Shown one piece after another: positions 1-64,000 of a stretch of DNA of 64,000 nt; within the stretch, counting starts at the first letter, position 1, and every line of letters starts with the position of its first letter. This stretch comes from Caldicellulosiruptor danielii (lineage in GTDB: Bacteria > Bacillota > Thermoanaerobacteria > Caldicellulosiruptorales > Caldicellulosiruptoraceae): contig NZ_CP139957.1 in NCBI RefSeq assembly GCF_034343125.1, positions 1,978,001 through 2,042,000 of the forward strand, read 5' to 3'. The notes beneath the pieces are model-generated. The model was not told the DNA's origin and ran no database searches. It was given only the letters and a program-made list of their open reading frames with translations. Made by a program: the position numbers and the translations under genes.

Positions 1-325
1 AATAAAAACCACCATGGTCATGCAAAACCACAACAACAGGATAAGGCGGATTTGAACTGGCTGGTTTTAAAAATGCTGCTTCGGATTCAATACCATTTAG
101 GTTAGCTGTTATTATTTCTTCTGTAAAGACTTCACAGAAGCTTTCTTTTTTGTTTTTCTCGACAAAACATAAATCCAATTCTAAATAAAGCAAAGGCTGG
201 AGTTTTTCAACAATACATTTTTGAAATTCAAAGTCACATGAGTCCAAAATTGGCTTTGCCCAGTTAGAGTCAGAAGCGCTTGGTTTATTATGAATACCAA
301 AATACCTTTCGAACAATTCAATCAT
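1..325 (-). CDS. Alpha/beta hydrolase family protein, N-terminal part (runs off window)
   Basis: Open from an ATG at 325 to the window edge, about 108 codons, with a ribosome site AAGGAAAG 8 bases upstream. The visible N-terminus is polar, contains no signal peptide, and the stretch just before the edge reads VVVVLHDHGGFY. A hydrophobic strand followed by HDHGG is the oxyanion-hole strand of dienelactone-hydrolase and acetyl-xylan-esterase-like alpha/beta hydrolases. The catalytic serine would lie outside the window, so substrate cannot be judged. The family assignment is inferred from this one motif. Confidence 0.55.
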   Translation of the reverse strand, partial: MIELFERYFGIHNKPSASDSNWAKPILDSCDFEFQKCIVEKLQPLLYLELDLCFVEKNKKESFCEVFTEEIITANLNGIESEAAFLKPASSNPPYPVVVVLHDHGGFY

Positions 326-389
326 TTTTGTTCTTTCCTTTCAGACTTCTGAGCCTGCTAATTTTTTGCTTTTATCTTGGTTTGTCTAT

Positions 390-418
390 ATTATATCAAC
401 AAGGTAAATAGCTGTTAA
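390..418 (-). promoter_or_regulatory. Promoter for the edge hydrolase gene
   Basis: On the minus strand TTAACA (413-418) and a perfect TATAAT (390-395) are separated by 17 bases, about 65 bases upstream of the hydrolase ATG. This fits a sigma-A promoter. Confidence 0.5.
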
Positions 419-479
419 GTTATTTTAGAGCAATGAATTTTAAGATTGATATAAGGATTTTAAGATGCAGAAGAAAGAG

Positions 480-508
480 TTGCAATTTTGAACATTTGAT
501 TTTATAAT
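480..508 (+). promoter_or_regulatory. tRNA-Arg(TCG) promoter
   Basis: TTGCAA (480-485), 17-base spacer, TATAAT (503-508). The predicted start of transcription is a few bases before the tRNA at 529. Confidence 0.65.
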
Positions 509-528
509 TTAAATGAAAATATGAGGAT

Positions 529-604
529 GCGCCCGTAGCTCAGAGGATAGAGCGTAGGACTTCGAATCCTGTGGTCGGGGGTTCGACTCCCCCCGGGCGT
601 GCCA
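529..604 (+). tRNA. tRNA-Arg, anticodon TCG
   Basis: A full cloverleaf can be drawn: acceptor GCGCCCG with CGGGCGT, D stem GCTC/GAGC, anticodon stem TAGGA/TCCTG with loop CTTCGAA (anticodon TCG), T stem GGGGG/CCCCC with TTCGACT loop, and an encoded CCA end. It reads CGA codons. It is a single-gene unit with its own promoter and a downstream terminator. Confidence 0.95.
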
Positions 605-712
605 GAGATAGCAAGGTTTTTTAAGCTCATAAGATTTAAAATATTCTGCATTTGCTAACATTTTGCAAACATACAATACAAGATAACAGGAGATAATAGA
701 ACACAACAAATT

Positions 713-739
713 AAGCTGAGCACAATGCTCAGCTTTTTT
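713..739 (+). terminator. Intrinsic terminator after tRNA-Arg
   Basis: Perfect stem AAGCTGAGCA / TGCTCAGCTT with a 3-base loop, followed by a T run. It lies 110 bases downstream of the tRNA. Confidence 0.75.
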
Positions 740-775
740 GTTGCGGTGGTTATGACAGAGTGTGGTAAAAAATGA

Positions 776-873
776 TTAAGCCTTCTTCTTGGAAAGGTAT
801 TTGTTGTAAAATTTTTCATAGTCAATATGTTTGCCTATACCAAGAAGCTGGTTTTGTACCAGTCTTTTTATTT
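776..873 (-). pseudogene. Short C-terminal gene remnant, unrecognised
   Basis: About 30 codons are open on the minus strand, with basic residues and ending in YLSKKKA before TAA. No start codon with a ribosome site precedes it. It may be the tail of a lost gene. The rest of 605-927 holds only the two terminators noted. Confidence 0.2.
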
Positions 874-890
874 TGTCTAATTAGAAAACA

Positions 891-922
891 AAAAAGGTTG
901 TTCTTTTTTAGAACAACCTCTT
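891..922 (-). terminator. Terminator of the DUF6978-DUF1828 pair
   Basis: A 10-bp perfect stem AGGTTGTTCT/AGAACAACCT (895-904 and 910-919) is followed on the minus strand by a T run. It starts 6 bases after the stop at 928. Confidence 0.8.
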
Positions 923-927
923 TTAAG

Positions 928-1701
928 TTAAGCTGCTAAATCCTCTATATAATTATTTCTTTCACTCCATTTTACAGGGATTATTGCATATTCCAAAAAA
1001 GCTCTGATTATTTCTTGAGGAATATCATTATCTTCATCATTTAACATAGCATATAATTTTGCGCTATTTTCTCTTGTCTGTTTCGTATCATTCCACGAAA
1101 ATATAATTGATTTTGTTATATCCTTCGTAGGATTATTCACAGCTTTTATAAATCTCTCTGGAGCCTTTTTGGACTTTGGTATAGCAAAATCAAATTTATA
1201 ACTAAAACCACTCTTACCAACTAAGTTAATATTAGCAACATATCTAATATCATGTGCTATCAAGAAACTTTCAACATCTTCTATAAAAATCGAAGCTACA
1301 TTATGACGTGATAGCATGAACATATCATTAACTGCTAATATTGCTTGTATCAAATTATGCTTATATAATGGAAATGTTTTAATATCGCACTTAGTTACCA
1401 AGGCATCTTTTTCCAAACTAACTCCAAACCCATTTAAAATGGTTTTCAGTATTTTCTTTCTTCTTTCTGTATTAATTTCCATCCCTGACATTTCTAAATC
1501 ACTTAACGTATACCCATCATCAGTTAAGATCAAATTATCTCCGTCTTTTATCACATATATTTGAATATAATCATTATGTCTATCCAGAAATGGAGTTGTT
1601 AGTTCAATAACATTGTCTTTTAAATTTTTAACCTCAGTATTTTCTTTTAACCATTTTAAATACAAATCAATAAAAGACCTCTCATCTAAAAATTCATTCA
1701 T
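928..1701 (-). CDS. DUF1828/DUF1829-type protein of unknown function
   Basis: 257 aa, no signal peptide or membrane segment. The N-terminal half (about residues 10-95) has the DUF1828-like pattern around DGDNLILTDDGYTLSDLEMSG, and the C-terminal half (about 135-250) fits DUF1829. Proteins of this type are small accessory genes, often discussed as toxin-antitoxin or phage-related; no activity is established. The start ATG follows directly on the TAA of the upstream gene, so translation is probably coupled. The pair has its own terminator and lies in a stretch full of broken mobile elements, which suggests acquired DNA. Confidence 0.65.
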   Translation of the reverse strand: MNEFLDERSFIDLYLKWLKENTEVKNLKDNVIELTTPFLDRHNDYIQIYVIKDGDNLILTDDGYTLSDLEMSGMEINTERRKKILKTILNGFGVSLEKDALVTKCDIKTFPLYKHNLIQAILAVNDMFMLSRHNVASIFIEDVESFLIAHDIRYVANINLVGKSGFSYKFDFAIPKSKKAPERFIKAVNNPTKDITKSIIFSWNDTKQTRENSAKLYAMLNDEDNDIPQEIIRAFLEYAIIPVKWSERNNYIEDLAA

Positions 1702-2142
1702 TTATGTCATCACCACCTGAACGATAGGTATTTCTTTGATATTGCAAAACTTGCAGAAATCAATAAATGCTTGAACTAAATCATCTGTATTACTAAAACA
1801 ATCAAATTCATCCAACGGATAGGCCCATTTATCCCCATAACCTTCCTTGTATATATGAATATGCGTAGGTCCCACCTTTGTACCATCTGGATTTCTGTGT
1901 GGTTTTGTGTCAATATCTAATCTGATTAATGTTATATTGGTTTGATACCTTTTGTGGTATGTACACCTCGTTAATTTTAAAGTTCCTTTTCTATTAATAT
2001 CTATTAATATTTTTTCCGAATTATTATCAACACAAATCACATTTAAAGTTAAAGAAGTATTTACTATTGGAAAATTAATTTTCTTCTCCAATATTATTTT
2101 TTCAGTTCGAATTAAATAATCCGCTAATGCTTGTTCAATCAA
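1702..2142 (-). CDS. DUF6978-like protein
   Basis: 146 aa. It starts with TTG behind a strong AGGAGG eight bases upstream. The central region has a histidine-containing stretch HRNPDG..VGPTHIHIY. This matches my memory of the DUF6978 family, which is regularly found directly upstream of DUF1828/1829 genes, as here. The two genes abut (TAA then ATG) and clearly form one transcription unit. No catalytic motif is evident. Function is unknown; a toxin-antitoxin or defence role is only a guess from context. Confidence 0.55.
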   Translation of the reverse strand: MIEQALADYLIRTEKIILEKKINFPIVNTSLTLNVICVDNNSEKILIDINRKGTLKLTRCTYHKRYQTNITLIRLDIDTKPHRNPDGTKVGPTHIHIYKEGYGDKWAYPLDEFDCFSNTDDLVQAFIDFCKFCNIKEIPIVQVVMT

Positions 2143-2367
2143 AATATGTTCCTCCTAAAAACCGAAAAGAACAATTACTTTAGCAAAATTATATAATAAT
2201 GTTCGCATTTTTTCTATCACAAAGTTAAACTTTTTAACTGATTGTTTAGTTTATACTATATCTCACCATTTCTATAAGCGTAAAGAGGCTGTCTAAAAAA
2301 GATGTGATATGCTCTCCTTATAGTAAGTTGAAAAAAAACTGTTTATTAAAAGAGGAGCATGATTTTT

Positions 2368-2502
2368 ATGGAAATAAAAGTAAAAAGGACATCTTAAAGG
2401 ATATTAGCGGTAACAAAGTATTATTTTGGAAGTAAGAAGAGCCAAATACAGTTAGCAAAAGAAATAGAGACTTATCAAGAATTTTGTGTATCCAATTCAT
2501 AG
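2368..2502 (+). pseudogene. Degenerate start of an unidentified transposase-like gene
   Basis: Behind an AGAGGAG ribosome site an ATG opens MEIKVKRTS, then a stop, then a further open stretch in the same frame (KKSQIQLAKEIETYQEF). It lies directly beside the decayed IS256 copy and starts about 80 bases after a GAGGCTGTCT sequence of a kind common at insertion-sequence ends. I read it as a second, older mobile-element relic. Confidence 0.25.
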
Positions 2503-2514
2503 CGCAAATTTGAA

Positions 2515-3511
2515 AAGCTGTAAGATTTCGTAAGTGTGGTGTTTAATAAGAGGTACCCCATTTTTCCATTTACCTCGCTTAAAGTTCTCTCTTTGAAGGC
2601 AAATTTCTCAAGAACCTCTGGTGACTGAAAATATCCACCCGACTTCATTCTTATTTTTCAATTATACTGTTTATGCTCTCTACCGCGTTAGTTGTGTAAA
2701 TATGCTTCCTAATTTCCTCAGGATATCTTATGTGAGCAAAGTAATATTCAGCTTTTTATAAAGTCCTTTTAAGAAACGAGAATATTTAGAAATGTATTCA
2801 TTGCAAAGTTGATTGAAAGCATAACAGCTTCATCAATATCAGAAGAAGATAATCTTATTTTGTCTAATTCTTTATTGAATTTTGATACTGCTTTCTTTTG
2901 TCATATGTCGCTTTACATTACGTTCAAGATGGACAAAAGCAAACTTAACATAGCATGTAGCCTGTTTGACTTTTGAGTTGTCCCTGATTTCACAGCTAAA
3001 TATAGCCATCAATTGAAAGTAGCAAGGCATTTTCGGGTAGTTCTCGTTGTTTGAAGAGCATAAAGTTCGTTTTTAAGGTCATTTTTGATTTTAGTTATTT
3101 TTCTGCTCTGAGTAAAGTAAGGCAAGGCTTTTAAGGATTTGGATTAACAAACTTTCAGAGTAACCATTAGCATACTGGCGACATAAGCAGAAGGTAGTAA
3201 GATGGATCGACTCTTTTGTATGGCAAGATAACAGGACACAGATGGGCGAAAATTGCTGGAACTTGGCAAGACTTGATGGTTCGAGGTTTCCTACTGGGCT
3301 ACCAAGCATGCGTTCATAAAAACCATTGCCTTTATCATTCTGGTTTTTTTCAAGGTAGACTTTTCGTTCCGATAACCCAATAGCAGTTTAACAGATGTTC
3401 TAATAGTTGTTTGAGGGCTGGACGATGAGTATATTCTTCAGAGCAGAACATGTTGAGTACTTGCTCAATTGCCATGTTCTTAGCTGTTTCAAAAATGATA
3501 TCTTTTGCCAT
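2515..3511 (-). pseudogene. IS256/mutator-family transposase, heavily decayed
   Basis: The N-terminus starts at an ATG at 3511 (MAKDIIFETAKNMAIEQVL) and the C-terminal landmark YPEEIRKHIYTTNAVESI can be read near 2690. Between them there are several frameshifts and stops. A middle piece at 3091-3309 (LGSPVGNLEPSSL, ANGYSESLLIQILKSLALLYSE) aligns by eye with the copy at 7.6-8.8 kb. Both are mutator-type DDE transposases. This copy is the more degenerate, so it is the older insertion and certainly inactive. Confidence 0.7.
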
Positions 3512-3684
3512 TGTAATCGCCCCCTTTTAATTTTTATCACCCGTTTATTTATTTTATTGGCCATATTGTCCCATCAGTGAAATGTACTTTCATAACTTCT
3601 GTATTTCTTACATTTGTCGTCAAATCGTAGCTTTCTCTAATGACCATGTAAAAGTAGCGATATCAAAGGGGTATAACTTTTTTT

Positions 3685-4276
3685 TTAAGCAATTCTATTA
3701 AACTCATTAGAACCAACATTATACCACTTAACCGGTCTACCAAACGAGTCGTAGTAGTTGAATTTCAGTTCAAGGGCCTCAATAGTTTTTAAAGACAAAT
3801 TAAAGACAGTTATATTGGCTTCAGGAATGCCTATTATATCATCTTCAACATAACCTTTTATCACTCTCAAAGGATAATTCCTGTTTGCTTCAATTAAAAT
3901 ACTTAAGATAAATTTGCATTAAGAAGCAAGGTCTTCATAAACTTTTTATCTTATCATAATAAGGAACTACTGCAATCTTGCCAGAGAAATAGAAAAAGTC
4001 TTTGTAAAATATGTTTATGTCTTTATACTTCTCCTTTGTGTATTTTACACTCTTAGATAACTCAACTTGTTAATATCAAAAAACCAGATTACATATTGTT
4101 CTGATTTAACAATTCTAAACTTCGCGGAATTAAAGATTTTCTAGTAAGGTAGTAGATATTACCTTCGATTTAACTGGATATATGTTGTTTTTCATCGTAC
4201 TGCTCTTTTGGATTGCAGACAAAGCAATATGCGACGCTAACAAAATAATAAATGTCAATGAAATTAATTTTTTCAT
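3685..4276 (-). pseudogene. Secreted protein gene, frameshifted
   Basis: A good start exists: GGGGAGG ribosome site and an ATG at 4276 opening a signal-peptide-like MKKLISLTFIILLASHIAL, but the frame closes after 48 codons. Further open pieces in other frames (SVKYTKEKYKDINIFYKDF; then FNLSLKTIEALELKFNYYDSFGRP at 3685-3870) indicate one original secreted protein of about 190 aa broken by at least two frameshifts. The last piece resembles the Ig-like domains of small exported Firmicute proteins. Confidence 0.5.
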
Positions 4277-4311
4277 TTAAAAACCTCCCCATGAGCTGGG
4301 TATTTTTATTT

Positions 4312-4352
4312 AATATTGGTATTTAGCATTTTACATAGAAATACCAATATTT
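4312..4352. terminator. A+T-rich bidirectional hairpin
   Basis: Inverted repeat AATATTGGTATTT / AAATACCAATATT around a 15-base loop, 29 bases after the stop of the 747-aa gene. It could serve as a weak terminator for that operon. Confidence 0.4.
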
Positions 4353-4380
4353 TAGATACACTGTGACTGTTAAATCAATA

Positions 4381-6624
4381 TTAACTTTTTAAAAGTAATT
4401 TATATCCCTCAAAATCATCGGTTTTTTTAAACTCAAATTGCTCAAAAATTTTAATACGAACATGTTTTTTTAAGTATTCCCGTTGCTTTTGTTCATCTCC
4501 AATTCTTATTAACCATTCCGGTGGACTTTTAATAAACTCTTCCATTAATTCTTTGTTTTCAGAAAATGCCTGAATGTCCATATAGAAGATGTCCTCAAGA
4601 TATTTTTCTTCTCCTTTATTAATTGGTGAGAATTGAATCAATTCGCCTATTTTTATTTTATTCAAAATTAAAATCAGTCTATCTATTTTAGGATAATTTA
4701 TCTCAAAAACAGGAATTAAATAGCTTTTAAAATCGTACCAACCAGCAAATCCTTTAATTTCGAGTTGTTTAATGTCTTTGTACCAATTTGGTTTAAAACT
4801 TTTTGTATTGTGAAAAAAGTCCCACAATGCAGCAGATGTTGTGAAAATCACTATATCATTTGGATCGTGAAACTTTGAAAATATTGGCTCGAAATCTTTT
4901 TCACCAATTTCTTCGCAGCTGTTAGTAATGTCATCAAGCAAATGGAAGTCTTCGCGTGCAGCAAGTGTCTGACCAATATTTTCACCTACACCGATATACT
5001 GAACATGCCATTCTTCAAAGAATACTTCTTTCTCAACAATGGTATCGATTCTAATATATTCCGTTTTCCCTCTGGCTATTTCTTTTGTTTTATCCCTATA
5101 TCTTTTGAAATACTTAATGAAAATGTCCCTCAATATTGCGTATTCATAAAAGCTTTTCAGTACTTCCTTTTTAAATTCCTCCACCTTTTTTAGACTAATT
5201 TTCTCTTCTCTAAGCTTTTTAGAAATTTGATTTGCTGCCTCTTCTTTAAGCTTTTTTAAAAAAGGCACAACTTTTTGGTCAAAAATCTCGTCTAACTTAG
5301 TTTTGTCAAAGCCAATTTTTGCAAGCAAACTTCTATCTTTTTTTAGCTCTGTTGCCACTTTTATCAACTCATCTGTAGAGTGTTCAATATCACTCAAGCT
5401 GTAAATATGTAATTGGGGTAATCTATAATTTTCAATTTGTGAATACTTGCCTTCTGCATTTGGCAGAAAATTTCTTAAGATATTAGCAAGTAGTAATATT
5501 AAATACTGACTGTAATATTTTTCACTTCCGTGATATCCTTCCCAAAAATCAAACCTTTTTTCAGATAGAATACCACAAAAGTAAAGTTTGACAGTCTCAT
5601 TTAATGTTAATGGGATTATATCAGCTCCAATCCATGAAGCATCAGAATCAGGCGGTTGTTTATATTCCCATAGGTATTTGATATAGTCGTACCTTTGACT
5701 AAATAAACAATATGCTCCTATGATAAATACAATTTTTTGAAGATTGTAGTACTTAAACTTAGAAACTACAAAATTTACTATTTTCTCTTCAATTTCTTGG
5801 GCAGATTTTTTTTGTTCATTATCTAAATTTGGTTCTATTATAGCTTTTAATTCATCAAATTTTTTAAACCATGCTTTTAAATTTTCTTGGCTATAAAGAT
5901 TGTTTTCTAACTCATCTAATTCTTTGACGCGTGCCTCTATTCCGTACTCTATATTAAGTTGATTATATTCTTGCCAATGCTTGTAAAAAATTAAATCTAC
6001 GTATTTTCTAATTCCAACTCCAAAGGAGTTTACAATATAGATGTTATCAACTAAATACGAAACCAGTACATGAAAAATAGGCGCTTGATTTTCAGAAATA
6101 ATGTATTTCACTGTAAATAAGAAATATCTATTAAACAGTTCTATATAGGAGACATGGAAATATTTGTTTTCACTAAATGGATTGAATATTATGTCTCTAT
6201 ACCAATATATTGCTGCTGAATATATAGAAGGATCAATATTACTCCTTATTTTTGCATTTTTAACTCCGGTGTACGTAATAACGTTAAGTAATCTTAGAAA
6301 TTCCTCGACAAATAGGTGATTGTCTGGCTCTTGGACAAGTTCACGAAGCAATCCCTTGAGCTGATAAACAATATATAGGCTTATCTCTTCATTGTTTTTT
6401 TGATGTGCTGATATCCAAATTTTTTTGTATGAATTCAAAAATTGTGTTAGACCTTTCAACTCTCTTTCTGGTCTCAGCCATAATCGTAAGGCAGCTTCTT
6501 TATTTTTTGAGTAAGTATCTATATTGGAATCTTGTATTTTCGTTGGCACAACATATCGCTCATAAAAATCCTCAGACCAAAGAAATGCCTCAAATTTCTG
6601 GGGATTTATTTTTTTAGGTTCCAA
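4381..6624 (-). CDS. Large cytosolic protein of unknown function (747 aa)
   Basis: I do not recognise the family. The protein is rich in aromatic and charged residues, mostly helical in appearance, with a lysine/glutamate-rich coiled-coil-like stretch around residues 420-500 (LKKDRSLLAKIGF, KKLREEKISLKKVEEFKKE). There is no Walker A motif and no obvious nuclease motif. It starts with TTG, with GAAAGGAT upstream, inside the last codons of the membrane-protein gene (19-base overlap), so the two products are probably made together and may form a membrane-anchored complex. The surroundings are accessory DNA (DUF6978-DUF1828 pair, IS relics, DUF499 remnant). Confidence 0.6.
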   Translation of the reverse strand: MEPKKINPQKFEAFLWSEDFYERYVVPTKIQDSNIDTYSKNKEAALRLWLRPERELKGLTQFLNSYKKIWISAHQKNNEEISLYIVYQLKGLLRELVQEPDNHLFVEEFLRLLNVITYTGVKNAKIRSNIDPSIYSAAIYWYRDIIFNPFSENKYFHVSYIELFNRYFLFTVKYIISENQAPIFHVLVSYLVDNIYIVNSFGVGIRKYVDLIFYKHWQEYNQLNIEYGIEARVKELDELENNLYSQENLKAWFKKFDELKAIIEPNLDNEQKKSAQEIEEKIVNFVVSKFKYYNLQKIVFIIGAYCLFSQRYDYIKYLWEYKQPPDSDASWIGADIIPLTLNETVKLYFCGILSEKRFDFWEGYHGSEKYYSQYLILLLANILRNFLPNAEGKYSQIENYRLPQLHIYSLSDIEHSTDELIKVATELKKDRSLLAKIGFDKTKLDEIFDQKVVPFLKKLKEEAANQISKKLREEKISLKKVEEFKKEVLKSFYEYAILRDIFIKYFKRYRDKTKEIARGKTEYIRIDTIVEKEVFFEEWHVQYIGVGENIGQTLAAREDFHLLDDITNSCEEIGEKDFEPIFSKFHDPNDIVIFTTSAALWDFFHNTKSFKPNWYKDIKQLEIKGFAGWYDFKSYLIPVFEINYPKIDRLILILNKIKIGELIQFSPINKGEEKYLEDIFYMDIQAFSENKELMEEFIKSPPEWLIRIGDEQKQREYLKKHVRIKIFEQFEFKKTDDFEGYKLLLKS

Positions 6625-7250
6625 AATTGTCGAAATATCCTTTCAATCTCCTCAATTATTTTCTTAACAGTTTCAGTTTCACCTAACTCAGCTTTTACAA
6701 GAGCAATATTTGTTAGCTTTTCTGTGACAAAAAGAAATTGTCGCCTTGTGTGTTTAATAGTATCATCATATGTAAAGTTTTCATTATGCAATAATATTTT
6801 TTCTACTTGCTTCTTTAGTTTTTCGATAAATACTTCATCAGTTTCACAAACATATCTTTTAACTAATTGTAAGAAAAAGAAGAATACTGCTATATTTGCA
6901 ATGAACCAAATAAAAATAATGAGTAAAGCAAATATATTTTTAACATATAAAAATCTCAATACAATTACAAAAGCTATATGTGGCAATAAAAAGAACAATT
7001 GAATTTTATATATCAGTTCTTTTGTAAAAAAGGTCGCTAATTCTTGGTCTTTGTATTTGTCTGCTGTCCAACTAACAATCTGAAGAGAGAGAGGAATAGT
7101 AATACCAATTAAAACTCCTTCAAACGTTGCTATATCAGATAAGAATGATGTATCTGGTACTATATTTCTCATCAAGTTTGACAAAAAAGTTAGCCAAGAT
7201 AAAACACACATAAAAAATATATCTTGTAAAAAATTAAGAAGATTATGCAT
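6606..7250 (-). CDS. Membrane protein of unknown function (214 aa)
   Basis: Four probable membrane segments: around residues 8-25, 45-60, 86-104 and 108-128 (IFALLIIFIWFIANIAVFFF). A cytoplasmic C-terminal tail of about 80 residues is charged and probably coiled-coil (VFIEKLKKQVEKILL; VKKIIEEIERIFRQF). The ribosome site is AAGGGTGA before an ATG. It is the first gene of an overlapping pair with the 747-aa protein. The membrane-plus-large-effector arrangement recalls many two-gene defence or stress modules, but that is inference only. Confidence 0.55.
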   Translation of the reverse strand: MHNLLNFLQDIFFMCVLSWLTFLSNLMRNIVPDTSFLSDIATFEGVLIGITIPLSLQIVSWTADKYKDQELATFFTKELIYKIQLFFLLPHIAFVIVLRFLYVKNIFALLIIFIWFIANIAVFFFFLQLVKRYVCETDEVFIEKLKKQVEKILLHNENFTYDDTIKHTRRQFLFVTEKLTNIALVKAELGETETVKKIIEEIERIFRQFWNLKK

Positions 7251-7297
7251 TACTAATCACCCTTGACTCACTACGATTTTACACACAAATTCACAAC

Positions 7298-7573
7298 TTA
7301 TTTTTCAATCCATTCCATCACTTCTGCTCCAATTTGCCTAAGAGTCTCTCTTATTGTAATATCTATCGCCCTTCTGTTAAATCCCTCTTGAGTCGAAGCA
7401 CAAATGTCTATTACAATTTTTAAGTTGCAATCTGGTGCAGCAGATTTTAAAGGTCCTATTACTCCTCGCATTACATCAGAAAACTTGTCCCATGGTATTG
7501 AAGCCCTAATCTTTATTTCTTTGTAATTGTCGGGTGTTAAAATAAAATTGTGTCTGATATATAATAAAATCAC
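7298..7573 (-). pseudogene. C-terminal remnant, probably of a DUF499-type ATPase
   Basis: About 75 native codons end at 7298: KEIKIRASIPWDKFSDVMRG ... LRQIGAEVMEWIEK. The pattern of an alternating strand, a promoter-like 'WDKF..V..GVI.PL' segment and a final helix with 'TIRETLRQIGA' resembles the C-terminal domain of DUF499 ATPases found in anti-phage islands. The frame continues to 7573 into transposon sequence, and the only possible start there (GTG) has no ribosome site. I infer truncation by the IS256-type insertion. Confidence 0.4.
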
Positions 7574-8822
7574 AAGGGAGGTTGGTTATAATGGACAAAA
7601 ATACCTATTATGAAACTGCAAAAATATGGCAGTTGAAAAAGTGTTAAACAAATACTGTTCTGAACAAGACCCTACTCGTCCAGCACTAAAAAAACTGTTA
7701 GAAGATTTACTTGATTGGTTTACGTTTTCTTAACGTGAAATATATCTTTCAAAAAATGATAATGACAAAGGTAATGGGTTCTATTGAGCTAAAACTTGCA
7801 ACACCTATAGGCAACCTTGAAATATCTGTCCTAAGAACTCGAACAGGTAGTTTTAGACCTCATATTCTACCTGAACCATATAAGAGAATCGATGAATCCC
7901 ATACAGAACTTCTTATGTCTTTGGTTATCAACGGTTATTCCGAAGCAACACTTTTAAATACCCTTAAAAGTCTTAATTTGCCTTACTCTGAAGGCGAACT
8001 TGCTAAAATCAAGAATAATCTCAAAAATGAATTAGACCTTTTTAAGCAAAGAGAATTACCTCAAGAAGCATTTGCTCTAATAATAGGTGCATATCACTCT
8101 GATATCAAAGATGGTTCAAAGGTTAAAAATGCTGCATGTTACATCGTCCTTGGAATTGATATAGACGGCAAAAAAGATATCTTTGGCATATACACTTTTT
8201 TCGGTAAAGAAAACAGAGCAGATTGGAATAAAGTCTTTGAAGATTTAATAAATCGTGGTCTTAAAAAAGTTTTGATAGTGGTAAGTAGCCTTCCCAGGAA
8301 TAACTGAAACAATTAAGGCTGTATATCCATATGCCGATCATCAACTTTGTCTTTTCCATCTTCAAAGAAATGTCCGAAAACATATGGCTAAAATTGATGC
8401 ATCAAAGAACAATAAAAGAATTAGACAAAATCAAGCTTGCTTCCTCTTTTGATGAAGCTACAGAAAAATTCGAGCAACTATGTAATGAATTTAAAGGTAA
8501 ATACCATCGGTTCATAAATACTATCTTACAAAAATCAAAGCATTACTTTGCTTTTACAAAATACCCCGATGAGGTAAGGAAACATATTTATACCACAAAT
8601 GCTGTAGAAAGTGTTAACAGTCTAAATGAAAAAATTAGAATAAAATTGGGCGGATACTTTAACTCAGTGGATGTTTTAGAAATCAACATATACCTGCAAC
8701 GCGAAAATCTAAAGCAAACCAAATGGAAGAATCCTGTTCCAATGATAAAAGCTCACATTTATGATATTCACCAACTTTTCCAGTTAAGCTACTTTACCCA
8801 GACACAAAATTCTTGACAAGTC
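7540..8822 (+). mobile_element. IS256/mutator-type insertion sequence, inactive
   Basis: The boundaries are approximate. The right end reads, on the minus strand, GAGACTTGTCAAGAATTTTG..., and the left flank near 7540 has the related AAAATTGTGTCTGA, consistent with degenerate terminal inverted repeats. The element sits between a DUF499-like remnant and a tnpB remnant and has cut both. Confidence 0.5.
7591..8816 (+). pseudogene. IS256/mutator-family transposase, frameshifted
   Basis: GGGAGG ribosome site and ATG at 7591, then MDKNTYYETAK and an immediate frameshift. Long pieces follow in different frames: 7711-8307 (ATPIGNLEISVLRTRTGSF, then the central domain around AACYIVLGIDIDGKKDIFGI) and 8331-8816 (C-terminal domain with KYPDEVRKHIYTTNAVESVN). 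Landmarks are in the usual order for a transposase of about 400 aa. At least three frame breaks mean that no active enzyme can be made. Confidence 0.8.
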
Positions 8823-9510
8823 TCGCTTAATTATCAAACTTCCTGCTTGATTCAAAAAGTTGTCAATTATATGCTGCCTCTTGAGAGAAATCTTTGCAAG
8901 CTTTTTCCCAGATTTTATCCCCTGCTTGCTGTAAATTGACTGCAATCTTGCCCTTTCCTTGTTGTACCATCGGTTGACTGATTTTAGAAACCTTCCTTCT
9001 ATCAAAAAGGCAGTCCCAATGGTATCAACAACTGCTGCAAAATTGTCTACACCTAAATCTATTGCCAAATATCTGCCCCTGTCAAGATTACAAAACTTGT
9101 CTTCCTCCTCATACACATACTCAATCTCAAACCATCTGCCATGATACCTTGGTATTATCCTAACTTCCTTAATCTTTTTGCCTGTGATGTTTTTCGGCAG
9201 ATCAAAATACAAGTACTTCACTCCAAACTCTTTTGTAAAGCCCCTGCCAAGACTTAAACGCACTTTTTCACATTCTATTTTAAACTGATCCTTGGGAAAT
9301 ACAATCTGGTACATCTCATCCTTTGGTAGGTATTTTGGTATTGAAACTTTTTTATCCATTTTCCCTTCTTTTTTGGTTTTCAAAAGGCCCAAAAAGGATT
9401 TAAAAACCTCATCAACAGAAATAAGTGTTTGCTGTGCAACCTGTGAGGGCAAAAGCTTGTAGTTTTCGTTCTCCTTTACAACATGGAGTCTTCTTGCTTG
9501 ATTTATGATA
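8822..9510 (-). pseudogene. tnpB: TnpB (IS605-family OrfB) remnant
   Basis: The readable protein contains ENENYKLLPSQVAQQTL, the helical wedge domain, and the first RuvC motif AIDLGVDNFAAV (catalytic Asp). It then breaks off after ISLKRQHIIDNFLNQAG, where IS256-type sequence begins, so RuvC motifs II and III and the zinc finger are missing. The N-terminal 40-50 residues are also absent and no start codon is present. TnpB proteins are RNA-guided nucleases of IS200/IS605 elements; this one is dead, and its 3' omega-RNA end has been lost with the C-terminus. Confidence 0.75.
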
Positions 9511-9515
9511 AAAAA

Positions 9516-11981
9516 TCAAATCTTAAGATAAAACCCTGTATGTTCAAAAAATTCATTCGAGATACTTCTCAAGATTTCTTCGTTTGGCTTTACTGCCAGC
9601 TTTACCTTTACCTCTCTTGCTGAAGGATAAATACTGGGATTTTTTTGAATCTCTATATTGTATTTTGACAATATCTCTTTTAATATGTTTATCATTTCAG
9701 CCTGATTTATTGTCTGAGACACTTTTATATCCCATCCGGTTTTCTCTGAGAGTTCCTCAATCTTGTTTTTATACTTTTCGCCCACAAAAGGTGTCACAAA
9801 CGAAAGTTCTATATATTTTCCTCCTTCTTTAATGCTTTTCTTGTAAATCTTATCTTTTTCATTTTCAAAATAGAGGTCAATCAAAAGAAGAGCTTTGTTC
9901 TGTTCCATCCTGGGCTTTTGCAAATCTACCTTTTCTTCTTGATTTTTACCCTCCAAATCAAATATTAGACTTACTCCAGTTTCTTCTAAAAATTTTTCAG
10001 ATACACTTTTCATTTTCTCAAAATCATCTTTTATTTTCAAAATAATAGCATTTTTTACAGGATTATACGAAATTTTCAAAACCTTAACATTATAACCTTT
10101 GAGAAGATTTTTAACATATTCTGAAGCATACGTCAGATTAATATTGGGATTTATGTCAACCTTCCAGAGTGTCAACTTTTCAAATTCTTTTATTTTTTCT
10201 TCAAGCTTTTTTGTTGCCCCTGGAAAATGAAAATAAAATGTAACCACCTTGTTTTCAATGTCCATGCCAACCTTGTATAGTCCATATTCTGCAAATATTT
10301 CGAATGCAAGTTCTCGCATTCTGTTCTGCTCCATAGGCTTTGGCTTTAACCTTTCTTCTACCTCTTGGGCTGATAAAATCCTAAACATGTAGGGTTTTCT
10401 GGGATTTTGTTCAAAATAAACCGACTGTTTTAAAAGTTCAAAAACTCTGCTTACTTCCTCTTTTTCTAAAAATTCTTTCCCATTCCATACTAAAATGGCA
10501 TGTTCAGCAGTTATATGATTTGACTCTTGTTTATTCTCTACAAGGTACTGCCACAAAAGTTTCAAGTTCTCTTCATTTAAAAGTTCTTGATTGTTTAGTT
10601 TCCTAACATTGAAAAATGTAAGCTGCTTTCTTGGTTTTTCAATTGAAATTGTATTTACCTCACCATTTTGCGGAACAATTATATTTGCTTCAAGCTCCTT
10701 TACCGCCATATCTGAAATTTGTGAAATTGCATCTTCACTGCCATGTGCAAAAATGACAGTTCTTGGTTTTAACGTTGCCAAAAATCCAAGTATTCTATCT
10801 CTGTCGCTATGCGCCGAAAGCCCATACTTTTCAACCCTGCACTTTACTTCATATTCTTTGCCATTTAGCTCAATCTTTCTTTCGTTTTCAGGCAGTTCTG
10901 CAAGTTCAAGAAGTTTTCTTCCGGGTGCTTCTTCGTCCTGATACCCTGTTATTGCAATCAGGGCATTTTGACTTTGTACAATCTTTTCAGCATAAAAAAC
11001 AGAAGGTCCTCCTGTGAGCATACCAGAACTTGAAATTATAACACATGGGTCTGAAGAAGAAATTATTTCCTCTCTTTGTTTTTTGTCAGATACAACATTT
11101 ATGTTATCTGCTAAAAATATTTCTTCACCTTTCAAAACTCTCTTATAATACCGCGAAGACAAATAGGTGGGATTGTTCCTGTAAACCCTTATAACTTCTC
11201 TCACCATTCCATCAATGAAGACATTGAAACTGACCTTTCTTTTTTTCATATAGTTTCTGAGGATAAGAATAATCTCCTGAGCTCTTCCAATAGCAAAGGC
11301 AGGAATTAAAACTTTACCACCTTGTGATATAACCTCTGCTACTGTGTTAAAAAGCCTCTCTTCTTCAAAGCTTCTGTTTGTGTGAAGTCTGTCACCGTAG
11401 GTTGACTCGCATATGACAATATCAGGTCTAATTTTTGGAACTGAGGTTTTGTCGACAGTTAGCTGTCTGTCTGCTGAAAAGTCGCCTGTGTAAAGTATGC
11501 TGCCTTCTTGAGTCTGAATAAATATCATAGAAGCACCAAGGATATGGCCTGCTGGAAAAAATGTTGCTTTAATTCCTTCAATAGGTTCAAAGGTGTAGTT
11601 AAATCCATAAGTAAGAGTTCTATCAAGCAAATCTTCTACATTTTTCTCGGCATAGATAGGTATTTCATCTTCTGCAATCTCCATTATTCTCAAGCTATCA
11701 TACAAAAGCACCTTTATCAAATCTTTTGTTGGCTGATTTGTATAAAAGAAAATATGAGGATATTCTCTTGCAATAAGAGGAAGGCTTCCTATATGATCAA
11801 GGTGAGCATGCGAAATAAGACAAACGTCAACACCGCCAAGCTCGCGAAGAAGTTGCAAGTTTGGGAGCTTGTCTTCTTTCATTCTTATACCAGAGTCAAT
11901 AAGTATATTTTTGCCTAAAGCTTTTATTAAAACGCACGATGCGCCAACTTCCTTGGCTCCGCCAAGAAATACAATCTCCAT
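9516..11981 (-). CDS. Beta-CASP metallo-beta-lactamase-fold hydrolase with long C-terminal extension
   Basis: 821 aa. The N-terminal 450 residues are a complete CPSF73-like metallo-hydrolase: motif 2 HAHLDH, later metal ligands in FFPAGHILGASM and LYTGDFSADRQL, and beta-CASP motifs PAFAIGRAQEII, ISSSGMLTGG and a final GLSAHSDRD. Such enzymes are RNA endo/exonucleases. The last 370 residues are unusual, with repeated alpha/beta segments (KEFEKLTLWKVDINPNINL; FLEETGVSLIFDLEG; LSEKTGWDIKVSQTIN) suggesting tandem nucleic-acid-binding domains. It is followed immediately by the decayed tnpB. An RNA-processing role is inferred from the family. Confidence 0.8.
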   Translation of the reverse strand: MEIVFLGGAKEVGASCVLIKALGKNILIDSGIRMKEDKLPNLQLLRELGGVDVCLISHAHLDHIGSLPLIAREYPHIFFYTNQPTKDLIKVLLYDSLRIMEIAEDEIPIYAEKNVEDLLDRTLTYGFNYTFEPIEGIKATFFPAGHILGASMIFIQTQEGSILYTGDFSADRQLTVDKTSVPKIRPDIVICESTYGDRLHTNRSFEEERLFNTVAEVISQGGKVLIPAFAIGRAQEIILILRNYMKKRKVSFNVFIDGMVREVIRVYRNNPTYLSSRYYKRVLKGEEIFLADNINVVSDKKQREEIISSSDPCVIISSSGMLTGGPSVFYAEKIVQSQNALIAITGYQDEEAPGRKLLELAELPENERKIELNGKEYEVKCRVEKYGLSAHSDRDRILGFLATLKPRTVIFAHGSEDAISQISDMAVKELEANIIVPQNGEVNTISIEKPRKQLTFFNVRKLNNQELLNEENLKLLWQYLVENKQESNHITAEHAILVWNGKEFLEKEEVSRVFELLKQSVYFEQNPRKPYMFRILSAQEVEERLKPKPMEQNRMRELAFEIFAEYGLYKVGMDIENKVVTFYFHFPGATKKLEEKIKEFEKLTLWKVDINPNINLTYASEYVKNLLKGYNVKVLKISYNPVKNAIILKIKDDFEKMKSVSEKFLEETGVSLIFDLEGKNQEEKVDLQKPRMEQNKALLLIDLYFENEKDKIYKKSIKEGGKYIELSFVTPFVGEKYKNKIEELSEKTGWDIKVSQTINQAEMINILKEILSKYNIEIQKNPSIYPSAREVKVKLAVKPNEEILRSISNEFFEHTGFYLKI

Positions 11982-11983
11982 CT

Positions 11984-12898
11984 TTAAACCTTCACTCCAT
12001 TACCAAGATTTTTTTCATTATTTAGCTCAGCTACAATCATCCCAACTAAAATTAAACCACATCCTACATAAGAAATCAAAGGTAAAATCTCAGTTGTGTT
12101 GTTTGGCCCAGAAGGTATTATGGCAGAAAAAATTGCACCAAAAACAGGCTCAGCAGAAAAAATGAGTGCTGTATGAGTGGGCGTTGTGTATTTCTGAACA
12201 AACACTTGAGCAGTAAATGCTAATGCTGTCCCTAAGATACCTGTTATCAAAATAGTAATAATGGCTATAAAATTTATTTTAACATTTATAAGGTCAATAC
12301 CAAATATCATTGCAACCAACACATACAAAAATGCTGCGCTCATCAGCTGAAAAATTGCAATGTTTATTGTGTTTACATTATCTTTTGCTGTGAATATGTC
12401 AATAAAGATAATTTGAAACACAAACCCAAGGTCAGCAAGAAGTGTAAGAAAATCACCAAAATTAAAATTTGAAAATTTTACACCACTTAAAAGCCAAAGC
12501 CCAGCAAAAGCCAATATAACACCAACTATTACGTTAATTTTAGGTATCTTTCTCTCAATCAGAGCCACAAATGCAGGGACCAAGATGACAGTCAGCCCAG
12601 TTATAAAAGCTGATTTAGACGCATATGTATATTTTAGTCCTATGACCTGCAATAGCATCCCAGCAAATAGAAAAAATCCAATGATACTGCCATAAAGAAC
12701 TTCCCTTAATTTCAAACTTCTTAAATTTTTCCATAATATTGCTATAACTATCAGCCAGGCAAGTATAAATCTGATAGCCAAAAATGCCACTGGGTCCATA
12801 TCTAAAACAGTGTTTTTCATGAGTACAAACGAACTTCCCCACACCATTGTAACAAAAAGCAAAATGGTATCTGCTAAAATCTTTCGTTTCCTACTCAA
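11984..12898 (-). CDS. EamA/DMT-family transporter
   Basis: 304 aa with ten hydrophobic segments in two repeats, the typical EamA layout. The first helix ends in MVWGSSFVLMK and the second half has ILGTALAFTAQVFVQKYTTPT plus AEPVFGAIFSAI, both family signatures. It is a drug/metabolite exporter of unknown substrate. It ends 2 bases before the start of the metallohydrolase gene, so the two are probably cotranscribed, although no functional link is evident. Confidence 0.85.
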   Translation of the reverse strand: MSRKRKILADTILLFVTMVWGSSFVLMKNTVLDMDPVAFLAIRFILAWLIVIAILWKNLRSLKLREVLYGSIIGFFLFAGMLLQVIGLKYTYASKSAFITGLTVILVPAFVALIERKIPKINVIVGVILAFAGLWLLSGVKFSNFNFGDFLTLLADLGFVFQIIFIDIFTAKDNVNTINIAIFQLMSAAFLYVLVAMIFGIDLINVKINFIAIITILITGILGTALAFTAQVFVQKYTTPTHTALIFSAEPVFGAIFSAIIPSGPNNTTEILPLISYVGCGLILVGMIVAELNNEKNLGNGVKV

Positions 12899-12940
12899 GT
12901 TTTTTCTTCCTTTCTGTATAAAAATCTTTATTGGCAGCTA

Positions 12941-12972
12941 AAAAGGGCTGCCATTAACCTGAGACAGCCCTC
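12941..12972 (-). terminator. Terminator of the amino acid transport operon
   Basis: On the minus strand AGGGCTG ... CAGCCCT is followed by TTTTT. It lies about 45 bases after the ATPase gene. Confidence 0.7.
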
Positions 12973-13014
12973 TTATTCTTTTTCTTAAATATACATTTTT
13001 TAATCTTACCACAA

Positions 13015-13800
13015 TTACAGTATCTTTTGTAAAAACTGTCTTGTCCTCTCTTGCTTTGGATTTGTGAAAATCTCTTCAGGCAGCCCTTCCTCCACAATCT
13101 TCCCCTTGTCCATAAACACAACCCTGTTTGCAACCTCTCGAGCAAACCCCATCTCATGGGTCACAACAAGCATTGTCATGCCTTCCCTTGCCAGCTCTTT
13201 CATGACGTTCAAAACCTCACCGACAAGTTCAGGGTCAAGCGCAGATGTCGGCTCATCAAACAGCATTACCTTTGGTTTCATAGCCAAAGCTCTGGCAATT
13301 GCAACTCTTTGCTGCTGTCCCCCTGAAAGCTGTGAAGGATATGAATTTGCCTTGTCTTTGAGTCCTACCTTCTCAAGGAGTTTCATACCAAGCTCCACTG
13401 CCTCTTCTTTTTTCATTTTATTCACAACAACAGGTCCAACTATCACATTCTCAAGTGCTGTCATGTGAGGAAACAGATTAAATCTTTGAAATACCATACC
13501 TATCTGCGAACAAAATCTTGCTATCTCTTTTGAGCTGTGTTTTTTATGTTTTTCGTGAAATCCCTTGTCTTCAATAACAAATCCGTCAATTTCAATATAC
13601 CCTGAGTTGATTCTCTCTAAATGGTTAAGGCAGCGCAAGAAAGTGCTTTTGCCAGATCCAGACGGTCCTATTATAACCACAACTTCTCCTCTGTTTACCT
13701 CTAAGGACACCTTGTCCAGCACAAGATTGTGTCCGAAATATTTAACAATGTTCTTTGTAATAATTATTTTTCTACTGTTTATTGCATTATTGTTGCTCAT
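13015..13800 (-). CDS. Polar amino acid ABC transporter, ATP-binding protein
   Basis: 261 aa from the ATG at 13800; a TTG 21 bases further up is a less likely start. Walker [10 protein letters not shown], signature [15 protein letters not shown], Walker [15 protein letters not shown] and the switch histidine in [11 protein letters not shown] are all intact. GlnQ/HisP-like. It overlaps the permease gene by 14 bases. The transporter as a whole is probably crippled, because its binding-protein gene is interrupted by an insertion sequence. Confidence 0.9.
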
Positions 13801-14449
13801 ACTTCCCCAGCCTCTTTTCAAGCCAATTGAATATTGTAGAAAAAATTGTGGTAAGAGCCAAATATATCACAAGCGCAGCTATATAAATCTCTGCATCCCT
13901 TCCTGTTTGAGATGCTTTTAACTGTGCAGCGCGCATAAGCTCAACCATTCCTATTGTTGATACCAGCGATGAGTCTTTCAAAAGTGCAATAAACTCATTA
14001 CCAATTGGTGGTATCAATCTCTTGTATGTTTGAGGAACAATTATATGTCTCATGGTCTGAAGGTATGTCATACCAAGAGCCTTTGCTGCTTCGTACTGCC
14101 CTTTATCAATTGATAGAATTGCTGCCCTTATTATCTCTGCAGTGTAAGCACCTGAGTTGATAATAAGAGCAATTGCACCCGCCAAAAAGGCTGGCAGTGT
14201 CAGAGCAGGAACAATTTTGGGAAGACCATAATAAATAAAGAATATCTGCAAAAGTAGTGGTGTTCCTCTAAAAAGCCAAACATAAAAGCTCCCAATATAA
14301 TTTAAAATCTTAATTTTTGAAATTCTAAAAAGAGCTGCAACAAGTCCAAATACAAGCCCGATTGTAACAGCAATAGCAGTAAGTTCAATTGTAACAACGC
14401 TTGCTTTTAAAAGAACAGGAAAGTACTTTATTATGACACTGTCTGTCAA
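13787..14449 (-). CDS. Polar amino acid ABC transporter, permease
   Basis: 220 aa, five membrane segments, with the HEQ-family start [18 protein letters not shown], the motif [20 protein letters not shown], and the EAA loop [20 protein letters not shown] that contacts the ATPase. The gene lies 17 bases downstream of the remaining binding-protein fragment. It most resembles histidine/glutamine/cystine-type importers; substrate cannot be read from the sequence. Confidence 0.9.
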
Positions 14450-14466
14450 CTCATGCCACCTCTATT

Positions 14467-14771
14467 TTACTTTGTAATGTCTTCACCAAACCATTTTTCA
14501 GATATTTTCGCAATAGTTCCGTCCTTCTTTAACTGCTCTAAAATCTTTTGAATTTCATTGTACAGGTCCTTGTCCTCTTTTCTGAGAGCTATTCCCACAG
14601 GCTCTCTTTCAAGCTGAGCAGGTGCTATATCAAACTTTTCAGGATTTTGCTTTTTATAGTAGTAAGCAACAACACTGTCTATCACAACTGCTTTTATTCT
14701 TCCAATGTCAAGGTCGTTGAAAGCATCAGTTATCCTTTCATATCGTGTGACATCCTTTTCATAGTTTATAA
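14467..14771 (-). pseudogene. Amino acid-binding protein, C-terminal part cut off by the insertion sequence
   Basis: About 100 codons of a family-3 solute-binding protein, from INYEKDVTRYERITDAF to ISEKWFGEDITK. Its N-terminal half lies 1.85 kb away at 16622-17129; the 11-bp target duplication ATAGTTTATAA at both junctions encodes the shared 'INY'. Rejoining the parts restores the fold. An ORF beginning with a Met from insertion-sequence DNA (MQKAI) exists, but would lack the signal peptide. Confidence 0.85.
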
Positions 14772-16621
14772 TAGCCTTTTGCATAAACGCTCAAGATGAG
14801 CGTTATCAAGCTCTTCAAAACTTTTAAAAAAGTCTTCCTTCCTCCTCATAGATAGTGTAAAATTTATCTATATAAAACATACTTTCTATGAGGAGGAAGA
14901 TAAAATGTTCAAAAAGCAAAACAAACAACTATCTTTTCTCGAACTCTATGAGCACGTTAAAAACGTTGCTCTCAATAACCCACACACTTTGCTCGGCTTT
15001 TTCAGCAATTTCATTGATTTAAACCAGTTCATACCTACATCCTTCTTCAAAACTTACTACAAATACTTCGGAAGACAAAGAGATTTCTCTTTGCAATCTA
15101 TGCTCTGCGCTTTCTTCGTCCAAAAAATCCTCAAACTCCCTACATTAACTCAGTTGCGCGCTATCTTACTCAACTCCTACGAGCTCAGAACCTTCTGCAA
15201 CTTCAATAAAATACCTTCTATCTCTACATTCTCAAGATTCAGAAAAATATTTTGCCTTGATATTGAAAAACTTTTCTACAATATCGCAAACTATGCCCAC
15301 AATATCGCCCCTTAGAATAAACCCTGACCTTGCTTCTACTATCATCTTCGACACTACCGCTTTAGAACCCAAGGTCAAAGAAAATAACCCTAAATTCATT
15401 CAAGCACAACTTAAAAAAACTAAGTCACAAAACCCTGACCTACAATCTCATCTTGTCTATTCTCTTACATATTCTAACCTCCCTCAAACTGCTTCTGCTT
15501 CCCCATATATCACTCGTATGTTTGCTAATGGTCATTTCTGCTATGGTTACAAATTCTCTATTCTAACCAATGGCTTCGGTATTCCTCTTGTAATCTCACC
15601 TGCTTTTACTTTCCTTCAAGCTGATACATCTGACCCAAACTGTGCTAAAGCTATCTCCGATTCAAAAGCTCTTATCCCTGCTTTGATTAGTTTGAATAAA
15701 AACTTTCAAAACTCTTTCTCAACCTTCATCGCTGATAGCGCTCTTGACTCATATGCAATTTACTCTACTTTAATCAATAACTTTAAATTCTCTAAAGCTA
15801 TTATCCCTATAAATCCAAGAGGCTCAAAATCAAATTTAACCTCGTCTACTTCCGACCCAAATATTTCTATATCGTCAGAAGGTGTGCCCTTTTGTAATAA
15901 GCTTAACAAACCTTTTATCCGTGAAGGTTTTTGTAATGGCAAAAATCGCTCACCACGAATTAAGTGGCGTTGCCCCTGTTCTCAAATTAAAGATGGTAAA
16001 CGCTTTTGCAACTGCCCGCATCCCTGTACTTCTTCTAAGTCAGGTAGGATGTTCTATACCTACCCAGACTCTGACTTGCGCAACTTCCCTGGCATAGACA
16101 GAAATTCCAAAGAATTTGAGCAGCTCTACAAATCAAGAGTTACTACAGAAGCAAACTATCTTCCAGCTAAAATTTTTCCTCGGCTATGATACATTATTCT
16201 CCTATGACCATACTTCACTTTTTTCTGACCTCTTACTCTCTGCTATCTGTATGCTTTTGATTTTTATTCTCTCTTACTTTATCTTAACATCTCACAAAAA
16301 CATTACTTACAAAAAACTTCAAAAACTTAAAAAACTTATAGCGTAAGCCTAACTTCAGCTTCTAACAAATTCCTTTTTGCTTATTCTGCATAAACTTTCT
16401 TCTTCATCTAAAAGCCCTTTAACAATCACTTTCAAAAGGGCTTAAGATAATTTTGCCTTTTTTGAATTTGGTATCACTTACCATTTGTCTGGTATATGCT
16501 TTTATTGTTTGCAATGCTATATAATGGCATCTGTAAATACTCTTACTTATCATCTGCCTTGTTCTTTATTACTTCATTTCCATTTTATTGCTCACATTTT
16601 CAGCTATTTTGCAAACGCCTA
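14772..16621 (+). mobile_element. IS1182-like insertion sequence, copy 1 (1850 bp)
   Basis: The ends were set by comparing it with copy 2 and by the target duplication: ATAGTTTATAA at 14761-14771 and 16622-16632. Ends are imperfect inverted repeats, TAGCCTTTTGCATAAA on the left and TAGGCGTTTGCAAAA from the right. It is one base longer than copy 2 because of a CCCC versus CCC run in the transposase gene. Size, single transposase and long variable target duplications fit what I know of the IS1182 family. It lies in the amino acid-binding-protein gene, in opposite orientation. Confidence 0.85.
14905..16346 (+). pseudogene. DDE transposase, copy 1, frameshifted
   Basis: Same protein as copy 2 (33234-34517), but a fourth C at 15308-15311 breaks the frame after residue 133, giving two overlapping ORFs (14905-15315 and 15257-16189). 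The first carries the helical N-terminal domain, the second the DDE core (IIFDTTALEPKVKE; FIADSALDSYAIYSTL). As in copy 2, the final helix continues only in the +1 frame up to 16346. This copy should be inactive unless the C run is a sequencing error. Confidence 0.8.
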
Positions 16622-17129
16622 ATAGTTTATAAACTTCATCTTTTGAACAGCACTGTCACCTGTTGTGTTTGCTTGAACGCCTATCTTAATCCCTTTTAAA
16701 TCTTCAAAACTTTTGATTGAGTTGTCACCCCTTTTTACAGCAATAACCTGACGAATGTAAAGGTATGGCCCTGCTAAATTGAAAGCTTTCTTTCTCTCAT
16801 CTGTGATACTAAAGCATGAAATAATAGCATCAAACTTTTTGGACTTTAAAGCGCTCTGGATTCCGCTCCAGTCAACTGCAACAATCTTTAACTTTGCACC
16901 AAGCTTTTTAGCTATCTCATTTGCCAAGTCAACGTCAAACCCTACTGTGTTGTTGTTATCATCAGTAAACTCCATTGGGCGGGAACGTGTTATCCATACC
17001 AACTACAAACTCTTTGGTCTTTTTTATCTTCTCTAAGGTTGTCATGTTTTGGTCATTTGACGAACAACCACTTAAAAACGGAATAAAAAGAGATATTAGT
17101 AAAACCAATGCTATGGCTTTCTTATACAT
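16622..17129 (-). pseudogene. Amino acid-binding lipoprotein, N-terminal part, disrupted
   Basis: Start ATG at 17129 with AAAGGGG, then a lipoprotein signal peptide with lipobox LSGC. The mature part follows: VVGMDNTFPP, then a one-base frameshift near 16975 (an extra A), then MEFTDDNNNTVGFDVDLANE and FSITDERKKAFNLAGPYLY, typical of family-3 solute-binding proteins. It ends at the insertion sequence. With both a frameshift and an insertion the importer has lost its receptor, though the permease and ATPase remain intact. Confidence 0.85.
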
Positions 17130-17233
17130 TTTTAAATATCCCCTTTCGTTGATTTAATTTATAAACGTACCTTAATAATTATACACCCGTTTTGAATTTT
17201 ATCAATATTAATTTTAAGCAAAACTCAGTGTTC

Positions 17234-18067
17234 TTAATTGAAAACAGCCTTGCTCAAAATATATGCAATCCACTCTCTTGTTGCAAAACTCTTTAACTTC
17301 AACCCTTTTATCTCGTCAGCACTTATAAGTCGGCTGTCCACAAAAGCATTTATATACTGGTTTGCCCACGACTTGTAATCATTTTTTGAGAAAGACTTAA
17401 GCTTAAGATACCTTGCCAAAATCGCAAATGCCTGCTCATAAGTAACCCCATCATTCGGCCTGAAAACAAGCCTATTTTGTTTATCTTTCACCCCTGTGAT
17501 AATTCCCATCTTATAAAGGGTTTCTATCTCAGATTTTGCCCAGCAGTTTTGAATGTCAGAAAAAGAATACTTTTTGATGTTCTTTTCTATTTTTATATCA
17601 AACACATTTACAAAAAGCTTCACAAACTCCTGACGGGTAACAATATTTTTCGGTCTGAAAGTGCCATCTTTATACCCATCAATCTTGCCAACGCTTGCAA
17701 GAAAAAGAATGTGGTTTTTGTATGGCGAATTTTTAATATCACTAAACAGCAAAGAACCATCAGAAGGCATAAGAATTACTCTAACTGGCAGGATAAACAT
17801 GCTCTGTGGAATCAAAACCGAATTTGACTCAGACGAAAAAGTTTTTTTGTCAGAAAAATAAACTGTCAGTTGTCTGTCTGAATCTCTTGTAAATCCTTTT
17901 ACGTAGTAGGTCTTATTTGTCTTTGAATACAGTACAACTTTCATATTATTCGAACCATTAAAGTAGTATTCAACCTTGCAAAACACATCTGCTGCAAAAA
18001 CCTTGGGTTGCCATAAAATTACTGCTACCAATATCAAACAAATAAGAGTTTTTTGAAAAACTTTCAT
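17234..18067 (-). CDS. Secreted SLH-domain protein (277 aa)
   Basis: Signal peptide at residues 1-25 (ending PKVFAAD), a beta-rich region of about 80 residues, then three S-layer-homology repeats from about residue 110: HILFLASVGKIDGYKDGTFRP..VTRQEFVKLFVNVF, the second around SEIETLYKMGIITGV..FRPNDGVTYEQAFAILARYL, and a weaker third. SLH repeats bind pyruvylated wall polysaccharide. It is the last of three envelope genes in a row and may be cotranscribed with them. Confidence 0.85.
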   Translation of the reverse strand: MKVFQKTLICLILVAVILWQPKVFAADVFCKVEYYFNGSNNMKVVLYSKTNKTYYVKGFTRDSDRQLTVYFSDKKTFSSESNSVLIPQSMFILPVRVILMPSDGSLLFSDIKNSPYKNHILFLASVGKIDGYKDGTFRPKNIVTRQEFVKLFVNVFDIKIEKNIKKYSFSDIQNCWAKSEIETLYKMGIITGVKDKQNRLVFRPNDGVTYEQAFAILARYLKLKSFSKNDYKSWANQYINAFVDSRLISADEIKGLKLKSFATREWIAYILSKAVFN

Positions 18068-18103
18068 CTTGCTCTATCACCTTCTTGTCCACAATATTTT
18101 TTA

Positions 18104-20272
18104 TTACATACTCGAAACAACATGATAGAAAAAGGCCAAAACATATTCTCTTGTTACTGTCTCTTTGGGATTGAATGTAACATAGTCAAAAAGCCAGCCC
18201 ATCTTGTACGCTTTTTTCAATGACAAAAAGTATCTGTCATCAGCAGAAAGTTTTGTCCATGTAACATCGTCCACTGAGATTTCATTGCCAGTGTAAATCT
18301 CATAAAACCTTACTATCATATCTACAGCAGCTTCCTTCGTGAGAACAGAGTTGTCCTGGGTATTTTCAATTAGGCCTGCCTTGTTTGCTTTTTTAACATA
18401 ATCGTCAATTATCTCAAACCTGTAGAGTCTTTTCTTCTCTGCAAAATATACCAAAAAAGAAGCAAGCTCTTGTTTTGAGACAGCGCTTTTTATCCCTATT
18501 GTATCGCTTGTATCATCACTGGGAACATTCTTAAAAAGATTGTAAAGCTTTGTTGCATAGCTACTCGAAATTATATCTCTATAAAAACTTTTTCTTACAA
18601 TCACAGTTGCTTGAGGCGTTTGCAAATTAAAAGTCACACTTTTGTTGTCATTTGCAAACTCGGCGTTTTCCGGCTCTTTCCAAGAAAGAGAGGTCAAATC
18701 AAAAACATATGGTATCGCAGCAGACCACGGTTCTCTGTTCACAAGTGAAATTTTAATTGGCATCGGAAAATATGATATTCCTATTTGCTTTGTCAAGCTT
18801 GAAGCTGTGCATCTGATATCATACACTTCAGAGATAGCATCTTTCACATAATATTTGTCAGACGCCTTTACAAATATGAGTTCAGTATACACACTTGAGG
18901 GTGATATACCAGACACTGTCAGTTTATTTATGTCGCTACTGTCGATGGCAGTAAAATTAAACTGCGAAGATGCTCCATCTAATGTGACAATGCAATCTTT
19001 ATTGAGCTTAACAAGTGCTTTTAAAACATCATATCTTATTTTTATTACAAACTGATAAATAGATTGGTTTGTTCTCTTTGTAAAATCAATTGAAACAGGC
19101 TTTGAATCTAAAGACTCATTGACATATCTATAGGTAATCTCTATTATCATCTTGCCACTTGCAGGGTCCTCTACTGTTATAAACGGCTGAGTTGTATCCT
19201 GGACAGTATCAAACACACCTGTGTACTCGCTCACATCCTTTTTAGTAACAAAAGAGATAATTTCTGTCGACTGTGATAGCTGACCGTCTGAAGCTATAGC
19301 AAAAAGTCTTGCCCAGTACCTTGTGTTGGGTTTTAAACCACTCACTTTATACTCCATTGCATCTGTGTCGGTCGTGTACTTCTGGGAGTTTGAAAATGAA
19401 ATATTGTCAGCTATCTCTATGACATATCTTCTCCCTGTCTCGGCAATCTCCCAAACAAAAATGGCGTAGTCTTTCCCATACTCTTTTATACCAAAAGCAA
19501 TTGGAGTTTTTGGAGGTGGTACCTTTTGCGTCTTGCCAAAAACAGGACTGCTAAACTCTGAATACACTTTCTGATTGTCTTTGATTATATATGCTCTTAC
19601 CCTAAAATAGTAGAGGGTATCAGGTTTCAGATTTTGGACTGTAAAATAACAAAGTCCGGTGGTGTAATCAACCTCTTTTAAAGACGGCTTAAAACTGTCA
19701 GATACAACCTGCCATGCATTTGCGTTTTTGATGTCTTCTGATACCTGAATCTCAAAATACACATTCTCTATGTGGCTCCATGAAAGCAGTGCAGAGTTAT
19801 ACGTTGTTGTCACAACGCTCAAGTTCTCAACAACTGGAACAGAAGAAGGTATCGGCACTTCATACTTTATCAGCGTTGTTGCCATTACAACATTAGATGG
19901 CAGTGAATAATAAATACTACTGTCAATCTTTCTCATTGATCTTACAAAAAATACATACCTTGTATTTGACAGGAGATTACTTACTCTGAAAACTATCTTG
20001 CCTGACGAGTCTACCTGATAGTCAGAAAGTATTATCTTTTGAAAACTTGCTGTGTCAAGATTTTCTGTACTCATTATATCCATTCCATCCTGGTACACAG
20101 CAAAATTGACCTCATAGAATATGCTTCTATCCACTGTCGGTGGCTGGACACCTGGAATAGTTATAGGCTGCCATGACAAAATTACAGAGTCGTAAGTTGT
20201 ATAGATAACAGACAAAAGTGTTGGAGTGGTTGGCGGAGTTATATCGCCTGAAGTAGTATAAGAAATTGTCAA
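18104..20272 (-). CDS. FnIII/SLH envelope protein, C-terminal part of a split gene
   Basis: About 720 aa without its own signal peptide. Three fibronectin-III-like domains can be seen in the first 350 residues (SVILSWQPITIP, NTRYVFFVRSMR; SALLSWSHIENVYFEIQVS, DTLYYFRVRAY; YAIFVWEIAETGRRYVIEI, NTRYWARLFAI). A beta-rich region follows, then SLH-like helices near the end (AAVDMIVRFYEIYTG, KKAYKMGWLFDYVTFNPKETV). In another frame it continues directly from the upstream gene: losing one A in a run of seven at 20325-20331 fuses both into a protein of about 1200 aa, matching the neighbour's design. The stated start is therefore probably not real. Confidence 0.75.
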   Translation of the reverse strand: MTISYTTSGDITPPTTPTLLSVIYTTYDSVILSWQPITIPGVQPPTVDRSIFYEVNFAVYQDGMDIMSTENLDTASFQKIILSDYQVDSSGKIVFRVSNLLSNTRYVFFVRSMRKIDSSIYYSLPSNVVMATTLIKYEVPIPSSVPVVENLSVVTTTYNSALLSWSHIENVYFEIQVSEDIKNANAWQVVSDSFKPSLKEVDYTTGLCYFTVQNLKPDTLYYFRVRAYIIKDNQKVYSEFSSPVFGKTQKVPPPKTPIAFGIKEYGKDYAIFVWEIAETGRRYVIEIADNISFSNSQKYTTDTDAMEYKVSGLKPNTRYWARLFAIASDGQLSQSTEIISFVTKKDVSEYTGVFDTVQDTTQPFITVEDPASGKMIIEITYRYVNESLDSKPVSIDFTKRTNQSIYQFVIKIRYDVLKALVKLNKDCIVTLDGASSQFNFTAIDSSDINKLTVSGISPSSVYTELIFVKASDKYYVKDAISEVYDIRCTASSLTKQIGISYFPMPIKISLVNREPWSAAIPYVFDLTSLSWKEPENAEFANDNKSVTFNLQTPQATVIVRKSFYRDIISSSYATKLYNLFKNVPSDDTSDTIGIKSAVSKQELASFLVYFAEKKRLYRFEIIDDYVKKANKAGLIENTQDNSVLTKEAAVDMIVRFYEIYTGNEISVDDVTWTKLSADDRYFLSLKKAYKMGWLFDYVTFNPKETVTREYVLAFFYHVVSSM

Positions 20273-21708
20273 AGCAGGCGTTGATTCTTTGTAAATATAC
20301 GTGCCCTGTTCATAATCGTAAAACTTTTTTTCACAACAACCTTCAAAACATAAACAGTGTTTTTTTCAAGACCTGTGATGTCAAACCTGTAATATCCTGT
20401 TGGGAGATTGTTTTCGTCCTTTTCCTCATCAGAACTTTTCATCTGATAATTGGATACATAGAGAGTAAAATCAGCGTTGGTATCTGAATATTTTTTGTAA
20501 TAAAAATCGTACACAACCTCTTTGTCTGTTGGGATTTTGAACCTCAAAGAGATTGTATCCTGAGATTTAGGAAAAGCTGTCAAATTTTCTGCCGCAGGTG
20601 GTGCAAAAGGCAGTGTATATGGATGAACATACAGGTCTTTTGACCTGATAGACACTTTCCTGCCGAAACTATCAATAACATCAACCTGTATTCTGAAAAA
20701 TACATCGTCTGTTATGCTCACAACAGCAAAAAACTCGTTTGCTGAAACTGTACCAATCAAAGTAGGTATCTGGTCTTTGCTACCTTTGTAAATCTCATAC
20801 TCGTTTTCAGCAATTGACACTTTCGCCCACCTAAGCCACACGACATTATCAGCAATCCTCTGAGCCTCTGCCTGAATGTATGTTGCCGCCTCACCAATTA
20901 CCTTAATATTAGGTGGTATATATGTCTGCGGGTCACGCCAGATTACCTCTTGAGGCAAATTTCTCGGCAACACTTTTACATAGTAAAGGCTGCTTGGTGA
21001 AAGTCCAGCTGCTGTGTATTTGAGTTTCCTGCCCGGCAGAATTTCAACTCTTCCACCTGGCTTTTGGCTTTGAAGAAGGGTTATCCTCTCACCATCAATC
21101 TGATACTTTGTTGGGGTTGTAAAGCTTATGTCCTTTGACACATATATGTCATAATCTATTCTCTTGCCAGAATAGTAAACATCGTCCCACACTATATCAA
21201 TGGCATCTTCAGCATTTGTATAACATTCAACAAAGATAGGTGTCAAAAACACAATTGTGTTTGAATACGACGAATAATAAACAACACTTCCAGTCTGCTC
21301 CTGCAAAACCCTCACACTTCTTACCTTGGCATAAAAAATTGTCCCGCTTGGAATCTTTTGCCCGTTTGGCAGACTTTGAACCTTATAGGTATAACTACCG
21401 TTTGAAACTGTGAGGTTTGGATCGTTTTTATATATGGTATATCCATAAGTAAATCTGGTAGGGTCATCACCAAGATATAGCTCAAAGTAATCAAAGTCAG
21501 AATAGCTGTACTGCCACGAAAAATAAAGAGTTATAGTCCCATCCTGAGCTACTTCCATCCGCGGAAGATCATTTTCAAGTGTTATATTCAAACTCTGAGG
21601 AGCGGGAAGAACAACCGCAGGCTGTGCTATTAGATTTTGTGGTACCAAAGCAATTAAAAAAGATATCAAAATAAGAACTGAAAATATTTTTCTTGCAAAA
21701 GATTTCAT
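20269..21708 (-). CDS. FnIII envelope protein, N-terminal part of a split gene
   Basis: Signal peptide MKSFARKIFSVLILISFLIALVP-like at the start (ATG at 21708), then FnIII-like domains with the hallmark strands YFELYLGDDP, IFYAKVRSVRV, SSLYYVKVLPRN and NTVYVLKVVVKK. The reading frame leaves the family sequence after VVVKKSF, at a 7-A run, and ends in 13 odd residues. In the alternative frame the text continues as YDYEQGTYIYKESTPALTI and joins the next ORF. Either a real frameshift, a sequencing error or transcriptional slippage. Confidence 0.75.
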   Translation of the reverse strand: MKSFARKIFSVLILISFLIALVPQNLIAQPAVVLPAPQSLNITLENDLPRMEVAQDGTITLYFSWQYSYSDFDYFELYLGDDPTRFTYGYTIYKNDPNLTVSNGSYTYKVQSLPNGQKIPSGTIFYAKVRSVRVLQEQTGSVVYYSSYSNTIVFLTPIFVECYTNAEDAIDIVWDDVYYSGKRIDYDIYVSKDISFTTPTKYQIDGERITLLQSQKPGGRVEILPGRKLKYTAAGLSPSSLYYVKVLPRNLPQEVIWRDPQTYIPPNIKVIGEAATYIQAEAQRIADNVVWLRWAKVSIAENEYEIYKGSKDQIPTLIGTVSANEFFAVVSITDDVFFRIQVDVIDSFGRKVSIRSKDLYVHPYTLPFAPPAAENLTAFPKSQDTISLRFKIPTDKEVVYDFYYKKYSDTNADFTLYVSNYQMKSSDEEKDENNLPTGYYRFDITGLEKNTVYVLKVVVKKSFTIMNRARIFTKNQRLL

Positions 21709-21727
21709 CTTGTCTCTCACCCATTTT

Positions 21728-24700
21728 TCAATATTTCAAAATCTTTTCAAGATTAACTATATAGTGAACAAACTCATCAAGTTTTATTACCTCATAAGGG
21801 TCTAAATCGCTATCTACAATCCCAATTGACATCATGCTAAGGATAAACTTTTTGTACCTTCCATCGGGAGCAAAGCTTGTTGACTTTGTAATAAGAACAT
21901 TGTCAATCAAAGTTGATGTCTTGTGTTCAAACACCCTTGCCAGGATATATATTGCTTCTTGCCTTGTCAGATTTCCATTTCTGACTTTCTCGGCATCAAT
22001 CCCAAACACTCTTGCGATAAGTTTGGATGCATAATCCTGAGAAAGACTTTTATTAAAGTCACTGTAAAGCTCATTTAAGTTGTATTTTTGAGCTATATAC
22101 ACTATATCATCCCTGTACTTGCTAAGAGTGTAACTTGACACAGTCCGAGTTTTCAACACTCCAAATGTGCCTGGCTTTTCAACATTAAAGGTCATACTGT
22201 TTGTAATACTGTCAATTGAAAAATTGGTTACAAAGTTGCCATTTGAAAATTCATATACAGCTCTTGTTTGGTTTGCCTGCCCAGCCAAGCTTCCAAGTTT
22301 CAATGTAATGTTCACAGGTTTTGCAAAGCTTAACACAGCCATTTCATCATTCAGATAATACCTGGTAGTTACTTTGAATGATATCACTTCAGAGTCAATA
22401 TCATAACCGTATGAAGGTGGCAAAACATAAGCTGAGGAAAGTTCTATTAGTATCATCACCAATCCTTTGTCAATTCCATATTTTTTTGAAATATTCTCAA
22501 CCTCAGAAACATTCAAAGCACCAGGTGGGAGCTTTAATATACTACTTTTGTATTTCAAAACAAAACTCTTTTGTGCCTTTTCCAGCGCATCTACTACCCT
22601 GTAAGAGAACAAAACCTGCCCTTTAGCAAAAGAGTAAAGAGCTTTTGTAAAGTCTATCACAAATTCGTTCGTATTTGTACGCTGTATCTCATCCTGAGCA
22701 TTCTGGTCATTGATGTAAAGATAATACTTATCAGAGCTATTTTCAAGCACAATAGCAACCTGTTTCTGATTTTGGATATCCCTTATCCTGTTCTGCTCTT
22801 CTTCCTTGAGCCTTTGCTGCTGATTTTCAAAATCGCTCTGGTTAAAAACTGTCCTCGCTAAAACCTCTGCAAAGATTGAAACCTTCCCAGTCGGGATATG
22901 AATGCTTCTTACTCTGATATAGTACAAGGTATTTGAACTTAAATTCCCAATGTAATATTGATATACAGCCACTTTTGACGACACTACAGAAGTAGGGGAA
23001 ACTGAACCAGAATATACCAAGGTATACACAGTGCTATTTTCTTGCCTTACAAAAATCTGATAACCGTAATTTGGATTGCCGTTCCACTGGACTGTAAGTC
23101 CGTGTCCGCTCGAGTCTCTTGATGTTACTGTTAAATTTTCAGGCTTTTCAATTGAAGAGGTTGTAACTGCAATGCTTCCCCAAAGCGACTCTCTGCCATT
23201 TTCTATGGTCTTAATAGAAAAATAGTACAGTGTGTTTGGAGCAAGGTTTTTAAATGTCACAGGAGATGTAACTTCAATATATATCCTTGCACCGACAGGA
23301 GAGTTTTGCGAATATACGTCATACACAACCTGTTCAACTGTAAAAGTTGAATCAGATACCTGCCTGTAGATTTCAACCTTTTGCTTGAGCATTTTAACAA
23401 AGTAATCTTTTACTTCATCTATGCTGAGTTTATTGTCCTCGAGTGCTCTTGACGTTTGAAGAATAACATATGACTGACCCGGTTTTGCATCCCATCTGAG
23501 CTTCACAGAGGTCTGGGTCACTGCATCATTCTCTGGGGCAACCATGAAATTTTTAGGTATCTCTGGCTGTGAAATAGTAGGTGGTACTGGTTGGGGTTTT
23601 GTCAAAGCAACATATGCCTTGCTAAATTCTGAAAGATAGTCTTTGTCAAGATACACTCTTACTTTAAATCTTATATAATAAGGAGTATTGTTTTTAAGAT
23701 TTGATATATCAATATAATTCGAAATACTTTCTGATGGCAGCTCAAAGTAAATCTTTACATTCTTTTCATCCCAAGATGACTCACAAACATATACCTGATA
23801 GTATACCTTTTCAGAAACTGTCAAGTTTCCAGAAAAGTAAGTTGATTGCGATACATAATCTACTGTCGCTTGATGAATTTTAGAGAGCAAATCGTCCTGA
23901 TACACATAAATCCTTATACCTGTCTCAGAAGTCACAATCTGTCTTACAAAATTGTCATCCACAGGTGGTACATTTAAAACTGCAACAGGTTTTGTTGTCC
24001 CAACAAATACAAGCGAAAAGTCAGATTTTTTCTGGTTAGCAGTGTTTATTACTCTAATCTTGAAATAATAAACAGTGTTTGGTGAAAGATCTGATATTCT
24101 ATATTTGTACCTTGTGCCATCTAAAATTAAATCACTTGGCAAAAGACCATCAGTGTTTGGATTATACGAAGAAGTACTGTAAACAAGCTTGTACACAGTA
24201 GGATTTCCTTCTGAATCAAAGACATCTTTATATTCTGTTGAAATCCAAATCTGATATACATAACTTGAGTCGTCTGACACAGGCTTATCAAACGAAACCT
24301 CTATTTCTGTCTGCGAAATAGGCTCAGCTTTGCAGTTTTTAGGTGTTGGTGGAATATCACCAAGCTCTGTCACTGAAACCTTTATAAGCGCTGAAGGAAT
24401 CTTGGTACCATCTGCAAAAACGGCTTCTACTCTTATGTAATAGTACTTTGTGGTCATCGAAAGCCCAGGAATGTATGCTTCGTTTTGGTTATATGAGGTT
24501 GTTGCAAAGATGTTTTGTGGTGGAAGATTGTCCCTTGGAAGCTCATTCGCACTTGTCGCATAATATGCCCGATATTTTATCTCATCCTGTTTGTAGTTTC
24601 CAGGGTCAACACCACGCCATTGCACTCTTACTAAGGCTAACGTCTTCCCGTCTTTTTCTATCTCACCTACCTTTGCAGCACTGACCTGCATAAGGGTTGG

Positions 24701-25525
24701 ACATGCTATGTTTGTAAGAGGTTTGTAAATCACTTTTGTACTGTCCATTTTCGGGTTCATAAGGATGTAATATATCGTACCTGGCACGAGCTCAAATGTG
24801 TCAATTCCATCGTACTTGTCATAAACAGTCATGCTTACCGTTTGGTTGATTTCCTGCGCAAGCTGTTGTTGTCCGTCTTTATAAAGCTTTATAGGAACAG
24901 TAATATTGTTTTCTTTTTGAAACTTGTAAATTTCATTTGTACTACTATCAACATAATACTGGTTAGCATCTGATGCTGTTTGGCTTTTGCCAACAAAAAC
25001 GTTGTAGCCCCTAAAGCCAATGTCTGGCTGAAAGTCATCTGATACGTTGATTTTATTAAAGGTTATTATTAACTTGGGATGCTCTCCACCAGAGCCAAGT
25101 GGAACATCCTCTTCTTTTTCTGGGTCTGGTTCTGGCTGGGCATAAAGCTTAAACTCTGTTATAACATAAATTGACTGTGAGGTTATAATTTGGTTATCAT
25201 TACCTATAGCATTTACAGTTATTTTATATACTGTGGCACCTTTTAGTCCTGTTATATCACAGTATGTATTTTGAGTTACCGTTTGAAAATCTATCTGGGA
25301 ATTGGAAGATGCTGCATAGACTTCATATGATACAGCATTTTCAATGGTATTCCATTTAACAGAAATAGAATTTTTTGTTATTTTATAAACTCCACTGTTA
25401 TCTCTTTGCACTGTTACATTCAAAGATGTTGAAAGAGTTTGTGAAAATAATTGAAGGTTAAAATTGGAAAATAAAAATGAAATCAAAAGTAAAATGGAAG
25501 CTATTCTTTTTAAGTTTTTAAACAT
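21728..25525 (-). CDS. Large secreted multi-FnIII protein with SLH-like C-terminus (1265 aa)
   Basis: Signal peptide (residues 1-29), then at least five fibronectin-III-like domains, recognised by repeated 'T.YYIRVRA/YYFKIRV' F-strand motifs (TTKYYYIRVEAVF, NTVYYFKIRVIN, NTPYYIRFKVRV, NTLYYFSIKTIE, NTLYYIRVRSIH). A QQRLKEEEQNRIRDIQNQ linker lies near residue 890. The last 150 residues hold degenerate SLH repeats (DYASKLIARVFGI, LTRQEAIYILARVFE, ILSMMSIGIVDSDLDP). Probably a cell-surface scaffold or S-layer protein. Same design as the split gene downstream, so the two likely arose by duplication. Confidence 0.85.
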   Translation of the reverse strand: MFKNLKRIASILLLISFLFSNFNLQLFSQTLSTSLNVTVQRDNSGVYKITKNSISVKWNTIENAVSYEVYAASSNSQIDFQTVTQNTYCDITGLKGATVYKITVNAIGNDNQIITSQSIYVITEFKLYAQPEPDPEKEEDVPLGSGGEHPKLIITFNKINVSDDFQPDIGFRGYNVFVGKSQTASDANQYYVDSSTNEIYKFQKENNITVPIKLYKDGQQQLAQEINQTVSMTVYDKYDGIDTFELVPGTIYYILMNPKMDSTKVIYKPLTNIACPTLMQVSAAKVGEIEKDGKTLALVRVQWRGVDPGNYKQDEIKYRAYYATSANELPRDNLPPQNIFATTSYNQNEAYIPGLSMTTKYYYIRVEAVFADGTKIPSALIKVSVTELGDIPPTPKNCKAEPISQTEIEVSFDKPVSDDSSYVYQIWISTEYKDVFDSEGNPTVYKLVYSTSSYNPNTDGLLPSDLILDGTRYKYRISDLSPNTVYYFKIRVINTANQKKSDFSLVFVGTTKPVAVLNVPPVDDNFVRQIVTSETGIRIYVYQDDLLSKIHQATVDYVSQSTYFSGNLTVSEKVYYQVYVCESSWDEKNVKIYFELPSESISNYIDISNLKNNTPYYIRFKVRVYLDKDYLSEFSKAYVALTKPQPVPPTISQPEIPKNFMVAPENDAVTQTSVKLRWDAKPGQSYVILQTSRALEDNKLSIDEVKDYFVKMLKQKVEIYRQVSDSTFTVEQVVYDVYSQNSPVGARIYIEVTSPVTFKNLAPNTLYYFSIKTIENGRESLWGSIAVTTSSIEKPENLTVTSRDSSGHGLTVQWNGNPNYGYQIFVRQENSTVYTLVYSGSVSPTSVVSSKVAVYQYYIGNLSSNTLYYIRVRSIHIPTGKVSIFAEVLARTVFNQSDFENQQQRLKEEEQNRIRDIQNQKQVAIVLENSSDKYYLYINDQNAQDEIQRTNTNEFVIDFTKALYSFAKGQVLFSYRVVDALEKAQKSFVLKYKSSILKLPPGALNVSEVENISKKYGIDKGLVMILIELSSAYVLPPSYGYDIDSEVISFKVTTRYYLNDEMAVLSFAKPVNITLKLGSLAGQANQTRAVYEFSNGNFVTNFSIDSITNSMTFNVEKPGTFGVLKTRTVSSYTLSKYRDDIVYIAQKYNLNELYSDFNKSLSQDYASKLIARVFGIDAEKVRNGNLTRQEAIYILARVFEHKTSTLIDNVLITKSTSFAPDGRYKKFILSMMSIGIVDSDLDPYEVIKLDEFVHYIVNLEKILKY

Positions 25526-25611
25526 TTTTTAATCCCACCTCAAAATGCACTTAAAATTTGGGTTTTTCAAAGTTATAATCGGCATCAGAATGGCATTTTT
25601 AAAGCACCTTT

Positions 25612-26769
25612 TCACACGTACATATCGCTCCCATGAAACCCATCAGGCTCTTTACTGCTTTCCCCAAAATAATACAAAAGCGCTTCCTTTATTCTCCTAG
25701 AAGCCTCTCCATCACCGTAAGGGTTCACAGCCCTTGCCATTTGTAGATACTCTTCCTCATCTATTAAAAGTTTTGTGACAATCTTTTCTATCCTTTCTTT
25801 GTGAGTACCTGCAACTACAACTGTCCTTGCTAAAACAGCTTCAGGTCTTTCTGTTGTATTACGCAGAACAACCACAGGTTTCCCTAACGACGGTGCTTCT
25901 TCCTGAAGTCCCCCAGAGTCTGTTAAAACCAAATAGCTTCTTGCAATGAGATTGTGCATATCATCAACGTCAATTGGGTTTATCAGTTTTATCCTTGGAT
26001 GGTCTTTTAAAATCCTGTGCGCAACATCCCTGACATTTGGATTTAAATGTACAGGGTATACAAAAACTACATCGTCAAACTCATTTGCAATCTTCAGCAC
26101 AGCCTCAAAAATATTCTTAAGCGGTTTTCCAAAATTCTCTCTCCTGTGAGCAGTGAGAAGAATTATCTTCTTTGAAAAATCAATACTGTTTAGACTATCC
26201 TCCTTGAACACATAATTGTCTTTCACAGTAAATTTAAGTGTATCAATCACAGTGTTACCTGTCACAAAGATGGTTTGTTCTTTTACTCCTTCTGCCATCA
26301 AATTTAACTTTGCCCTTTTTGTGGGCGCAAAATGAATGTCACACAGTGCTGCCGTGAGCTTTCTGTTCATCTCTTCTGGAAATGGTGAATATTTGTTGTA
26401 TGTTCTTAAGCCAGCTTCAACGTGTCCAACCTTTGTTTTAAAATAAAAGCTTGCAAGTGCTGAGGCAAATGTGGTTGTTGTGTCACCATGTACAAGCACA
26501 ATGTCTGGCCTTTCTTTTACCAAAACCTTTTCAAATCTCAAAAGCACATCAGCAGTTATAGAAAACAGGCTCTGGTTGTGTTTCATTATGTCAAGGTCAT
26601 AATCAGGTTTAATATCAAAAATCTCAAGTACTTGGTCAAGCATCTGTCTGTGCTGTGCTGTGACACATACTTTGACATCAAAGTGAAAATCCTTTTTAAG
26701 CTCCTTCACAAGTGGTGCCATCTTTATTGCTTCAGGTCTTGTCCCAAACACAATGAGTGTCTTTATCAT
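25612..26769 (-). CDS. wecB: UDP-N-acetylglucosamine 2-epimerase (non-hydrolysing)
   Basis: 385 aa, the usual length. Converts UDP-GlcNAc to UDP-ManNAc for surface polysaccharide. It has the family start IVFGTRPEAIKMAPLV, HVEAGLRT, FVTGNTVIDTL, LTAHRRENFG and TDSGGLQEEAPSLGKPVVV followed by TERPEA. Lying beside the SLH protein genes fits a role in making the secondary wall polymer to which SLH domains bind. Confidence 0.93.
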   Translation of the reverse strand: MIKTLIVFGTRPEAIKMAPLVKELKKDFHFDVKVCVTAQHRQMLDQVLEIFDIKPDYDLDIMKHNQSLFSITADVLLRFEKVLVKERPDIVLVHGDTTTTFASALASFYFKTKVGHVEAGLRTYNKYSPFPEEMNRKLTAALCDIHFAPTKRAKLNLMAEGVKEQTIFVTGNTVIDTLKFTVKDNYVFKEDSLNSIDFSKKIILLTAHRRENFGKPLKNIFEAVLKIANEFDDVVFVYPVHLNPNVRDVAHRILKDHPRIKLINPIDVDDMHNLIARSYLVLTDSGGLQEEAPSLGKPVVVLRNTTERPEAVLARTVVVAGTHKERIEKIVTKLLIDEEEYLQMARAVNPYGDGEASRRIKEALLYYFGESSKEPDGFHGSDMYV

Positions 26770-26796
26770 TTAAAAGCCCATCCTCTCTTGTAATTT

Positions 26797-27699
26797 TCAA
26801 ATGCCTTCTAAGTCAAAATCAGGGGTGTATTTGTCTGTTGCTGCTTCTTTATCCTGAATATATCCATAGTCAAGACCATTTTCGAGCACAAAATTCACAA
26901 CCTTCTGATATTCTCTTCTTGTAATTGTTCTTGAAATTTCTTTAAATTCTTTTGCTCTGTACACAGGATAATACTGGCTCATAAGGCTCAGCATAACTCT
27001 GCCTTTTAAGTTGTCTCTTATCCAGCTCAAAACCTTTATAGAATCATTTGTGTGCATTGGAAGTACTAAGTGGCGAATTATGACACCTTTTTTCATTATA
27101 CCATTTTCTATTACAACATCTCCAACAAGTTCGTACATTTTTAATATTGACTTTGATGCAAATTCAAAATACCGAGGAGCATTGGAATACTTTTTTGCAA
27201 TCTCATCATCAAAATATTTAAGGTCTGGCAAGAATATATCTACATATCCTCTCAAGAGCTCTATGGTTTCTGGTTTTTCATATGAAGATGTGTTGTATAC
27301 AATGGGAATTCTAAGACCCTTTTCCCTTGCAATGTCAATTGCCTCAATTATATATGGAACATAAATGGTTGGCGTCACAAGGTTTATATTGTGAGCACCT
27401 TTTGACTGAAGGTTTAAAAAAATAGTAGCAAGTTTATTTATATCTATGAATACCCCAAACCTCATCTGGCTTATTTCATAATTCTGGCAAAACACACATC
27501 CCATATTGCACCCAGAAAAAAATACTGTGCCAGACCCGTTTTTGCCAGAGATACATGGTTCTTCCCAGAAATGCAGAAAGGCTTTTGACACCTTTATGCC
27601 ACCTGCAATTTTGCAAAAACCAATCTCACCATCAAGTCGATTCACCCTGCACTCTCGCGGACATATCCTGCAGCTTTTTAAAAGCTCATGGGTAAGCAA
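26797..27699 (-). CDS. Radical-SAM protein, PflA/PflX-like
   Basis: 300 aa, TTG start behind GGGGGAGGGG. The radical-SAM cluster motif is CNMGCVFCQNYEISQ. The N-terminus carries extra cysteines (CRICPRECRVNRLDGEIGFC) typical of the COG1313 group of pyruvate formate-lyase-activating-enzyme homologues of unknown substrate. DIFLPDLKYFDD is the usual strand-6 motif. It is next to hemZ, another radical-SAM enzyme, with an 17-base gap, so probably one operon. Confidence 0.85.
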   Translation of the reverse strand: MLTHELLKSCRICPRECRVNRLDGEIGFCKIAGGIKVSKAFLHFWEEPCISGKNGSGTVFFSGCNMGCVFCQNYEISQMRFGVFIDINKLATIFLNLQSKGAHNINLVTPTIYVPYIIEAIDIAREKGLRIPIVYNTSSYEKPETIELLRGYVDIFLPDLKYFDDEIAKKYSNAPRYFEFASKSILKMYELVGDVVIENGIMKKGVIIRHLVLPMHTNDSIKVLSWIRDNLKGRVMLSLMSQYYPVYRAKEFKEISRTITRREYQKVVNFVLENGLDYGYIQDKEAATDKYTPDFDLEGI

Positions 27700-27716
27700 A
27701 AAACCCCTCCCCCTTT

Positions 27717-29132
27717 TTAAACTTCAACATTCAGTATCCTTGAAATGTAGAGCTTTATGTCAGCAGGATTAAAAATCCTTTCGATCCTGTCTCCTTCATA
27801 CACAAACTTTGACACAGCCTTTGCACCACATGCATAGATATTGTGCTTTTCTTGCATTATCATCACATTGTAAAGCCCCTCAAATCCTCTTTTGCAGTAT
27901 CCAACATTTTCAAAGTTCCCTATCATATTTTTTTGCCTGTACATGTAGTATGGAAAGTACCCGTGCTCCTCTAAGATATTTTGTGTCCAATCAAGAAGGC
28001 TATTTACAGTCTCCTCATCCATAAACTCATATTCATTCCATTTGAATCTCAAAAGGCTTGCCCTCTTTATAGAAAGTGTGTGAATGGTAATTGAAGTAGG
28101 AAAAAGTTTTAAAACATCATTAATTGTCTTTTTATAATCATTCTCATCTTCACCAGGAAGCCCTAATATCACATCACTGTTTATATTTATCAAACCATAT
28201 TCTTGCGCAAGCACAAATGCCTTTTTTATGTCCTCAAACGTGTGGTTTCTACCTATTATTTTCAAAGTGTTGTCGTTCGAAGTTTGAGGGTTTATACAAA
28301 GCCTGACATTCAAATATTGATTAATCTCTGCTAAATACTGCAAAAGTTTTTGATCAATTGTGTCCGGTCTTCCTGCTTCAAATGTAATCTCTCTAATGTG
28401 GTATTTCTCAAGATTCTCAAATAGATTTGTGAAAATTTTTTTTATATTCTCTATCCCTATTACTGCAGGACTTCCACCACCAAAATAGAGTGCAACAATT
28501 CTGTTTTTGTTTTCCTCTATCTTTTGATATGTCTTTTCAAGTTCACAAATGAGGCTATCTGTATACATTCCTATTAAACTTTTTACCTGCCTTGTCATCT
28601 CGTGGCAGGAAAAGGAACAGTAAAGACACTTAGTCGGACAAATTGGAATGCCTATGTACAAACAAGCTGAAGAAGGCTCAAGTTTATTTAAAATGTTCAT
28701 TTCATTCTTTGCAACCTTCAGAAGAAGTTTTGATTTTTTATCAGAGATATAATATTCTTTTTGCAGGAAGTTGTAAATTTGCTCGTCGTTTAACCCCTGC
28801 TCCAGCAAAGGATACACGATCTTTGTGGGTCTTATTCCTGTTAAAATCCCCCAGGGAAGCTCTCTTTTTGTTTCTTGTTTTAAAAGGTCATAAAGGTTCC
28901 TACCAAATATCCTTTTTGACTCGTGCTCATCACACACAAGCATAAAATCTTTTTGAATGGTTTTATCCTGCGTTTGGAGTTTTAAAAACACATTCATTTC
29001 TTCAAAATAGGCCTCAAAATGAATATCTCCACCATGACCAAACTTTACCTGCGCACCAGGATAAAATGCCCTTATTATATGTTGAAAATCATACAAAAAC
29101 TTTTGGCTGTTAGAAAAATATGTTATTCTCAA
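27717..29132 (-). CDS. hemZ: Coproporphyrinogen III oxidase-like radical-SAM enzyme HemZ
   Basis: 471 aa with TTG start. The cluster motif CPTKCLYCSF is preceded by the 160-residue N-terminal extension that separates HemZ from HemN/HemW. YFGGGSPAVIGIENI and the HemN-family segment SDVILGLPGEDENDYKKTI are present. Anaerobic heme synthesis or a heme-chaperone role is assigned by family only; no other heme genes are visible. Confidence 0.8.
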   Translation of the reverse strand: MRITYFSNSQKFLYDFQHIIRAFYPGAQVKFGHGGDIHFEAYFEEMNVFLKLQTQDKTIQKDFMLVCDEHESKRIFGRNLYDLLKQETKRELPWGILTGIRPTKIVYPLLEQGLNDEQIYNFLQKEYYISDKKSKLLLKVAKNEMNILNKLEPSSACLYIGIPICPTKCLYCSFSCHEMTRQVKSLIGMYTDSLICELEKTYQKIEENKNRIVALYFGGGSPAVIGIENIKKIFTNLFENLEKYHIREITFEAGRPDTIDQKLLQYLAEINQYLNVRLCINPQTSNDNTLKIIGRNHTFEDIKKAFVLAQEYGLININSDVILGLPGEDENDYKKTINDVLKLFPTSITIHTLSIKRASLLRFKWNEYEFMDEETVNSLLDWTQNILEEHGYFPYYMYRQKNMIGNFENVGYCKRGFEGLYNVMIMQEKHNIYACGAKAVSKFVYEGDRIERIFNPADIKLYISRILNVEV

Positions 29133-29183
29133 ATTGTTTTCTACCCCTTTTGCAATGAATATTTCTCTCTCTAAATAAAATAA

Positions 29184-29215
29184 AAAACTTATAGCATTAT
29201 TTTGTGCTATAAGTC
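29184..29215 (-). terminator. Terminator after the glyoxalase-II-like gene
   Basis: Minus strand: ACTTATAGCA / TGCTATAAGT with an 8-base loop, followed by a T run. It lies about 20 bases after the stop codon. Confidence 0.7.
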
Positions 29216-29231
29216 AGCAATGTATTTATTA

Positions 29232-29828
29232 TTAAAAGTTTTTAAGCTCATCACCAATGGTAGTTGGCACACCGTGACCTGGATAAACCTTTGTATCCAT
29301 TGGAAGGACTAATAGCTTTTCTTTTATCGATACAAATACCATATCTTGATTCCCAAGCGGAAGGTCTCCTCTGCCATAAGAGTCTTTAAATAGCGTGTCA
29401 CCCGAAAATAAGATATTATCATACAAAAAACAGCTCGAACCAGGTGTATGCCCGGGGGTGTGTAACACTTTCAAGGAAAAATCAGCAAATTCGAACACAT
29501 CTCCATCTTCAAAATATCCATCACAGGTTATCTTTATTTCTGAACCAATCAGGTACGACAGGTTGTATGCTGGATTTGACAAGACTTCTTTTTCGTCTCT
29601 GTGTGCGTAAATTGGCAGTTTAAACCTCTGTTTTAGATAACAGCAGCCCAAAAAATGGTCAAAATGTCCGTGCGTCAAAAGTATGGCTTTTGGAATAAGG
29701 TTATTTTCCACAATAATGCTCTCAATTTTTGTTGCATCATCCCCCGGATCAATAATGACAACCTCTTTTTTCCCAAAAACATAACAGTTTGTCACAACAT
29801 CTCCTACTTCAATGCATTTAAAAAACAT
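29232..29828 (-). CDS. Metallo-beta-lactamase-fold hydrolase, glyoxalase II-like
   Basis: 198 aa from an ATG at 29828, with GAGGGGG upstream. Metal ligands are in THGHFDHFLG, HTPGHTPGSSC, LFSGDTLFKDSYGRGDL and YPGHGVPT, all complete. This is the short, one-domain type common in Firmicutes, a probable thioester hydrolase. It is the last gene of the apt-relA-dtd cluster, 35 bases after dtd. Confidence 0.85.
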   Translation of the reverse strand: MFFKCIEVGDVVTNCYVFGKKEVVIIDPGDDATKIESIIVENNLIPKAILLTHGHFDHFLGCCYLKQRFKLPIYAHRDEKEVLSNPAYNLSYLIGSEIKITCDGYFEDGDVFEFADFSLKVLHTPGHTPGSSCFLYDNILFSGDTLFKDSYGRGDLPLGNQDMVFVSIKEKLLVLPMDTKVYPGHGVPTTIGDELKNF

Positions 29829-29865
29829 CAAATTTTACCCCCTCTACTTTTTCAAAAAGCCTGCT

Positions 29866-30315
29866 TTAAAAAACCTTTTTGCTGTCAAGCAAAACTGTCA
29901 CAGGCCCGTCATTTAAAATAGCTACCTCCATGTGCGCCTGAAAAACCCCACATTCAACCTTTTGCACTTTCTGTTTTAGTCTTTCAATAAAGTAGTTATA
30001 CAGCCTTTCTGCCTTCTCCTTTTCTGCTGCAAACATGAAGTTTGGTCTTCTTCCTTTTCTTGCATCGCCCATCACTGTAAAGTTTGATACAACCAAAATT
30101 TCACCTTCTATGTCCATCAAAGAAAGGTTGAACTTTGAATTTTCATCCTCAAATATTCTAAGGTTTATAACCTTTTCACAAAGATAATCAGCATCCTCTT
30201 CTGTGTCATCCTGCGCAACCCCAACAAGCAAACAAAGACCTTTTTGGATTCTTCCAACCTCTTTGCCATCAACTATAACAAAAGCTTCTTTTACTCTTTG
30301 AACAACAGCTCTCAA
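29866..30315 (-). CDS. dtd: D-aminoacyl-tRNA deacylase
   Basis: 149 aa, standard length. Removes D-amino acids from mischarged tRNA. The catalytic motif VVSNFTVMGDARKGRRPNF corresponds to the SQFTL motif, and the G-cis-P loop lies in AILNDGPVTVLL. TTG start with GGAGG nine bases upstream. It lies five bases after relA, the common Firmicute order. Confidence 0.92.
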   Translation of the reverse strand: MRAVVQRVKEAFVIVDGKEVGRIQKGLCLLVGVAQDDTEEDADYLCEKVINLRIFEDENSKFNLSLMDIEGEILVVSNFTVMGDARKGRRPNFMFAAEKEKAERLYNYFIERLKQKVQKVECGVFQAHMEVAILNDGPVTVLLDSKKVF

Positions 30316-30320
30316 ATTCT

Positions 30321-32501
30321 TTAGCCTCCTTTTACTCGCTGCACCTCAAATACACTGTCAATCTTTCTAAGCTTTCTTATAATCTTTTCAAGTTGTTCTG
30401 TCGAACTTATTTCAACAGTAAGATTTATATTGGCAATCCTGTCTCGTGTGGTTCTTCCCTGTATAGCCTTCACTGAAATCTTGTTCTCACCAAGTAAGTT
30501 TGTTATGTCCATAAGTATTCCTGTCCTGTCGTTTGCAAGGACATTGATTGTAGCGTCAAACTTCGCATCCTTTGTCACATTCCATTCAGCCTCAACAATC
30601 CTCTCTGGCTCTTTTAAATACTGCTCAACATTTGGACAGTCACGCCTGTGGATTGAAACGCCTCTTCCCCGTGTAATATACCCTATCACTTCATCACCAG
30701 GTACCGGGTTGCAACATTTTGCAAACCTCACAAGAACATTTTCAACACCTTTTACAAGTACTCCGTTATTTGAAGAAGCCTTCGCAGGCTTTGGTTTTTC
30801 AATCTGAAGTTCTTTTTCACCATCTTCTTTAATGTATTTCTTTATCTCCTCTTTTATTCTCAGAACCACCTTAGTTGGTGTAATACCACCATACCCAAGC
30901 GCAGCAAACATGTCTTCAGGTGTTCTATAGCCATATCTTTGCGAAACTGTCTGCAGCACATCCTCTTTCAGAGCAAATTGTAAAGGTAGATTTAGTTTTT
31001 TGAGCTCCTTTTCCAATATGTCTTTGCCTTTTTGAATATTCTCTTCTTTTCTCTCTTTTTTAAACCATGCATTTATCTTGCTCTTTGCCTGAGGACTTTT
31101 GACAATCTTGAGCCAGTCCTGGCTTGGACCATGAACGTTGGGTGATGTGATAATCTCGACAATATCACCATTTTTGAGCTCATAATCAATGGGAACAAGC
31201 TTGCCGTTTACCTTAGCACCTGCCATCTTGTTACCTATTTCGCTGTGTATTGCATATGCAAAGTCAATGGGTGTTGAACCCTGTGGCAGGTTTACAACAT
31301 CTCCTTTTGGAGTAAATACAAAAACCTCATCAGAAAAGAGGTTTATCTTCAAAGACTCCATAAACTCTTTTGCGTCTTTTAGCTCTTTCTGCCACTCCAA
31401 AAGCTCTCTCAGCCATGCAAACTTCTCATCCTCATCAGTTGATTTAATTCTTCCCTCTTTGTACTTCCAGTGCGCAGCAATACCATACTCGGCTGTCCTG
31501 TGCATGTCAAATGTCCTTATCTGCACTTCAAATGGCTCACCTTCAGGTCCTATTACAGTTGTGTGTAGTGACTGGTACATGTTCGGTTTTGGCATTGCAA
31601 TGTAGTCTTTAAACCTGCCTGGCATAGGCTTGAACAGTGTGTGAATTATTCCCAGAACACCATAACAATCTTTCACCGAATTTACAATGATTCTGATAGC
31701 AAAAAGGTCATAAATCTCTTCTAAAGTTTTACCCTGCTCTTTCATTTTGCGATAGATACTGTAAAAATGTTTGGGTCTTCCATCTATCTGACCAACCTCA
31801 ATGTTTGCCTCTTTGAGCTTCTCAGAAATTAGTGAAATTATTTTCTGAATATACTCTTCTCTTTCTGTCCTCTTTTTTGCAATCTTTTCAACAAGGTCAT
31901 AATAGCCTTCAGGGTCAAGATAGCGCAGAGACAAATCTTCAAGCTCCCATTTTATCTTTGAAATTCCAAGTCTGTGGGCAAGTGGAGCATATATGTCAAT
32001 TGTTTCCTGGGCTTTTTGCCTCTGTTTTTCAGGAGGAAGGTACTTGAGGGTTCGCATATTGTGAAGTCTGTCTGCAAGTTTTATCAAAATCACTCTTATA
32101 TCTTTTGCCATTGCAATAAGCATCTTGCGGTAGTTTTCTGCCTGTCTTTCAAGCTTGCTGGTAAATTCAAGCTTGCCAAGTTTTGTGACACCGTCCACAA
32201 GCTCAGCTATCTCTTTCCCAAACTCACTCTCTATATCTTCTAAAGACGCAGAAGTATCCTCCACAACATCATGCAAGAGCCCAGCAACAATTGATGCAAT
32301 GTCAAGCTCTAAATCTGCCAAAATCAGCGCAACCTCGAGAGGATGCACTATATATGGCTCACCAGAGCTTCGAGCTTGCCCATCGTGATACTTTTGCGCA
32401 AATTCAAATGCTTTTTTGATAAGATTTATATCTTCCTCTGATGCATACTTTTTTACTCTTTCTATCAGCTCATTTAATTTGTCACTCAAGCTTCTTTTCA
32501 C
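30321..32501 (-). CDS. relA: Bifunctional (p)ppGpp synthetase/hydrolase
   Basis: 726 aa, Rel type. An HD hydrolase domain (GLLHDVVEDT near residue 85; ADRLHNMRTL), synthetase domain (GRPKHFYSIYRKM, FAIRIIV, YQSLHTTVIGPEG), TGS domain (VFVFTPKGDVVNLPQGSTPIDF), a zinc-finger-like CCNPVPGD and a C-terminal ACT domain follow in order. Both catalytic halves appear intact. It makes and degrades the stringent alarmone, and is cotranscribed with apt and dtd. GTG start. Confidence 0.93.
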   Translation of the reverse strand: MKRSLSDKLNELIERVKKYASEEDINLIKKAFEFAQKYHDGQARSSGEPYIVHPLEVALILADLELDIASIVAGLLHDVVEDTSASLEDIESEFGKEIAELVDGVTKLGKLEFTSKLERQAENYRKMLIAMAKDIRVILIKLADRLHNMRTLKYLPPEKQRQKAQETIDIYAPLAHRLGISKIKWELEDLSLRYLDPEGYYDLVEKIAKKRTEREEYIQKIISLISEKLKEANIEVGQIDGRPKHFYSIYRKMKEQGKTLEEIYDLFAIRIIVNSVKDCYGVLGIIHTLFKPMPGRFKDYIAMPKPNMYQSLHTTVIGPEGEPFEVQIRTFDMHRTAEYGIAAHWKYKEGRIKSTDEDEKFAWLRELLEWQKELKDAKEFMESLKINLFSDEVFVFTPKGDVVNLPQGSTPIDFAYAIHSEIGNKMAGAKVNGKLVPIDYELKNGDIVEIITSPNVHGPSQDWLKIVKSPQAKSKINAWFKKERKEENIQKGKDILEKELKKLNLPLQFALKEDVLQTVSQRYGYRTPEDMFAALGYGGITPTKVVLRIKEEIKKYIKEDGEKELQIEKPKPAKASSNNGVLVKGVENVLVRFAKCCNPVPGDEVIGYITRGRGVSIHRRDCPNVEQYLKEPERIVEAEWNVTKDAKFDATINVLANDRTGILMDITNLLGENKISVKAIQGRTTRDRIANINLTVEISSTEQLEKIIRKLRKIDSVFEVQRVKGG

Positions 32502-32506
32502 CTCGA

Positions 32507-32526
32507 TGGACCTCTGTTTAGGTCCA
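32507..32526 (-). promoter_or_regulatory. Hairpin just upstream of the relA ribosome site
   Basis: Six-base perfect stem TGGACC/GGTCCA in the 31-base gap between apt and relA. The 3' arm overlaps the AGAGG that could serve as relA ribosome site, so it could lower relA translation relative to apt. This is an inference from position. Confidence 0.3.
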
Positions 32527-32532
32527 CTTGTT

Positions 32533-33060
32533 TTATATCAAAGAAGATTCAAACTGTACAACAGACCTGACATCATATCCTTTTAAATTCTCTCTTCCGC
32601 CCAAGTATGTGAGTTCAACAAGGTATGCAATACCCACAACCTCACCGCCAAGTTTCTCAATAAGCTTTATGTTAGAAAGAGTTGTACCTCCTGTTGCCAA
32701 AAGGTCGTCTATTATCACAACCTTCTGACCAGGTTTTATAGCATCAATGTGCATCTCAAGCACATCTTTTCCGTATTCAAGCTCGTATTCAACAGAGACT
32801 GTCTTGTAAGGAAGTTTGCCTTTCTTTCTGACAAGAACAAGACCTTTGTTAAGCACATACGCAACAGGTGCACCAAATATAAACCCTCTTGACTCAGGTC
32901 CAACAATAAGTTCAAAGTCAAGGTCTTTGACCAAATCTACAAGAGAGTCTATAGCGTATTTGAATGCATCCTTGTCCTGCAAAACTGTTGTTATATCAAT
33001 AAAATCTATACCCTCTTTGGGAAAGTTCAAAACGTGTCTGAATTTCTCTTTCAGGTTCAT
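32533..33060 (-). CDS. apt: Adenine phosphoribosyltransferase
   Basis: 175 aa. Salvages adenine to AMP using PRPP. The PRPP-binding loop is VVIIDDLLATGGTT, and the family start FPKEGIDFIDITTVLQD and VGPESRGFIFGAPVAY are typical. The ribosome site AGGAGG lies directly upstream of the ATG. An insertion sequence lies only 40 bases upstream and separates the gene from a likely promoter at 34979-35008. Confidence 0.93.
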   Translation of the reverse strand: MNLKEKFRHVLNFPKEGIDFIDITTVLQDKDAFKYAIDSLVDLVKDLDFELIVGPESRGFIFGAPVAYVLNKGLVLVRKKGKLPYKTVSVEYELEYGKDVLEMHIDAIKPGQKVVIIDDLLATGGTTLSNIKLIEKLGGEVVGIAYLVELTYLGGRENLKGYDVRSVVQFESSLI

Positions 33061-33166
33061 TTAAATCTTCCTCCTATTATTATGAGATTTTAGATTATTA
33101 TAGCCTTTTGCATAAACGCTCAAGATGAGCGTTATCAAGCTCTTCAAAACTTTTAAAAAAGTCTTC

Positions 33167-33228
33167 CTTCCTCCTCATAGATAGTGTAAAATTTATCTAT
33201 ATAAAACATACTTTCTATGAGGAGGAAG
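33167..33228 (+). promoter_or_regulatory. Inverted repeat masking the transposase ribosome site
   Basis: CTTCCTCCTCATAGA (33167-33181) is perfectly complementary to TCTATGAGGAGGAAG (33214-33228), which contains the transposase ribosome site, six bases before the ATG. A transcript entering from outside would fold and hide the site, whereas one starting in the loop would not. The same arms are at 14838-14852 and 14885-14899 in copy 1. Confidence 0.65.
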
Positions 33229-33233
33229 ATAAA

Positions 33234-34517
33234 ATGTTCAAAAAGCAAAACAAACAACTATCTTTTCTCGAACTCTATGAGCACGTTAAAAACGTTGCTC
33301 TCAATAACCCACACACTTTGCTCGGCTTTTTCAGCAATTTCATTGATTTAAACCAGTTCATACCTACATCCTTCTTCAAAACTTACTACAAATACTTCGG
33401 AAGACAAAGAGATTTCTCTTTGCAATCTATGCTCTGCGCTTTCTTCGTCCAAAAAATCCTCAAACTCCCTACATTAACTCAGTTGCGCGCTATCTTACTC
33501 AACTCCTACGAGCTCAGAACCTTCTGCAACTTCAATAAAATACCTTCTATCTCTACATTCTCAAGATTCAGAAAAATATTTTGCCTTGATATTGAAAAAC
33601 TTTTCTACAATATCGCAAACTATGCCCACAATATCGCCCTTAGAATAAACCCTGACCTTGCTTCTACTATCATCTTCGACACTACCGCTTTAGAACCCAA
33701 GGTCAAAGAAAATAACCCTAAATTCATTCAAGCACAACTTAAAAAAACTAAGTCACAAAACCCTGACCTACAATCTCATCTTGTCTATTCTCTTACATAT
33801 TCTAACCTCCCTCAAACTGCTTCTGCTTCCCCATATATCACTCGTATGTTTGCTAATGGTCATTTCTGCTATGGTTACAAATTCTCTATTCTAACCAATG
33901 GCTTCGGTATTCCTCTTGTAATCTCACCTGCTTTTACTTTCCTTCAAGCTGATACATCTGACCCAAACTGTGCTAAAGCTATCTCCGATTCAAAAGCTCT
34001 TATCCCTGCTTTGATTAGTTTGAATAAAAACTTTCAAAACTCTTTCTCAACCTTCATCGCTGATAGCGCTCTTGACTCATATGCAATTTACTCTACTTTA
34101 ATCAATAACTTTAAATTCTCTAAAGCTATTATCCCTATAAATCCAAGAGGCTCAAAATCAAATTTAACCTCGTCTACTTCCGACCCAAATATTTCTATAT
34201 CGTCAGAAGGTGTGCCCTTTTGTAATAAGCTTAACAAACCTTTTATCCGTGAAGGTTTTTGTAATGGCAAAAATCGCTCACCACGAATTAAGTGGCGTTG
34301 CCCCTGTTCTCAAATTAAAGATGGTAAACGCTTTTGCAACTGCCCGCATCCCTGTACTTCTTCTAAGTCAGGTAGGATGTTCTATACCTACCCAGACTCT
34401 GACTTGCGCAACTTCCCTGGCATAGACAGAAATTCCAAAGAATTTGAGCAGCTCTACAAATCAAGAGTTACTACAGAAGCAAACTATCTTCCAGCTAAAA
34501 TTTTTCCTCGGCTATGA
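33234..34517 (+). CDS. DDE transposase, copy 2
   Basis: 427 aa. The N-terminal helical domain is of the DUF772 kind (FSLQSMLCAFFVQKILKLPTL; SISTFSRFRKIF). The DDE core shows IIFDTTALEPKV (first Asp), GHFCYGYKFSILTNGFGIPL, FIADSALDSYAIY (second Asp) and, near the end, LYKSRVTTEANY, where the catalytic Glu is expected. After that the family-like C-terminal helix (QLKFFLGYD ... LLLSAICMLLIFIL) lies in the +1 frame (to 34674), so the protein as written lacks its tail. A cysteine cluster RIKWRCPCSQIKDGKRFCNC may bind zinc. Confidence 0.8.
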   Translation: MFKKQNKQLSFLELYEHVKNVALNNPHTLLGFFSNFIDLNQFIPTSFFKTYYKYFGRQRDFSLQSMLCAFFVQKILKLPTLTQLRAILLNSYELRTFCNFNKIPSISTFSRFRKIFCLDIEKLFYNIANYAHNIALRINPDLASTIIFDTTALEPKVKENNPKFIQAQLKKTKSQNPDLQSHLVYSLTYSNLPQTASASPYITRMFANGHFCYGYKFSILTNGFGIPLVISPAFTFLQADTSDPNCAKAISDSKALIPALISLNKNFQNSFSTFIADSALDSYAIYSTLINNFKFSKAIIPINPRGSKSNLTSSTSDPNISISSEGVPFCNKLNKPFIREGFCNGKNRSPRIKWRCPCSQIKDGKRFCNCPHPCTSSKSGRMFYTYPDSDLRNFPGIDRNSKEFEQLYKSRVTTEANYLPAKIFPRL

Positions 34518-34978
34518 TACATTATTCTCCTATGACCATACTTCACTTTTTTCTGACCTCTTACTCTCTGCTATCTGTATGCTTTTGATTTTTATTCTCT
34601 CTTACTTTATCTTAACATCTCACAAAAACATTACTTACAAAAAACTTCAAAAACTTAAAAAACTTATAGCGTAAGCCTAACTTCAGCTTCTAACAAATTC
34701 CTTTTTGCTTATTCTGCATAAACTTTCTTCTTCATCTAAAAGCCCTTTAACAATCACTTTCAAAAGGGCTTAAGATAATTTTGCCTTTTTTGAATTTGGT
34801 ATCACTTACCATTTGTCTGGTATATGCTTTTATTGTTTGCAATGCTATATAATGGCATCTGTAAATACTCTTACTTATCATCTGCCTTGTTCTTTATTAC
34901 TTCATTTCCATTTTATTGCTCACATTTTCAGCTATTTTGCAAACGCCTATTATGAGATTTTAGATTATTACGTTATTA

Positions 34979-35008
34979 AGTATATCAAAAAAGACTACAA
35001 TTTTTAAA
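34979..35008 (-). promoter_or_regulatory. apt: Probable original apt-relA promoter
   Basis: Minus strand TTTAAA (35003-35008), 18-base spacer, TATACT (34979-34984). Without the insertion sequence it would start transcription roughly 70-90 bases upstream of apt. It is now separated from apt by 1.85 kb of oppositely oriented DNA. Confidence 0.4.
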
Positions 35009-35028
35009 TACTCTAAATGTCAAAAAAA

Positions 35029-35077
35029 TAAAAAGCTCTTTCAGCAAGCTTACAAAAAGCTTTGCCAAAAGAGCCTT
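35029..35077 (-). terminator. Terminator after spoIIR
   Basis: Long stem on the minus strand, GCTCTTTTGGCAAAGCTT paired with AAGCTTGCTGAAAGAGC, followed by TTTTTATTTTTT. Confidence 0.8.
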
Positions 35078-35107
35078 TTAAAATTTTCTCAAAATGTAAT
35101 TGCGGCC

Positions 35108-35800
35108 CTATATACTCCTAAAAATACGTTTAAACCACGCCTCTTTATAAAATTTTGTCTTCAAAATTTCATATATCTTGAGTCTCAACTTTACAGGCAT
35201 CTTGTCTATACTGCCATAACTTGTTGCAATCAAATACTCTTTTTTTGAAAGTGAACTTTTGAGCTCTTTCTTTGCATCAGCTGGAAGTTCAAGTTTTGCT
35301 TCATCCACTATGCATAGTGGTGGAAATATAACACACCACCAGTTTCTCCCTTTACCATCGCCTATGAAAACTTTAACACAGTCATATATACCTGATGGGA
35401 AAAGGAAATTGCTATAAACCCTGTTTGGAAACAAATCCCTTTGAATAGCCACTTTTACTTTATAGGATTTTCTTTTTTCTTTTAAAGCTTGATATAGATA
35501 ACATTCTATTTGGGATTTTTTGTTAGCAATCTCTCTTAAAACGTGCAACTTCCCCTTTGAATAATCTATGTTATTCGATAGAAACTCCATAAGCTCATTT
35601 CTAACACAAAGTTTTAGCTCTTGGTCCTCTTTTGAATTACTATTTGCTATGACATGAAGCCTTACAACTGAGGCAGACAAGTCTTTTTGCAGAGCATCTA
35701 TCTGCTTGAAATTTAAAAATTCATAAACCAAAACAAAACTCAAAAGTGATAAAACTGCTGCTAAAATGTATGCTCTTGAAAATCGAATTTTCTGTACCAT
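35108..35800 (-). CDS. spoIIR: Stage II sporulation protein R
   Basis: 230 aa from the ATG at 35800; a TTG 18 bases further upstream is possible but less well placed. A signal-anchor helix (AAVLSLLSFVLVYEFL) is followed by the family motifs VVRLHVIANSNSKEDQELKL and NWWCVIFPPLCIVDEAKL. SpoIIR is the secreted signal from the forespore that activates SpoIIGA and so pro-sigma-E. Its presence shows a sporulation heritage, whether or not the strain sporulates. Confidence 0.9.
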   Translation of the reverse strand: MVQKIRFSRAYILAAVLSLLSFVLVYEFLNFKQIDALQKDLSASVVRLHVIANSNSKEDQELKLCVRNELMEFLSNNIDYSKGKLHVLREIANKKSQIECYLYQALKEKRKSYKVKVAIQRDLFPNRVYSNFLFPSGIYDCVKVFIGDGKGRNWWCVIFPPLCIVDEAKLELPADAKKELKSSLSKKEYLIATSYGSIDKMPVKLRLKIYEILKTKFYKEAWFKRIFRSI

Positions 35801-35889
35801 CCCTCTTTTTCCTCTCAAACAAAAGTTATTTCTATTTTTAGCATTCTCTCAGAAAACAAGATTTATACATAAAAATACTCAAAAACTAT

Positions 35890-37185
35890 TCAGTAAATTG
35901 TCCCGCTTCGTCTTAGCCTTACATCTGGTATAACCTCTATATCTATTTTCTTTAGCTCATCATCCCAGTTTTTCTTGAGCTTCTTCCAATCTTTTGCCCT
36001 TCTTTTTGAAATAAAATCCCCAATTCCCAAAACATCAGCGTTGTACCTGTATTTCAAAAGATAAATAAGTTCATTTGCTCTTTTTTTTATAATATTATTC
36101 AGCTCATTTTGAATATACTTTCTCATAGGGTCATCCAAAACTTTGTAGCCGCTTTTGAACACAAATTCAATAACCTCCCCTTCTATCCTCAGATTGTAAA
36201 CAATCTTTAATCTTCCTTTTTCGCTTTTTATTTTCTTCTTGGTCTGAATCTCTGTAGTAATAAATGGAACATGCGTGGATTTGTATTTCAAATCGTCAAT
36301 AAATGTGTGTTTTGCCTTGCCCATGAGAAGCTTATAGACTTGAAGTTGTTTTTCATCCAGCCAGCCAACAAACCTGAAATTCTTAAACACAGCAGCACCA
36401 GATACTTTTAATGTCTCAATTCCAGGTTCCACCCTCGATATAACTGCGCAGTTTGAATTTATAAAATTATTTACAACCTCGCTCAAAGGTGTATCAATTA
36501 TTCTTCCATAAATTGATGCATTTTTTGATATCTCAAAAAGATGAATGCCAGTCACAGGTTGAACAAGAGGCATGGTGTTAAGAACATCTCTTGCTGTTGT
36601 CTCTGATACAAGCAAAAATGTGTTTTGAGGAATATCACCTTCTCTGTTGAGACCATCCAAAACCTCTCTCACGTACCCTGGTTCTTCCACCAAATCTCTT
36701 CCCAGCACAACAACCTTTAAATACCCATAATACAGCCTTTTATTTATCTCTCTTTCAAGGTAGTTTCTGACACCAACTACGTTGTTTGTGGAGGTGACAA
36801 ACAAAAATCTCATCTGCTCGTCCGGCTTGGAATCCTTCCCGATGGTTCTGAGGTTTGGGAAAAGCACTGTCACTGCAAACTTGTATTCATTTTTGCTGCT
36901 TGGAAGAGGTGGTTTTACCTTTCTTTTTGTCTGGGGATCAATACCTTTTTGGTCTGTCTTGATATCAGGTTTTTGTTGTTCAGAAGAAAATTTCTGAGTT
37001 TTTCTATCAAGATCAATATACTCACTGCTTTCATATTTGTTCAAATCGCTCGGGTCATACTTGTCAACACCAAGAGCAAGAATGTAGCCTCTGTCTTCTA
37101 TCTCAACCCTGTCCCAGCAACCTGACAAGAAAAATGCAAGGAAAACCAATAAAATTGCTAAAAATGTTCTTCTCTTTGACTTCAT
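35890..37185 (-). CDS. Spore germination protein, GerC family
   Basis: 431 aa lipoprotein with lipobox LSGCWDR, the classic GerC start. The first domain contains RGYILALGVDKYD and the C-terminal domain ends DVLGIGDFISKRR. It is the lipoprotein subunit of a GerA-type nutrient receptor. There is an insertion of about 40 polar residues (after YDPSDLNKYES) not typical of shorter GerC proteins. It overlaps the gerB gene by 4 bases. Confidence 0.9.
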   Translation of the reverse strand: MKSKRRTFLAILLVFLAFFLSGCWDRVEIEDRGYILALGVDKYDPSDLNKYESSEYIDLDRKTQKFSSEQQKPDIKTDQKGIDPQTKRKVKPPLPSSKNEYKFAVTVLFPNLRTIGKDSKPDEQMRFLFVTSTNNVVGVRNYLEREINKRLYYGYLKVVVLGRDLVEEPGYVREVLDGLNREGDIPQNTFLLVSETTARDVLNTMPLVQPVTGIHLFEISKNASIYGRIIDTPLSEVVNNFINSNCAVISRVEPGIETLKVSGAAVFKNFRFVGWLDEKQLQVYKLLMGKAKHTFIDDLKYKSTHVPFITTEIQTKKKIKSEKGRLKIVYNLRIEGEVIEFVFKSGYKVLDDPMRKYIQNELNNIIKKRANELIYLLKYRYNADVLGIGDFISKRRAKDWKKLKKNWDDELKKIDIEVIPDVRLRRSGTIY

Positions 37186-38282
37186 GTCTTTTTCACCTTC
37201 TTTTTAATAGAAAGGACAGTGTAGGTGACAAGCGGTAAAAATAAAACAACAAAGGTTGCAAAATAGTAGCTAAAATAGTCCATAAACTTCTGTGTCTCAG
37301 ATATATTTTGAGGAATCAAAGAAAGAACGTAAATTAAAGGAAGCTGTGAAAATACAAAGAAGCTGTGCTCCTTGGTGTTGAAAATCCTTGCCAAAATCAA
37401 GCCTGTTGTCATCAAGAAAATAATCTCTGTTGTATAGGTTGTTATCATCCACAGGGCAACAATTATGCTCTCTGGTCTTTCAATGACAACCTCCAAAACT
37501 GTCACATCCCTAAAAAGGTTCAAGGTTGGCCAGATCATTGTCTGCATCTCTTTTGCCCCAAAATCAGCTGTTGCAAAGATTATTATCACTTCATAGAGCA
37601 AAACTGTGACCAAAAACCCAAAAAGAGCACTTTTTATGAGCTTGTCTTTTCTTCTTATATAAGGCATGAAAAATAAAAATACCTCAAATCCAAGAAAGCT
37701 GAATATTGTTTTGCCAATCCCCTTAATGAGTTTTACATATGGAATGTTCAAAACGGGAAGAAGGTTTGAAAAGTCGAGCCTCTGATACACAAAAAAACTT
37801 AAAATTACAATAATTACAACAATTCCTGGCATCAATATCTCACATATCCTTGCTATAACCTCAATCCCATATCTGGAGATATATGCACATGTGAGAAGAA
37901 ATGTAATTATCAAAACTTCATTTGGTGTGAGGTTAAACAAAAACTCTTTTGCAGTCTCTGCTATCAGCCTTGTTTCAAATGCTGAAAAGATGATAAAGTA
38001 TAGAACATATACAAGCGAAAAGAAAATACCTAAAATCTTGCCAAATGCATTATTCAAAAGTTCAATGAATGTGACATCTGGATTTGACATTGTAATTTTA
38101 GATATTAAAAGAAATACTGTAAAAGATAGCATTCCACCAAGCAGCACCGCAACCCACCCGTTTTGCTCAGCAGTTTTTGCTACAGACGCAGGCATAAACA
38201 TTATTCCTATTCCTATCATTACAGAAACAAACAATACAAAACACTGAAAACTTGAGATCTTATCATTGTCGTTTATTATCAC
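37182..38282 (-). CDS. Spore germination permease, GerB family
   Basis: 366 aa with ten hydrophobic segments; APC-superfamily fold. It has the family start ISSFQCFVLFVSVMIGIGIMFMPA. GTG start overlapping the gerA stop (GTGA). It is the integral membrane subunit of the same receptor and probably binds the nutrient. Confidence 0.9.
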   Translation of the reverse strand: MIINDNDKISSFQCFVLFVSVMIGIGIMFMPASVAKTAEQNGWVAVLLGGMLSFTVFLLISKITMSNPDVTFIELLNNAFGKILGIFFSLVYVLYFIIFSAFETRLIAETAKEFLFNLTPNEVLIITFLLTCAYISRYGIEVIARICEILMPGIVVIIVILSFFVYQRLDFSNLLPVLNIPYVKLIKGIGKTIFSFLGFEVFLFFMPYIRRKDKLIKSALFGFLVTVLLYEVIIIFATADFGAKEMQTMIWPTLNLFRDVTVLEVVIERPESIIVALWMITTYTTEIIFLMTTGLILARIFNTKEHSFFVFSQLPLIYVLSLIPQNISETQKFMDYFSYYFATFVVLFLPLVTYTVLSIKKKVKKT

Positions 38283-39871
38283 TCGCTACCACCTGCCGAA
38301 CTTGGAAAAGCATTTCTTTCATACATCATTCTTATTTTCTGGTAAGTTGATGCAAACATTGGTCGTGCCCATAGGTACCTTGTCGGAAGCCTTACCACAG
38401 TGTCTTTGTAGTCCATTATCTCAAATGAAACAAAAGGTGATAAAATTGGCATGCCAAAACTTTTGAGCTTTACAAGATTGCCAAGAATAATAAGACTTAG
38501 TAAAATAAACCCATAAAGCCCTAAAGCTGCACAGACAATAATATAGATAAATTTTAAAAGCCTCATTGATATAGAAAAATTGTAAGCAGGAATGGCAAAT
38601 GAAGCAATTGCAGTGGTTGCAACAAGTATGACCATTATAGGTGAGATTACTCCCGCCTGAACAGCAGCTTGTCCTATTATAAGACCACCAACAATCCCAA
38701 TTGTCTGACCGATTGGACCTGGAAGTCTCAAGCCTGCCTCTCTTAAAAGCTCAAGCATAAACTCCAAAAATAGCGCTTCAACAAACACTGGAATTGGCAC
38801 ACCTTCTCTTGTTGCTGCAATAAAAAGTCCTAAGTCTGGTGGTATCATACTGGGTGTAAATGATGAGATAGAAATATAAAATCCCTGAAGGGTCATAGCA
38901 ATTACTGCTGCAATTACCCTCAGGATTCTTATCACCGTTGCAATGTGCCATCTTTCATAATAGTCCTCTGCATGCTGGATAAGTGTCATAAAAGTTGCCG
39001 GGACAATCAAAGCTGTGTTTGTATTGTCACATAGAACCACAACTCTTCCTTCATAGATTGCGGCGACTGCTGTATCAACCCTCTCAGTGTGCTGAATAGT
39101 TGGAAATAGACAAAAGATATCATCTTCAATTAGCTGTTCTATCATCCCAGCTTCTATGACAGCATCAATGTCTATTCTTGAAATCCTCTGTTTTACTTCA
39201 TTTAAAACATCTTTGTCCACAATGTCGTCGATATATACAAGATATATATCTGTCTGAGAACGCCTACCCAATTTCATGTTCTTTATCCTAAGCCTTGTGT
39301 CCCTTACCCTTCTTCGAATAAGTGCTGTTGAGAACCTCACAACTTCATTGAAACTGTCGCGCGGGCCTCTTACAGCATTTTCTGAAATTGGCTGTTGAAT
39401 ACCTCTGTTAGGAAAGCTTCTTGTGGAAACTCTTATTATCCTGTCAGATCCATCAACAAAAAGAAGTGTCTCTCCGCTCAAAAGTTCTAAAATCGCATCT
39501 TTAAAGGTTGTAACCTCTTTTATATCAGATGTTGCCAGAAGAGTATTTAGAATTTTATTATACGCATCTTTTTGAGAAATTTCTTCTTTAAAAAGCTGTA
39601 TTTCTACCATAAGATGTTTTATTACATCCCTGTCAATTATTTCTCTGTTTACAAGTCCGTCGACAAAGATGGTTGCACATTTTACATTGCCTGCAAAAAA
39701 CATTCTTATTACAATATCATCATTGTCAACAAGCAATTCTTTTACATACTTGATGTTTTCATCAATAGATGGAAATATTTTTTCCTGGGCTTCAACAAAT
39801 GTTTTTATCTCTTTCTGCTGATAACCTCTTTTCCTTTCTCTTCTGCGTTTTATTATTTCAATAAAACCCAT
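38279..39871 (-). CDS. Spore germination protein, GerA family
   Basis: 530 aa from an ATG at 39871 with GAGGTG eight bases upstream. The cytoplasmic N-terminal half carries DIVIRMFFAGNVKCATIFVDGL, and the C-terminal half has 4-6 membrane segments with PVFVEALFLEFMLELLREAGLRLPGPIGQTIGIVGG broken into family motifs. Gene order gerA-gerB-gerC with short overlaps is the standard receptor operon. Confidence 0.92.
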   Translation of the reverse strand: MGFIEIIKRRRERKRGYQQKEIKTFVEAQEKIFPSIDENIKYVKELLVDNDDIVIRMFFAGNVKCATIFVDGLVNREIIDRDVIKHLMVEIQLFKEEISQKDAYNKILNTLLATSDIKEVTTFKDAILELLSGETLLFVDGSDRIIRVSTRSFPNRGIQQPISENAVRGPRDSFNEVVRFSTALIRRRVRDTRLRIKNMKLGRRSQTDIYLVYIDDIVDKDVLNEVKQRISRIDIDAVIEAGMIEQLIEDDIFCLFPTIQHTERVDTAVAAIYEGRVVVLCDNTNTALIVPATFMTLIQHAEDYYERWHIATVIRILRVIAAVIAMTLQGFYISISSFTPSMIPPDLGLFIAATREGVPIPVFVEALFLEFMLELLREAGLRLPGPIGQTIGIVGGLIIGQAAVQAGVISPIMVILVATTAIASFAIPAYNFSISMRLLKFIYIIVCAALGLYGFILLSLIILGNLVKLKSFGMPILSPFVSFEIMDYKDTVVRLPTRYLWARPMFASTYQKIRMMYERNAFPSSAGGSE

Positions 39872-39885
39872 GTTCATCACCTCTT

Positions 39886-40080
39886 TCATATAAAAAGTTT
39901 TATAATATACATAAAAACCCCAATACATACAAGTAGAATTCCAGTTATTTTTGCAAGTTCCATTTCTCTTTGTAAGTTTTTAGATTTTAGTTCCCTTACG
40001 TCAAGCAAAAATATCAAAATGCCACTCAGAAGAAACATCAGTATACTGTATTTTGTTATGATATCCGAAAGTTTTATCAT
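39886..40080 (-). CDS. Small two-helix membrane protein leading the ger operon
   Basis: 64 aa with two membrane segments (YSILMFLLSGILIFLLDV; ITGILLVCIGVFMYIIKLF) joined by a charged loop. AAGGAG lies upstream of either a TTG at 40089 or the ATG at 40080. It ends 14 bases before gerA. Small proteins of this kind (the CLC_0170 type in clostridia) often accompany ger operons and may be an extra receptor subunit. The family match is from memory. Confidence 0.6.
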   Translation of the reverse strand: MIKLSDIITKYSILMFLLSGILIFLLDVRELKSKNLQREMELAKITGILLVCIGVFMYIIKLFI

Positions 40081-40137
40081 TCTGCTCAAATTCTCCTTTC
40101 TACCACTTAATATGCAATTTAAATTTCATTTTTATGC

Positions 40138-40166
40138 TTGAATTTTCTAAAAACATATGCTAAAAT
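40138..40166 (+). promoter_or_regulatory. Promoter of the ACT-hom-thrB operon
   Basis: TTGAAT (40138-40143), 17-base spacer, TAAAAT (40161-40166). The leader of about 35 bases contains a short hairpin AAGACATTTGTCTT. Confidence 0.55.
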
Positions 40167-40209
40167 CCATTCCATAAAGACATTTGTCTTCTATAGGTGA
40201 ACAGTAGCT

Positions 40210-40662
40210 ATGCTAAAGAAAGACACCACGTACTATATAGTTGAAGAAAGTGTTCTGCCGGAAGTTTTTTTGAAAGTTGTCAAGGCAAAAGAGCTATTAG
40301 AAAAGGGTGAAGTGAAAGCTGTAAACGAAGCTGTAAAGATGGTGGGTATTTCAAGAAGTGCTTTTTACAAATACAAAGACTGTATATTCCCCTTTTTTGA
40401 AAGCTCCCGCGGCAAGATTATAACCCTTGCTCTTGTTTTAAAAGACATCCCTGGAATTTTGTCAAAGATACTAAACATTATTTCTGAAACAAATGCGAAC
40501 ATTCTTACAATCAATCAAAATATTCCTCTTGGCGGGATTGCAACAGTCTCAATTTCTATCAGAACATCAGGGATGATAAAATCTGTTAAAGATTTGGTCC
40601 TTGAGATTGAAAAGGTTGATGGTGTTAAAAAGATTGAAATTTTGGGAAGAGAAGAGTACTAA
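40210..40662 (+). CDS. ACT domain regulator, UPF0735/PheB-like
   Basis: 150 aa. The N-terminal half has an HTH-like segment (VNEAVKMVGISRSAFYKYKDCIFPF) and the C-terminal half an ACT domain (ALVLKDIPGILSKILNIISETNANILTINQ), the amino-acid-sensing fold. Proteins of this family regularly sit in front of hom or pheA and presumably regulate or sense threonine or aromatic amino acids. It lies 30 bases upstream of hom in one operon. Confidence 0.85.
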   Translation: MLKKDTTYYIVEESVLPEVFLKVVKAKELLEKGEVKAVNEAVKMVGISRSAFYKYKDCIFPFFESSRGKIITLALVLKDIPGILSKILNIISETNANILTINQNIPLGGIATVSISIRTSGMIKSVKDLVLEIEKVDGVKKIEILGREEY

Positions 40663-40692
40663 AAAAGGTTTTGAAAAAGGAGGGAAATTAAA

Positions 40693-41949
40693 GTGGCAAA
40701 GGTTGCAATAATGGGATTTGGTGTTGTTGGTTCTGGCGTGTGGGAAGTTTTAACAAAAAATGCATCATCAATTGCAAAAAGGGCAGGGGAAGAAATATCG
40801 GTAAAATATATTCTTGACATTCGAGATTTTCCTGACCATCCTGCAAAAGATTTGATGATAAAAGACTTTGATGCAATACTTAATGACCCCGAAGTTTCAA
40901 TTGTTGTCGAGACAATAGGCGGGCTTGAACCTGCATACACTTATACAAAAAAGCTTCTTTTAAACGGGAAACATGTTGTAACATCCAACAAGGAACTTGT
41001 TGCAAAGCACGGCCCAGAACTTTTGAAGATTGCAAAGGAAAACAATATAAACTACTTTTTTGAAGCAAGTGTTGGTGGAGGAATTCCCATTATAAGACCT
41101 CTTCAAAACTGCTTGGCAGGAAATCAAATTACAGAAATTGCAGGAATCTTAAATGGTACAACAAACTATATTCTCACTCAAATGCAAAAATATTCACTTT
41201 CGTTTGAAGATGCTCTAAAAGAAGCTCAGGAAAAAGGATACGCAGAAAGAAACCCAAGCAATGATATAGAGGGTCATGATGCATGTAGAAAGATTGCAAT
41301 TCTCTCATCTATTGCATACTCTCATTATGTAAACTATGAAAGCATTTATACAGAAGGGATATCCAAGATAACAAAAGAAGATATGGAGTATGCTGAAGAG
41401 CTTGGATGCACAATAAAGCTCATTGCAATGAGCAAAAAGATAGATGACAAAAAAGTAGTTGCAAGAGTTTCGCCTCTTATGATATCTTACAAAAGCCCGT
41501 TTGCAAACGTGGATGACGTGTTCAATGCAATTTTGGTAAAAGGCGATGCAATTGGTGATGTGATGTTTTATGGCCAAGGTGCTGGAAAACTTCCAACAGC
41601 AAGCGCTGTTGTTGGCGACATCATAGACATTGTAAAACACATTGACAAGTCTTATGTCTACACATGGGCAATCTCAGGGGACATTGAAGTTGTTGACATT
41701 GAAAATACATCCTGCAGGTTCTTTGTAAGAGTGAAATGTAAAGACTTCACCAAGGCAAAAGATGCTGTGTCTCTCATCTTTAATGACTGCATGATAGTAA
41801 ATACACACAGACCAATAGGCACAAACGAATTTGCGTTTGTGACACATGAGATGAAAGAAAGTGAGTTCAAAGAAAAGATTTCCCAGCTTGAAAAGATTTC
41901 TGTTGTAGAAAAGGTCTTGTCTATTGTTAGATACGATGAAAATATATAA
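40693..41949 (+). CDS. hom: Homoserine dehydrogenase
   Basis: 418 aa. Reduces aspartate semialdehyde to homoserine. N-terminal NAD(P)-binding site MGFGVVGSGVWEVL, active-site region GILNGTTNYIL with GYAERNPSNDIEGHDACRK, and a C-terminal ACT domain (from about residue 340), through which threonine usually inhibits the enzyme. GTG start behind AAGGAGGG. It is followed by thrB after 28 bases. Confidence 0.95.
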   Translation: MAKVAIMGFGVVGSGVWEVLTKNASSIAKRAGEEISVKYILDIRDFPDHPAKDLMIKDFDAILNDPEVSIVVETIGGLEPAYTYTKKLLLNGKHVVTSNKELVAKHGPELLKIAKENNINYFFEASVGGGIPIIRPLQNCLAGNQITEIAGILNGTTNYILTQMQKYSLSFEDALKEAQEKGYAERNPSNDIEGHDACRKIAILSSIAYSHYVNYESIYTEGISKITKEDMEYAEELGCTIKLIAMSKKIDDKKVVARVSPLMISYKSPFANVDDVFNAILVKGDAIGDVMFYGQGAGKLPTASAVVGDIIDIVKHIDKSYVYTWAISGDIEVVDIENTSCRFFVRVKCKDFTKAKDAVSLIFNDCMIVNTHRPIGTNEFAFVTHEMKESEFKEKISQLEKISVVEKVLSIVRYDENI

Positions 41950-41977
41950 GCAAAGTGTCTGGAGGTAAGTTTAAAAA

Positions 41978-42901
41978 ATGATTTCTGTAAAGGTCCCGGC
42001 ATCGTCGGCAAACCTTGGTGCCGGATTTGACTGTATGGGTGTTGCTTTAAAGCTTTACAACATCATTGAAGTTGAAGAAATTGAAAAAGGACTTATAATT
42101 ACTTCATCACCGGATGACCCATCAATTGCAAAGGATGAAAACAACCTCGTGTTCAGAGCTATGAAGACGGTGTTTGATGAGGTTGGCTGGTATCCCAGAG
42201 GGCTTAGGATAAACCTTATAAACGAAATTCCTCTGACGCGCGGGCTTGGTTCTTCTGCCGCATGTATCTCAGGCGGAATATATGCTGCAAATTTGCTCAG
42301 TGGTGGAAAACTTTCTGAAGAAGAGATGATTTATTTAGCTGCAAAGATGGAGGGTCATCCAGACAACTCAACACCAGCGATGATTGGCGGGCTTGTGTTT
42401 GCAGTGCTGGAAGATAAAAAGGTAAATTATATCAAGTTTGTTGTGCCCGCAAGGCTCAAGTTTGCAGTGTTCATCCCTGATTTTCAGCTATCTACAGAAT
42501 ATGCAAGAAATATTCTGCCAAAATACATTGAGTTTAAAGATGCCGTGTTTAACATCGGTAGAGCAACGCTTTTTGCAAGTGCAATCACAACAGGAAACTA
42601 TGAGCTTTTGCCGGCTGCAACACAGGATAGGCTTCACCAGCCGTACAGAAAAAAGCTCATTCCAGACTTTGATAAAATTGTTAACCTGTCTATAGAAGCC
42701 GGCGCAAAAGGAGCGTTTTTGTCTGGCGCAGGACCTTCTATAATCGCTCTTGTTGATGAGAATTATGAGGTCTTTGAACAAAACGTCAAAAACGCACTTG
42801 CCAGTATGGAGCTTGCGGCTAACTGGGATCTTGTGATTTTGGAAGCTGACAATAGCGGTGCAACAGTTTTTTCTGTTCAGAGCACAGGCTTAAAAAGGTA
42901 A
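41978..42901 (+). CDS. thrB: Homoserine kinase
   Basis: 307 aa GHMP kinase that phosphorylates homoserine on the way to threonine. The N-terminus is VKVPASSANLGAGFDCMGVAL, the ATP loop PLTRGLGSSAACISGG, and the third motif GAFLSGAGPSIIAL. Threonine synthase is not in the window. The gene has a GGAGG site seven bases before its ATG. Confidence 0.95.
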   Translation: MISVKVPASSANLGAGFDCMGVALKLYNIIEVEEIEKGLIITSSPDDPSIAKDENNLVFRAMKTVFDEVGWYPRGLRINLINEIPLTRGLGSSAACISGGIYAANLLSGGKLSEEEMIYLAAKMEGHPDNSTPAMIGGLVFAVLEDKKVNYIKFVVPARLKFAVFIPDFQLSTEYARNILPKYIEFKDAVFNIGRATLFASAITTGNYELLPAATQDRLHQPYRKKLIPDFDKIVNLSIEAGAKGAFLSGAGPSIIALVDENYEVFEQNVKNALASMELAANWDLVILEADNSGATVFSVQSTGLKR

Positions 42902-42937
42902 AGCAAACTACTCAAAAGTGTAATATAATAGTATCAA

Positions 42938-42969
42938 AATGGTCTTGTTATATTTTATTTTAGACCATT
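42938..42969 (+). promoter_or_regulatory. Inverted repeat between thrB and lysC
   Basis: AATGGTCT (42938-42945) and AGACCATT (42962-42969) flank an A+T-rich 16-base loop, just upstream of the lysC ribosome site (GGGAGGG). A TATAAT lies at 42924-42929. It could be an operator or an RNA hairpin that sets lysC expression apart from thrB. Confidence 0.35.
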
Positions 42970-42997
42970 GACATTACTTATATGGGAGGGAAATATC

Positions 42998-44224
42998 TTG
43001 GGAATAGTTGTCCAAAAGTATGGTGGAACCTCTGTTGCAGACAAAGAAAGAATATTTCGAGCAGCAAGGCGGGCAATTAGTGAATATGAGAAAGGAAACA
43101 AGGTTGTAGTTGTTGTCTCAGCTCAAGGCGACACAACAGACGAGCTTATTGAAAAGGCAAAAGAGATAAACGAAAATCCTTCAAAGAGAGAAATGGATGT
43201 GCTCCTTTCAACTGGTGAGCAAATTTCAATTGCACTCATGGCAATGGCAATTGAAAAACTTGGGTATCCTGTAATTTCGCTAACCGGCTGGCAGGCAGGA
43301 ATAAAGACAGACAGCCACTACTCAAATGCAAGAATTATTGAAATTGATACAGAAAGACTTCAAAGAGAGCTTGATAAAAGAAACATAGTTGTTGTTGCAG
43401 GTTTTCAGGGAATAAATAAGTATGACGATATAACCACCCTTGGACGTGGAGGTTCTGATACAACAGCTGTAGCTTTGGCTGCAGCTTTGAAAGCTGACAA
43501 ATGCGAAATATATACAGATGTTGACGGGGTTTATACAGCAGACCCAAGAATTGTTCCAAATGCGTCAAAGCTTAAAGAGATTTCTTATGATGAGATGTTA
43601 GAACTTGCCACACTTGGTGCAAAGGTGCTTCATAACAGGTCTGTTGAACTTGCAAAAAAATATAATATCCCTCTTGTTGTCAGGTCTTCTTTCAACGACA
43701 ATGAAGGAACAATTGTAAAGGAGGTAAATTCGGTGGAAAAGCTTTTAGTATCCGGCGTTGCGTGTGACAAGGACATTGCAAGGGTTGCGGTGATTGGAGT
43801 TGAAAATGTTCCGGGAAAGGCATTTCAGATATTTTCACTTTTGGCAAAAGAAAATATAAATGTTGATATAATTCTGCAGTCAATTGGAAGAGAAAAGACA
43901 AAGGATATATCCTTTACAGTGTCAAAGAGCAACTTAAAGCAGACACTTGATGTTTTGACAAAGAATCTGCATGTAATTGGTGCAAAGGATATAACATATG
44001 CTGACAATGTTGCAAAGGTATCTATTGTAGGTGCTGGAATGGTGAACAATCCAGGCGTTGCTGCAATGATGTTTGAAGCACTATATGATGCAGGTATCAA
44101 CATCGAGATGATTTCAACATCTGAAATAAAGATATCAGTTTTGATTGACGAAAAGGATGCTGAAAAGGCAGTAAGAGCCATACATGACAAGTTTAAACTT
44201 CACCTTTTAAACAATGGTAAATAA
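42998..44224 (+). CDS. lysC: Aspartate kinase
   Basis: 408 aa from a TTG at 42998, which has GGGAGGG seven bases upstream; a TTG 30 bases earlier lacks a site. Catalyses the first step of the aspartate pathway. Motifs are VVQKYGGTSVAD, ITTLGRGGSDTTAVALAAAL and TDVDGVYTADPRIV, then two C-terminal ACT domains (RVAVIGVENVPGKAF; VSIVGAGMVNNPGVAAMM) for feedback control. With hom and thrB it covers three of the steps to threonine. Confidence 0.94.
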   Translation: MGIVVQKYGGTSVADKERIFRAARRAISEYEKGNKVVVVVSAQGDTTDELIEKAKEINENPSKREMDVLLSTGEQISIALMAMAIEKLGYPVISLTGWQAGIKTDSHYSNARIIEIDTERLQRELDKRNIVVVAGFQGINKYDDITTLGRGGSDTTAVALAAALKADKCEIYTDVDGVYTADPRIVPNASKLKEISYDEMLELATLGAKVLHNRSVELAKKYNIPLVVRSSFNDNEGTIVKEVNSVEKLLVSGVACDKDIARVAVIGVENVPGKAFQIFSLLAKENINVDIILQSIGREKTKDISFTVSKSNLKQTLDVLTKNLHVIGAKDITYADNVAKVSIVGAGMVNNPGVAAMMFEALYDAGINIEMISTSEIKISVLIDEKDAEKAVRAIHDKFKLHLLNNGK

Positions 44225-44232
44225 AACAAGCA

Positions 44233-44281
44233 AGAGGGGTTGGTCAAAGTTGTAATTTGCCAGTCCCCTCTTCTTTTTTAT
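44233..44281. terminator. Bidirectional terminator between lysC and the converging gene
   Basis: AGAGGGG ... CCCCTCT stem with an internal TTGG/CCAG extension, followed by a T run on the plus strand. Confidence 0.75.
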
Positions 44282-45084
44282 TTTATCGTCTTTTTGATTC
44301 TATTAATAAACTCCAAAAACACAATTCCCGGCTCTTCAAGGTCAGAAAACCATCTTTTTACCCATTCAAAAGAAAGATAACCGTTGTAGCCTTGCTGCAA
44401 AAGAAAGTTTATAGCCTTTTCAATTGGTACATCACCCTCTCCTATCATTTTAAACACAAGCTTGCCATTTTCAATTTTTGAGTCTTTTACATGAACATGT
44501 TTTATATACTTTTTCAAATTGTTAAAAGTTTCCTCAACATCTTCATTAAAAAACCTGAAAGGATGGTGAATGTCCCACACAACACCAACATTCTCATACG
44601 GCACCTTTTCAAGCAAATCAGAAAGCCTTTTTGACTCTGCCCACACGCCATTCGTTTCAATCAAAATATCAACATCATACTCCTTTGCAATGTCGCACAG
44701 ATTGCAAAGCATCTTAATTACAAATTCTCTATCGACATCCTCCCCAGGTGTTATCCATCTGTCTCCCAAAACCCTTATGTATTTGCAAGAAAGATCCTTT
44801 GCAAGTTCAATGTACGCTTTTGCAGACTTTAATGTATTTTTCTGGTAAGATTTATCAAATATATAACATGATGTTGCCAAACATGAAATCTCCAAATTCA
44901 GTTCTTTCAACCTCTTTTTTGTCAGTGGCAAGTTTTCAGGAGCAAAAGGTTCTGCCCTATATACTTCAAGTTCATCTCCAAGGCCTCTCAGTTCAATACC
45001 GTCATATCCAAAATCTTTGGCAGCAGCTAATATTTCATCCCAGGTAAAGTTGGGACATCCTACTGTTGAAAAGCTAATCTTCAT
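44278..45084 (-). CDS. Sugar phosphate isomerase/epimerase (xylose-isomerase-like TIM barrel)
   Basis: 268 aa from the ATG at 45084 (AGGGGG upstream; an earlier TTG is less likely). Typical features are FDYDGIELRG-like GYDGIELRGLGDELEVY, YIRVLGDRW, ILIETNGVWAESKRL with a metal-binding Glu, VGVVWDIHHPF and HVHVKDS. Single gene on the minus strand, converging on lysC. The substrate is unknown; inositol or ketose metabolism is typical of the family. Confidence 0.85.
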   Translation of the reverse strand: MKISFSTVGCPNFTWDEILAAAKDFGYDGIELRGLGDELEVYRAEPFAPENLPLTKKRLKELNLEISCLATSCYIFDKSYQKNTLKSAKAYIELAKDLSCKYIRVLGDRWITPGEDVDREFVIKMLCNLCDIAKEYDVDILIETNGVWAESKRLSDLLEKVPYENVGVVWDIHHPFRFFNEDVEETFNNLKKYIKHVHVKDSKIENGKLVFKMIGEGDVPIEKAINFLLQQGYNGYLSFEWVKRWFSDLEEPGIVFLEFINRIKKTIK

Positions 45085-45169
45085 TAAACAGTATTTCCCC
45101 CTTTGCAAAAATGCTGTTTTTAATATTTTACTACTTTGTTTTTGTTATGAAAAGCCATTTAAAATTCTA

Positions 45170-45199
45170 TTGACATTTGATTTTGAAGAAATTTATAAT
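45170..45199 (+). promoter_or_regulatory. Promoter of the DUF1573 gene
   Basis: TTGACA (45170-45175), 18-base spacer, TATAAT (45194-45199). Confidence 0.6.
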
Positions 45200-45229
45200 T
45201 AAACTAAAGTTGTTTTTTAGGAGTGAAAG

Positions 45230-45628
45230 ATGTTGAAGGATATCTTCATAGATGATTTCCAATACGTCGTTGATGAACTTTTGATACGAAACAAAAGTAT
45301 ACTTGACAGTCTCACAAAGTTTTCTGAGTCATCAGCACGTGTCAACAGAAGTATAATAAAATCAGTCACAAACTGTGGATGCATAAGAATAAATGCTAAA
45401 AAGCAGGAGATTCCAATAGATGTGAGCCTGAAAGAAGCAAAAAAGTACTTGAAAACTCATGTTGAAGGCCAGCTTTGTGAAAATTGCAGAGATTTGATTG
45501 AAAAAGAGATTGGAAGCACATTATTTTATTTGGCCTCAATCTGCAACACTTTGGATTTGAACCTATACGACATCATAATCAAAGAGATTGAGAGAATGAA
45601 AACACTGGGAGAATTTAACTTAAGGTAA
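45230..45628 (+). CDS. DUF1573-type small protein
   Basis: 132 aa, no signal peptide. A conserved core LLIRNKSILDSLTKFSESSARVN is followed by the pair of cysteines in SVTNCGCIRINA and a second pair in GQLCENCRDLIEKEIG. The four cysteines suggest metal binding. Widespread in Clostridia and of unknown function. AGGAG lies upstream of the ATG. Confidence 0.75.
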   Translation: MLKDIFIDDFQYVVDELLIRNKSILDSLTKFSESSARVNRSIIKSVTNCGCIRINAKKQEIPIDVSLKEAKKYLKTHVEGQLCENCRDLIEKEIGSTLFYLASICNTLDLNLYDIIIKEIERMKTLGEFNLR

Positions 45629-45721
45629 GATACCAGTTTTTAAAAAGCACAAAAATATATAAGCCGCCATATTTACAAACACGATATGGCGGCTTTAAAA
45701 GTAAAAAAGGAGTGGAAAAAG

Positions 45722-46285
45722 ATGTCTGATGAATTCAACGAAATACATACCCTTGCTCAAAACAAGCTCATAATTTTATTTTTCTTGAGCAAGATAAACA
45801 TTCCCATTCCTATCCAGCAGCTTGACGAGTTTGTCCTCTCAACAAAGTACATGAATTTTTTTGAATACCAGCAGTATCTCAAAGAACTCGAGGCTCAAAA
45901 GCTAATCCACAAATATGATGATGAGATTAGAACATACATTGAGATATCACAAAGTGGTAGAGATGTTTTAAACATACTTTTGGATTTACTTCCAAAAGCT
46001 ATAGTCGAAGAAGTAGAAGAATACATAAAGAAGAACTATAGAAAGATCAAACTTAATACAGAAATCTATTCTGATTACAAAATACTCAGCCCTACAGAGT
46101 ACATAGTCATATGCTCTCTTCGTGAAGGAAATAGTATCTTGTTTGAAATAAAAGTAAATGTACCGCACGTTGAGATTGCAAAAAGGATTTGTAAAAATTG
46201 GAGTAAAAACGCTGAGACGGTATATAGACTGCTTTTTGAAAATTTAGCGCGAAATCATGAAGAGCCTGAAAAAGACCAAGAATAA
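45722..46285 (+). CDS. DUF4364 family protein
   Basis: 187 aa from an ATG at 45722 with AAGGAG upstream; an ORF extension of 12 codons before it lacks a site. The N-terminal half looks like a winged helix (LAQNKLIILFFLSKINIPIPI ... YLKELEAQKLIHKYDD) as in PadR-like regulators, and the C-terminal half is an alpha/beta domain. Function unknown; a DNA-binding role is inferred. Confidence 0.8.
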   Translation: MSDEFNEIHTLAQNKLIILFFLSKINIPIPIQQLDEFVLSTKYMNFFEYQQYLKELEAQKLIHKYDDEIRTYIEISQSGRDVLNILLDLLPKAIVEEVEEYIKKNYRKIKLNTEIYSDYKILSPTEYIVICSLREGNSILFEIKVNVPHVEIAKRICKNWSKNAETVYRLLFENLARNHEEPEKDQE

Positions 46286-46289
46286 AACA

Positions 46290-46326
46290 AAAAAGCAAGT
46301 CTTTTTAAAGACTTGCTTTTATTTTT
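46290..46326 (+). terminator. Terminator after the DUF4364 gene
   Basis: Stem AAAAGCAAGTCTTT / AAGACTTGCTTTT followed by ATTTTT. Confidence 0.8.
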
Positions 46327-46331
46327 GAAAT

Positions 46332-46407
46332 TGGTGGGCCCTTAGGGATTCGAACCCCAGACCAACCGGTTATGAGCCGGCCGCTCTACCAGCTGAGCTA
46401 AAGGCCC
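46332..46407 (-). tRNA. tRNA with CAT anticodon (Met, or Ile2)
   Basis: Cloverleaf: acceptor GGGCCTT/AGGGCCC, D arm GCTC..GAGC, anticodon stem GCCGG/CCGGT with loop CTCATAA, T stem TGGGG/CCCTA-type, CCA encoded. A CAT anticodon could belong to elongator tRNA-Met or to lysidine-modified tRNA-Ile; the body looks to me more like tRNA-Met. It lies in tandem with tRNA-Asn. Confidence 0.9.
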
Positions 46408-46417
46408 TTAATAAAAT

Positions 46418-46492
46418 TGGCTCCCCGGGTAGGATTCGAACCTACGACCCTCCGGTTAACAGCCGGATGCTCCACCGCTGAGCTACCGAGGA
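46418..46492 (-). tRNA. tRNA-Asn, anticodon GTT
   Basis: Acceptor TCCTCGG/CCGGGGA, anticodon stem ATCCGG-type with loop CTGTTAA (anticodon GTT), T stem GTAGG/CCTAC, CCA encoded. First gene of a two-tRNA unit. Confidence 0.93.
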
Positions 46493-46548
46493 ACCTCTCT
46501 TTCTTTTTTGTCTTCGGCGTCTTCTGTTTCCCGCCGTCGACATTATTT

Positions 46549-46576
46549 ATTATACTTATAAAAGATTTTTTGTCAA
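46549..46576 (-). promoter_or_regulatory. Promoter of the tRNA-Asn/tRNA-CAT unit
   Basis: Consensus TTGACA (46571-46576), 16-base spacer, TATAAT (46549-46554) on the minus strand, 57 bases upstream of tRNA-Asn. Confidence 0.75.
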
Positions 46577-46733
46577 TATCCTTTTTAAAAATTTTTTTGC
46601 TGTAATATTTTGGATAGCATCCTCTGCAAAACTCTTATTTTTCTTTCTTTCTTCTTCAAAAACGGGTATAATTTAAATAACAAACGTAACAAAAGAATTT
46701 AAAATAGATTTTTATTTCAGCAAGGTGAGTCGT

Positions 46734-47351
46734 ATGATAAGATGTGCAAAGTTTTCTGACCTACCTCAAATCGCGCAAATTTTCAGAGAAGCTTTTTCTG
46801 ACAGCATTGAATTCTACTTTGAGAACAAAATCAAAAACTCCGCCATAGAAGACATATTCAAAGTTGTGCTCATTGCAGAGCCTCAAGGTTTTTTGCTCTA
46901 TGAAGATGAAGAAAACAAAAAGATTGCAGGGTATATATGTGTTGTTAGAGACATCAAAAGGGTGTGGATTGCCGCAATCTTGACCCTTTCGTTTTTAAAG
47001 TGGCCCATAAAATGGCTTTTGGGGCTGTATGGTTTTGGTATAAGACCTGTATGGAAAATTCTTTCCAACAAGATTGATTTTTTTAGATTCCAGACAAAAT
47101 ATGCAAGAGAAATATCTGCACAAATTCTTTCTATTGGCACACTAAAAAGCTACAGAGGAAAAAGTATTGGAACAAAACTTGTTGAGGCAGGACTTGAATT
47201 TTTAAAATCAAAAGGAGTAAAAGAAGTAAAATTAGAGGTGCGACCAGACAATCTGCCTGCGATAAAGCTATACAAAAAATTTGGATTTTATCAAATCGGA
47301 ATGTCGCGAGACCCTCAAGGCAAATGGATTGTTATGAAAAAAAGTTTTTAA
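46734..47351 (+). CDS. GNAT-family N-acetyltransferase
   Basis: 205 aa from an ATG at 46734 behind AAGGTGAG. The acetyl-CoA-binding motif A is ILSIGTLKSYRGKSIGTKLVEAGLEF, followed by VKLEVRPDNLPAIKLYKKFGF, as in RimI-like enzymes. A hydrophobic stretch in the middle (AAILTLSFLKWPIKWLLGLYG) is larger than usual. Substrate unknown. It is a single-gene unit ending in a terminator. Confidence 0.85.
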   Translation: MIRCAKFSDLPQIAQIFREAFSDSIEFYFENKIKNSAIEDIFKVVLIAEPQGFLLYEDEENKKIAGYICVVRDIKRVWIAAILTLSFLKWPIKWLLGLYGFGIRPVWKILSNKIDFFRFQTKYAREISAQILSIGTLKSYRGKSIGTKLVEAGLEFLKSKGVKEVKLEVRPDNLPAIKLYKKFGFYQIGMSRDPQGKWIVMKKSF

Positions 47352-47359
47352 AAATCAAA

Positions 47360-47397
47360 AAGGGCAGCCTTACCAAATACTTTAGGTCTGCCCTTTA
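47360..47397. terminator. Bidirectional terminator
   Basis: AAAGGGCAG ... CTGCCCTTT around a 20-base loop, between converging genes. Confidence 0.75.
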
Positions 47398-47409
47398 AAC
47401 ATAAGGTTT

Positions 47410-47691
47410 TTACATCGAAACCATCTGGATATTGTTCTGAATTGTTTGAACATCTCTCTGAGCCTTTGTAATATCCTCTTGCTTTGCCATCTCAACAGGA
47501 TACCAGCCCTTTTGCGAGAGGAAATCAAAAATCTGTTTTTGATGGTCAAATACCCTGTTTAAAACTGACATAGCTTCTCTTCTGAGAGCATTGTTTGTGC
47601 TCTCTAAAACTAAGTTTGTCAGAGCTGTTGCCTGAAGCTTTAAAGAGTTCAAAAGTGAAAATGCAATATCTTTGTCTGAAAGTGTCTTCAT
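47410..47691 (-). CDS. Spore coat protein, CotF-like
   Basis: 93 aa from the ATG at 47691 with AAGGGG upstream. It is all-helical, with LSDKDIAFSLLNSLKLQATAL and the CotF motif RVFDHQKQIFDFLSQKGWYPVEMA. A ferritin-like helical coat protein. It forms a pair with the 69-aa gene upstream (20-base gap). Confidence 0.8.
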   Translation of the reverse strand: MKTLSDKDIAFSLLNSLKLQATALTNLVLESTNNALRREAMSVLNRVFDHQKQIFDFLSQKGWYPVEMAKQEDITKAQRDVQTIQNNIQMVSM

Positions 47692-47711
47692 GGCTATCAC
47701 CCCTTTTTAGG

Positions 47712-47921
47712 TTATTGAATGGTTGGATTTTCAATAAATCTTGACAGGATGTTTATGTCACTTTTGTAGTGGTTTACACACTGCTGGCACAGGTTCTTTA
47801 AAGATACATCTGTAATCTGATCAGAAACACCTGCAATAAAGTTGATAGAATTTTGCATCATCTTGATATTGTCTTCTAAAAACATGAGCTCCTTTGAGGT
47901 AATGTTAGCCACTTTCTTCAA
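47712..47921 (-). CDS. Small helical protein paired with the CotF-like gene
   Basis: 69 aa, two helices (ELMFLEDNIKMMQNSINFIAG; LKNLCQQCVNHYKSDINIL) with a CxxC in the second. It resembles the small partner proteins of CotF in clostridia. ATG behind GGAGG. Function unknown; spore coat role inferred. Confidence 0.65.
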   Translation of the reverse strand: MKKVANITSKELMFLEDNIKMMQNSINFIAGVSDQITDVSLKNLCQQCVNHYKSDINILSRFIENPTIQ

Positions 47922-47995
47922 ACCTCCTTTTTTTGAGTTTTACATCTTGGTGTTTTAAAAGCTACACAGATTATTTTTTTATTTTTAAGTCACTT

Positions 47996-48667
47996 TTATT
48001 CAAATAAATAAAAACCCATTTTCCTCAGCAAATAAGGTGTAATTTTGTTGCTAACAGGAAGTTTGTTTTTCTTCTGAAATAAATTAATTGCATACTCCAG
48101 TGCAGGGCCGTATTTCCCATCAATATCGCCCCAGAAAAATCCAAGTTCTTTGAGCCTCCTTTGAACTGCCATAACATCCTCACCAGTATCACCCGGATAA
48201 ATTGTTCTAAAACCGTTTCTAAATTCTCCATACATGCCTTCTGAAATTATTACCGTAGTTCCAATAGGAATATATGAAAAGAGCTCCTTTACATCCTTGT
48301 TCAGCATTCTGACACAGCCCTTGCTCACATGAGCTCCTATATAATTCTCATATATTGTTCCATGAATTCCATATTTGCCATATCGAACATTTAGACCCAT
48401 CCACCTTCCTCCAAATCCTTCACCCCAGTAGTCTTTCGATATTATTTTAAATGTGCCAACTGGCGTAGGAGTTGAAGGCTTGCCAGGTGAAATAGGATAT
48501 GACTTGTATAAAATCCCTTCTTTAAATACATATAGCTTACTGTCATCAATTGAGACATATATAAGATATGGATTCTTATTGTGGTTTGATATGCCTAAAA
48601 TGGCTATTAAAGGTGTTAAAATAACAAAAATTGAAAGTATAACCTTGAGTAAGCTTTTTCTTTTCAT
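47996..48667 (-). CDS. L,D-transpeptidase with C-terminal peptidoglycan-binding domain
   Basis: 223 aa with an N-terminal signal anchor (VILSIFVILTPLIAILGI). The YkuD domain has GIHGTIYENYIGAHVSKGCVRM; the catalytic Cys is in SKGCVRM, where most relatives have SHGCIRM. Residues 160-220 form a peptidoglycan-binding repeat (VQRRLKELGFFWGDIDGKYGP). It makes 3-3 cross-links or attaches proteins to the wall. It is a single gene. Confidence 0.88.
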   Translation of the reverse strand: MKRKSLLKVILSIFVILTPLIAILGISNHNKNPYLIYVSIDDSKLYVFKEGILYKSYPISPGKPSTPTPVGTFKIISKDYWGEGFGGRWMGLNVRYGKYGIHGTIYENYIGAHVSKGCVRMLNKDVKELFSYIPIGTTVIISEGMYGEFRNGFRTIYPGDTGEDVMAVQRRLKELGFFWGDIDGKYGPALEYAINLFQKKNKLPVSNKITPYLLRKMGFYLFE

Positions 48668-48739
48668 TTTTTACAATTTAAATCGTAGCACTTCAATAGA
48701 TATAGTTTATGCAAAAGAGAGAAATTTTATTAAAAAATT

Positions 48740-48774
48740 AAGGTGGGGATTAAAAATCTATTTTCCCCCACCTT
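48740..48774 (-). terminator. Terminator of the pantothenate operon
   Basis: AAGGTGGGG / CCCCACCTT stem, followed on the minus strand by AATTTTTT. It lies about 20 bases after panD. Confidence 0.75.
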
Positions 48775-48790
48775 TGCAACTCAAAATTAA

Positions 48791-49177
48791 TTAACAAATA
48801 CATTCAGATTGTTCTTCTTTATCCGAAAGTCTTACAATTTTGTTTTCATCATCCACAAACACAATCTTTGGCTTGTGATTATAATACTCTTCCATGGTAA
48901 GAAGACAGTACGCCATTATTATTATTTTATCGCCCTCCTGCACAAGGCGAGCTGCTGCTCCGTTTAGGCAAATTGTTCCACTTCCCTTTTCACCTTTTAT
49001 CACATAAGTTTCGAACCTCTCGCCGTTGTTTATATTCACAACCTGCACCTTTTCATTTTCAAATATTCCGGCTGCTTTCATCAAATCATCATCAATTGTG
49101 ATACTTCCGACATAGTTTAGATTTGCCTCTGTAACAGTTGCTCTGTGAATCTTAGACTTTAAAACCTCAATGAACAT
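48791..49177 (-). CDS. panD: Aspartate 1-decarboxylase
   Basis: 128 aa. Makes beta-alanine using a pyruvoyl group formed by cleavage before the Ser of YVGSITID (about residue 26). VTEANLNY and [17 protein letters not shown] are also conserved. It starts 5 bases after panC. Last gene of the operon. Confidence 0.95.
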
Positions 49178-49182
49178 CTTTG

Positions 49183-50031
49183 CTATTTCGCCTCCACCAC
49201 AATGTTGTCTATAAGTCTTGCCTTTCCAATAAAGACAGCAAGAGCTATGAGAACCTTTCCTTCAACCTTTGAGATTATCTCAAACGTCTCATTGTTCACA
49301 AATTCAATGTAATCAATCTCTGTGTACTTCTCTTTTAAAATCATCTCTTCCATAGCTTTTTTTATGGTTGATACATCCTTTTCGCCTTTTTCAATCATCT
49401 CTTTTGCCAAATTCAAAGCCCTGTACAAAACGGTTGCAGATTTTCTTTCCTCTTCAGAAAGATATACATTTCTTGAACTCATTGCAAGACCATCTTGTTC
49501 ACGGACAATCGGACATGGAATTATCTCAACATCAAGATTTAAATCTTTTACCATCTGCTTTATGACAGCAAGCTGCTGAGCATCCTTTTGTCCAAAGTAT
49601 GCTCTGTCCGGGTTTACAATATTAAACAGCTTTAATACCACTGTTGCGACACCGTCAAAATGACCCGGTCTTGACTTACCGCACATTATTTCTGTTATTT
49701 TTTTCACCGACACAACTGTTTTAAAATCTTCGGGATACATCTCTTTTACCGATGGATTAAATATATAGTCAACACCTTCTTTTTCAGCAAGTCTCTTATC
49801 TCTTTCAAAATCGCGTGGGTATCTGTCATAATCCTCATTTGGTCCAAATTGAATAGGGTTTACAAATATGCTCATAACGGTAATATCGTTTTGCTGTTTA
49901 GAAAACCTTACCAAGCTCAAATGCCCTTCGTGCAGATACCCCATTGTTGGAACAAAGCCTACTGATTTGCCTTCTTTTTTAAGCCTTTTTACAATCTCTT
50001 TCATTTCCTGAATCTTTTCCACAACAACCAT
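49183..50031 (-). CDS. panC: Pantothenate synthetase
   Basis: 282 aa. Joins pantoate and beta-alanine using ATP. The HIGH-like site is [44 protein letters not shown] and [10 protein letters not shown] are all present. Its ATG overlaps the panB stop by one base (TGATG), implying translational coupling. Confidence 0.95.
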
Positions 50032-50825
50032 CAGTAACTGTGCTCCTTTCCTGGAAATTTTTCTTTTTTGACCTCTTCAATATACCTTGTCACAGCATCT
50101 TTGATTATATTCCCCACTTCAGCATATCTTTTTACAAACTTTGGCTTGAAATCTTCATACATGCCAAGCATGTCATAGCACACAAGTACCTGACCATCAC
50201 AGTATGGTCCAGCACCTATACCAATTACAGGCACTCTTACACTCTCTTGAACCTGTTTTGCAACATGAGCTGGCACCTTTTCAAGCACAATTGCAAATAC
50301 CCCAGCTTTCTCAAGTTTTTTAGCATCTTCCACAAGTTTTTTTGCTTCAGCTTCCTCCTTTGCGCGAAGGTCATAGCCCCCAAAGATGTTGACAGACTGA
50401 GGTGTCAGTCCCAAATGTCCCATTACAGGTATCTGAGCTTTTATAACAGCTTCTATCTTATCATATACATCGTCGCAGCCTTCCATTTTGACTGCATAAG
50501 CCCCTGCACGAATTAACCTTCCCGCGTTTTTTACAGCATCTTCTGTTGTGGTGTGGTATGACAAAAACGGCATGTCAGCAACTACCATAGAATACTTTGC
50601 TCCTCTGCTAACTGCTCTAACATGGTGTTCCATATCATCCATTGTAACCGGAATTGTAGAGTCATAACCAAGTATCACCATACCGAGAGAGTCGCCAACA
50701 AGCAGGATATCTACGTAGCAGCTGTCAAATATCTTTGCGAATGTGTAGTCGTAAGCAGTGAGCATGGTTATCTTTTCGCCCTTTTGCTTTTTTTCAAACA
50801 GCGTCTTAGTTGTCACCTTGTTCAT
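50031..50825 (-). CDS. panB: 3-methyl-2-oxobutanoate hydroxymethyltransferase
   Basis: 264 aa from the ATG at 50825, behind TTAGGTGGTG, and not from a longer upstream frame. Makes ketopantoate. Motifs: [50 protein letters not shown] and a catalytic [16 protein letters not shown]. It starts 4 bases after the DUF2520 gene. Confidence 0.95.
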
Positions 50826-50829
50826 TTTT

Positions 50830-51669
50830 TCACCACCTAACAGAATTTGTAAATTGCTGAAGTTTTTCGTAGACATTTTTATCGCCTTTCTCAAGTACCA
50901 GATCTGCCGCAAGCATCAAAAGTTCTAAAAAAGCCGGTTTCTTCTCATTCGGCAAAGCATTGTAGTGTTTTTGAAGTGTCAAAACATCGCCTCTTGCGGC
51001 AGGTCCTGTCAAACAGTTAAGTCTATCCTTCAAAAAATTTTCAAGTGATGCAAAAGAAAGAGGCTTTATTATGGAAAAAATGACCTCATCTGCAAGCCCA
51101 ATTTTTTTGTAAAGCAAATACGAAAAGTTCAAAAGAGCTATAAGGTAATTTGAAGCAACTGTTGCTGCAAGATGATAAACTACTTTGTCTTCTTTTTTGA
51201 GCTCTATATATTTATTCCCTATTTTCTGCAAGATTATCTTAGCTGCCTTTTTCCCTTCTTCATCACCTTCTAAAGAAAACATCGCCTCTTTTAAAAACTG
51301 GACATCTTCAGGCTGCCCTCTGAGCGTCTGAATAGGGTGAAGAGAAAATTTTCCTCTGCATTCGGTCCTTATAGCATCAGAGGTCAGCGCACCTGATAAG
51401 TGTCCAATTACTTTTTGCGACAAATGCAGCGAATAAAGGTTTTTAGAAACTTCTTCTATGAATGTATCAGAAATAGCTATAAAAATCACATCAGAAGCCT
51501 CTAAAAGATCTTCAGGGTTTTCGAATACACGGGTTTTTGTCATAGAAGCAGCTTTTATGGCTTTTTCATACGTTCTGTTATAAAACCCTGTAATCTCAAG
51601 CCCATGATCTTTGAAATAAAACGCAAGAGAAATTCCGGCCTTAGATGCCCCATAAAAACCTATTTTCAC
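50830..51669 (-). CDS. Rossmann/DUF2520 dehydrogenase-like protein, candidate ketopantoate reductase
   Basis: 279 aa. The N-terminal Rossmann domain has [21 protein letters not shown], and the helical C-terminal domain (DUF2520) has HPIQTLRG and [20 protein letters not shown]. It belongs to the 6-phosphogluconate/ketopantoate dehydrogenase superfamily. It is the first gene of the operon, followed by panB, panC and panD, and no panE is in the window. Ketopantoate reductase (PanG-type) activity is a reasonable inference from position and fold. Confidence 0.7.
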
Positions 51670-51689
51670 TTCAAAATACCTCCATACAA

Positions 51690-51889
51690 AACTAAAAAAG
51701 GCAGAACAGAGTCTGCCTTTTATTTGCTTAAAAAAAAATTTTGTCTTCCAAACTCATATGCAGTCCCTGTTCTTTAAAAATCAGGGCAGCTTTTTAATTT
51801 TCAGTTTTATTAGTTTAAATCATTGTTAAGAAGTCTATAAAGTATGGCTCGACAATAATGTCGATGCCATCTTTTCATAATTAATTATA
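51690..51889 (-). promoter_or_regulatory. Promoter and attenuator-like leader of the pantothenate operon
   Basis: TATAAT at 51884-51889 (with TG one base upstream as an extended -10) starts a leader of about 200 bases. The leader begins with a strong hairpin, ATGGC-A-TCGACA / TGTCGA-GCCAT (51844-51870, one bulged A), then has CCCTG ... CAGGG, and ends with an intrinsic terminator (AAAGGCAGA/TCTGCCTTT plus T run, 51694-51721), directly before the GGAGG of the first gene. AGCTGCC in the middle could pair with the terminator's GGCAG arm. This is riboswitch-like architecture; it may belong to the known pan RNA motif. Confidence 0.6.
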
Positions 51890-51989
51890 CCACAACTTAG
51901 CAAAAAATATAGTGTTATTTTTTATATTTGAAAGGGTATTAATATGATTGAAAATCAAAAATTTAAAATAAATGAGAGGTGCAGTCCAA

Positions 51990-52508
51990 ATGAGAAACGA
52001 GAAAATCCTTGAGATGTTAAATGAACAATTAAACAGAGAACTATTCTCAGCATACTTTTATACAGCAATGGAAGCATATTTTGCTTCTCAAAATTTAGAT
52101 GGTTTTGCTCACTTCTTCATGGTCCAGACCAAAGAAGAGCTTGACCATGCAAGATTGATATTTGATTATATAAACAAAATAGGTGGAAGAGTAATTTTAA
52201 AAGAGTTAAAACAGCCAAAAATAGATTATTCTTCACCTACAGAAGTTTTTGAACTTGCACTTTCACACGAGCGGTTTATAACTTCTTCTATCCATGAGAT
52301 TGCAAAGGTTGCTTTGGAAGAAAAAGACCTTACCACACACAACTTTTTGCAGTGGTTTATAAACGAACAAGCTGAGGAAGAAGAAACTATGGACAAGATT
52401 TTAAGAAAGCTGAAATTTATAAAAGAAGACCCAAGCGGGCTTCTGTTTTTGGACAAGGAACTTTCAACAAGAGTGTACACACCGCCATCTATTCTGCAGG
52501 AAAATTAG
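51990..52508 (+). CDS. Ferritin
   Basis: 172 aa from the ATG at 51990 (AGAGGTG upstream). Ferroxidase ligands are recognisable in LNRELFSAYFYTAMEAYF (Glu), VQTKEELDHARLIFDYI (Glu and His) and INEQAEEEETMDKIL. Bacterial non-heme ferritin, stores iron as a 24-mer. Single gene. Confidence 0.92.
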   Translation: MRNEKILEMLNEQLNRELFSAYFYTAMEAYFASQNLDGFAHFFMVQTKEELDHARLIFDYINKIGGRVILKELKQPKIDYSSPTEVFELALSHERFITSSIHEIAKVALEEKDLTTHNFLQWFINEQAEEEETMDKILRKLKFIKEDPSGLLFLDKELSTRVYTPPSILQEN

Positions 52509-52532
52509 GATGCACTCAGTTTTTTAGCCCTA

Positions 52533-52561
52533 TTGATTTTAAAGTTCTTTTGCACTATACT
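52533..52561 (+). promoter_or_regulatory. Promoter of the zinc-ribbon gene
   Basis: TTGATT (52533-52538), 17-base spacer, TATACT (52556-52561). Confidence 0.5.
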
Positions 52562-52601
52562 AATTAGATAGCAAAAATCTCGGATGAAGGGGACAAAAGA
52601 G

Positions 52602-52823
52602 ATGTTTTACACATTCGTTTGCAACAGCTGCCAAGAAGTTTTTGAAATAAGAGCGTCCATTTCGGAAATCTCGAACGGTCTTAAAGTTAGCTGCCCAAAA
52701 TGTGCATCAAATGACGTCACAAGAGATTATTCAAAAATAAACATTGGGCTATCTGCAGGAAGCGGTGCAAAAAGTAGTAGTTGTAGCACCTGTTCAGGTT
52801 CAAGAGGTTGCTGTGGAAGCTAA
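52602..52823 (+). CDS. FmdB-like zinc ribbon protein
   Basis: 73 aa from the ATG at 52602 (AAGGGG upstream; an in-frame ATG at 52584 is possible). The N-terminal CNSCQEVFE and later CPKCASNDV form a zinc ribbon. The tail is glycine/serine/cysteine-rich (SCSTCSGSRGCCGS), as in other FmdB-type proteins. Function unknown. Confidence 0.8.
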   Translation: MFYTFVCNSCQEVFEIRASISEISNGLKVSCPKCASNDVTRDYSKINIGLSAGSGAKSSSCSTCSGSRGCCGS

Positions 52824-52827
52824 AGAC

Positions 52828-52862
52828 AAATCCCAGCCCTTTCAAAAGAGCTGGGATTTTTA
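52828..52862 (+). terminator. Terminator after the zinc-ribbon gene
   Basis: AAATCCCAGC / GCTGGGATTT with a 12-base loop and T run. Confidence 0.8.
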
Positions 52863-52969
52863 ACTACTGTTGAAGACAAAATAAGATGATATTGTGGATA
52901 AAAAACTAATAAGTAAGGTTGCCTAAAGCCTTTGATTTATAGAAGAGAGAGCAAATTTGAAAAATGTTA

Positions 52970-52998
52970 TTGACAAACTCAAATGAGCTCTTTATAAT
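52970..52998 (+). promoter_or_regulatory. Consensus promoter of tRNA-Leu
   Basis: Perfect TTGACA (52970-52975), 17-base spacer and perfect TATAAT (52993-52998), 23 bases before the tRNA. Confidence 0.85.
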
Positions 52999-53021
52999 AT
53001 ATATTGCAAAGTCAATGAGGT

Positions 53022-53109
53022 GCCGAGATGGTGGAATTGGCAGACACGCTACTTTGAGGGGGTAGTGGGCGTTATGCCCGTGCGAGTTCGAGTCTCGCTC
53101 TCGGCACCA
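53022..53109 (+). tRNA. tRNA-Leu, anticodon GAG
   Basis: Class II tRNA of 88 bases. Acceptor GCCGAGA/TCTCGGC, anticodon stem CTACT/GGTAG with loop TTGAGGG (anticodon GAG), a long variable arm GGGCGTTATGCCC, T loop TTCGAGT, CCA encoded. Confidence 0.93.
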
Positions 53110-53123
53110 ATTAAAAAGAAAAT

Positions 53124-53154
53124 AAGGCCCTAAGTAAAAGGGCTTTATTTTTTA
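53124..53154 (+). terminator. Terminator between two tRNA genes
   Basis: AAGGCCC ... GGGCTTT hairpin followed by ATTTTTT. Confidence 0.65.
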
Positions 53155-53172
53155 TGTAAAAACAAAAAATGC

Positions 53173-53249
53173 GCGCCCATAGCTCAATTGGATAGAGCAT
53201 CAGACTACGGATCTGAGGGTTGGGGGTTCGAGTCCTCCTGGGCGCGCCA
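53173..53249 (+). tRNA. tRNA-Arg, anticodon ACG; likely integration site
   Basis: Acceptor GCGCCCA/TGGGCGC, anticodon stem TCAGA/TCTGA with loop CTACGGA (anticodon ACG), T arm GGGGG-TTCGAGT-CCTCC, CCA encoded. The phage-like region starts directly after its 3' end, which is the classic attachment position for tyrosine-integrase elements. Confidence 0.93.
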
Positions 53250-53293
53250 GTTAAATCAAGGATTTTGGGGCTCCATTAAAAATAACCATACGA

Positions 53294-53315
53294 ATTTGAC
53301 ACCTATTTGACACCT
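53294..53315 (+). repeat. Tandem ATTTGACACCT repeat beside the tRNA
   Basis: Two adjacent perfect copies of the 11-mer ATTTGACACCT, 45 bases after tRNA-Arg. Short direct repeats in this position are typical of integrase arm-type sites near an att site. No integrase gene follows, so this is an inference. Nothing else is seen in 53250-53369. Confidence 0.45.
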
Positions 53316-53369
53316 ACAGAGAAATAACAAAAGTTGGTATTCAAGTTGTGATGTATATGCATGCAAAAG

Positions 53370-53585
53370 CTAAATTTTTACTTCTGGATTGTTTTTAACC
53401 CATTCCCAAAACAAATCTTTGGGTATTAGAATTCGACGTCCTATTTGAATTTTAGGAAACCCTTTAGAATGTACCAACTTAGAAGCAGACCTGTATCCAA
53501 CACCTAAAAGTTTTGCAATTTCATTTATTGTATATGTAGCTCTCTCAACTTCTTTGTTTTCTTTCTGTAAGTCTACTATTTCCAT
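53370..53585 (-). CDS. Excisionase-like helix-turn-helix protein
   Basis: 71 aa from the ATG at 53585, behind GGAGGTG. A single MerR/excisionase-type domain: YTINEIAKLLGVGYRSASKLV then GFPKIQIGRRILIPKDLFWEWVK. Such proteins are usually Xis or small regulators next to integrases. It is the closest gene to the tRNA, so an excisionase role fits, although the integrase is absent. Confidence 0.75.
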   Translation of the reverse strand: MEIVDLQKENKEVERATYTINEIAKLLGVGYRSASKLVHSKGFPKIQIGRRILIPKDLFWEWVKNNPEVKI

Positions 53586-53620
53586 AGCATTGCACACCTC
53601 CACAAGAAAATTTGAGCACA

Positions 53621-53655
53621 AAAAAAAGGAGCGCTGTTTCAAGCGCTCCTTTTCT
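53621..53655 (-). terminator. Terminator enclosing the primase-like gene's stop codon
   Basis: Stem AAAGGAGCGCT / AGCGCTCCTTT with the stop codon TGA (53639-53641) in its 6-base loop, followed on the minus strand by eight T. Confidence 0.8.
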
Positions 53656-54718
53656 GTGTCAGAAATAATAAGTAATCATCAATACCTTTGAACCTTGCAT
53701 CCCATTCCATCTGTTTGAACTTAAACCCATGTTCAGTAAGCATATTTTTGATTTTCTCAAGATTGTGTGCTACCTCCTTCTTTTCTTTGAAATCCATGTC
53801 GAATGCCAGTACTATCATCTTAGGCTTTATAGTTTGCAGAGTTTCCAGCAGTTGCTTATGGCATGAACTAACACCGGGCAAACCAATAAACATCTTCCCT
53901 GACAAATATGAGGCTACATCTGCTTTTAATGCTCCTTCTGTAACAAATACAATGCCATCTTCCATAGCACCAGTTATATGCAAATTCGCTTCCGCTGGTG
54001 TTCCATCATCCTTGCTACTGGACGAAGAAAACCAGCGGTACTTTGACAGTGCCGGTTCATCCATTCTAATCTGCAACCCTACTATTTGCTGTTGTAAATT
54101 TTTAACTGGAATAGCATAGCCTTGGTAGGGTATAAAGTCCCATTCACCAGTAGTTTTGTGTCTATAAAATCCGGGAATATTTTCAAGACTTAATCCTCTT
54201 TGCTGTAACATTTTGCAGATTAGAATGCGCCTTTCTTTCTCAACATTTAAAGATTTATAGCCTTTGATTTTTATGAATGTTTCTGATACTCCTCGTCTTA
54301 GAAGCTCTCTTTTGTGCTCTTCGTTAAGAGAAAGTAACTTCAGAAATTCTCTGTAGACTTTATCTCTTACTTCTGGTGGAGCAATATGCTTTTGTTGTGT
54401 TTCTTTGTTTTGAAGTTTATACTGCACATGGTACAACCTTTGTGAACCAGATGCTATCTCCTGTGCAAGTTCCCTATAGGCTTCTTTTGTGTCTTGATTG
54501 GTTAGTATCGCATATAACTGCAACGCATTGCCCTGTCTGCCACACTTGTGGCATATGAATGTGTTCTTTAAAATGTTGATATAAAGATGACCTTCACGCC
54601 TGTGTGGTTCGTCACACCAAGGACATAGACAGTTTAATTCATATCCACGTTGCTTCAAAACATTTATCCTTACTCTATCAAGCACGTCTTGCATTGTGAT
54701 GTCTATTAACTCTTTCAT
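53639..54718 (-). CDS. CHC2 zinc finger / Toprim primase-like protein
   Basis: 359 aa. The N-terminal zinc finger is LNCLCPWCDEPHRREG ... FICHKCGRQGNA. A Toprim domain at about residues 245-340 has the Glu in VFVTEGALKADVA and the DxD in MIVLAFDMDFKE (DUF3854-like). This is a DNA primase-type protein of a phage or mobile element, without the helicase domain. ATG behind AAAGGGG. Its leader is exceptionally long and structured, and its stop lies inside a terminator hairpin. Confidence 0.8.
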   Translation of the reverse strand: MKELIDITMQDVLDRVRINVLKQRGYELNCLCPWCDEPHRREGHLYINILKNTFICHKCGRQGNALQLYAILTNQDTKEAYRELAQEIASGSQRLYHVQYKLQNKETQQKHIAPPEVRDKVYREFLKLLSLNEEHKRELLRRGVSETFIKIKGYKSLNVEKERRILICKMLQQRGLSLENIPGFYRHKTTGEWDFIPYQGYAIPVKNLQQQIVGLQIRMDEPALSKYRWFSSSSSKDDGTPAEANLHITGAMEDGIVFVTEGALKADVASYLSGKMFIGLPGVSSCHKQLLETLQTIKPKMIVLAFDMDFKEKKEVAHNLEKIKNMLTEHGFKFKQMEWDARFKGIDDYLLFLTQKRSA

Positions 54719-54810
54719 TTCCCCTTTCCCCCTTTTTAAGAATTTACAAACTTCTTTCCGCCAACAATTGTTGGCAAACTACCAAAGGGGGAAAGGGGGG
54801 TCCCTTTGGT

Positions 54811-55015
54811 TACGCAAACTTTGACTCTTCTGTGAACTACCATCCACCTGAAGAGGTGGAGTTTTGTGAGAAGTTTGGCAGCAGTTTATGCTACCCTTAT
54901 TCTCACAGGGTGGTTCACACACCCACTACCGGTTATCTGCTTTATCGCAGACTCACCAGCTACCTTTAAAAGTATGTTACTCTTATTATAGAAGATGGAG
55001 TCTTCTTGCTATACT
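54811..55015 (-). mobile_element. IS605-type right end / omega-RNA-like structured remnant
   Basis: In the leader of the primase-like gene. On the minus strand a series of hairpins (TCTGCGATAAAGCAGA; GGGTGTGTGAACCACCC) ends with CTCCACCTCTTCAGGTGGA-TGG-TAGTTCAC. A G+C-rich hairpin followed by TAGTTCAC at 54832 is the usual right end of Firmicute IS200/IS605 elements, which encodes the omega-RNA scaffold, and the next bases would be the guide. The upstream AGCAAGAAGACTCCAT is shared with the 5' end of the tnpB remnant at 9480-9500. No tnpB is present here. It is therefore a deletion derivative, or a structured leader that resembles one. Confidence 0.45.
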
Positions 55016-55026
55016 TCTGATAAAAC

Positions 55027-55177
55027 ACAAAAGCCTTGATGAGTTGACACACCCATCAAGGCTAACTTTCTTTTTTGCAAACTACCAAGCTGTTTTTATT
55101 TTTTATATTTCTGTAGGACAATGTGAATTTACAATTTCCCCACACTTTTATTATACCACGTTTAGTGTTTATTGCAA
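55027..55177 (-). promoter_or_regulatory. Promoter-leader module A with GTTTGC pair and attenuator
   Basis: TTGCAA (55172-55177), 16-base spacer, TATAAT (55150-55155), followed after about 75 bases by GTTTGC (55077) and GTTAGC (55061) and then a stem AGCCTTGATGG / TCATCAAGGCT ending in TTTTGTGTTTT. The 5' arm of the terminator begins inside GTTAGC. It drives the primase-like gene. Confidence 0.65.
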
Positions 55178-55663
55178 CTACAATTTATTCCCATTCAGGT
55201 CAAGGAATGTTTTGGCTTTGCTTCTAACTTGTTGCAAAATCTCTTTTGTGTTTGGATCTTCCAGAATGAAAATTATGTTCTCTGCTGGCGCAGTGTTGAT
55301 AACATCCCTCAGGATTGTTGCTTCTCCCGGTAGTACATAGCACACCATGGCGTCTTTGCCTTTGGTGGTACGAACCTGTGCAACATATGGATATTTTGCA
55401 GGATAATAGCTTGTTACCTTATCTTGCAAATGTTCCACCAGGAAATCTAAAAATTTTAAAGTTCTTTGCGCTTCTATGGGTGACAATTGTGCATATATCG
55501 GTTTTAAAATCTCTCCTTCCTGTTCTACTAACATACCTTTAATTAGTCTCTTTATTTTACTCTCCGGGTATGGATGTACCAGTTCTTTTATGTGCTTCGG
55601 AGTGCAACAACCCCAAAGATAGATAAACTCCTCTATCATTTTTTCAGCCTGGTATATAGCCAT
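55178..55663 (-). CDS. Mobile-element protein of unknown function (161 aa)
   Basis: From the ATG at 55663 (AAGGGGTGC upstream); a longer frame adds only a lysine/arginine run. The N-terminal half looks like a winged helix (FIYLWGCCTPKHIKELVHPYPESKIKRLIKGMLVE), the C-terminal half is alpha/beta (VRTTKGKDAMVCYVLPGEATI; IIFILEDPNTKEILQQV). It may be a replication-relaxation-like or DUF5697-like regulator of an integrative element. Overlaps the next gene upstream by 20 bases. Confidence 0.55.
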   Translation of the reverse strand: MAIYQAEKMIEEFIYLWGCCTPKHIKELVHPYPESKIKRLIKGMLVEQEGEILKPIYAQLSPIEAQRTLKFLDFLVEHLQDKVTSYYPAKYPYVAQVRTTKGKDAMVCYVLPGEATILRDVINTAPAENIIFILEDPNTKEILQQVRSKAKTFLDLNGNKL

Positions 55664-55898
55664 TTCTGCACCCCTTTCTTTTTTTCTTCTTCTTTTCTTC
55701 TTCTCTCTTCTTTTCTTTCTCGTACTCATCTAAAGCTTGCAAAATAGCTTCTTCTAAAGCTCTTTCTTCTGGTGTTTTATGAGCTTCTATCCATTCCAGC
55801 ATTGAGTTTACATGAGCATTGAATTTTGCAAGTTCATAATCGTTGTAGCGTTTTCTTAATCTTCTTTTCGCCTGTTCAAAACTGATTACCTTTCCCAT
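55644..55898 (-). CDS. Small charged protein with lysine-rich tail (84 aa)
   Basis: An N-terminal amphipathic part (VISFEQAKRRLRKRYNDYEL, MLEWIEAHKTPEERAL) is followed by an extreme lysine/glutamate tail (EKEKKREEEKKKKKRKG). Not recognised. ATG behind AAGGAG. It lacks the GTTTGC elements found before most genes of this region. Confidence 0.55.
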   Translation of the reverse strand: MGKVISFEQAKRRLRKRYNDYELAKFNAHVNSMLEWIEAHKTPEERALEEAILQALDEYEKEKKREEEKKKKKRKGCRNGYIPG

Positions 55899-55934
55899 AT
55901 TTTCTCATCTCCTTCTCATCGAATGAATCCTATC

Positions 55935-56138
55935 TTACCACCAGCCACTGTTTTCGTCCCTGTTATGCTCTCTATTATACCATGGTGGTTCCCACAAGGA
56001 ACGCTCATAGTCAAAAAAGTCAGTGTGATTGTGACAACCATACCACCTTGAACAAACCATGCCACTAAGATGGCAAATTCCCTCTTCTGGGTCGTCTATA
56101 AAACTTTCGAAATAACCGCAATCATCACAGTAGTGCAT
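55935..56138 (-). CDS. Small cysteine/tryptophan-rich protein (67 aa)
   Basis: Starts MHYCDDCGYFESF, with further cysteines in GICHLSGMVCSRWYGCHNH; probably a small zinc-binding protein. ATG behind AAAAGGGG and its own promoter. Not recognised. An extended -10 (TGGTATAAT) for the next gene lies within its last codons (WYNREH). Confidence 0.55.
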   Translation of the reverse strand: MHYCDDCGYFESFIDDPEEGICHLSGMVCSRWYGCHNHTDFFDYERSLWEPPWYNREHNRDENSGWW

Positions 56139-56173
56139 TGTTATTTTCCCCTTTTCTTGAATTCTCTATTATC

Positions 56174-56203
56174 TTTATACCACATTGCGCAAATTTCCTA
56201 CAA
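56174..56203 (-). promoter_or_regulatory. Promoter upstream of the 67-aa gene
   Basis: TTGTAG (56198-56203), 18-base spacer, TG-extended TATAAA (56174-56179). It lies within the T tract of the preceding terminator. Confidence 0.5.
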
Positions 56204-56232
56204 AAAAATAGGCAGGGTTTCAAAACCCTGCC
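56202..56232 (-). terminator. Terminator after ardC
   Basis: GGCAGGG / CCCTGCC stem (56211-56232), then TATTTTTTT on the minus strand, two bases after the ardC stop. Confidence 0.8.
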
Positions 56233-56233
56233 G

Positions 56234-56878
56234 TCATGCTGTTGCTACCTCCTTAGGTTTTTCTACTTCGTTTTCGCCAAATTTTGTTTTTTGTAGCACA
56301 TATTCAACGGCTGTTTCAGCACGTCCTGCTGCTTTAATTATAAGTGTCTTATCATTATTCAACTGCTGTAACCAAAAATTAATGTATGCAACATTGTTTT
56401 GGAATACCTCAGGAATATCTAAACCATACATATTCATAAGCATTGAGCTACCAATTTCTGCTGTAAGCTCTTCCAACGAATAATGCCAATCGCCTATTTT
56501 GTTATGCTTAATTCTATCAAGTCTGCTTTGATGACCTGTTGAGTGAACAATTTCATGAAACAGGGTCGAAAAGTATTCTTCTATTTTGTTTTTATCTTCA
56601 AAGTGTGAAAAATATGGCATATAAATAGTGTCGTTGATTGGAGAGTAACAAGGATTATAGTTTCCATGCTTGATTGGAACTATGTTATTCCATTGTTTTA
56701 CGAATTCGAGTGCGTGTTTAACTTTATTCTTGTAGTCTACTTCTTTAACTACTGGCATATCTTGTGGTATATCTTGTTCTTTCCCTTTCTTCTGCGGTAG
56801 TCCTTCAATATCATTGACATTAAAAACGTAGTAATACTTTAATAAGTAAACCTTCTTGACTTCTTCTTTAGTCGCCAC
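56234..56878 (-). CDS. ArdC-like antirestriction protein, metallopeptidase part (frameshifted)
   Basis: About 214 codons of the C-terminal zinc-peptidase domain: YYVFNVNDIEGLP, YFSTLFHEIVHSTGH (HExxH), SLEELTAEIGSSML (third ligand) and NNVAYINFWLQQL. ArdC proteins bind ssDNA and protect incoming DNA of plasmids and phages from host systems. It continues from the gene upstream in another frame; the break is in the acidic linker at a 7-A run. The first in-frame Met here is not a convincing start. Confidence 0.8.
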   Translation of the reverse strand: MATKEEVKKVYLLKYYYVFNVNDIEGLPQKKGKEQDIPQDMPVVKEVDYKNKVKHALEFVKQWNNIVPIKHGNYNPCYSPINDTIYMPYFSHFEDKNKIEEYFSTLFHEIVHSTGHQSRLDRIKHNKIGDWHYSLEELTAEIGSSMLMNMYGLDIPEVFQNNVAYINFWLQQLNNDKTLIIKAAGRAETAVEYVLQKTKFGENEVEKPKEVATA

Positions 56879-56886
56879 CTCTTCTA

Positions 56887-57210
56887 TTACTGTTTCCTCT
56901 TCTTCTGGCTCTGTAATGTCATTTTTTTCTCTGCTTTGATTGTATCAACCTTCCAGAATACTACAAGATACCCTTTAGCACCTTTCTTTAGTCTGGCATT
57001 TAATTTTTTGATTTGATTGAACGTTAGATACTCCCCAGGAGCAAGTAAAAACAAATTGATACCATTGTAAGGCCTGTTTGTTTCCCAATTGCGTGGTATA
57101 GCGTCCTTCCAGCTTTGACGCCAAGGTATAATACCTTGTTTCAACTGTTTTAGAATCTTTTCAGTTACAATTTCAGAAACTTTCTCTGCATAGAAAAACT
57201 TATCACCCAT
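56887..57210 (-). CDS. ArdC-like antirestriction protein, ssDNA-binding part (frameshifted)
   Basis: N-terminal DUF1738-type domain: VTEKILKQLKQGIIPWRQSWK, PYNGINLFLLAPGEYLTFNQI, GAKGYLVVFWKV. After TIKAEKK the frame runs into a run of seven A near 56922-56928 and ends nine codons on; with eight A it would continue as NDITEPEEEE into the peptidase part. ATG at 57210 with AAAGGGGG and GTTTG next to the start. Confidence 0.8.
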   Translation of the reverse strand: MGDKFFYAEKVSEIVTEKILKQLKQGIIPWRQSWKDAIPRNWETNRPYNGINLFLLAPGEYLTFNQIKKLNARLKKGAKGYLVVFWKVDTIKAEKKMTLQSQKKRKQ

Positions 57211-57295
57211 TACAAACGCCCCCTTTGCAAACTATTCTATGCAAACTTCCAAGCGAAAGGGCAGGGGCAAACCCTTTCGCACATTTCTATCATTT

Positions 57296-57517
57296 CTATG
57301 CGGCTATCCAGTTCAGCAATTCTTCTGGAATGCAGAAGATTATTCTTGTTATGAGGTTTCCTTTTTCAGCATCTACGATATAATTTTTCAACATTTTATG
57401 CGGTATTTTGCTGAGTTTCTTTCTTAAAATTTCAGTATCTACAGTAGTTGTATGACTAAGCACGTACAAATTGCAAGCCCCTGTTGCATTTATCATAACA
57501 ACGGCAAACTTAATCAT
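57296..57517 (-). CDS. Small protein of unknown function (73 aa)
   Basis: ATG at 57517 with AAGGAGG and GTTTGC between the ribosome site and the start. FAVVMINATGACNLYVLSHTTT then KKLSKIPHKMLKNYIVDAE. A compact alpha/beta protein, not recognised. A hairpin GCGAAAGGG/CCCTTTCGC lies between it and ardC. Confidence 0.55.
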   Translation of the reverse strand: MIKFAVVMINATGACNLYVLSHTTTVDTEILRKKLSKIPHKMLKNYIVDAEKGNLITRIIFCIPEELLNWIAA

Positions 57518-57571
57518 CGCAAACCCTCCTTGGCAAACTTCCAAAGGAAGGCTGGCATGAGGTTTTACACC

Positions 57572-57919
57572 TCATGCCGTCTTCTTGTCTACTACTGCTG
57601 GGGGTGACATTAATAAGAGAGCCTCATCGGCGCTTGCAAAAGTTCGAGCAAGGTTAGATGATTGAACAGCTATAATGTCTATCAACTGGTACAGATATTG
57701 TAGCTTGGTAAATATTTCCTGTTGTTCTTCTTTGTTAAGTGCTTTGTAAAGTTCAATATCAAACTGCACCTTAGTTACAGGTTCTTGTGGAAAATAACCA
57801 TATTCTCTGAAAAATGACAGTTTACCAATTAAAATAGAAAATTCCTTTTGCAAGCTCATCAACTCTGTAAGGCTCATTCCTTTAAGCGATGTAAGTTTTT
57901 TACCTTCATATTTTAACAT
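57572..57919 (-). CDS. Helical protein of unknown function (115 aa)
   Basis: ATG at 57919 with GGGGAG and GTTTGCC adjoining the start. Mostly helical (LTELMSLQKEFSILIGKL; EIFTKLQYLYQLIDIIAVQSSNLARTF), not recognised. Its stop codon lies in the stem of a perfect hairpin GGCATGAGG/CCTCATGCC (57554-57578). Confidence 0.55.
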   Translation of the reverse strand: MLKYEGKKLTSLKGMSLTELMSLQKEFSILIGKLSFFREYGYFPQEPVTKVQFDIELYKALNKEEQQEIFTKLQYLYQLIDIIAVQSSNLARTFASADEALLLMSPPAVVDKKTA

Positions 57920-57980
57920 GGCAAACACTCCCCTTTCTGCAAACTTTATTTTTGCAAACTTCCAAGGGGAGTGAGGCAAG

Positions 57981-58949
57981 CTACTGATTGCTTGCCTCTT
58001 TTGCTTTCGTTTTAGTTAACCTGTAGGTTATTTTCTTTGTACCCAGTTTTTCCAGGTCCTGTTCTGTTAGTTTTAGCTTTTTGAGATTAGTCAGTGTGCA
58101 ATTCAGATACTGCAACGGGTCTTTTCCCAAGCTTTGAATAAAGTCAAACACCTTTTTAGTGTCAAAATCCCAATTATTTACTATTGTTAACTTCCATACA
58201 GATGTATCAGTTGTGATTTCGCCGTATTCTTCAACAAAGTTCCGCAACAATTCTTTTTTGAGTTCAAGAACCGATTCAAGTTCTTCGATTTCCTTTGCTA
58301 ACCTTTTAGCTTCGTCTACGGTATTAATACCATTGCAGATAGTTTTAAACGGACATGTAAGACATGTAGCGGTGCTTTCTGCCTTTTTAAAAGTATTAAT
58401 GTCTTCAGATAATTCAAAGTCTAGTTCGGCATCTTTTATGTTTTCCAATACCTGCTTAGTCCAATCGAGAGTTTGCTGTATATTTTTCTCTGAAAGCTCT
58501 ACTGGTACATCTTCTCCATACCTCAGGTAGTGAAAAGCAGCACTGTTAATTTCAAATCCTTCCTGATTCAAACCGTATGCGTACAATAACAGTTGTTTCT
58601 CATCAGCATTTCTGTTCCAGTTCGTTTTCCAATCTATAATCTGCCCATTTACAACTATATCAACAAACCCATCCATTGGAATACCGTCTACAAGAAATTT
58701 GATGGGTCGTTCTACAAACTCCTGCGGTGTACCTTTAAACTGCCTTACTCTTTCTGTTATAAACTCTGCAACTGTCTCATCTAACTCCCCAGTAGTTATA
58801 AACTTTGCAATACTTTCGTGTACTTTTCGTCCAAACTCTAAAGCGGGTGTTGTGTATTCGATTCCTTCAATATATTTGTAGTAATAAGCTCTCTCACACT
58901 TTTCAAAAAGTACCAACTTTGAATAACTTCCAGTCCATGTCTCTACCAT
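57981..58949 (-). CDS. RecB/Cas4-like PD-(D/E)XK nuclease
   Basis: 322 aa from the ATG at 58949 (AAGGGGGAG upstream). Starts TGSYSKLVLFEKCERAYYYKYIEG; the nuclease motif is DGFVDIVVNGQIIDWKTNW (Asp, Asp and Lys). A later cysteine set CLTCPFKTIC with the Cys of FEKCERA could bind a 4Fe-4S cluster, as in Cas4 and AddB. Probably the exonuclease partner of the RecT annealase three kilobases upstream. Stop codon at the edge of a hairpin loop (57973-57998). Confidence 0.82.
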   Translation of the reverse strand: MVETWTGSYSKLVLFEKCERAYYYKYIEGIEYTTPALEFGRKVHESIAKFITTGELDETVAEFITERVRQFKGTPQEFVERPIKFLVDGIPMDGFVDIVVNGQIIDWKTNWNRNADEKQLLLYAYGLNQEGFEINSAAFHYLRYGEDVPVELSEKNIQQTLDWTKQVLENIKDAELDFELSEDINTFKKAESTATCLTCPFKTICNGINTVDEAKRLAKEIEELESVLELKKELLRNFVEEYGEITTDTSVWKLTIVNNWDFDTKKVFDFIQSLGKDPLQYLNCTLTNLKKLKLTEQDLEKLGTKKITYRLTKTKAKEASNQ

Positions 58950-59016
58950 CTTAGAACTCCCCCTTGCTAACTTTATTTTGCAAACTTCCAAAGAGGGGGG
59001 AGAGTCCTAAAAACAA

Positions 59017-59163
59017 AAGCCCTAACAACGGCATATAATTACCGCTGTCAGGGCTAACTTTCTTTTGCAAACTCTGTTAATTCATTTTTTATATCTTTGT
59101 AGGACAATTTTTATTTATAATTTCCCTACACTTTTATTATACCACTTTTAATATTTGTTGCAA
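59017..59163 (-). promoter_or_regulatory. Promoter-leader module B with GTTTGC pair and attenuator
   Basis: TTGCAA (59158-59163), 16-base spacer, TATAAT (59136-59141), whose TAA is also the stop codon of the upstream gene. The leader then has GTTTGC (59067), GTTAGC (59053) and the stem AGCCCTGACAGCGG / CCGTTGTTAGGGCT ending TTTTGTTTTT. It drives the nuclease gene. Its sequence around -10 and just downstream is nearly the same as in module A. Confidence 0.7.
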
Positions 59164-59445
59164 CGGTCTGAAAATTTTTATAACATCTCCTTCCCATATA
59201 ACCTTGCAACCCGCAGTTCGAAACTCCTCTGCAAGAGATGCCATAATATTTTCTACTGTGACAGCATAAATAGGATTGTCTAAATCTATTCCCATTCTAT
59301 ACGCAAGCTGTTCTGCAAACTCTTTTGCATATACTGTAGCCGACTCATGGTGTTTGACTTCCCATGCCGGTGTCCAAGCATCCCTGTCTTTCAAAACATC
59401 TTGAACAAAAATTTTTATGCTCTTTTCTGTTTCCTTTTTGCTCAT
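59137..59445 (-). CDS. Small protein of unknown function (102 aa)
   Basis: ATG at 59445 with GGAGATGTTTGCA in front. SKKETEKSIKIFVQDVLKDRD, AKEFAEQLAYRMGIDLDNPIYAVTVENIMASLAEEF, CKVIWEGDVIKIFRP. Not recognised. Its last seven codons are at the same time the promoter of module B, so the DNA is read twice. Confidence 0.55.
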   Translation of the reverse strand: MSKKETEKSIKIFVQDVLKDRDAWTPAWEVKHHESATVYAKEFAEQLAYRMGIDLDNPIYAVTVENIMASLAEEFRTAGCKVIWEGDVIKIFRPLQQILKVV

Positions 59446-59523
59446 TGCAAACATCTCCTTTCCTTGCAAACTGTTATTTGCTAACCACCAAAAAAACAAA
59501 CTCCAAAAAAGAAAAAGGGCAAA

Positions 59524-59703
59524 CTACTGGTGGTCTGCTTGTTGCTCTGTTACATCGATGATAAGTTCAAACTTTCCAAGTTTCCAGTGTATATTCTTTT
59601 TAGCAACAGAGCAGTATCCCACCAGTAGCACAAGACTAAGAATACTTAGCCAAAAAGTCCAGTCAAGAACTGTAAAAACAATTTCGAAAATTTGCATTAG
59701 CAT
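59524..59703 (-). CDS. Small membrane protein (59 aa)
   Basis: Short ORF with GGAGG ten bases before ATG. One strong membrane helix near the N-terminus (TFWLSILSLVLLVGY) is followed by a short basic-then-acidic tail (KKNIHWKLGKFELIID). The next hydrophobic gene (49 aa) lies upstream, with a predicted antisense RNA between them. Holin-like or type I toxin-like in size; function unknown. Confidence 0.5.
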   Translation of the reverse strand: MLMQIFEIVFTVLDWTFWLSILSLVLLVGYCSVAKKNIHWKLGKFELIIDVTEQQADHQ

Positions 59704-59727
59704 AGTGTTTTTACCTCCTTGTTGTGG

Positions 59728-59823
59728 TATAATAAAGATAGGTGGGTACGTTGGGGAGTTTATATTAATAATGTGGGTGGAAGGTAGAAGTAGTTAGGTA
59801 ATTATCTAACTACTTCTTTTTTT
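59728..59823 (+). ncRNA. Candidate small RNA between two small membrane-protein genes
   Basis: Plus strand: TG-extended TATAAT (59728-59733, context TGTGGTATAATAAAG as in modules A-C), then about 85 bases to an intrinsic terminator GAAGTAGTTAG/CTAACTACTTC (59787-59816) with seven T. It is antisense to the end of the 49-aa gene. There is no ORF of note. Direction and existence are inferred from promoter and terminator alone. Confidence 0.4.
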
Positions 59824-59951
59824 ATCTCTATTTTAAATGGACTAAACGAAATTTTTATTTCAAAATCTGCTTTCACAAAAGCTACAATTAAAACTATGAC
59901 TACTGGGATAGCAATTTCCAAAACTTTCAAGATTATACCTTCCAATCTCAT
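59802..59951 (-). CDS. Small membrane protein (49 aa)
   Basis: AAAGGGGG precedes an ATG at 59951 and an in-frame TTG six bases later. One long membrane helix (IILKVLEIAIPVVIVLIVAF), then FEIKISFSPFKIEIKKEV. A frame extends upstream to 59990 but has no ribosome site. The stop TAA lies in the loop of the hairpin at 59787-59816. Similar in size to phage or type I toxin peptides; not recognised. Confidence 0.45.
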   Translation of the reverse strand: MRLEGIILKVLEIAIPVVIVLIVAFVKADFEIKISFSPFKIEIKKEVVR

Positions 59952-60079
59952 CACCCCCTTTTTTCTAAAGATATTCTCTAACGTACCCATGTTTTTTGGG
60001 GGTGATGATTACCCACATTGATGGCAAACTTTTATAGGCAAACTTCCAAAGGGAACAGGACAGTATAGCTGTCCACAGA

Positions 60080-60421
60080 TTAGAGAACCTGGAATCTGCG
60101 GATAGCTACAATCTGTCCATTCCCATCACGCACAGCTGACTGTGGACCAGTATCAGGTGCAATGAGGTCATCTCTGGTAATTCCCATCTCACGTGCAGCC
60201 TGCAAAACAACAGTAGATACAATGTAAATAGTATCAGGTTCTGGATTTGGCAAATTTAATCCTGTATAAATAGTCTTTACTACTGGTATACCATTTATTT
60301 CTCCAATTGCTGTCTGTTGTGATTCTACCCTGATACTGATTCCACTTGGTGGGATTGTTATAATCCCCTGCTCTGTCTGAATATTGATAGCGTGCGGTGT
60401 GCAATTAACAAGCTTTATCAT
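60080..60421 (-). CDS. Phage-type conserved protein of unknown function (113 aa)
   Basis: VNCTPHAINIQTEQGIITIPPSG at the start, then YIVSTVVLQAAREMGITRDDLIAPDTGPQSA and a final IVAIRRFQVL. I recognise the pattern 'IPPSG ... TIYIVS..V..A ... RDDL..PDTGP.A.R' from phage and plasmid proteins of unknown function. ATG behind GGGGGAGG, with GTTAGCC touching the start. A hairpin GGACAG/CTGTCC follows the stop. Confidence 0.65.
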   Translation of the reverse strand: MIKLVNCTPHAINIQTEQGIITIPPSGISIRVESQQTAIGEINGIPVVKTIYTGLNLPNPEPDTIYIVSTVVLQAAREMGITRDDLIAPDTGPQSAVRDGNGQIVAIRRFQVL

Positions 60422-60477
60422 GGCTAACTTTCCTCCCCCTGCAAACTTTGTTTAGGCAAACCCCCAAGAGAGCAGGC

Positions 60478-60894
60478 TTAGCACCTGCTCTTGGTTGCAA
60501 CAATATTCAGTAAATTTTCTACAAAATGCTCAGCATTTGAATATCGTTCATGTAGGTCCAGTTGATTAGCTGGTATTTCTGCAATGTGAATAACTTCTCT
60601 TTCAAAGTATAGAGAGTCGTCTTCAATAAAACAGGGTATTTCGGCAATGCGGTAGGTATCGTAATTTTCCGCAATCACATAAAGTTTATTTTCGACTAGT
60701 ACTAACATGCCTACTGTACTGTCTGTATAGTCGCCACAGTTGAAACAATAAACGCTATCTTGAAAAGAAGTATCGTGTAAAAGTTCATTCTCTTTCAAAT
60801 CAATCCCAAAGTAAAAATGTTCTTGGTTTTTTATAATGTGTGGAGATCCACAATAGTAGCAAACCTCAACCTCATCCAGAATCCTATATTTCAT
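60478..60894 (-). CDS. Zinc-ribbon-like protein of unknown function (138 aa)
   Basis: ATG at 60894. Two CxxC pairs, EVCYYCGSPHII and SVYCFNCGDYTD, suggest a zinc ribbon; the rest is acidic and aromatic (VIAENYDTYRIAEIP). Not recognised. The stop TAA lies in the loop of AGAGCAGG/CCTGCTCT (60469-60491). Confidence 0.6.
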   Translation of the reverse strand: MKYRILDEVEVCYYCGSPHIIKNQEHFYFGIDLKENELLHDTSFQDSVYCFNCGDYTDSTVGMLVLVENKLYVIAENYDTYRIAEIPCFIEDDSLYFEREVIHIAEIPANQLDLHERYSNAEHFVENLLNIVATKSRC

Positions 60895-60963
60895 ACTAAC
60901 TACCCCCTTGCAAACTTTTTTTATGCAAACATCCAAGGGCAGGGCGAAGGACAAATCCCTGCC

Positions 60964-61914
60964 CTATTCTTCTACAGATTCTATAAATAACATTCCAGAA
61001 GCAAGTTTTTTTGTAGTGACTTTAGCAAAGACAAGTCCTTTTGCCAGTTGTTCTATTATATCCTTTTTTGCTGTGTACAATTCGAACTCCCCTTCATCAG
61101 CCATTACTTTTATTTTTGCATAGTCGGTCCCCTTTTTCGACTGCATAATAATTGGGTCTTCAAATACAATAACGTTGTGTAGTTCAGTTACTTCTTTTGC
61201 AGAAGCGGATTGCTGTGTCTCTTCAGATGTTTTCTGTTCTTGCACAACCTCAGTTCCATCCACCGTCCACGACGATTGAGGTAAAACAACAGGTTCTTTG
61301 CTTAGTTCCTGAGGTTCTACTGACATTTCCTCTGCGCCATATAGTCCCTCAAAATCCGTTGCAAATGCTTCTCTAAGTGCCTGTTCTAATGCAACTTTCC
61401 TTATCATAGTCGCCGGCATTTCTCGCCAACTTCTCATCGGTTGACCGTCCTTCTTCCTTCTCAGATATTCGCTAAGGGAAACAGCAATTTCGATTGGCAC
61501 CTGCCAATCTTTTCTATAAACCCTTGCCCATCCACCTACCAGCTCTTCACCATTTAATACAAGACTTCCTTTCCTATACTCTAATTCACCGTTTTCCTTA
61601 CGGATGATTATACCAGCTTCCCAACCACTACAAAGTGGGTTTTTTGATGCTCTTTTAACAAATACGTCTTTTGATACTACAACAGTGGCAGGTTCATCTT
61701 GGTGATATTTTATTAAGTAAGCTTCCCTCAGGAACGGATTTAAACGTTGATGCTGACAAAGTTTGAGAAACATAAACACTTCGGCATCAGTAACTTTCGT
61801 AGGGTCACCCGAAACCAGATACTTTTTGATAATTTCAGGTGACAGTACAACTTTTCCTGTTTCTGTCTCATACTCAATTGTATCTTGTTTTACAATTGCC
61901 TTTACATTATTCAT
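60964..61914 (-). CDS. RecT/Bet-type single-strand annealing protein
   Basis: 316 aa from the ATG at 61914 (GGGAGGG upstream, GTTTGGG at the start). The Bet/RecT core is AEVFMFLKLCQHQRLNPFLREAYLIKY, VVVSKDVFVKRASKNP and the DEGLYG-like FATDFEGLYGAEEM; the last 90 residues form an OB-like or linker domain (LHNVIVFEDPIIMQSKKGTDYAKIK). It anneals ssDNA during phage recombination, probably with the RecB-like nuclease. Confidence 0.88.
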   Translation of the reverse strand: MNNVKAIVKQDTIEYETETGKVVLSPEIIKKYLVSGDPTKVTDAEVFMFLKLCQHQRLNPFLREAYLIKYHQDEPATVVVSKDVFVKRASKNPLCSGWEAGIIIRKENGELEYRKGSLVLNGEELVGGWARVYRKDWQVPIEIAVSLSEYLRRKKDGQPMRSWREMPATMIRKVALEQALREAFATDFEGLYGAEEMSVEPQELSKEPVVLPQSSWTVDGTEVVQEQKTSEETQQSASAKEVTELHNVIVFEDPIIMQSKKGTDYAKIKVMADEGEFELYTAKKDIIEQLAKGLVFAKVTTKKLASGMLFIESVEE

Positions 61915-61976
61915 CCCAAACTTCCCTCCCTGCAAACTTTATTTTTGCAAACTCCCAGTGGTAGGACTTTTGAGCC

Positions 61977-62510
61977 CTACCACTCATCTGGGGGAAGAAT
62001 AATGTCTGTATCCCCTATACACTGTATAGTACCATCTTCTGTTACTCTGTAGTATATTGGGTCATAATCATATGGTTCAACAGCAATTACCGCACCTGGC
62101 TTTGCTGCAACTAACGAATATCTGTCTCCATGCTTACCTGTTCTTGAATAACCCGAGGCACGTACTACATCAACGTATTCTCCAGAAGAACCTTCGGATT
62201 CAATAAAACCGTCAATACCAAACAATATATACTCTGCAACTTCAGAAGATTTGTAAAATCTAGTAATAATTCTGCCTTTCCTATCCTTTCCCTCCTGGAT
62301 ACTATAAACTCCAGGCAAGATAGTCTTTTCTTCGATATTTATTGCATGTACTGGGAAAGTAAGTGCTGCGCAACACCAAGAACGTATACCAGAATGTCCT
62401 CTAAGTTCAACCAATACTCTTCCGTTATCAGATGGTCCTACTATCTTTGTTGACACCCAACCACCGCTTGGCAACTTGATAGGCTCAGTAACTTTAACAC
62501 GGATTTCCAT
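61977..62510 (-). CDS. Protein of unknown function (177 aa)
   Basis: ATG at 62510 with GGGAGG and GTTTGTT. Beta-rich, with VKVTEPIKLPSGGWVSTKIVGPSDNG, a CC pair (IRSWCCAALTF) and VVRASGYSRTGKHGDRYSLV. Not recognised. Its stop TAG lies in the stem of AGTGGTAGG/CCTACCACT (61957-61985). It is the first gene after leader module C. Confidence 0.55.
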   Translation of the reverse strand: MEIRVKVTEPIKLPSGGWVSTKIVGPSDNGRVLVELRGHSGIRSWCCAALTFPVHAINIEEKTILPGVYSIQEGKDRKGRIITRFYKSSEVAEYILFGIDGFIESEGSSGEYVDVVRASGYSRTGKHGDRYSLVAAKPGAVIAVEPYDYDPIYYRVTEDGTIQCIGDTDIILPPDEW

Positions 62511-62561
62511 AACAAACCTACCTCCCGCAAACTGTTTTTTGCGAACTCCCAACAAGCACAA

Positions 62562-62781
62562 AAAGCCCCAAAGGACATTTTGCAGTCCTAAGGGGCTAAC
62601 TTTCTATCGGCAAACTACTGGCAAACTGGATATTCAGTTTCCTAGCTGCATATAACATAAAAGCCACAGGTGTTTGATGGTCTTCAAAAACCATACAAAC
62701 AACCTGTGGCTAACTTTCTGGAGCAAACTACAGAATGAATGCTTTCTGATTTTATTATACCACTTTTTTTGTTTAATGCAA
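62562..62781 (-). promoter_or_regulatory. Promoter-leader module C with two attenuators in series
   Basis: TTGCAT (62776-62781), 16-base spacer, TATAAT (62754-62759). Two units follow in tandem: GTTTGC 62723 / GTTAGC 62709 with stem AGCCACAGGTTGTTTG / CAAACACCTGTGGCT, and then GTTTGC 62610 / GTTAGC 62595 with stem AGCCCCTTAGGAC / GTCCTTTGGGGCT and a T run. Both terminators start inside a GTTAGC. An extra GTTTGC lies at 62621. Confidence 0.65.
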
Positions 62782-62814
62782 CACCTTTTTGCAAACTTCC
62801 AATGTGGGAGCAAA

Positions 62815-63066
62815 TTATCTCCCACAGAAGAGATGCCAGAACTCTACTGGGTGCATGGGTCTAATACCAAAATCGTATGAAGCCTCAACTTTTAATTTCT
62901 CCACTTTGCCGGTTTTTAGATTCTTAACTTTGAAGTGATATTCGCACACTACCTCATTTGTATCCGCATACTTGATTATCTTATAGCCGTTGAGGTACTT
63001 GTACTTTGGGAATATAGCTCGTCTCATGATACATCTAACTCCTTCTTTAAAGTTTCGTTTTAGCAT
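62815..63066 (-). CDS. Small protein of unknown function (83 aa)
   Basis: ATG at 63066. Strongly basic start (MLKRNFKEGVRCIMRRAIF), then YEYHFKV-type strands (VCEYHFKVKNLKTGKVEKLKV) and MHPVEFWHLF. Not recognised. Stop TAA in the loop of GTGGGAG/CTCCCAC (62804-62825). Confidence 0.5.
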   Translation of the reverse strand: MLKRNFKEGVRCIMRRAIFPKYKYLNGYKIIKYADTNEVVCEYHFKVKNLKTGKVEKLKVEASYDFGIRPMHPVEFWHLFCGR

Positions 63067-63122
63067 AACCAACACCACTCCCTGCAAACTTTTATTTGGC
63101 AAACTTCCACATCCAGGGCAGT

Positions 63123-63320
63123 TTATACTGCCCTTTTTAGTTCTTCTGGTTCATAATAAACCCAGCAAATTCTATATCCTGAATCTTGCAAAAAATTCTC
63201 TAACTCTTTGCAATAACAACGTTCTAAAACTAAGGCTTTATTTTCACGGACAATGCCAACTGGTCTTTGACAATAATAGATAATACCATTTTCTACTTTG
63301 CAAATATTGAAAACTACCAT
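63123..63320 (-). CDS. Small cysteine-containing protein (65 aa)
   Basis: ATG at 63320 behind AAGGGGGAG. VVFNICKVENGIIYYCQRPV, VLERCYCKELENFL, SGYRICWVYYEPEEL: a small mixed alpha/beta protein, not recognised. Stop TAA lies in the loop of a perfect hairpin AGGGCAGT/ACTGCCCT (63115-63134). Confidence 0.5.
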   Translation of the reverse strand: MVVFNICKVENGIIYYCQRPVGIVRENKALVLERCYCKELENFLQDSGYRICWVYYEPEELKRAV

Positions 63321-63477
63321 AAGAATCACTCCCCCTTGGTTTATATTTTTCTGCAAACTTTTGATGCTAACTTCCAAGGGAGAGAAAGGTTAGCAGAGCA
63401 CAGGGAAAACAACTTTTTCCCTGTTTTTTTTCAGCCTGAAGCTTAATTGCCTTTCGTAAATAGTATTTAAAAAGCAA

Positions 63478-63688
63478 AAAGCCCTGATTGAGCTTGTAAA
63501 CTCAAATCAGGGCTTACTGTAATCGGCAAACTGGCATATTTGATTTTACAAATAAGGCAGGCAACTAACCTGCCTGGCTCCCGCTAAATGGGGTAAAACT
63601 GAAGGTAGCATTAAGCCACCGTGCTCCCGCTGAGGGGTAAAATAATCTTGACTGATTGTATTTTACCACACTAATGGTCTAAAGTCAA
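63478..63688 (-). promoter_or_regulatory. Promoter-leader module D with tandem repeat and attenuator
   Basis: TTGACT (63683-63688), 17-base spacer, TAAAAT (63660-63665). The leader contains two copies of TTTTACCCC-n-AGCGGGAGC, each followed by a small hairpin (GGTGGC/GCTACC-like and GGCAGG/CCTGCC), then GTTTGC (63526), a GTAAGC variant (63512) and a terminator AGCCCTGATT...AATCAGGGCT with TTTTT. No gene is seen in 63321-63684. Confidence 0.6.
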
Positions 63689-64000
63689 CATTTGCCCAGA
63701 AAAAGCTCTTTTAGCTTCTCATCAATGGCATTCAGAACTTCATCATTAACTTTTCCTACTGTACGCAATATCCTTAATTTGCTTACTGAACGAATATTCC
63801 CTATATCCACATATGTTTTATTACTTGGTAGCGGTGGTATGTGACCAACAAACACGCATGTAGGATGATTAACAGTACGTCCCTGTTTTGTGGTTAATGG
63901 CACTACGGTAAGTGTCCCAAAGGTAGGCAAATTATTCACATCAATTACAACAGCCCACCGAATTTTATTTTTCTCCGTTCCGACATTATAACCAAAATTT
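63685..64000 (-). CDS. MazF/PemK-like protein, C-terminal part (runs off window)
   Basis: About 104 codons are visible, open to the window edge: NFGYNVGTEKNKIRWAVVID, then FGTLTVVPLTTKQGRTVNHP and RSVSKLRILRTVGKV. The strand order 'G...G.EK.K.R.AVVI ... TVVPLTT ... IRSVSKLRI' is that of MazF/PemK ribonuclease toxins. The N-terminus and any antitoxin lie outside. Its stop codon overlaps the -35 of module D. Confidence 0.65.
   Translation of the reverse strand, partial: NFGYNVGTEKNKIRWAVVIDVNNLPTFGTLTVVPLTTKQGRTVNHPTCVFVGHIPPLPSNKTYVDIGNIRSVSKLRILRTVGKVNDEVLNAIDEKLKELFLGKC

What the first reader, a model, noticed from the sequence alone, without database searches (positions are those of the whole stretch)
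51690..51889. Attenuator-like leader in front of the pantothenate operon
A 200-base leader starts with a bulged hairpin (51844-51870), has a possible antiterminator (AGCTGCC), and ends with a complete terminator directly before the ribosome site. The operon makes pantothenate. A known RNA class, the pan motif, lies upstream of panB operons in Firmicutes and has hairpins with bulged A residues. Here the first gene is a DUF2520 gene. It may be that motif or a distinct regulator.
Basis: partly seen in the sequence, partly recalled or inferred. Interest (0 to 1): 0.6.

Follow-up and report, generated by a model that had tools for sequence, protein, structure and literature searches.

The report
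Pan RNA attenuator before pantothenate operon
The leader in front of this vitamin B5 operon is a member of a known but unsolved RNA class, the pan motif; comparison of 157 relatives suggests that it switches a transcription terminator through a conserved competing helix and that it senses the coenzyme A end of the pathway.

Summary
The minus-strand leader 51873-51757 is a full-length hit to Rfam RF01749, the pan motif (44.7 bits, cut-off 36.2). It has both bulged-A hairpins and an intrinsic terminator (51721-51696), and precedes DUF2520-panB-panC-panD. The class is known (Weinberg 2010); no sensed signal is reported in the papers I could search.

New here, from 157 pan loci: (1) The second hairpin's 3' strand plus its tail pairs with the terminator's 5' arm. 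This antiterminator beats shuffled (p 8e-10) and swapped (p 7e-7) controls over 49 families. In the window's genus both strands have changed together. (2) Pan RNAs also precede PanT-CoaX, BioY/BirA-PanT-CoaX, PanS-panC-panD and OPT-CoaW operons. Where PanT comes first, the tail is usually the Shine-Dalgarno sequence, without a terminator. (3) Six genomes with pan RNAs before uptake/kinase genes lack PanB, PanC, PanD and DUF2520.

So the signal is probably not pantoate or beta-alanine, and the sensor is none of those enzymes; CoA or a CoA-pathway product fits best. Whether RNA or protein senses it is open.

The parts
51884..51889 (-). -10 box TATAAT, preceded by TGG (extended -10); transcription start expected near 51878-51876
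   Evidence: Sequence read directly; GTGGTATAAT is kept in the genus relatives. Promoter not tested; no good -35 box seen.
51839..51874 (-). pan hairpin P1, with one bulged A on each strand
   Evidence: Rfam alignment; fold -18.3 kcal/mol
51760..51790 (-). pan hairpin P2, with bulged A residues; competes with the antiterminator
   Evidence: Rfam alignment; fold -8.7 kcal/mol
51760..51772 (-). Antiterminator strand 1: 3' strand of P2, GAACAGGGACTGC
   Evidence: Duplex with 51717-51704, -17.6 kcal/mol; family-wide test
51704..51717 (-). Antiterminator strand 2: terminator 5' arm and loop, GGCAGACTCTGTTC
   Evidence: loop CTCTGT identical in all 12 members of the genus
51696..51721 (-). Intrinsic terminator AAAAGGCAGA-CTCTGT-TCTGCCTTTT, followed by T-rich sequence
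   Evidence: fold -12.4 kcal/mol
51679..51683 (-). Ribosome binding site GGAGG
   Evidence: Sequence
50830..51669 (-). DUF2520 protein with Rossmann N-terminal domain; presumed ketopantoate reductase
   Evidence: PF10728 E 1.3e-28, F420_oxidored and NAD_binding_2; no PanE-type PF08546 in this genome; DUF2520 is also the first gene of many pan operons
50031..50822 (-). panB, ketopantoate hydroxymethyltransferase
   Evidence: PF02548 E 1.1e-115; TIGR00222
49183..50031 (-). panC, pantoate-beta-alanine ligase
   Evidence: PF02569 E 9.8e-118
48791..49177 (-). panD, aspartate decarboxylase
   Evidence: PF02261 E 2.9e-56

Best explanation
The leader is a pan-motif (RF01749) transcription attenuator that represses the pantothenate operon when the CoA pathway is replete. 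While RNA polymerase is between the terminator loop and the terminator 3' arm, two folds compete for the 3' strand of P2. If P2 is not held, that strand (51772-51760) pairs with the terminator 5' arm and loop (51717-51704), the terminator is delayed or blocked, and the operon is read. If a factor recognises the two bulged-A hairpins and holds P2 closed, the terminator arm is free, the terminator forms, and transcription stops. Shown here: class membership, the elements, the conserved and compensated antiterminator complementarity, and the set of operons carrying the RNA. Inferred: the direction (bound = OFF), and that the signal is CoA or a CoA-pathway product. Not decided: whether the RNA binds the signal itself or a protein (probably dimeric) does.
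For: Rfam hit 44.7 bits against a cut-off of 36.2, full length 1-92. Terminator. Antiterminator -17.6 kcal/mol against -8.7 for P2 alone; the minimum-energy fold of the growing transcript changes to the antiterminator when the 3' end is at 51706-51700 and to P2 plus terminator once the terminator is complete. Across 135 loci in 49 families, P2 3' strand x terminator 5' half: own -11.6 vs dinucleotide shuffles -9.4 (p 8e-10) vs terminators swapped between families -9.7 (p 7e-7). Window: -13.9 vs -6.3 and -6.6, 0 of 100 as good in each. In the usual form the tail ACGGAAGG faces CCTTCCGT; in the window's genus both sides have changed (tail GACTGCATA; arm GGCAGA plus loop CTCTGT) and pairing is kept; the sister genus keeps it with another loop. 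Partial transcripts have 10.6 expected antiterminator pairs in the window, complete ones 0.3; 28 of 49 families reach 5 or more in the partial transcript. Regulon: pan RNAs in front of PanT-CoaX, BirA/BioY-PanT-CoaX, PanS-panC-panD, OPT-CoaW. Pan-bearing genomes without panB, panC, panD or DUF2520.
Against: No expression, termination or binding data. In complete transcripts the terminator state is the more stable (about -21 vs -18 kcal/mol by summing elements), so readthrough must be kinetic. In some families the antiterminator is weak or absent by this measure (e.g. L048, L104, L068, L133). The direction of control is inferred from mutual exclusion only.
Confidence: 0.75

Rival explanations
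1. Protein sensor (a version of the best explanation): the pan hairpins are a binding site for an unlinked, probably dimeric RNA-binding protein that reports CoA status; the RNA itself binds no metabolite.
For: Tandem hairpins of simple form with conserved bulged A residues; Weinberg et al. 2010 suggested a dimeric protein site (PMC2864571). In the columns I tabulated, the near-invariant positions lie at and next to bulged A residues: A9 156/157, G84 and A85 155/157. Motif length varies from 71 to 136 bases, mostly in linker and loops.
Against: No candidate protein found. PanB, PanC, PanD and DUF2520 are absent from several pan-bearing genomes, so the protein would have to be encoded elsewhere.
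Confidence: 0.5
2. Riboswitch (the other version of the best explanation): the pan RNA directly binds CoA or another compound at or after pantothenate in the CoA pathway.
For: The RNA lies before synthesis, uptake and kinase genes alike, works with two kinds of output (terminator or ribosome site), and occurs in genomes with no pantothenate synthesis, as expected of a self-contained sensor.
Against: Each hairpin has few conserved bases; no ligand reported since 2010 in the papers I could search.
Confidence: 0.3
3. The antiterminator uses the 5' strand of P2 (AGCTGCC with GGCAG).
For: In this genus CTGCC does complement GGCAG: -9.7 kcal/mol, against a shuffle mean of -6.4.
Against: Weaker than the 3' strand helix (-13.9 in the same test) and without family-wide support (p 0.46 and 0.12).
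Confidence: 0.07
4. Constitutive partial terminator plus a chance resemblance to the pan motif; no regulated switch.
For: No experimental data exist for this leader.
Against: Score above cut-off, position in front of panBCD, conservation in 12 of 12 genomes of the genus, compensated antiterminator.
Confidence: 0.03

Closest known systems
pan motif RNA (Rfam RF01749; Weinberg et al. 2010, PMC2864571)
   Same: Two tandem hairpins with bulged A residues, in front of panB/panC/panD operons; covariance-model score above the curated cut-off
   Different: Longer linker (117-base hit for a 92-position model); the usual tail GAaGG is replaced by CTGCATA, together with a rewritten terminator arm and loop; terminator further downstream (+35) than in most relatives
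OFF-type terminator/antiterminator riboswitches and protein-dependent attenuators (works like; general knowledge)
   Same: Mutually exclusive terminator and antiterminator, with the sensor hairpin sharing a strand with the antiterminator
   Different: Signal unknown; sensor is two small hairpins of one kind rather than a large aptamer or a single protein site

Membership tests
pan motif RF01749 | Covariance-model score at or above the gathering cut-off (36.2 bits), full length | tested here: met
   44.7 bits, positions 1-92 of 92, not truncated
pan motif RF01749 | Stems interrupted by highly conserved bulged A residues | tested here: met
   Alignment: bulged A on both strands of both hairpins; one U-U mismatch in the basal part of P2
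pan motif RF01749 | Hairpins in tandem | tested here: met
   P1 51874-51839 and P2 51790-51760
pan motif RF01749 | Upstream of panB, panC or panD operons | tested here: met
   DUF2520-panB-panC-panD
Metabolite riboswitch | Direct, selective ligand binding that changes expression | not testable with these tools
   Only gene-context evidence for the kind of signal
Transcription attenuator | Terminator with a mutually exclusive antiterminator | tested here: met
   By sequence and energy only; function not measured

The most novel reading that the evidence does not exclude
Pan RNAs are the long-missing CoA-sensing riboswitch class (CoA or a CoA-pathway compound bound directly), controlling pantothenate synthesis, uptake and phosphorylation through two interchangeable output devices.
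Probability: 0.28. Interest if true: 0.9.

Novelty: new member of a known kind. Interest (0 to 1): 0.5.

Why it matters
CoA is one of the major cofactors for which no riboswitch is known (Breaker 2022, PMC9971707). The pan motif has been an orphan since 2010 and was described with biosynthetic genes only. The gene contexts found here (pantothenate kinases, PanT, PanS, an OPT transporter, genomes with no pantothenate synthesis) narrow the candidate signals to pantothenate and what lies after it. The antiterminator gives precise changes with which to test the switch. The regulon also nominates an OPT-family protein as a pantothenate or pantetheine importer, and supports DUF2520 as the ketopantoate reductase of organisms without PanE.

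Tried and rejected
P2 5' strand (AGCTGCC) as the family's antiterminator: no signal beyond shuffles. Operon-encoded enzymes (PanB, PanC, PanD, DUF2520) as the sensing protein, and pantoate or beta-alanine as the signal: several pan-bearing genomes lack these genes. Other Rfam families in the leader: only a chance-level snoRNA match on the other strand. Literature search for experiments on pan RNAs found only the 2010 description and one annotation table.

Full report
Observation. On the minus strand, 51889-51669 holds a TATAAT box (51889-51884, preceded by TGG), a bulged hairpin P1 (51874-51839), a second bulged hairpin P2 (51790-51760), a terminator (51721-51696), GGAGG (51683-51679) and a GTG start at 51669. 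The leader folds at -49.8 kcal/mol against -30.6 +/- 3.9 for 200 dinucleotide shuffles. Rfam reports RF01749, the pan motif, at 51873-51757, 44.7 bits, full length. Downstream are DUF2520, panB, panC and panD. The genome has one pan RNA, and all 11 other genomes of the genus examined have one.

Structure. The alignment shows the defining bulged A residues in both hairpins. The linker between P1 and P2 is longer than in the model.

Antiterminator. I collected 157 pan loci and located terminators by a scan that does not look at the motif. In most of the phylum the tail of P2 reads ACGGAAGG, GACGGGAGA or GACAGAGGG, and the terminator's 5' arm reads CCTTCCG or CCTTCTG. Duplex energies between the P2 3' strand plus tail and the terminator 5' half were compared with dinucleotide shuffles of the arm and with arms taken from other families. 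Averaged by family (49 families): own -11.6, shuffled -9.4, swapped -9.7 kcal/mol; Wilcoxon p 8e-10 and 7e-7. The P2 5' strand gave -6.8, -6.8 and -6.1 (p 0.46 and 0.12). The swap control indicates that tail and arm change together and do not merely share a fixed word. Pairs of several kinds occur at model positions 87, 89 and 90; that table is built from predicted duplexes and is illustrative only. Families are not fully independent, so the p-values are approximate.

The window. Its genus has lost both GGAAGG and CCTTCC. Instead GAACAGGG-A-CTGC (51772-51760) pairs with GCAG-A-CTCTGTTC (within 51717-51704): 12 pairs with an A-A mismatch, -17.6 kcal/mol. In the standard test it scores -13.9 against -6.3 (shuffled) and -6.6 (swapped), none of 100 as good. 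The terminator loop CTCTGT, which takes part in this helix, is identical in all genus members. Folding the growing transcript, the antiterminator becomes the best fold when the 3' end is at 51706-51700; once the terminator is complete, P2 plus terminator wins. Ensemble calculations agree: 10.6 expected antiterminator pairs in the partial and 0.3 in the complete transcript. So the decision is kinetic, and anything that holds P2 closed for that moment should favour termination. That direction is inference.

Regulon. Downstream genes, by Pfam/NCBIfam profile for representatives and by phmmer for the rest: DUF2520-panB and longer pan operons; panC-panD; ECF S components (taken as PanT from context; Pfam says only ECF_trnsprt) with CoaX, type III pantothenate kinase; BirA-PanT-CoaX and BioY-PanT-CoaX; a BASS transporter closest to PanS (300.7 bits, below that model's 400-bit cut-off) with panC and panD; an OPT transporter with a type II pantothenate kinase. 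The 2010 paper's text lists only panB, panC and aspartate decarboxylase operons (its supplement could not be read). In most loci where PanT is the first gene (L038, L039, L041, L042, L049, L134, L138, L140) the motif ends in or runs straight into a GGAGG-like ribosome site and there is no good terminator; L149 has a terminator instead. This suggests translation control there. Start codons of L134, L138 and L140 are unclear.

What the signal can be. G387, G351, G070, G371, G338 and G031 carry a pan RNA in front of uptake or kinase genes and show no PanB, PanC, PanD or DUF2520 in near-complete genomes. G257 also lacks the enzymes; its operon was not read. Hence none of these enzymes can be the general sensor, and pantoate, ketopantoate and beta-alanine made by the pathway are unlikely signals. 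Control of the kinase that consumes pantothenate argues for a product after pantothenate, most simply CoA. This is an argument from gene context, not a measurement.

Known and new. The RNA class is known; membership is established by the model. No paper in the searched library reports a ligand or protein for it, and a 2022 review lists CoA as a cofactor without a riboswitch. New here, as far as the library shows, are the antiterminator, the rewired version in this genus, and the kinase/transporter regulon. Subscription papers and supplements were not searchable.

DUF2520. The window genome and the seven others tested lack the PanE C-terminal domain PF08546, while DUF2520, with a Rossmann N-terminus, stands first in the operon. 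It is therefore the likely ketopantoate reductase. IlvC-type reductases remain possible, since IlvC contributes in B. subtilis (PMC11487621).

Noticed in passing
L101, L120, L122: An OPT-family transporter gene directly followed by a type II pantothenate kinase, under a pan RNA; predicts an OPT importer of pantothenate or pantetheine in genomes such as G338 that lack pantothenate synthesis.
   Followed up: partly
L045, L092, L111, L063, L118, L109: Biotin genes (BioY or BirA) share pan-RNA operons with PanT and, where the locus reaches far enough, CoaX, so biotin and CoA supply may be co-regulated.
   Followed up: partly
L082, L084, L088, L117, L135, L151: PanS-like BASS transporter with panC (and panD in three) under a pan RNA: the pantoate salvage arrangement described by Rodionov et al. 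2019 (PMC6593275), here with its likely regulator.
   Followed up: partly
L043 (pan motif at G038:C110:69692-69787, minus strand): A 54.5-bit pan motif with terminator in front of no recognised gene; the short following frame has a CPKC motif and no Pfam match.
   Followed up: no
L049: The ECF S-component frame after the pan RNA of G031 seems interrupted; possibly decaying.
   Followed up: no
window 53022-54718: Two tRNA genes next to an HTH_17 gene and a CHC2-zinc-finger/DUF3854 primase-like gene on the other strand: may be the end of an element integrated beside tRNAs.
   Followed up: no
window 51972-52508 (+): A ferritin-like gene diverges from the pan leader; the intergenic stretch (about 95 bases from its start to the -10 box) must hold both promoters.
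   Followed up: no

Follow-up and report, generated by a model that had tools for sequence, protein, structure and literature searches.

Paired hexamer words at gene starts and leader terminators of a Caldicellulosiruptor danielii ICE point to an element-encoded switch that reads RNA

The window analyzed here, a 64,000-nucleotide stretch of the genome of Caldicellulosiruptor danielii, reaches into a 91-kb integrative conjugative element (ICE) inserted in a tRNA gene. One att end lies in the window, and the span of about 91 kb follows from a 28-nt att copy at genome position 2,122,337. Two features near this end are the following:

53219..53246, plus strand: att end of the ICE, corresponding to the 3' end of the tRNA gene (tRNA 53173-53246)
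53642..54718, minus strand: primase-like gene (CHC2 zinc finger, DUF3854), the last gene under the word system

The domains encoded by the ICE include T4SS-DNA_transf (coupling protein), a TraG P-loop domain (TraG/VirB4-type ATPase), SLT/M23, SSB and an IrrE-type peptidase, and a tyrosine integrase domain was confirmed by Pfam in a sister ICE. The T4SS coupling protein, the TraG/VirB4-type ATPase and the att duplication at the tRNA gene identify the element as an ICE, and the earlier note's description of the region as phage-like had to be abandoned. A phage origin was rejected, neither the region nor its array having a match in phage or viral-contig collections; the 30 viral matches to the leader pattern described below were all single, with no second pair and no terminator. 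Plasmid relatives were likewise discarded, the sole match covering 66 bases and being chance-like. Gene content varies among the ICEs.

The minus (coding) strand of the window carries 14 GTTTGC-N6..10-GTTWGC pairs against 0.15 expected from dinucleotide shuffles (0 of 100 shuffles reach 14), which confirms that the GTTTGC pairs noticed earlier are real. When 1 degenerate position per hexamer is allowed, 17 non-overlapping pairs are found at 54,760-63,371 of the window, and outside these 17 a fifth leader site, whose hexamer 2 is degenerate (GTAAGC), lies at 63,512-63,531. Pairs do occupy the interval 57,212-63,371 originally assigned to the array, but the array starts before 57,212 and passes the end of the window, running up to genome position 2,119,082; it is therefore not bounded by that interval. 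The genes at 55.2-56.2 kb lack pairs, as earlier claimed. Across the 2.82-Mb genome there are 31 pair matches, 29 of them on one strand, in agreement with the single orientation, that of transcription, proposed before; 27 of these 29 fall within the 91-kb ICE, and the reversed control pattern has no match. One of the 2 opposite-strand matches is the three-word RNA itself (see below). The genome-wide scan, which the earlier note had named as its refuting test, thus did not refute the observation. Pairs are also present in 4 related ICEs (5 ICEs in all), on the sense strand and between genes, with just 3 of the 141 same-strand matches in the 5 ICE regions lying inside ORFs, so that the suspected confinement to mobile elements is borne out. 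A strict pattern retrieved 3 loci from public genomes, of which 2 are single chance matches and 1 is real, a 4.2-kb ICE fragment (L133) in a MAG labelled Bathyarchaeota, a label that probably reflects misbinning.

The words mark most gene starts of 2 ICE modules as well as the stop signals of leaders. We accordingly distinguished 2 site classes, a leader class of 38 sites and a gene-start class of 91 sites, pooled from the 5 ICEs, which are homologous, so that the sites are not independent. In the logo of 127 sites, AGTTWGC is conserved and position 4 is freely variable (T/A/C/G). The spacer measures 8 nt (starts 14 nt apart) in 60 of 89 gene-start sites and 28 of 38 leader sites, with a range of 7-11. 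The leader sites of the window and their terminators are the following:

55061..55082, minus strand: leader pair GTTTGC-N10-GTTAGC, upstream of the primase gene
55029..55063, minus strand: intrinsic terminator, stem closed by AGC of hexamer 2
59053..59072, minus strand: leader pair GTTTGC-N8-GTTAGC
59015..59055, minus strand: intrinsic terminator, AGC of hexamer 2 closing the stem
62709..62728, minus strand: tandem leader, first pair, just downstream of a TATAAT promoter
62659..62711, minus strand: intrinsic terminator of the first tandem pair, closed by AGC of hexamer 2
62595..62615, minus strand: tandem leader, second pair
62561..62597, minus strand: intrinsic terminator of the second tandem pair, closed by AGC of hexamer 2
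63512..63531, minus strand: leader pair GTTTGC-N8-GTAAGC with degenerate hexamer 2; overlaps a terminator stem (AGCCCTGATTTGAG...CAATCAGGGCTTTTT), read from the sequence

In 38 of 38 leader sites, the closing base pairs of an intrinsic terminator come from hexamer 2, and the word overlaps the terminator 5' arm; sites were assigned to this class only if they had a C following hexamer 2 and a GGCTTTT-like tail, which accounts for some of the overlap but not for its exact register. If hexamer 2 is held single-stranded, the leader terminators lose 7.2 kcal/mol on average. Terminators following GTT make up 35 of 87 in the ICE regions versus 0 of 9 comparable host terminators. Hexamer 2 reads GTTAGC in 34 of the 38 leaders versus 18 of 89 gene-start sites (p = 1.5e-13), a difference also seen in this ICE alone (9 of 10 leaders versus 3 of 22 gene starts, p = 7e-5), and the A of the leader GTTAGC pairs with the U tract of the terminator. 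All 10 leader sites of this ICE overlap a terminator of their own.

The gene-start class is represented in the window by the following pairs, listed together with the Shine-Dalgarno (SD) hairpin arms of the primase gene:

54721..54735, minus strand: SD arm AAAGGGGGAAAGGGG, fully complementary over 15 nt to the arm at 54784-54798
54760..54779, minus strand: word pair GTTTGC-N8-GTTGGC, loop of the primase SD hairpin
54784..54798, minus strand: anti-SD arm CCCCTTTCCCCCTTT of the primase hairpin
57227..57246, minus strand: gene-start pair before the gene for an ArdC N-terminal domain (56887-57210)
57519..57538, minus strand: pair with the SD (AAGGAGG) in its 8-nt spacer, before a 73-aa gene; kept in 4 of 5 ICEs
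57939..57959, minus strand: gene-start pair, loop of a CTCCCC/GGGGAG hairpin; third word adjoins the ATG
58966..58985, minus strand: gene-start pair before a PD-(D/E)XK nuclease gene (57981-58949)
59466..59485, minus strand: gene-start pair before a 102-aa gene; third word adjoins the ATG
60024..60043, minus strand: pair; a conserved segment (CACCCCC...GGGTACGTTAG) lies between it and a small membrane protein of 49-62 aa
60441..60461, minus strand: gene-start pair before a 113-aa gene; third word (GTTAGC) adjoins the ATG
60910..60930, minus strand: gene-start pair before a 138-aa gene
61932..61952, minus strand: gene-start pair before the recT gene (60964-61914)
62527..62546, minus strand: gene-start pair (GTTCGC/GTTTGC) before a 177-aa gene
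63084..63104, minus strand: gene-start pair
63353..63371, minus strand: gene-start pair, loop of a CTCCCTTGG/CCAAGGGGGAG hairpin

In the gene-start class the pair sits between the SD and an upstream sequence complementary to it (91 sites; arm/SD partner swap within genomes, z = -7.3, with p <= 0.005 in each of the 5 genomes); about a quarter to a third of the gene-start sites have no convincing anti-SD arm. The arms in the primase leader form a 15-nt match in the ICE of the window and a long match, in different sequence, in the sister ICE. GG is found at -4/-3 in 92-97% of gene-start sites and is conserved at gene starts only, TTGG being absent from the 38 leader sites. The order hairpin-TTGG-N-A-GTTTGC-N8-GTTTGC-SD, previously described for the whole array, consequently applies to gene-start sites and not to leaders. 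GGA arises only where position -2 is A (29% of gene-start sites) and does not occur in leaders. A third word beside the start codon, noted earlier for several genes, is present within 16 nt of the start codon in 38 of 91 paired genes versus 13 of 336 unpaired ones (p = 1e-18).

The word also occurs away from genes and leaders. All 5 ICEs are predicted to encode, on the opposite strand, a roughly 140-nt RNA containing three words, a hairpin and a terminator. The predicted fold has z-scores of -3.6 to -4.8, and the hairpin is kept despite changed sequence in the 5 ICEs. Its layout is that of an independent transcript with several word copies and a terminator of its own, which overlaps no word.

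A sister ICE from the same genus (G003) has no GTTTGC-type hexamer and carries another word, GAGTnnnAC, placed at gene starts, overlapping a terminator, and repeated three times in a small RNA of the same layout. There are 9 GAGTnnnAC pairs on the sense strand of this ICE versus 0.02 expected, and none in 63 kb of flanking host DNA. The element is a mosaic, with some segments 80-95% identical and others 28-58%. An unbiased k-mer search for a further word in G016 and G281 returned only SD-like words.

That the same word stands at gene starts and in leader stop signals, with another word in the sister ICE, points to one element-encoded switch that reads RNA. The reading we judge probable is that a single ICE-encoded RNA-binding factor recognizes the word, causing antitermination and probably SD opening, with a decoy RNA as buffer; whereas the motif, its confinement to the ICEs, the terminator overlap, the arm/SD complementarity, the small RNA and the second word are computational results, we infer from sequence features that the reader is a protein rather than an RNA, that it acts in the ON direction, that the three-word RNA serves as a decoy, and which genes may encode the reader. 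The hexamer pair would be the RNA word for this trans-acting factor. In a leader it would be transcribed just before the terminator, whose stem is closed by the (A)GC of hexamer 2; factor and terminator would thus compete for the same bases, and the bound factor would bring about antitermination. At a gene start, the pair would lie in the loop of an SD-masking hairpin, and binding would shift this hairpin away from its closed state and free the SD, so that translation would receive the same ON signal. The separate three-word RNA would be a decoy setting the threshold. By this means, genes of the DNA-processing modules and the conjugation operon would remain off as long as the factor is absent and be induced jointly once it is present.

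Judged by their position, genes 44 and 45 appear to be the leading candidates for the reader. They have an Xre/IrrE-type control region on one side and the conjugation operon on the other. Gene 44, the first gene beyond the control region, encodes a DNA-type HTH and a long basic helix and is restricted to 6 of 398 genomes, 2 of which have no visible word array; gene 45 has a RelE-like fold and belongs to a family that is wider than the word-bearing genomes. Because both have relatives in genomes where no words were seen, neither can be taken as the sure reader, and no reader is proven. An S1-domain protein (gene 71) was set aside since, although conserved, it also occurs in word-free ICEs. CsrA was rejected as well: although csrA is present, with one chromosomal copy each in G000, G003 and G012, none of them within an ICE, GGA is missing from the word. 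A more specific version of the switch, possible in our view and put forward tentatively, is an address code, in which an ICE protein of a family new to such RNA binding (e.g., that of gene 45 or 44) would read terminators and SD hairpins alike with a dedicated decoy, and the words of sister ICEs would be incompatible, the genes of each element answering only its own reader.

The factor could instead read the RNA word as a repressor, blocking the ribosome from a site upstream of or around the SD, with the leaders serving as conditional stops, as with TRAP or RegA. The third word between SD and ATG in the 38 of 91 genes and the position of hexamer 2 next to the SD would suit such a role, and the one conserved case of an SD between the two hexamers (57519-57538, before the 73-aa gene in 4 ICEs) looks like repression and counts against an ON reading; however, the word lies on the terminator 5' arm in every leader, so that binding should prevent termination rather than favor it, and we find repression rather unlikely. 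The earlier note had left open a DNA- or an RNA-binding regulator. Its RNA option is the one retained, as a sequence-specific site confined to a mobile element, and is favored because the terminator stem includes hexamer 2 in 38 of 38 leaders, the arms base-pair with SDs, and three copies recur in a separate small RNA. For a stoperator-like operator array, at which a duplex-bound protein blocks or modulates elongation in one orientation, speak the asymmetric, strand-bound sites and the DNA-type HTH of control-region gene 44, but such an array predicts neither the terminator-stem overlap nor the leader A preference, the arm/SD complementarity or the three-word RNA, and a repeat of 14 bp does not correspond to whole helical turns; we regard it as improbable.

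Reading by a base-pairing small RNA with GCWAAC-type seeds would agree with the words being short and single-stranded, but it is highly improbable given that position 4 is freely T/A/C/G, that the genome has no antisense pair array elsewhere, beyond the opposite-strand matches mentioned above, and that the sense of the conserved small RNA matches that of the words. An earlier suggestion was that the repeats are recombination joints, boundaries aiding cassette swaps between ICEs; differing gene content and the mosaic sister ICE fit this, but the copies are locked to one strand and to the geometry of terminators and SDs, not to cassette ends, and words in leaders and in the small RNA bound no cassette, which leaves joints hardly credible as the main function. 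Finally, the ICEs might exploit a host-encoded RNA-binding protein. A chromosomal Xre-HTH gene is indeed preceded by one pair in several species without an array, but this pair is lineage-specific and missing from 70%-identical homologues in G004 and G008, and the use of a different word by the sister ICE within the same host genus speaks for a reader that is part of the element; a host reader thus seems a poor prospect.

We found no paper describing this word system, and Rfam yielded no family above gathering score at the words or at the three-word RNA. We compared the proposed element-encoded switch with known systems. As in CsrA/RsmA regulation with CsrB-type decoys, one protein would read a short word at many translation starts and be titrated by a multi-copy RNA, but here the word is a paired AGUUWGC (or GAGUnnnAC), embedded in terminators and restricted to ICEs; the ANGGA core of the CsrA regulon does not appear in the 127-site logo. 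TRAP and HutP attenuation also relies on an RNA-binding protein, repeated short words, and transcriptional and translational control through one site type, but the sites here, dozens per element, consist of two words 14 nt apart, or at most three words, rather than an 11-repeat or UAG array or TRAP's long (G/U)AG array, and no separate antiterminator hairpin was seen. The LicT/BglG RAT shares with our leaders a site overlapping the 5' part of the terminator (here a sequence overlap in 38 of 38), binding and termination being exclusive in RAT and predicted to be so here; unlike RAT, the leader pair is mostly unstructured, with no hairpin with two internal loops in the leaders read, and the word is also used at SDs. 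In processive antitermination (conAn of pLS20, canT of Tn916, lambda N, HK022 put), a mobile element is likewise silenced by terminators until a signal arrives (PMC8955417, PMC11658703). conAn and canT, however, operate a single time close to the promoter, with a processive modification of RNA polymerase, whereas here each of the 10 leader sites has its own overlapping terminator, no single promoter-proximal element serves many distant ones, and gene starts are tagged too. The SAS of cluster K mycobacteriophages is a 13-bp GGGATAGGAGCCC that contains the SD (PMC3203893). SAS and stoperators resemble the present repeats in being asymmetric and lying in one orientation before many genes of a mobile element, but the likeness drawn earlier is positional only: our hexamers are paired, lie outside the SD, overlap terminators and recur in a small RNA, GGGATAGGAGCCC differs in sequence and position, and cluster A stoperators, asymmetric duplex-DNA repressor sites, match in orientation and leave the RNA geometry unexplained.

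The means by which large conjugative elements first silence and later jointly activate dozens of genes are under active study, and the answers offered recently, conAn and canT, involve antitermination close to the promoter. In the present ICE, almost every gene of 2 modules has its own copy of the site, which would act at two levels and with a probable decoy RNA, and at least 2 mutually different words exist in one genus. If our interpretation is true, the reader would represent a new family of RNA-binding regulators, the words would be natural orthogonal RNA switches from thermophiles, and their divergence may be a basis of immunity or incompatibility between ICEs.

The window covers positions 1,978,001-2,042,000 of a genome that is a single contig of 2,822,094 bases, in which the array of word pairs (two GTTTGC-type hexamers with starts mostly 14 nt apart, on the strand of the genes) is located within a 91-kb integrative conjugative element (ICE). 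One end of the ICE lies in the window:

53,173-53,246: tRNA gene at the ICE end, the last 28 bases of which recur at genome position 2,122,337

The ICE encodes a T4SS coupling protein, a TraG/VirB4-type ATPase, an SLT/M23 lytic enzyme, SSB, an actin-like protein, a sigma factor and an IrrE-type peptidase, as well as, within the window, ArdC, RecT, a PD-(D/E)XK protein and a primase. In tandem behind it stands another element (genome 2,122,364-2,136,321), which has an integrase of its own and is flanked by the same 28-nt att repeat. A gene for a PemK/MazF-like protein with an N-terminal extension (63,685-63,939 in the window; full gene, genome 2,041,685-2,042,215) is preceded by a word pair, and the protein occurs in all 5 ICEs with the array.

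The window contains 14 coding-strand pairs, compared with 0.15 expected. Genome-wide there are 31, of which 29 are on one strand and 27 of those 29 within the ICE; the reversed-pattern control gave no match in the whole genome. Among 61 related genomes scanned, strand-biased clusters were found in 4, 3 from the same genus (G005, G007 and G010) and 1 from another genus of the family (G012), with the pair count at background in the others. Across the 5 ICE regions, 141 pairs are on the same strand versus 10 on the opposite strand, and only 3 of the 141 fall within ORFs. A 4.2-kb contig (L133) of a MAG labelled Candidatus Bathyarchaeota, probably a binning error, comes from this family of ICEs and carries about ten word pairs. 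Separately, one perfect pair of the gene-start type lies between a promoter and a chromosomal Xre-HTH gene (G000:C1:2,477,313), at a locus that perhaps has a SecB-like second gene; it occupies the same place in G001, G002, G003, G005, G007 and G009, whether or not the species has the array, and is missing from the homologues in G004 and G008.

After removal of overlaps, 127 sites were classified. Gene-start sites, which precede a Shine-Dalgarno sequence (SD), follow the consensus YTTGG-N-A-GTTTGC-[CA]AA(A/T)(A/T)A(A/C)A-GTTTGC-SD, and the 38 leader sites, which precede intrinsic terminators, follow A-GTTTGC-CAAAAANA-GTTAGC-CC, without TTGG; the spacer is mostly 8 nt in both classes. The remaining 29 sites, such as those before a small membrane protein, have no recognised start or terminator. 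GG at -4/-3 is present in 92-97% of gene-start sites, with or without a pairing CC after hexamer 1; leader sites lack it. The small membrane protein (49-62 aa) is found in both ICE types together with a convergent opposite-strand promoter (59,700-60,020; L160:7293-8500 in G003), the predicted transcript of which has GGGTACGTTGGGGAG in common with the mRNA leader; the locus resembles a type I toxin-antitoxin cassette.

In 38/38 leader sites, the terminator stem is closed by the final two or three bases of hexamer 2 (positions 4-6 at 34 sites, 5-6 at 4), and holding this hexamer single-stranded costs 7.2 kcal/mol on average. Hexamer 2 is GTTAGC at 34/38 leader versus 18/89 gene-start sites (p = 1.5e-13; p = 7e-5 for the window's ICE by itself), and its A pairs with the terminator tail's first U. 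GTT precedes 35 of 87 terminators of this type in ICE regions versus 0 of 9 in 212 kb of host DNA. Of 12 genomes of the genus, only the 4 ICE carriers contain GTTTGC-N7..10-GTTAGCC, always in sense orientation (24/24). A -10-like hexamer lies no more than 75 nt upstream of 25 of the 38 leader sites, and a few leader sites seem to be internal to operons. Another promoter-like type, TGTCCTACAnAnATATAAAAAATAAAA, is found repeatedly upstream of leader pairs (55,080-55,130 and 59,070-59,110), and a sigma-70-family factor is encoded by the ICE (L061:296-904). In G010, a tRNA gene lies directly 5' of the conjugation-operon leader pair (L069:4830-4900), and the G005 sequence there looks similar.

At many gene starts, the SD downstream of hexamer 2 has its complement in a C-rich arm upstream of TTGG, which places the pair in the loop of an SD hairpin. 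The arm/SD duplex averages -15.1 kcal/mol, compared with -13.1 when arms are exchanged among sites within a genome (z = -7.3, p <= 0.005 in each of the 5 genomes; z = -5.5 over a narrower stretch of sequence). The primase gene is the clearest case: in the window's ICE, its arm and SD are complementary without a mismatch over 15 bases. At 62% of gene-start sites there is an upstream hairpin stronger than -8 kcal/mol; by inspection, its 3' arm is often the anti-SD arm, which suggests that the two hairpins are competing structures. Of 91 genes with a pair, 38 also have a third word near the start codon, versus 13/336 control genes.

In addition, each of the 5 ICEs contains a single conserved site that faces the opposite way. 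It comprises a promoter-like sequence, three words at intervals of approximately 15-17 nt, a G/C hairpin and an intrinsic terminator without the preceding GTT. The predicted RNA of about 140 nt folds better than shuffled sequences (z -3.6 to -4.8), has no match in Rfam and keeps its hairpin between G000 (the window's genome) and G012 despite differing sequence. In its layout it resembles a decoy RNA.

A sister ICE in the same neighbourhood was found in G003, a genome of the same genus (783-852 kb; identity 53-56% for the coupling protein and 58% for RecT). It has no GTTTGC array; instead, GAGTnnnAC, which shares AGTT with the first word, precedes the SD of the orthologous RecT, nuclease and primase genes, and in a leader its 3' half lies within the terminator stem (GAGTAAAGCCACAGAG...CTCTGTGGCTTTG). 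An 8-kb module has nine GAGTnnnAC pairs on its sense strand, compared with 0.02 expected, and there are none in 63 kb of flanking host DNA. The sister primase gene likewise has a long arm/SD complement, unlike in sequence to that of the window's ICE. Near the ICE end, the opposite strand carries a promoter, three GAGT words and a terminator hairpin, the predicted counterpart of the three-word RNA. The second word fills the same roles, so that word, leader, gene start and small RNA have changed as a set; a trans-acting, ICE-encoded reader is the best explanation for this. A DUF3800-VIII RNA (Rfam RF03075) also lies inside the sister ICE (L160:2670-2735).

Three ICE-encoded proteins are putative candidates for this reader. 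In all 6 word-bearing ICEs, genes 44 and 45 stand between the Xre/IrrE-type control genes and the conjugation operon. The gene 44 product combines an HTH with a long basic helix; the gene is present in 6/398 genomes of the phylum, in 2 of the 6 within ICEs that have no evident word. The predicted fold of the gene 45 product is RelE-like (mean pLDDT 87; the best Foldseek matches are RelE toxins, probability 1.00, E 0.003), but the protein has relatives elsewhere too. The S1-domain protein is also encoded by word-free ICEs.

What has been computed is the motif, its confinement, the overlap with terminators, the second word and the three-word RNA; the reader, the direction of control and the decoy role are what we infer. 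No description of such a system was found in the literature, the nearest being those of PMC3203893, PMC8955417 and PMC11658703. Since the terminator stem includes bases of the reader's site, a putative reader bound at the leader word would be expected to prevent termination. The same reasoning applies to the SD hairpin, where binding in the loop would favour the open form, although we are less sure of the ON direction at gene starts: a 73-aa gene whose SD lies within the spacer looks repressible. Together, the effects at leaders and gene starts would switch the ICE genes on.
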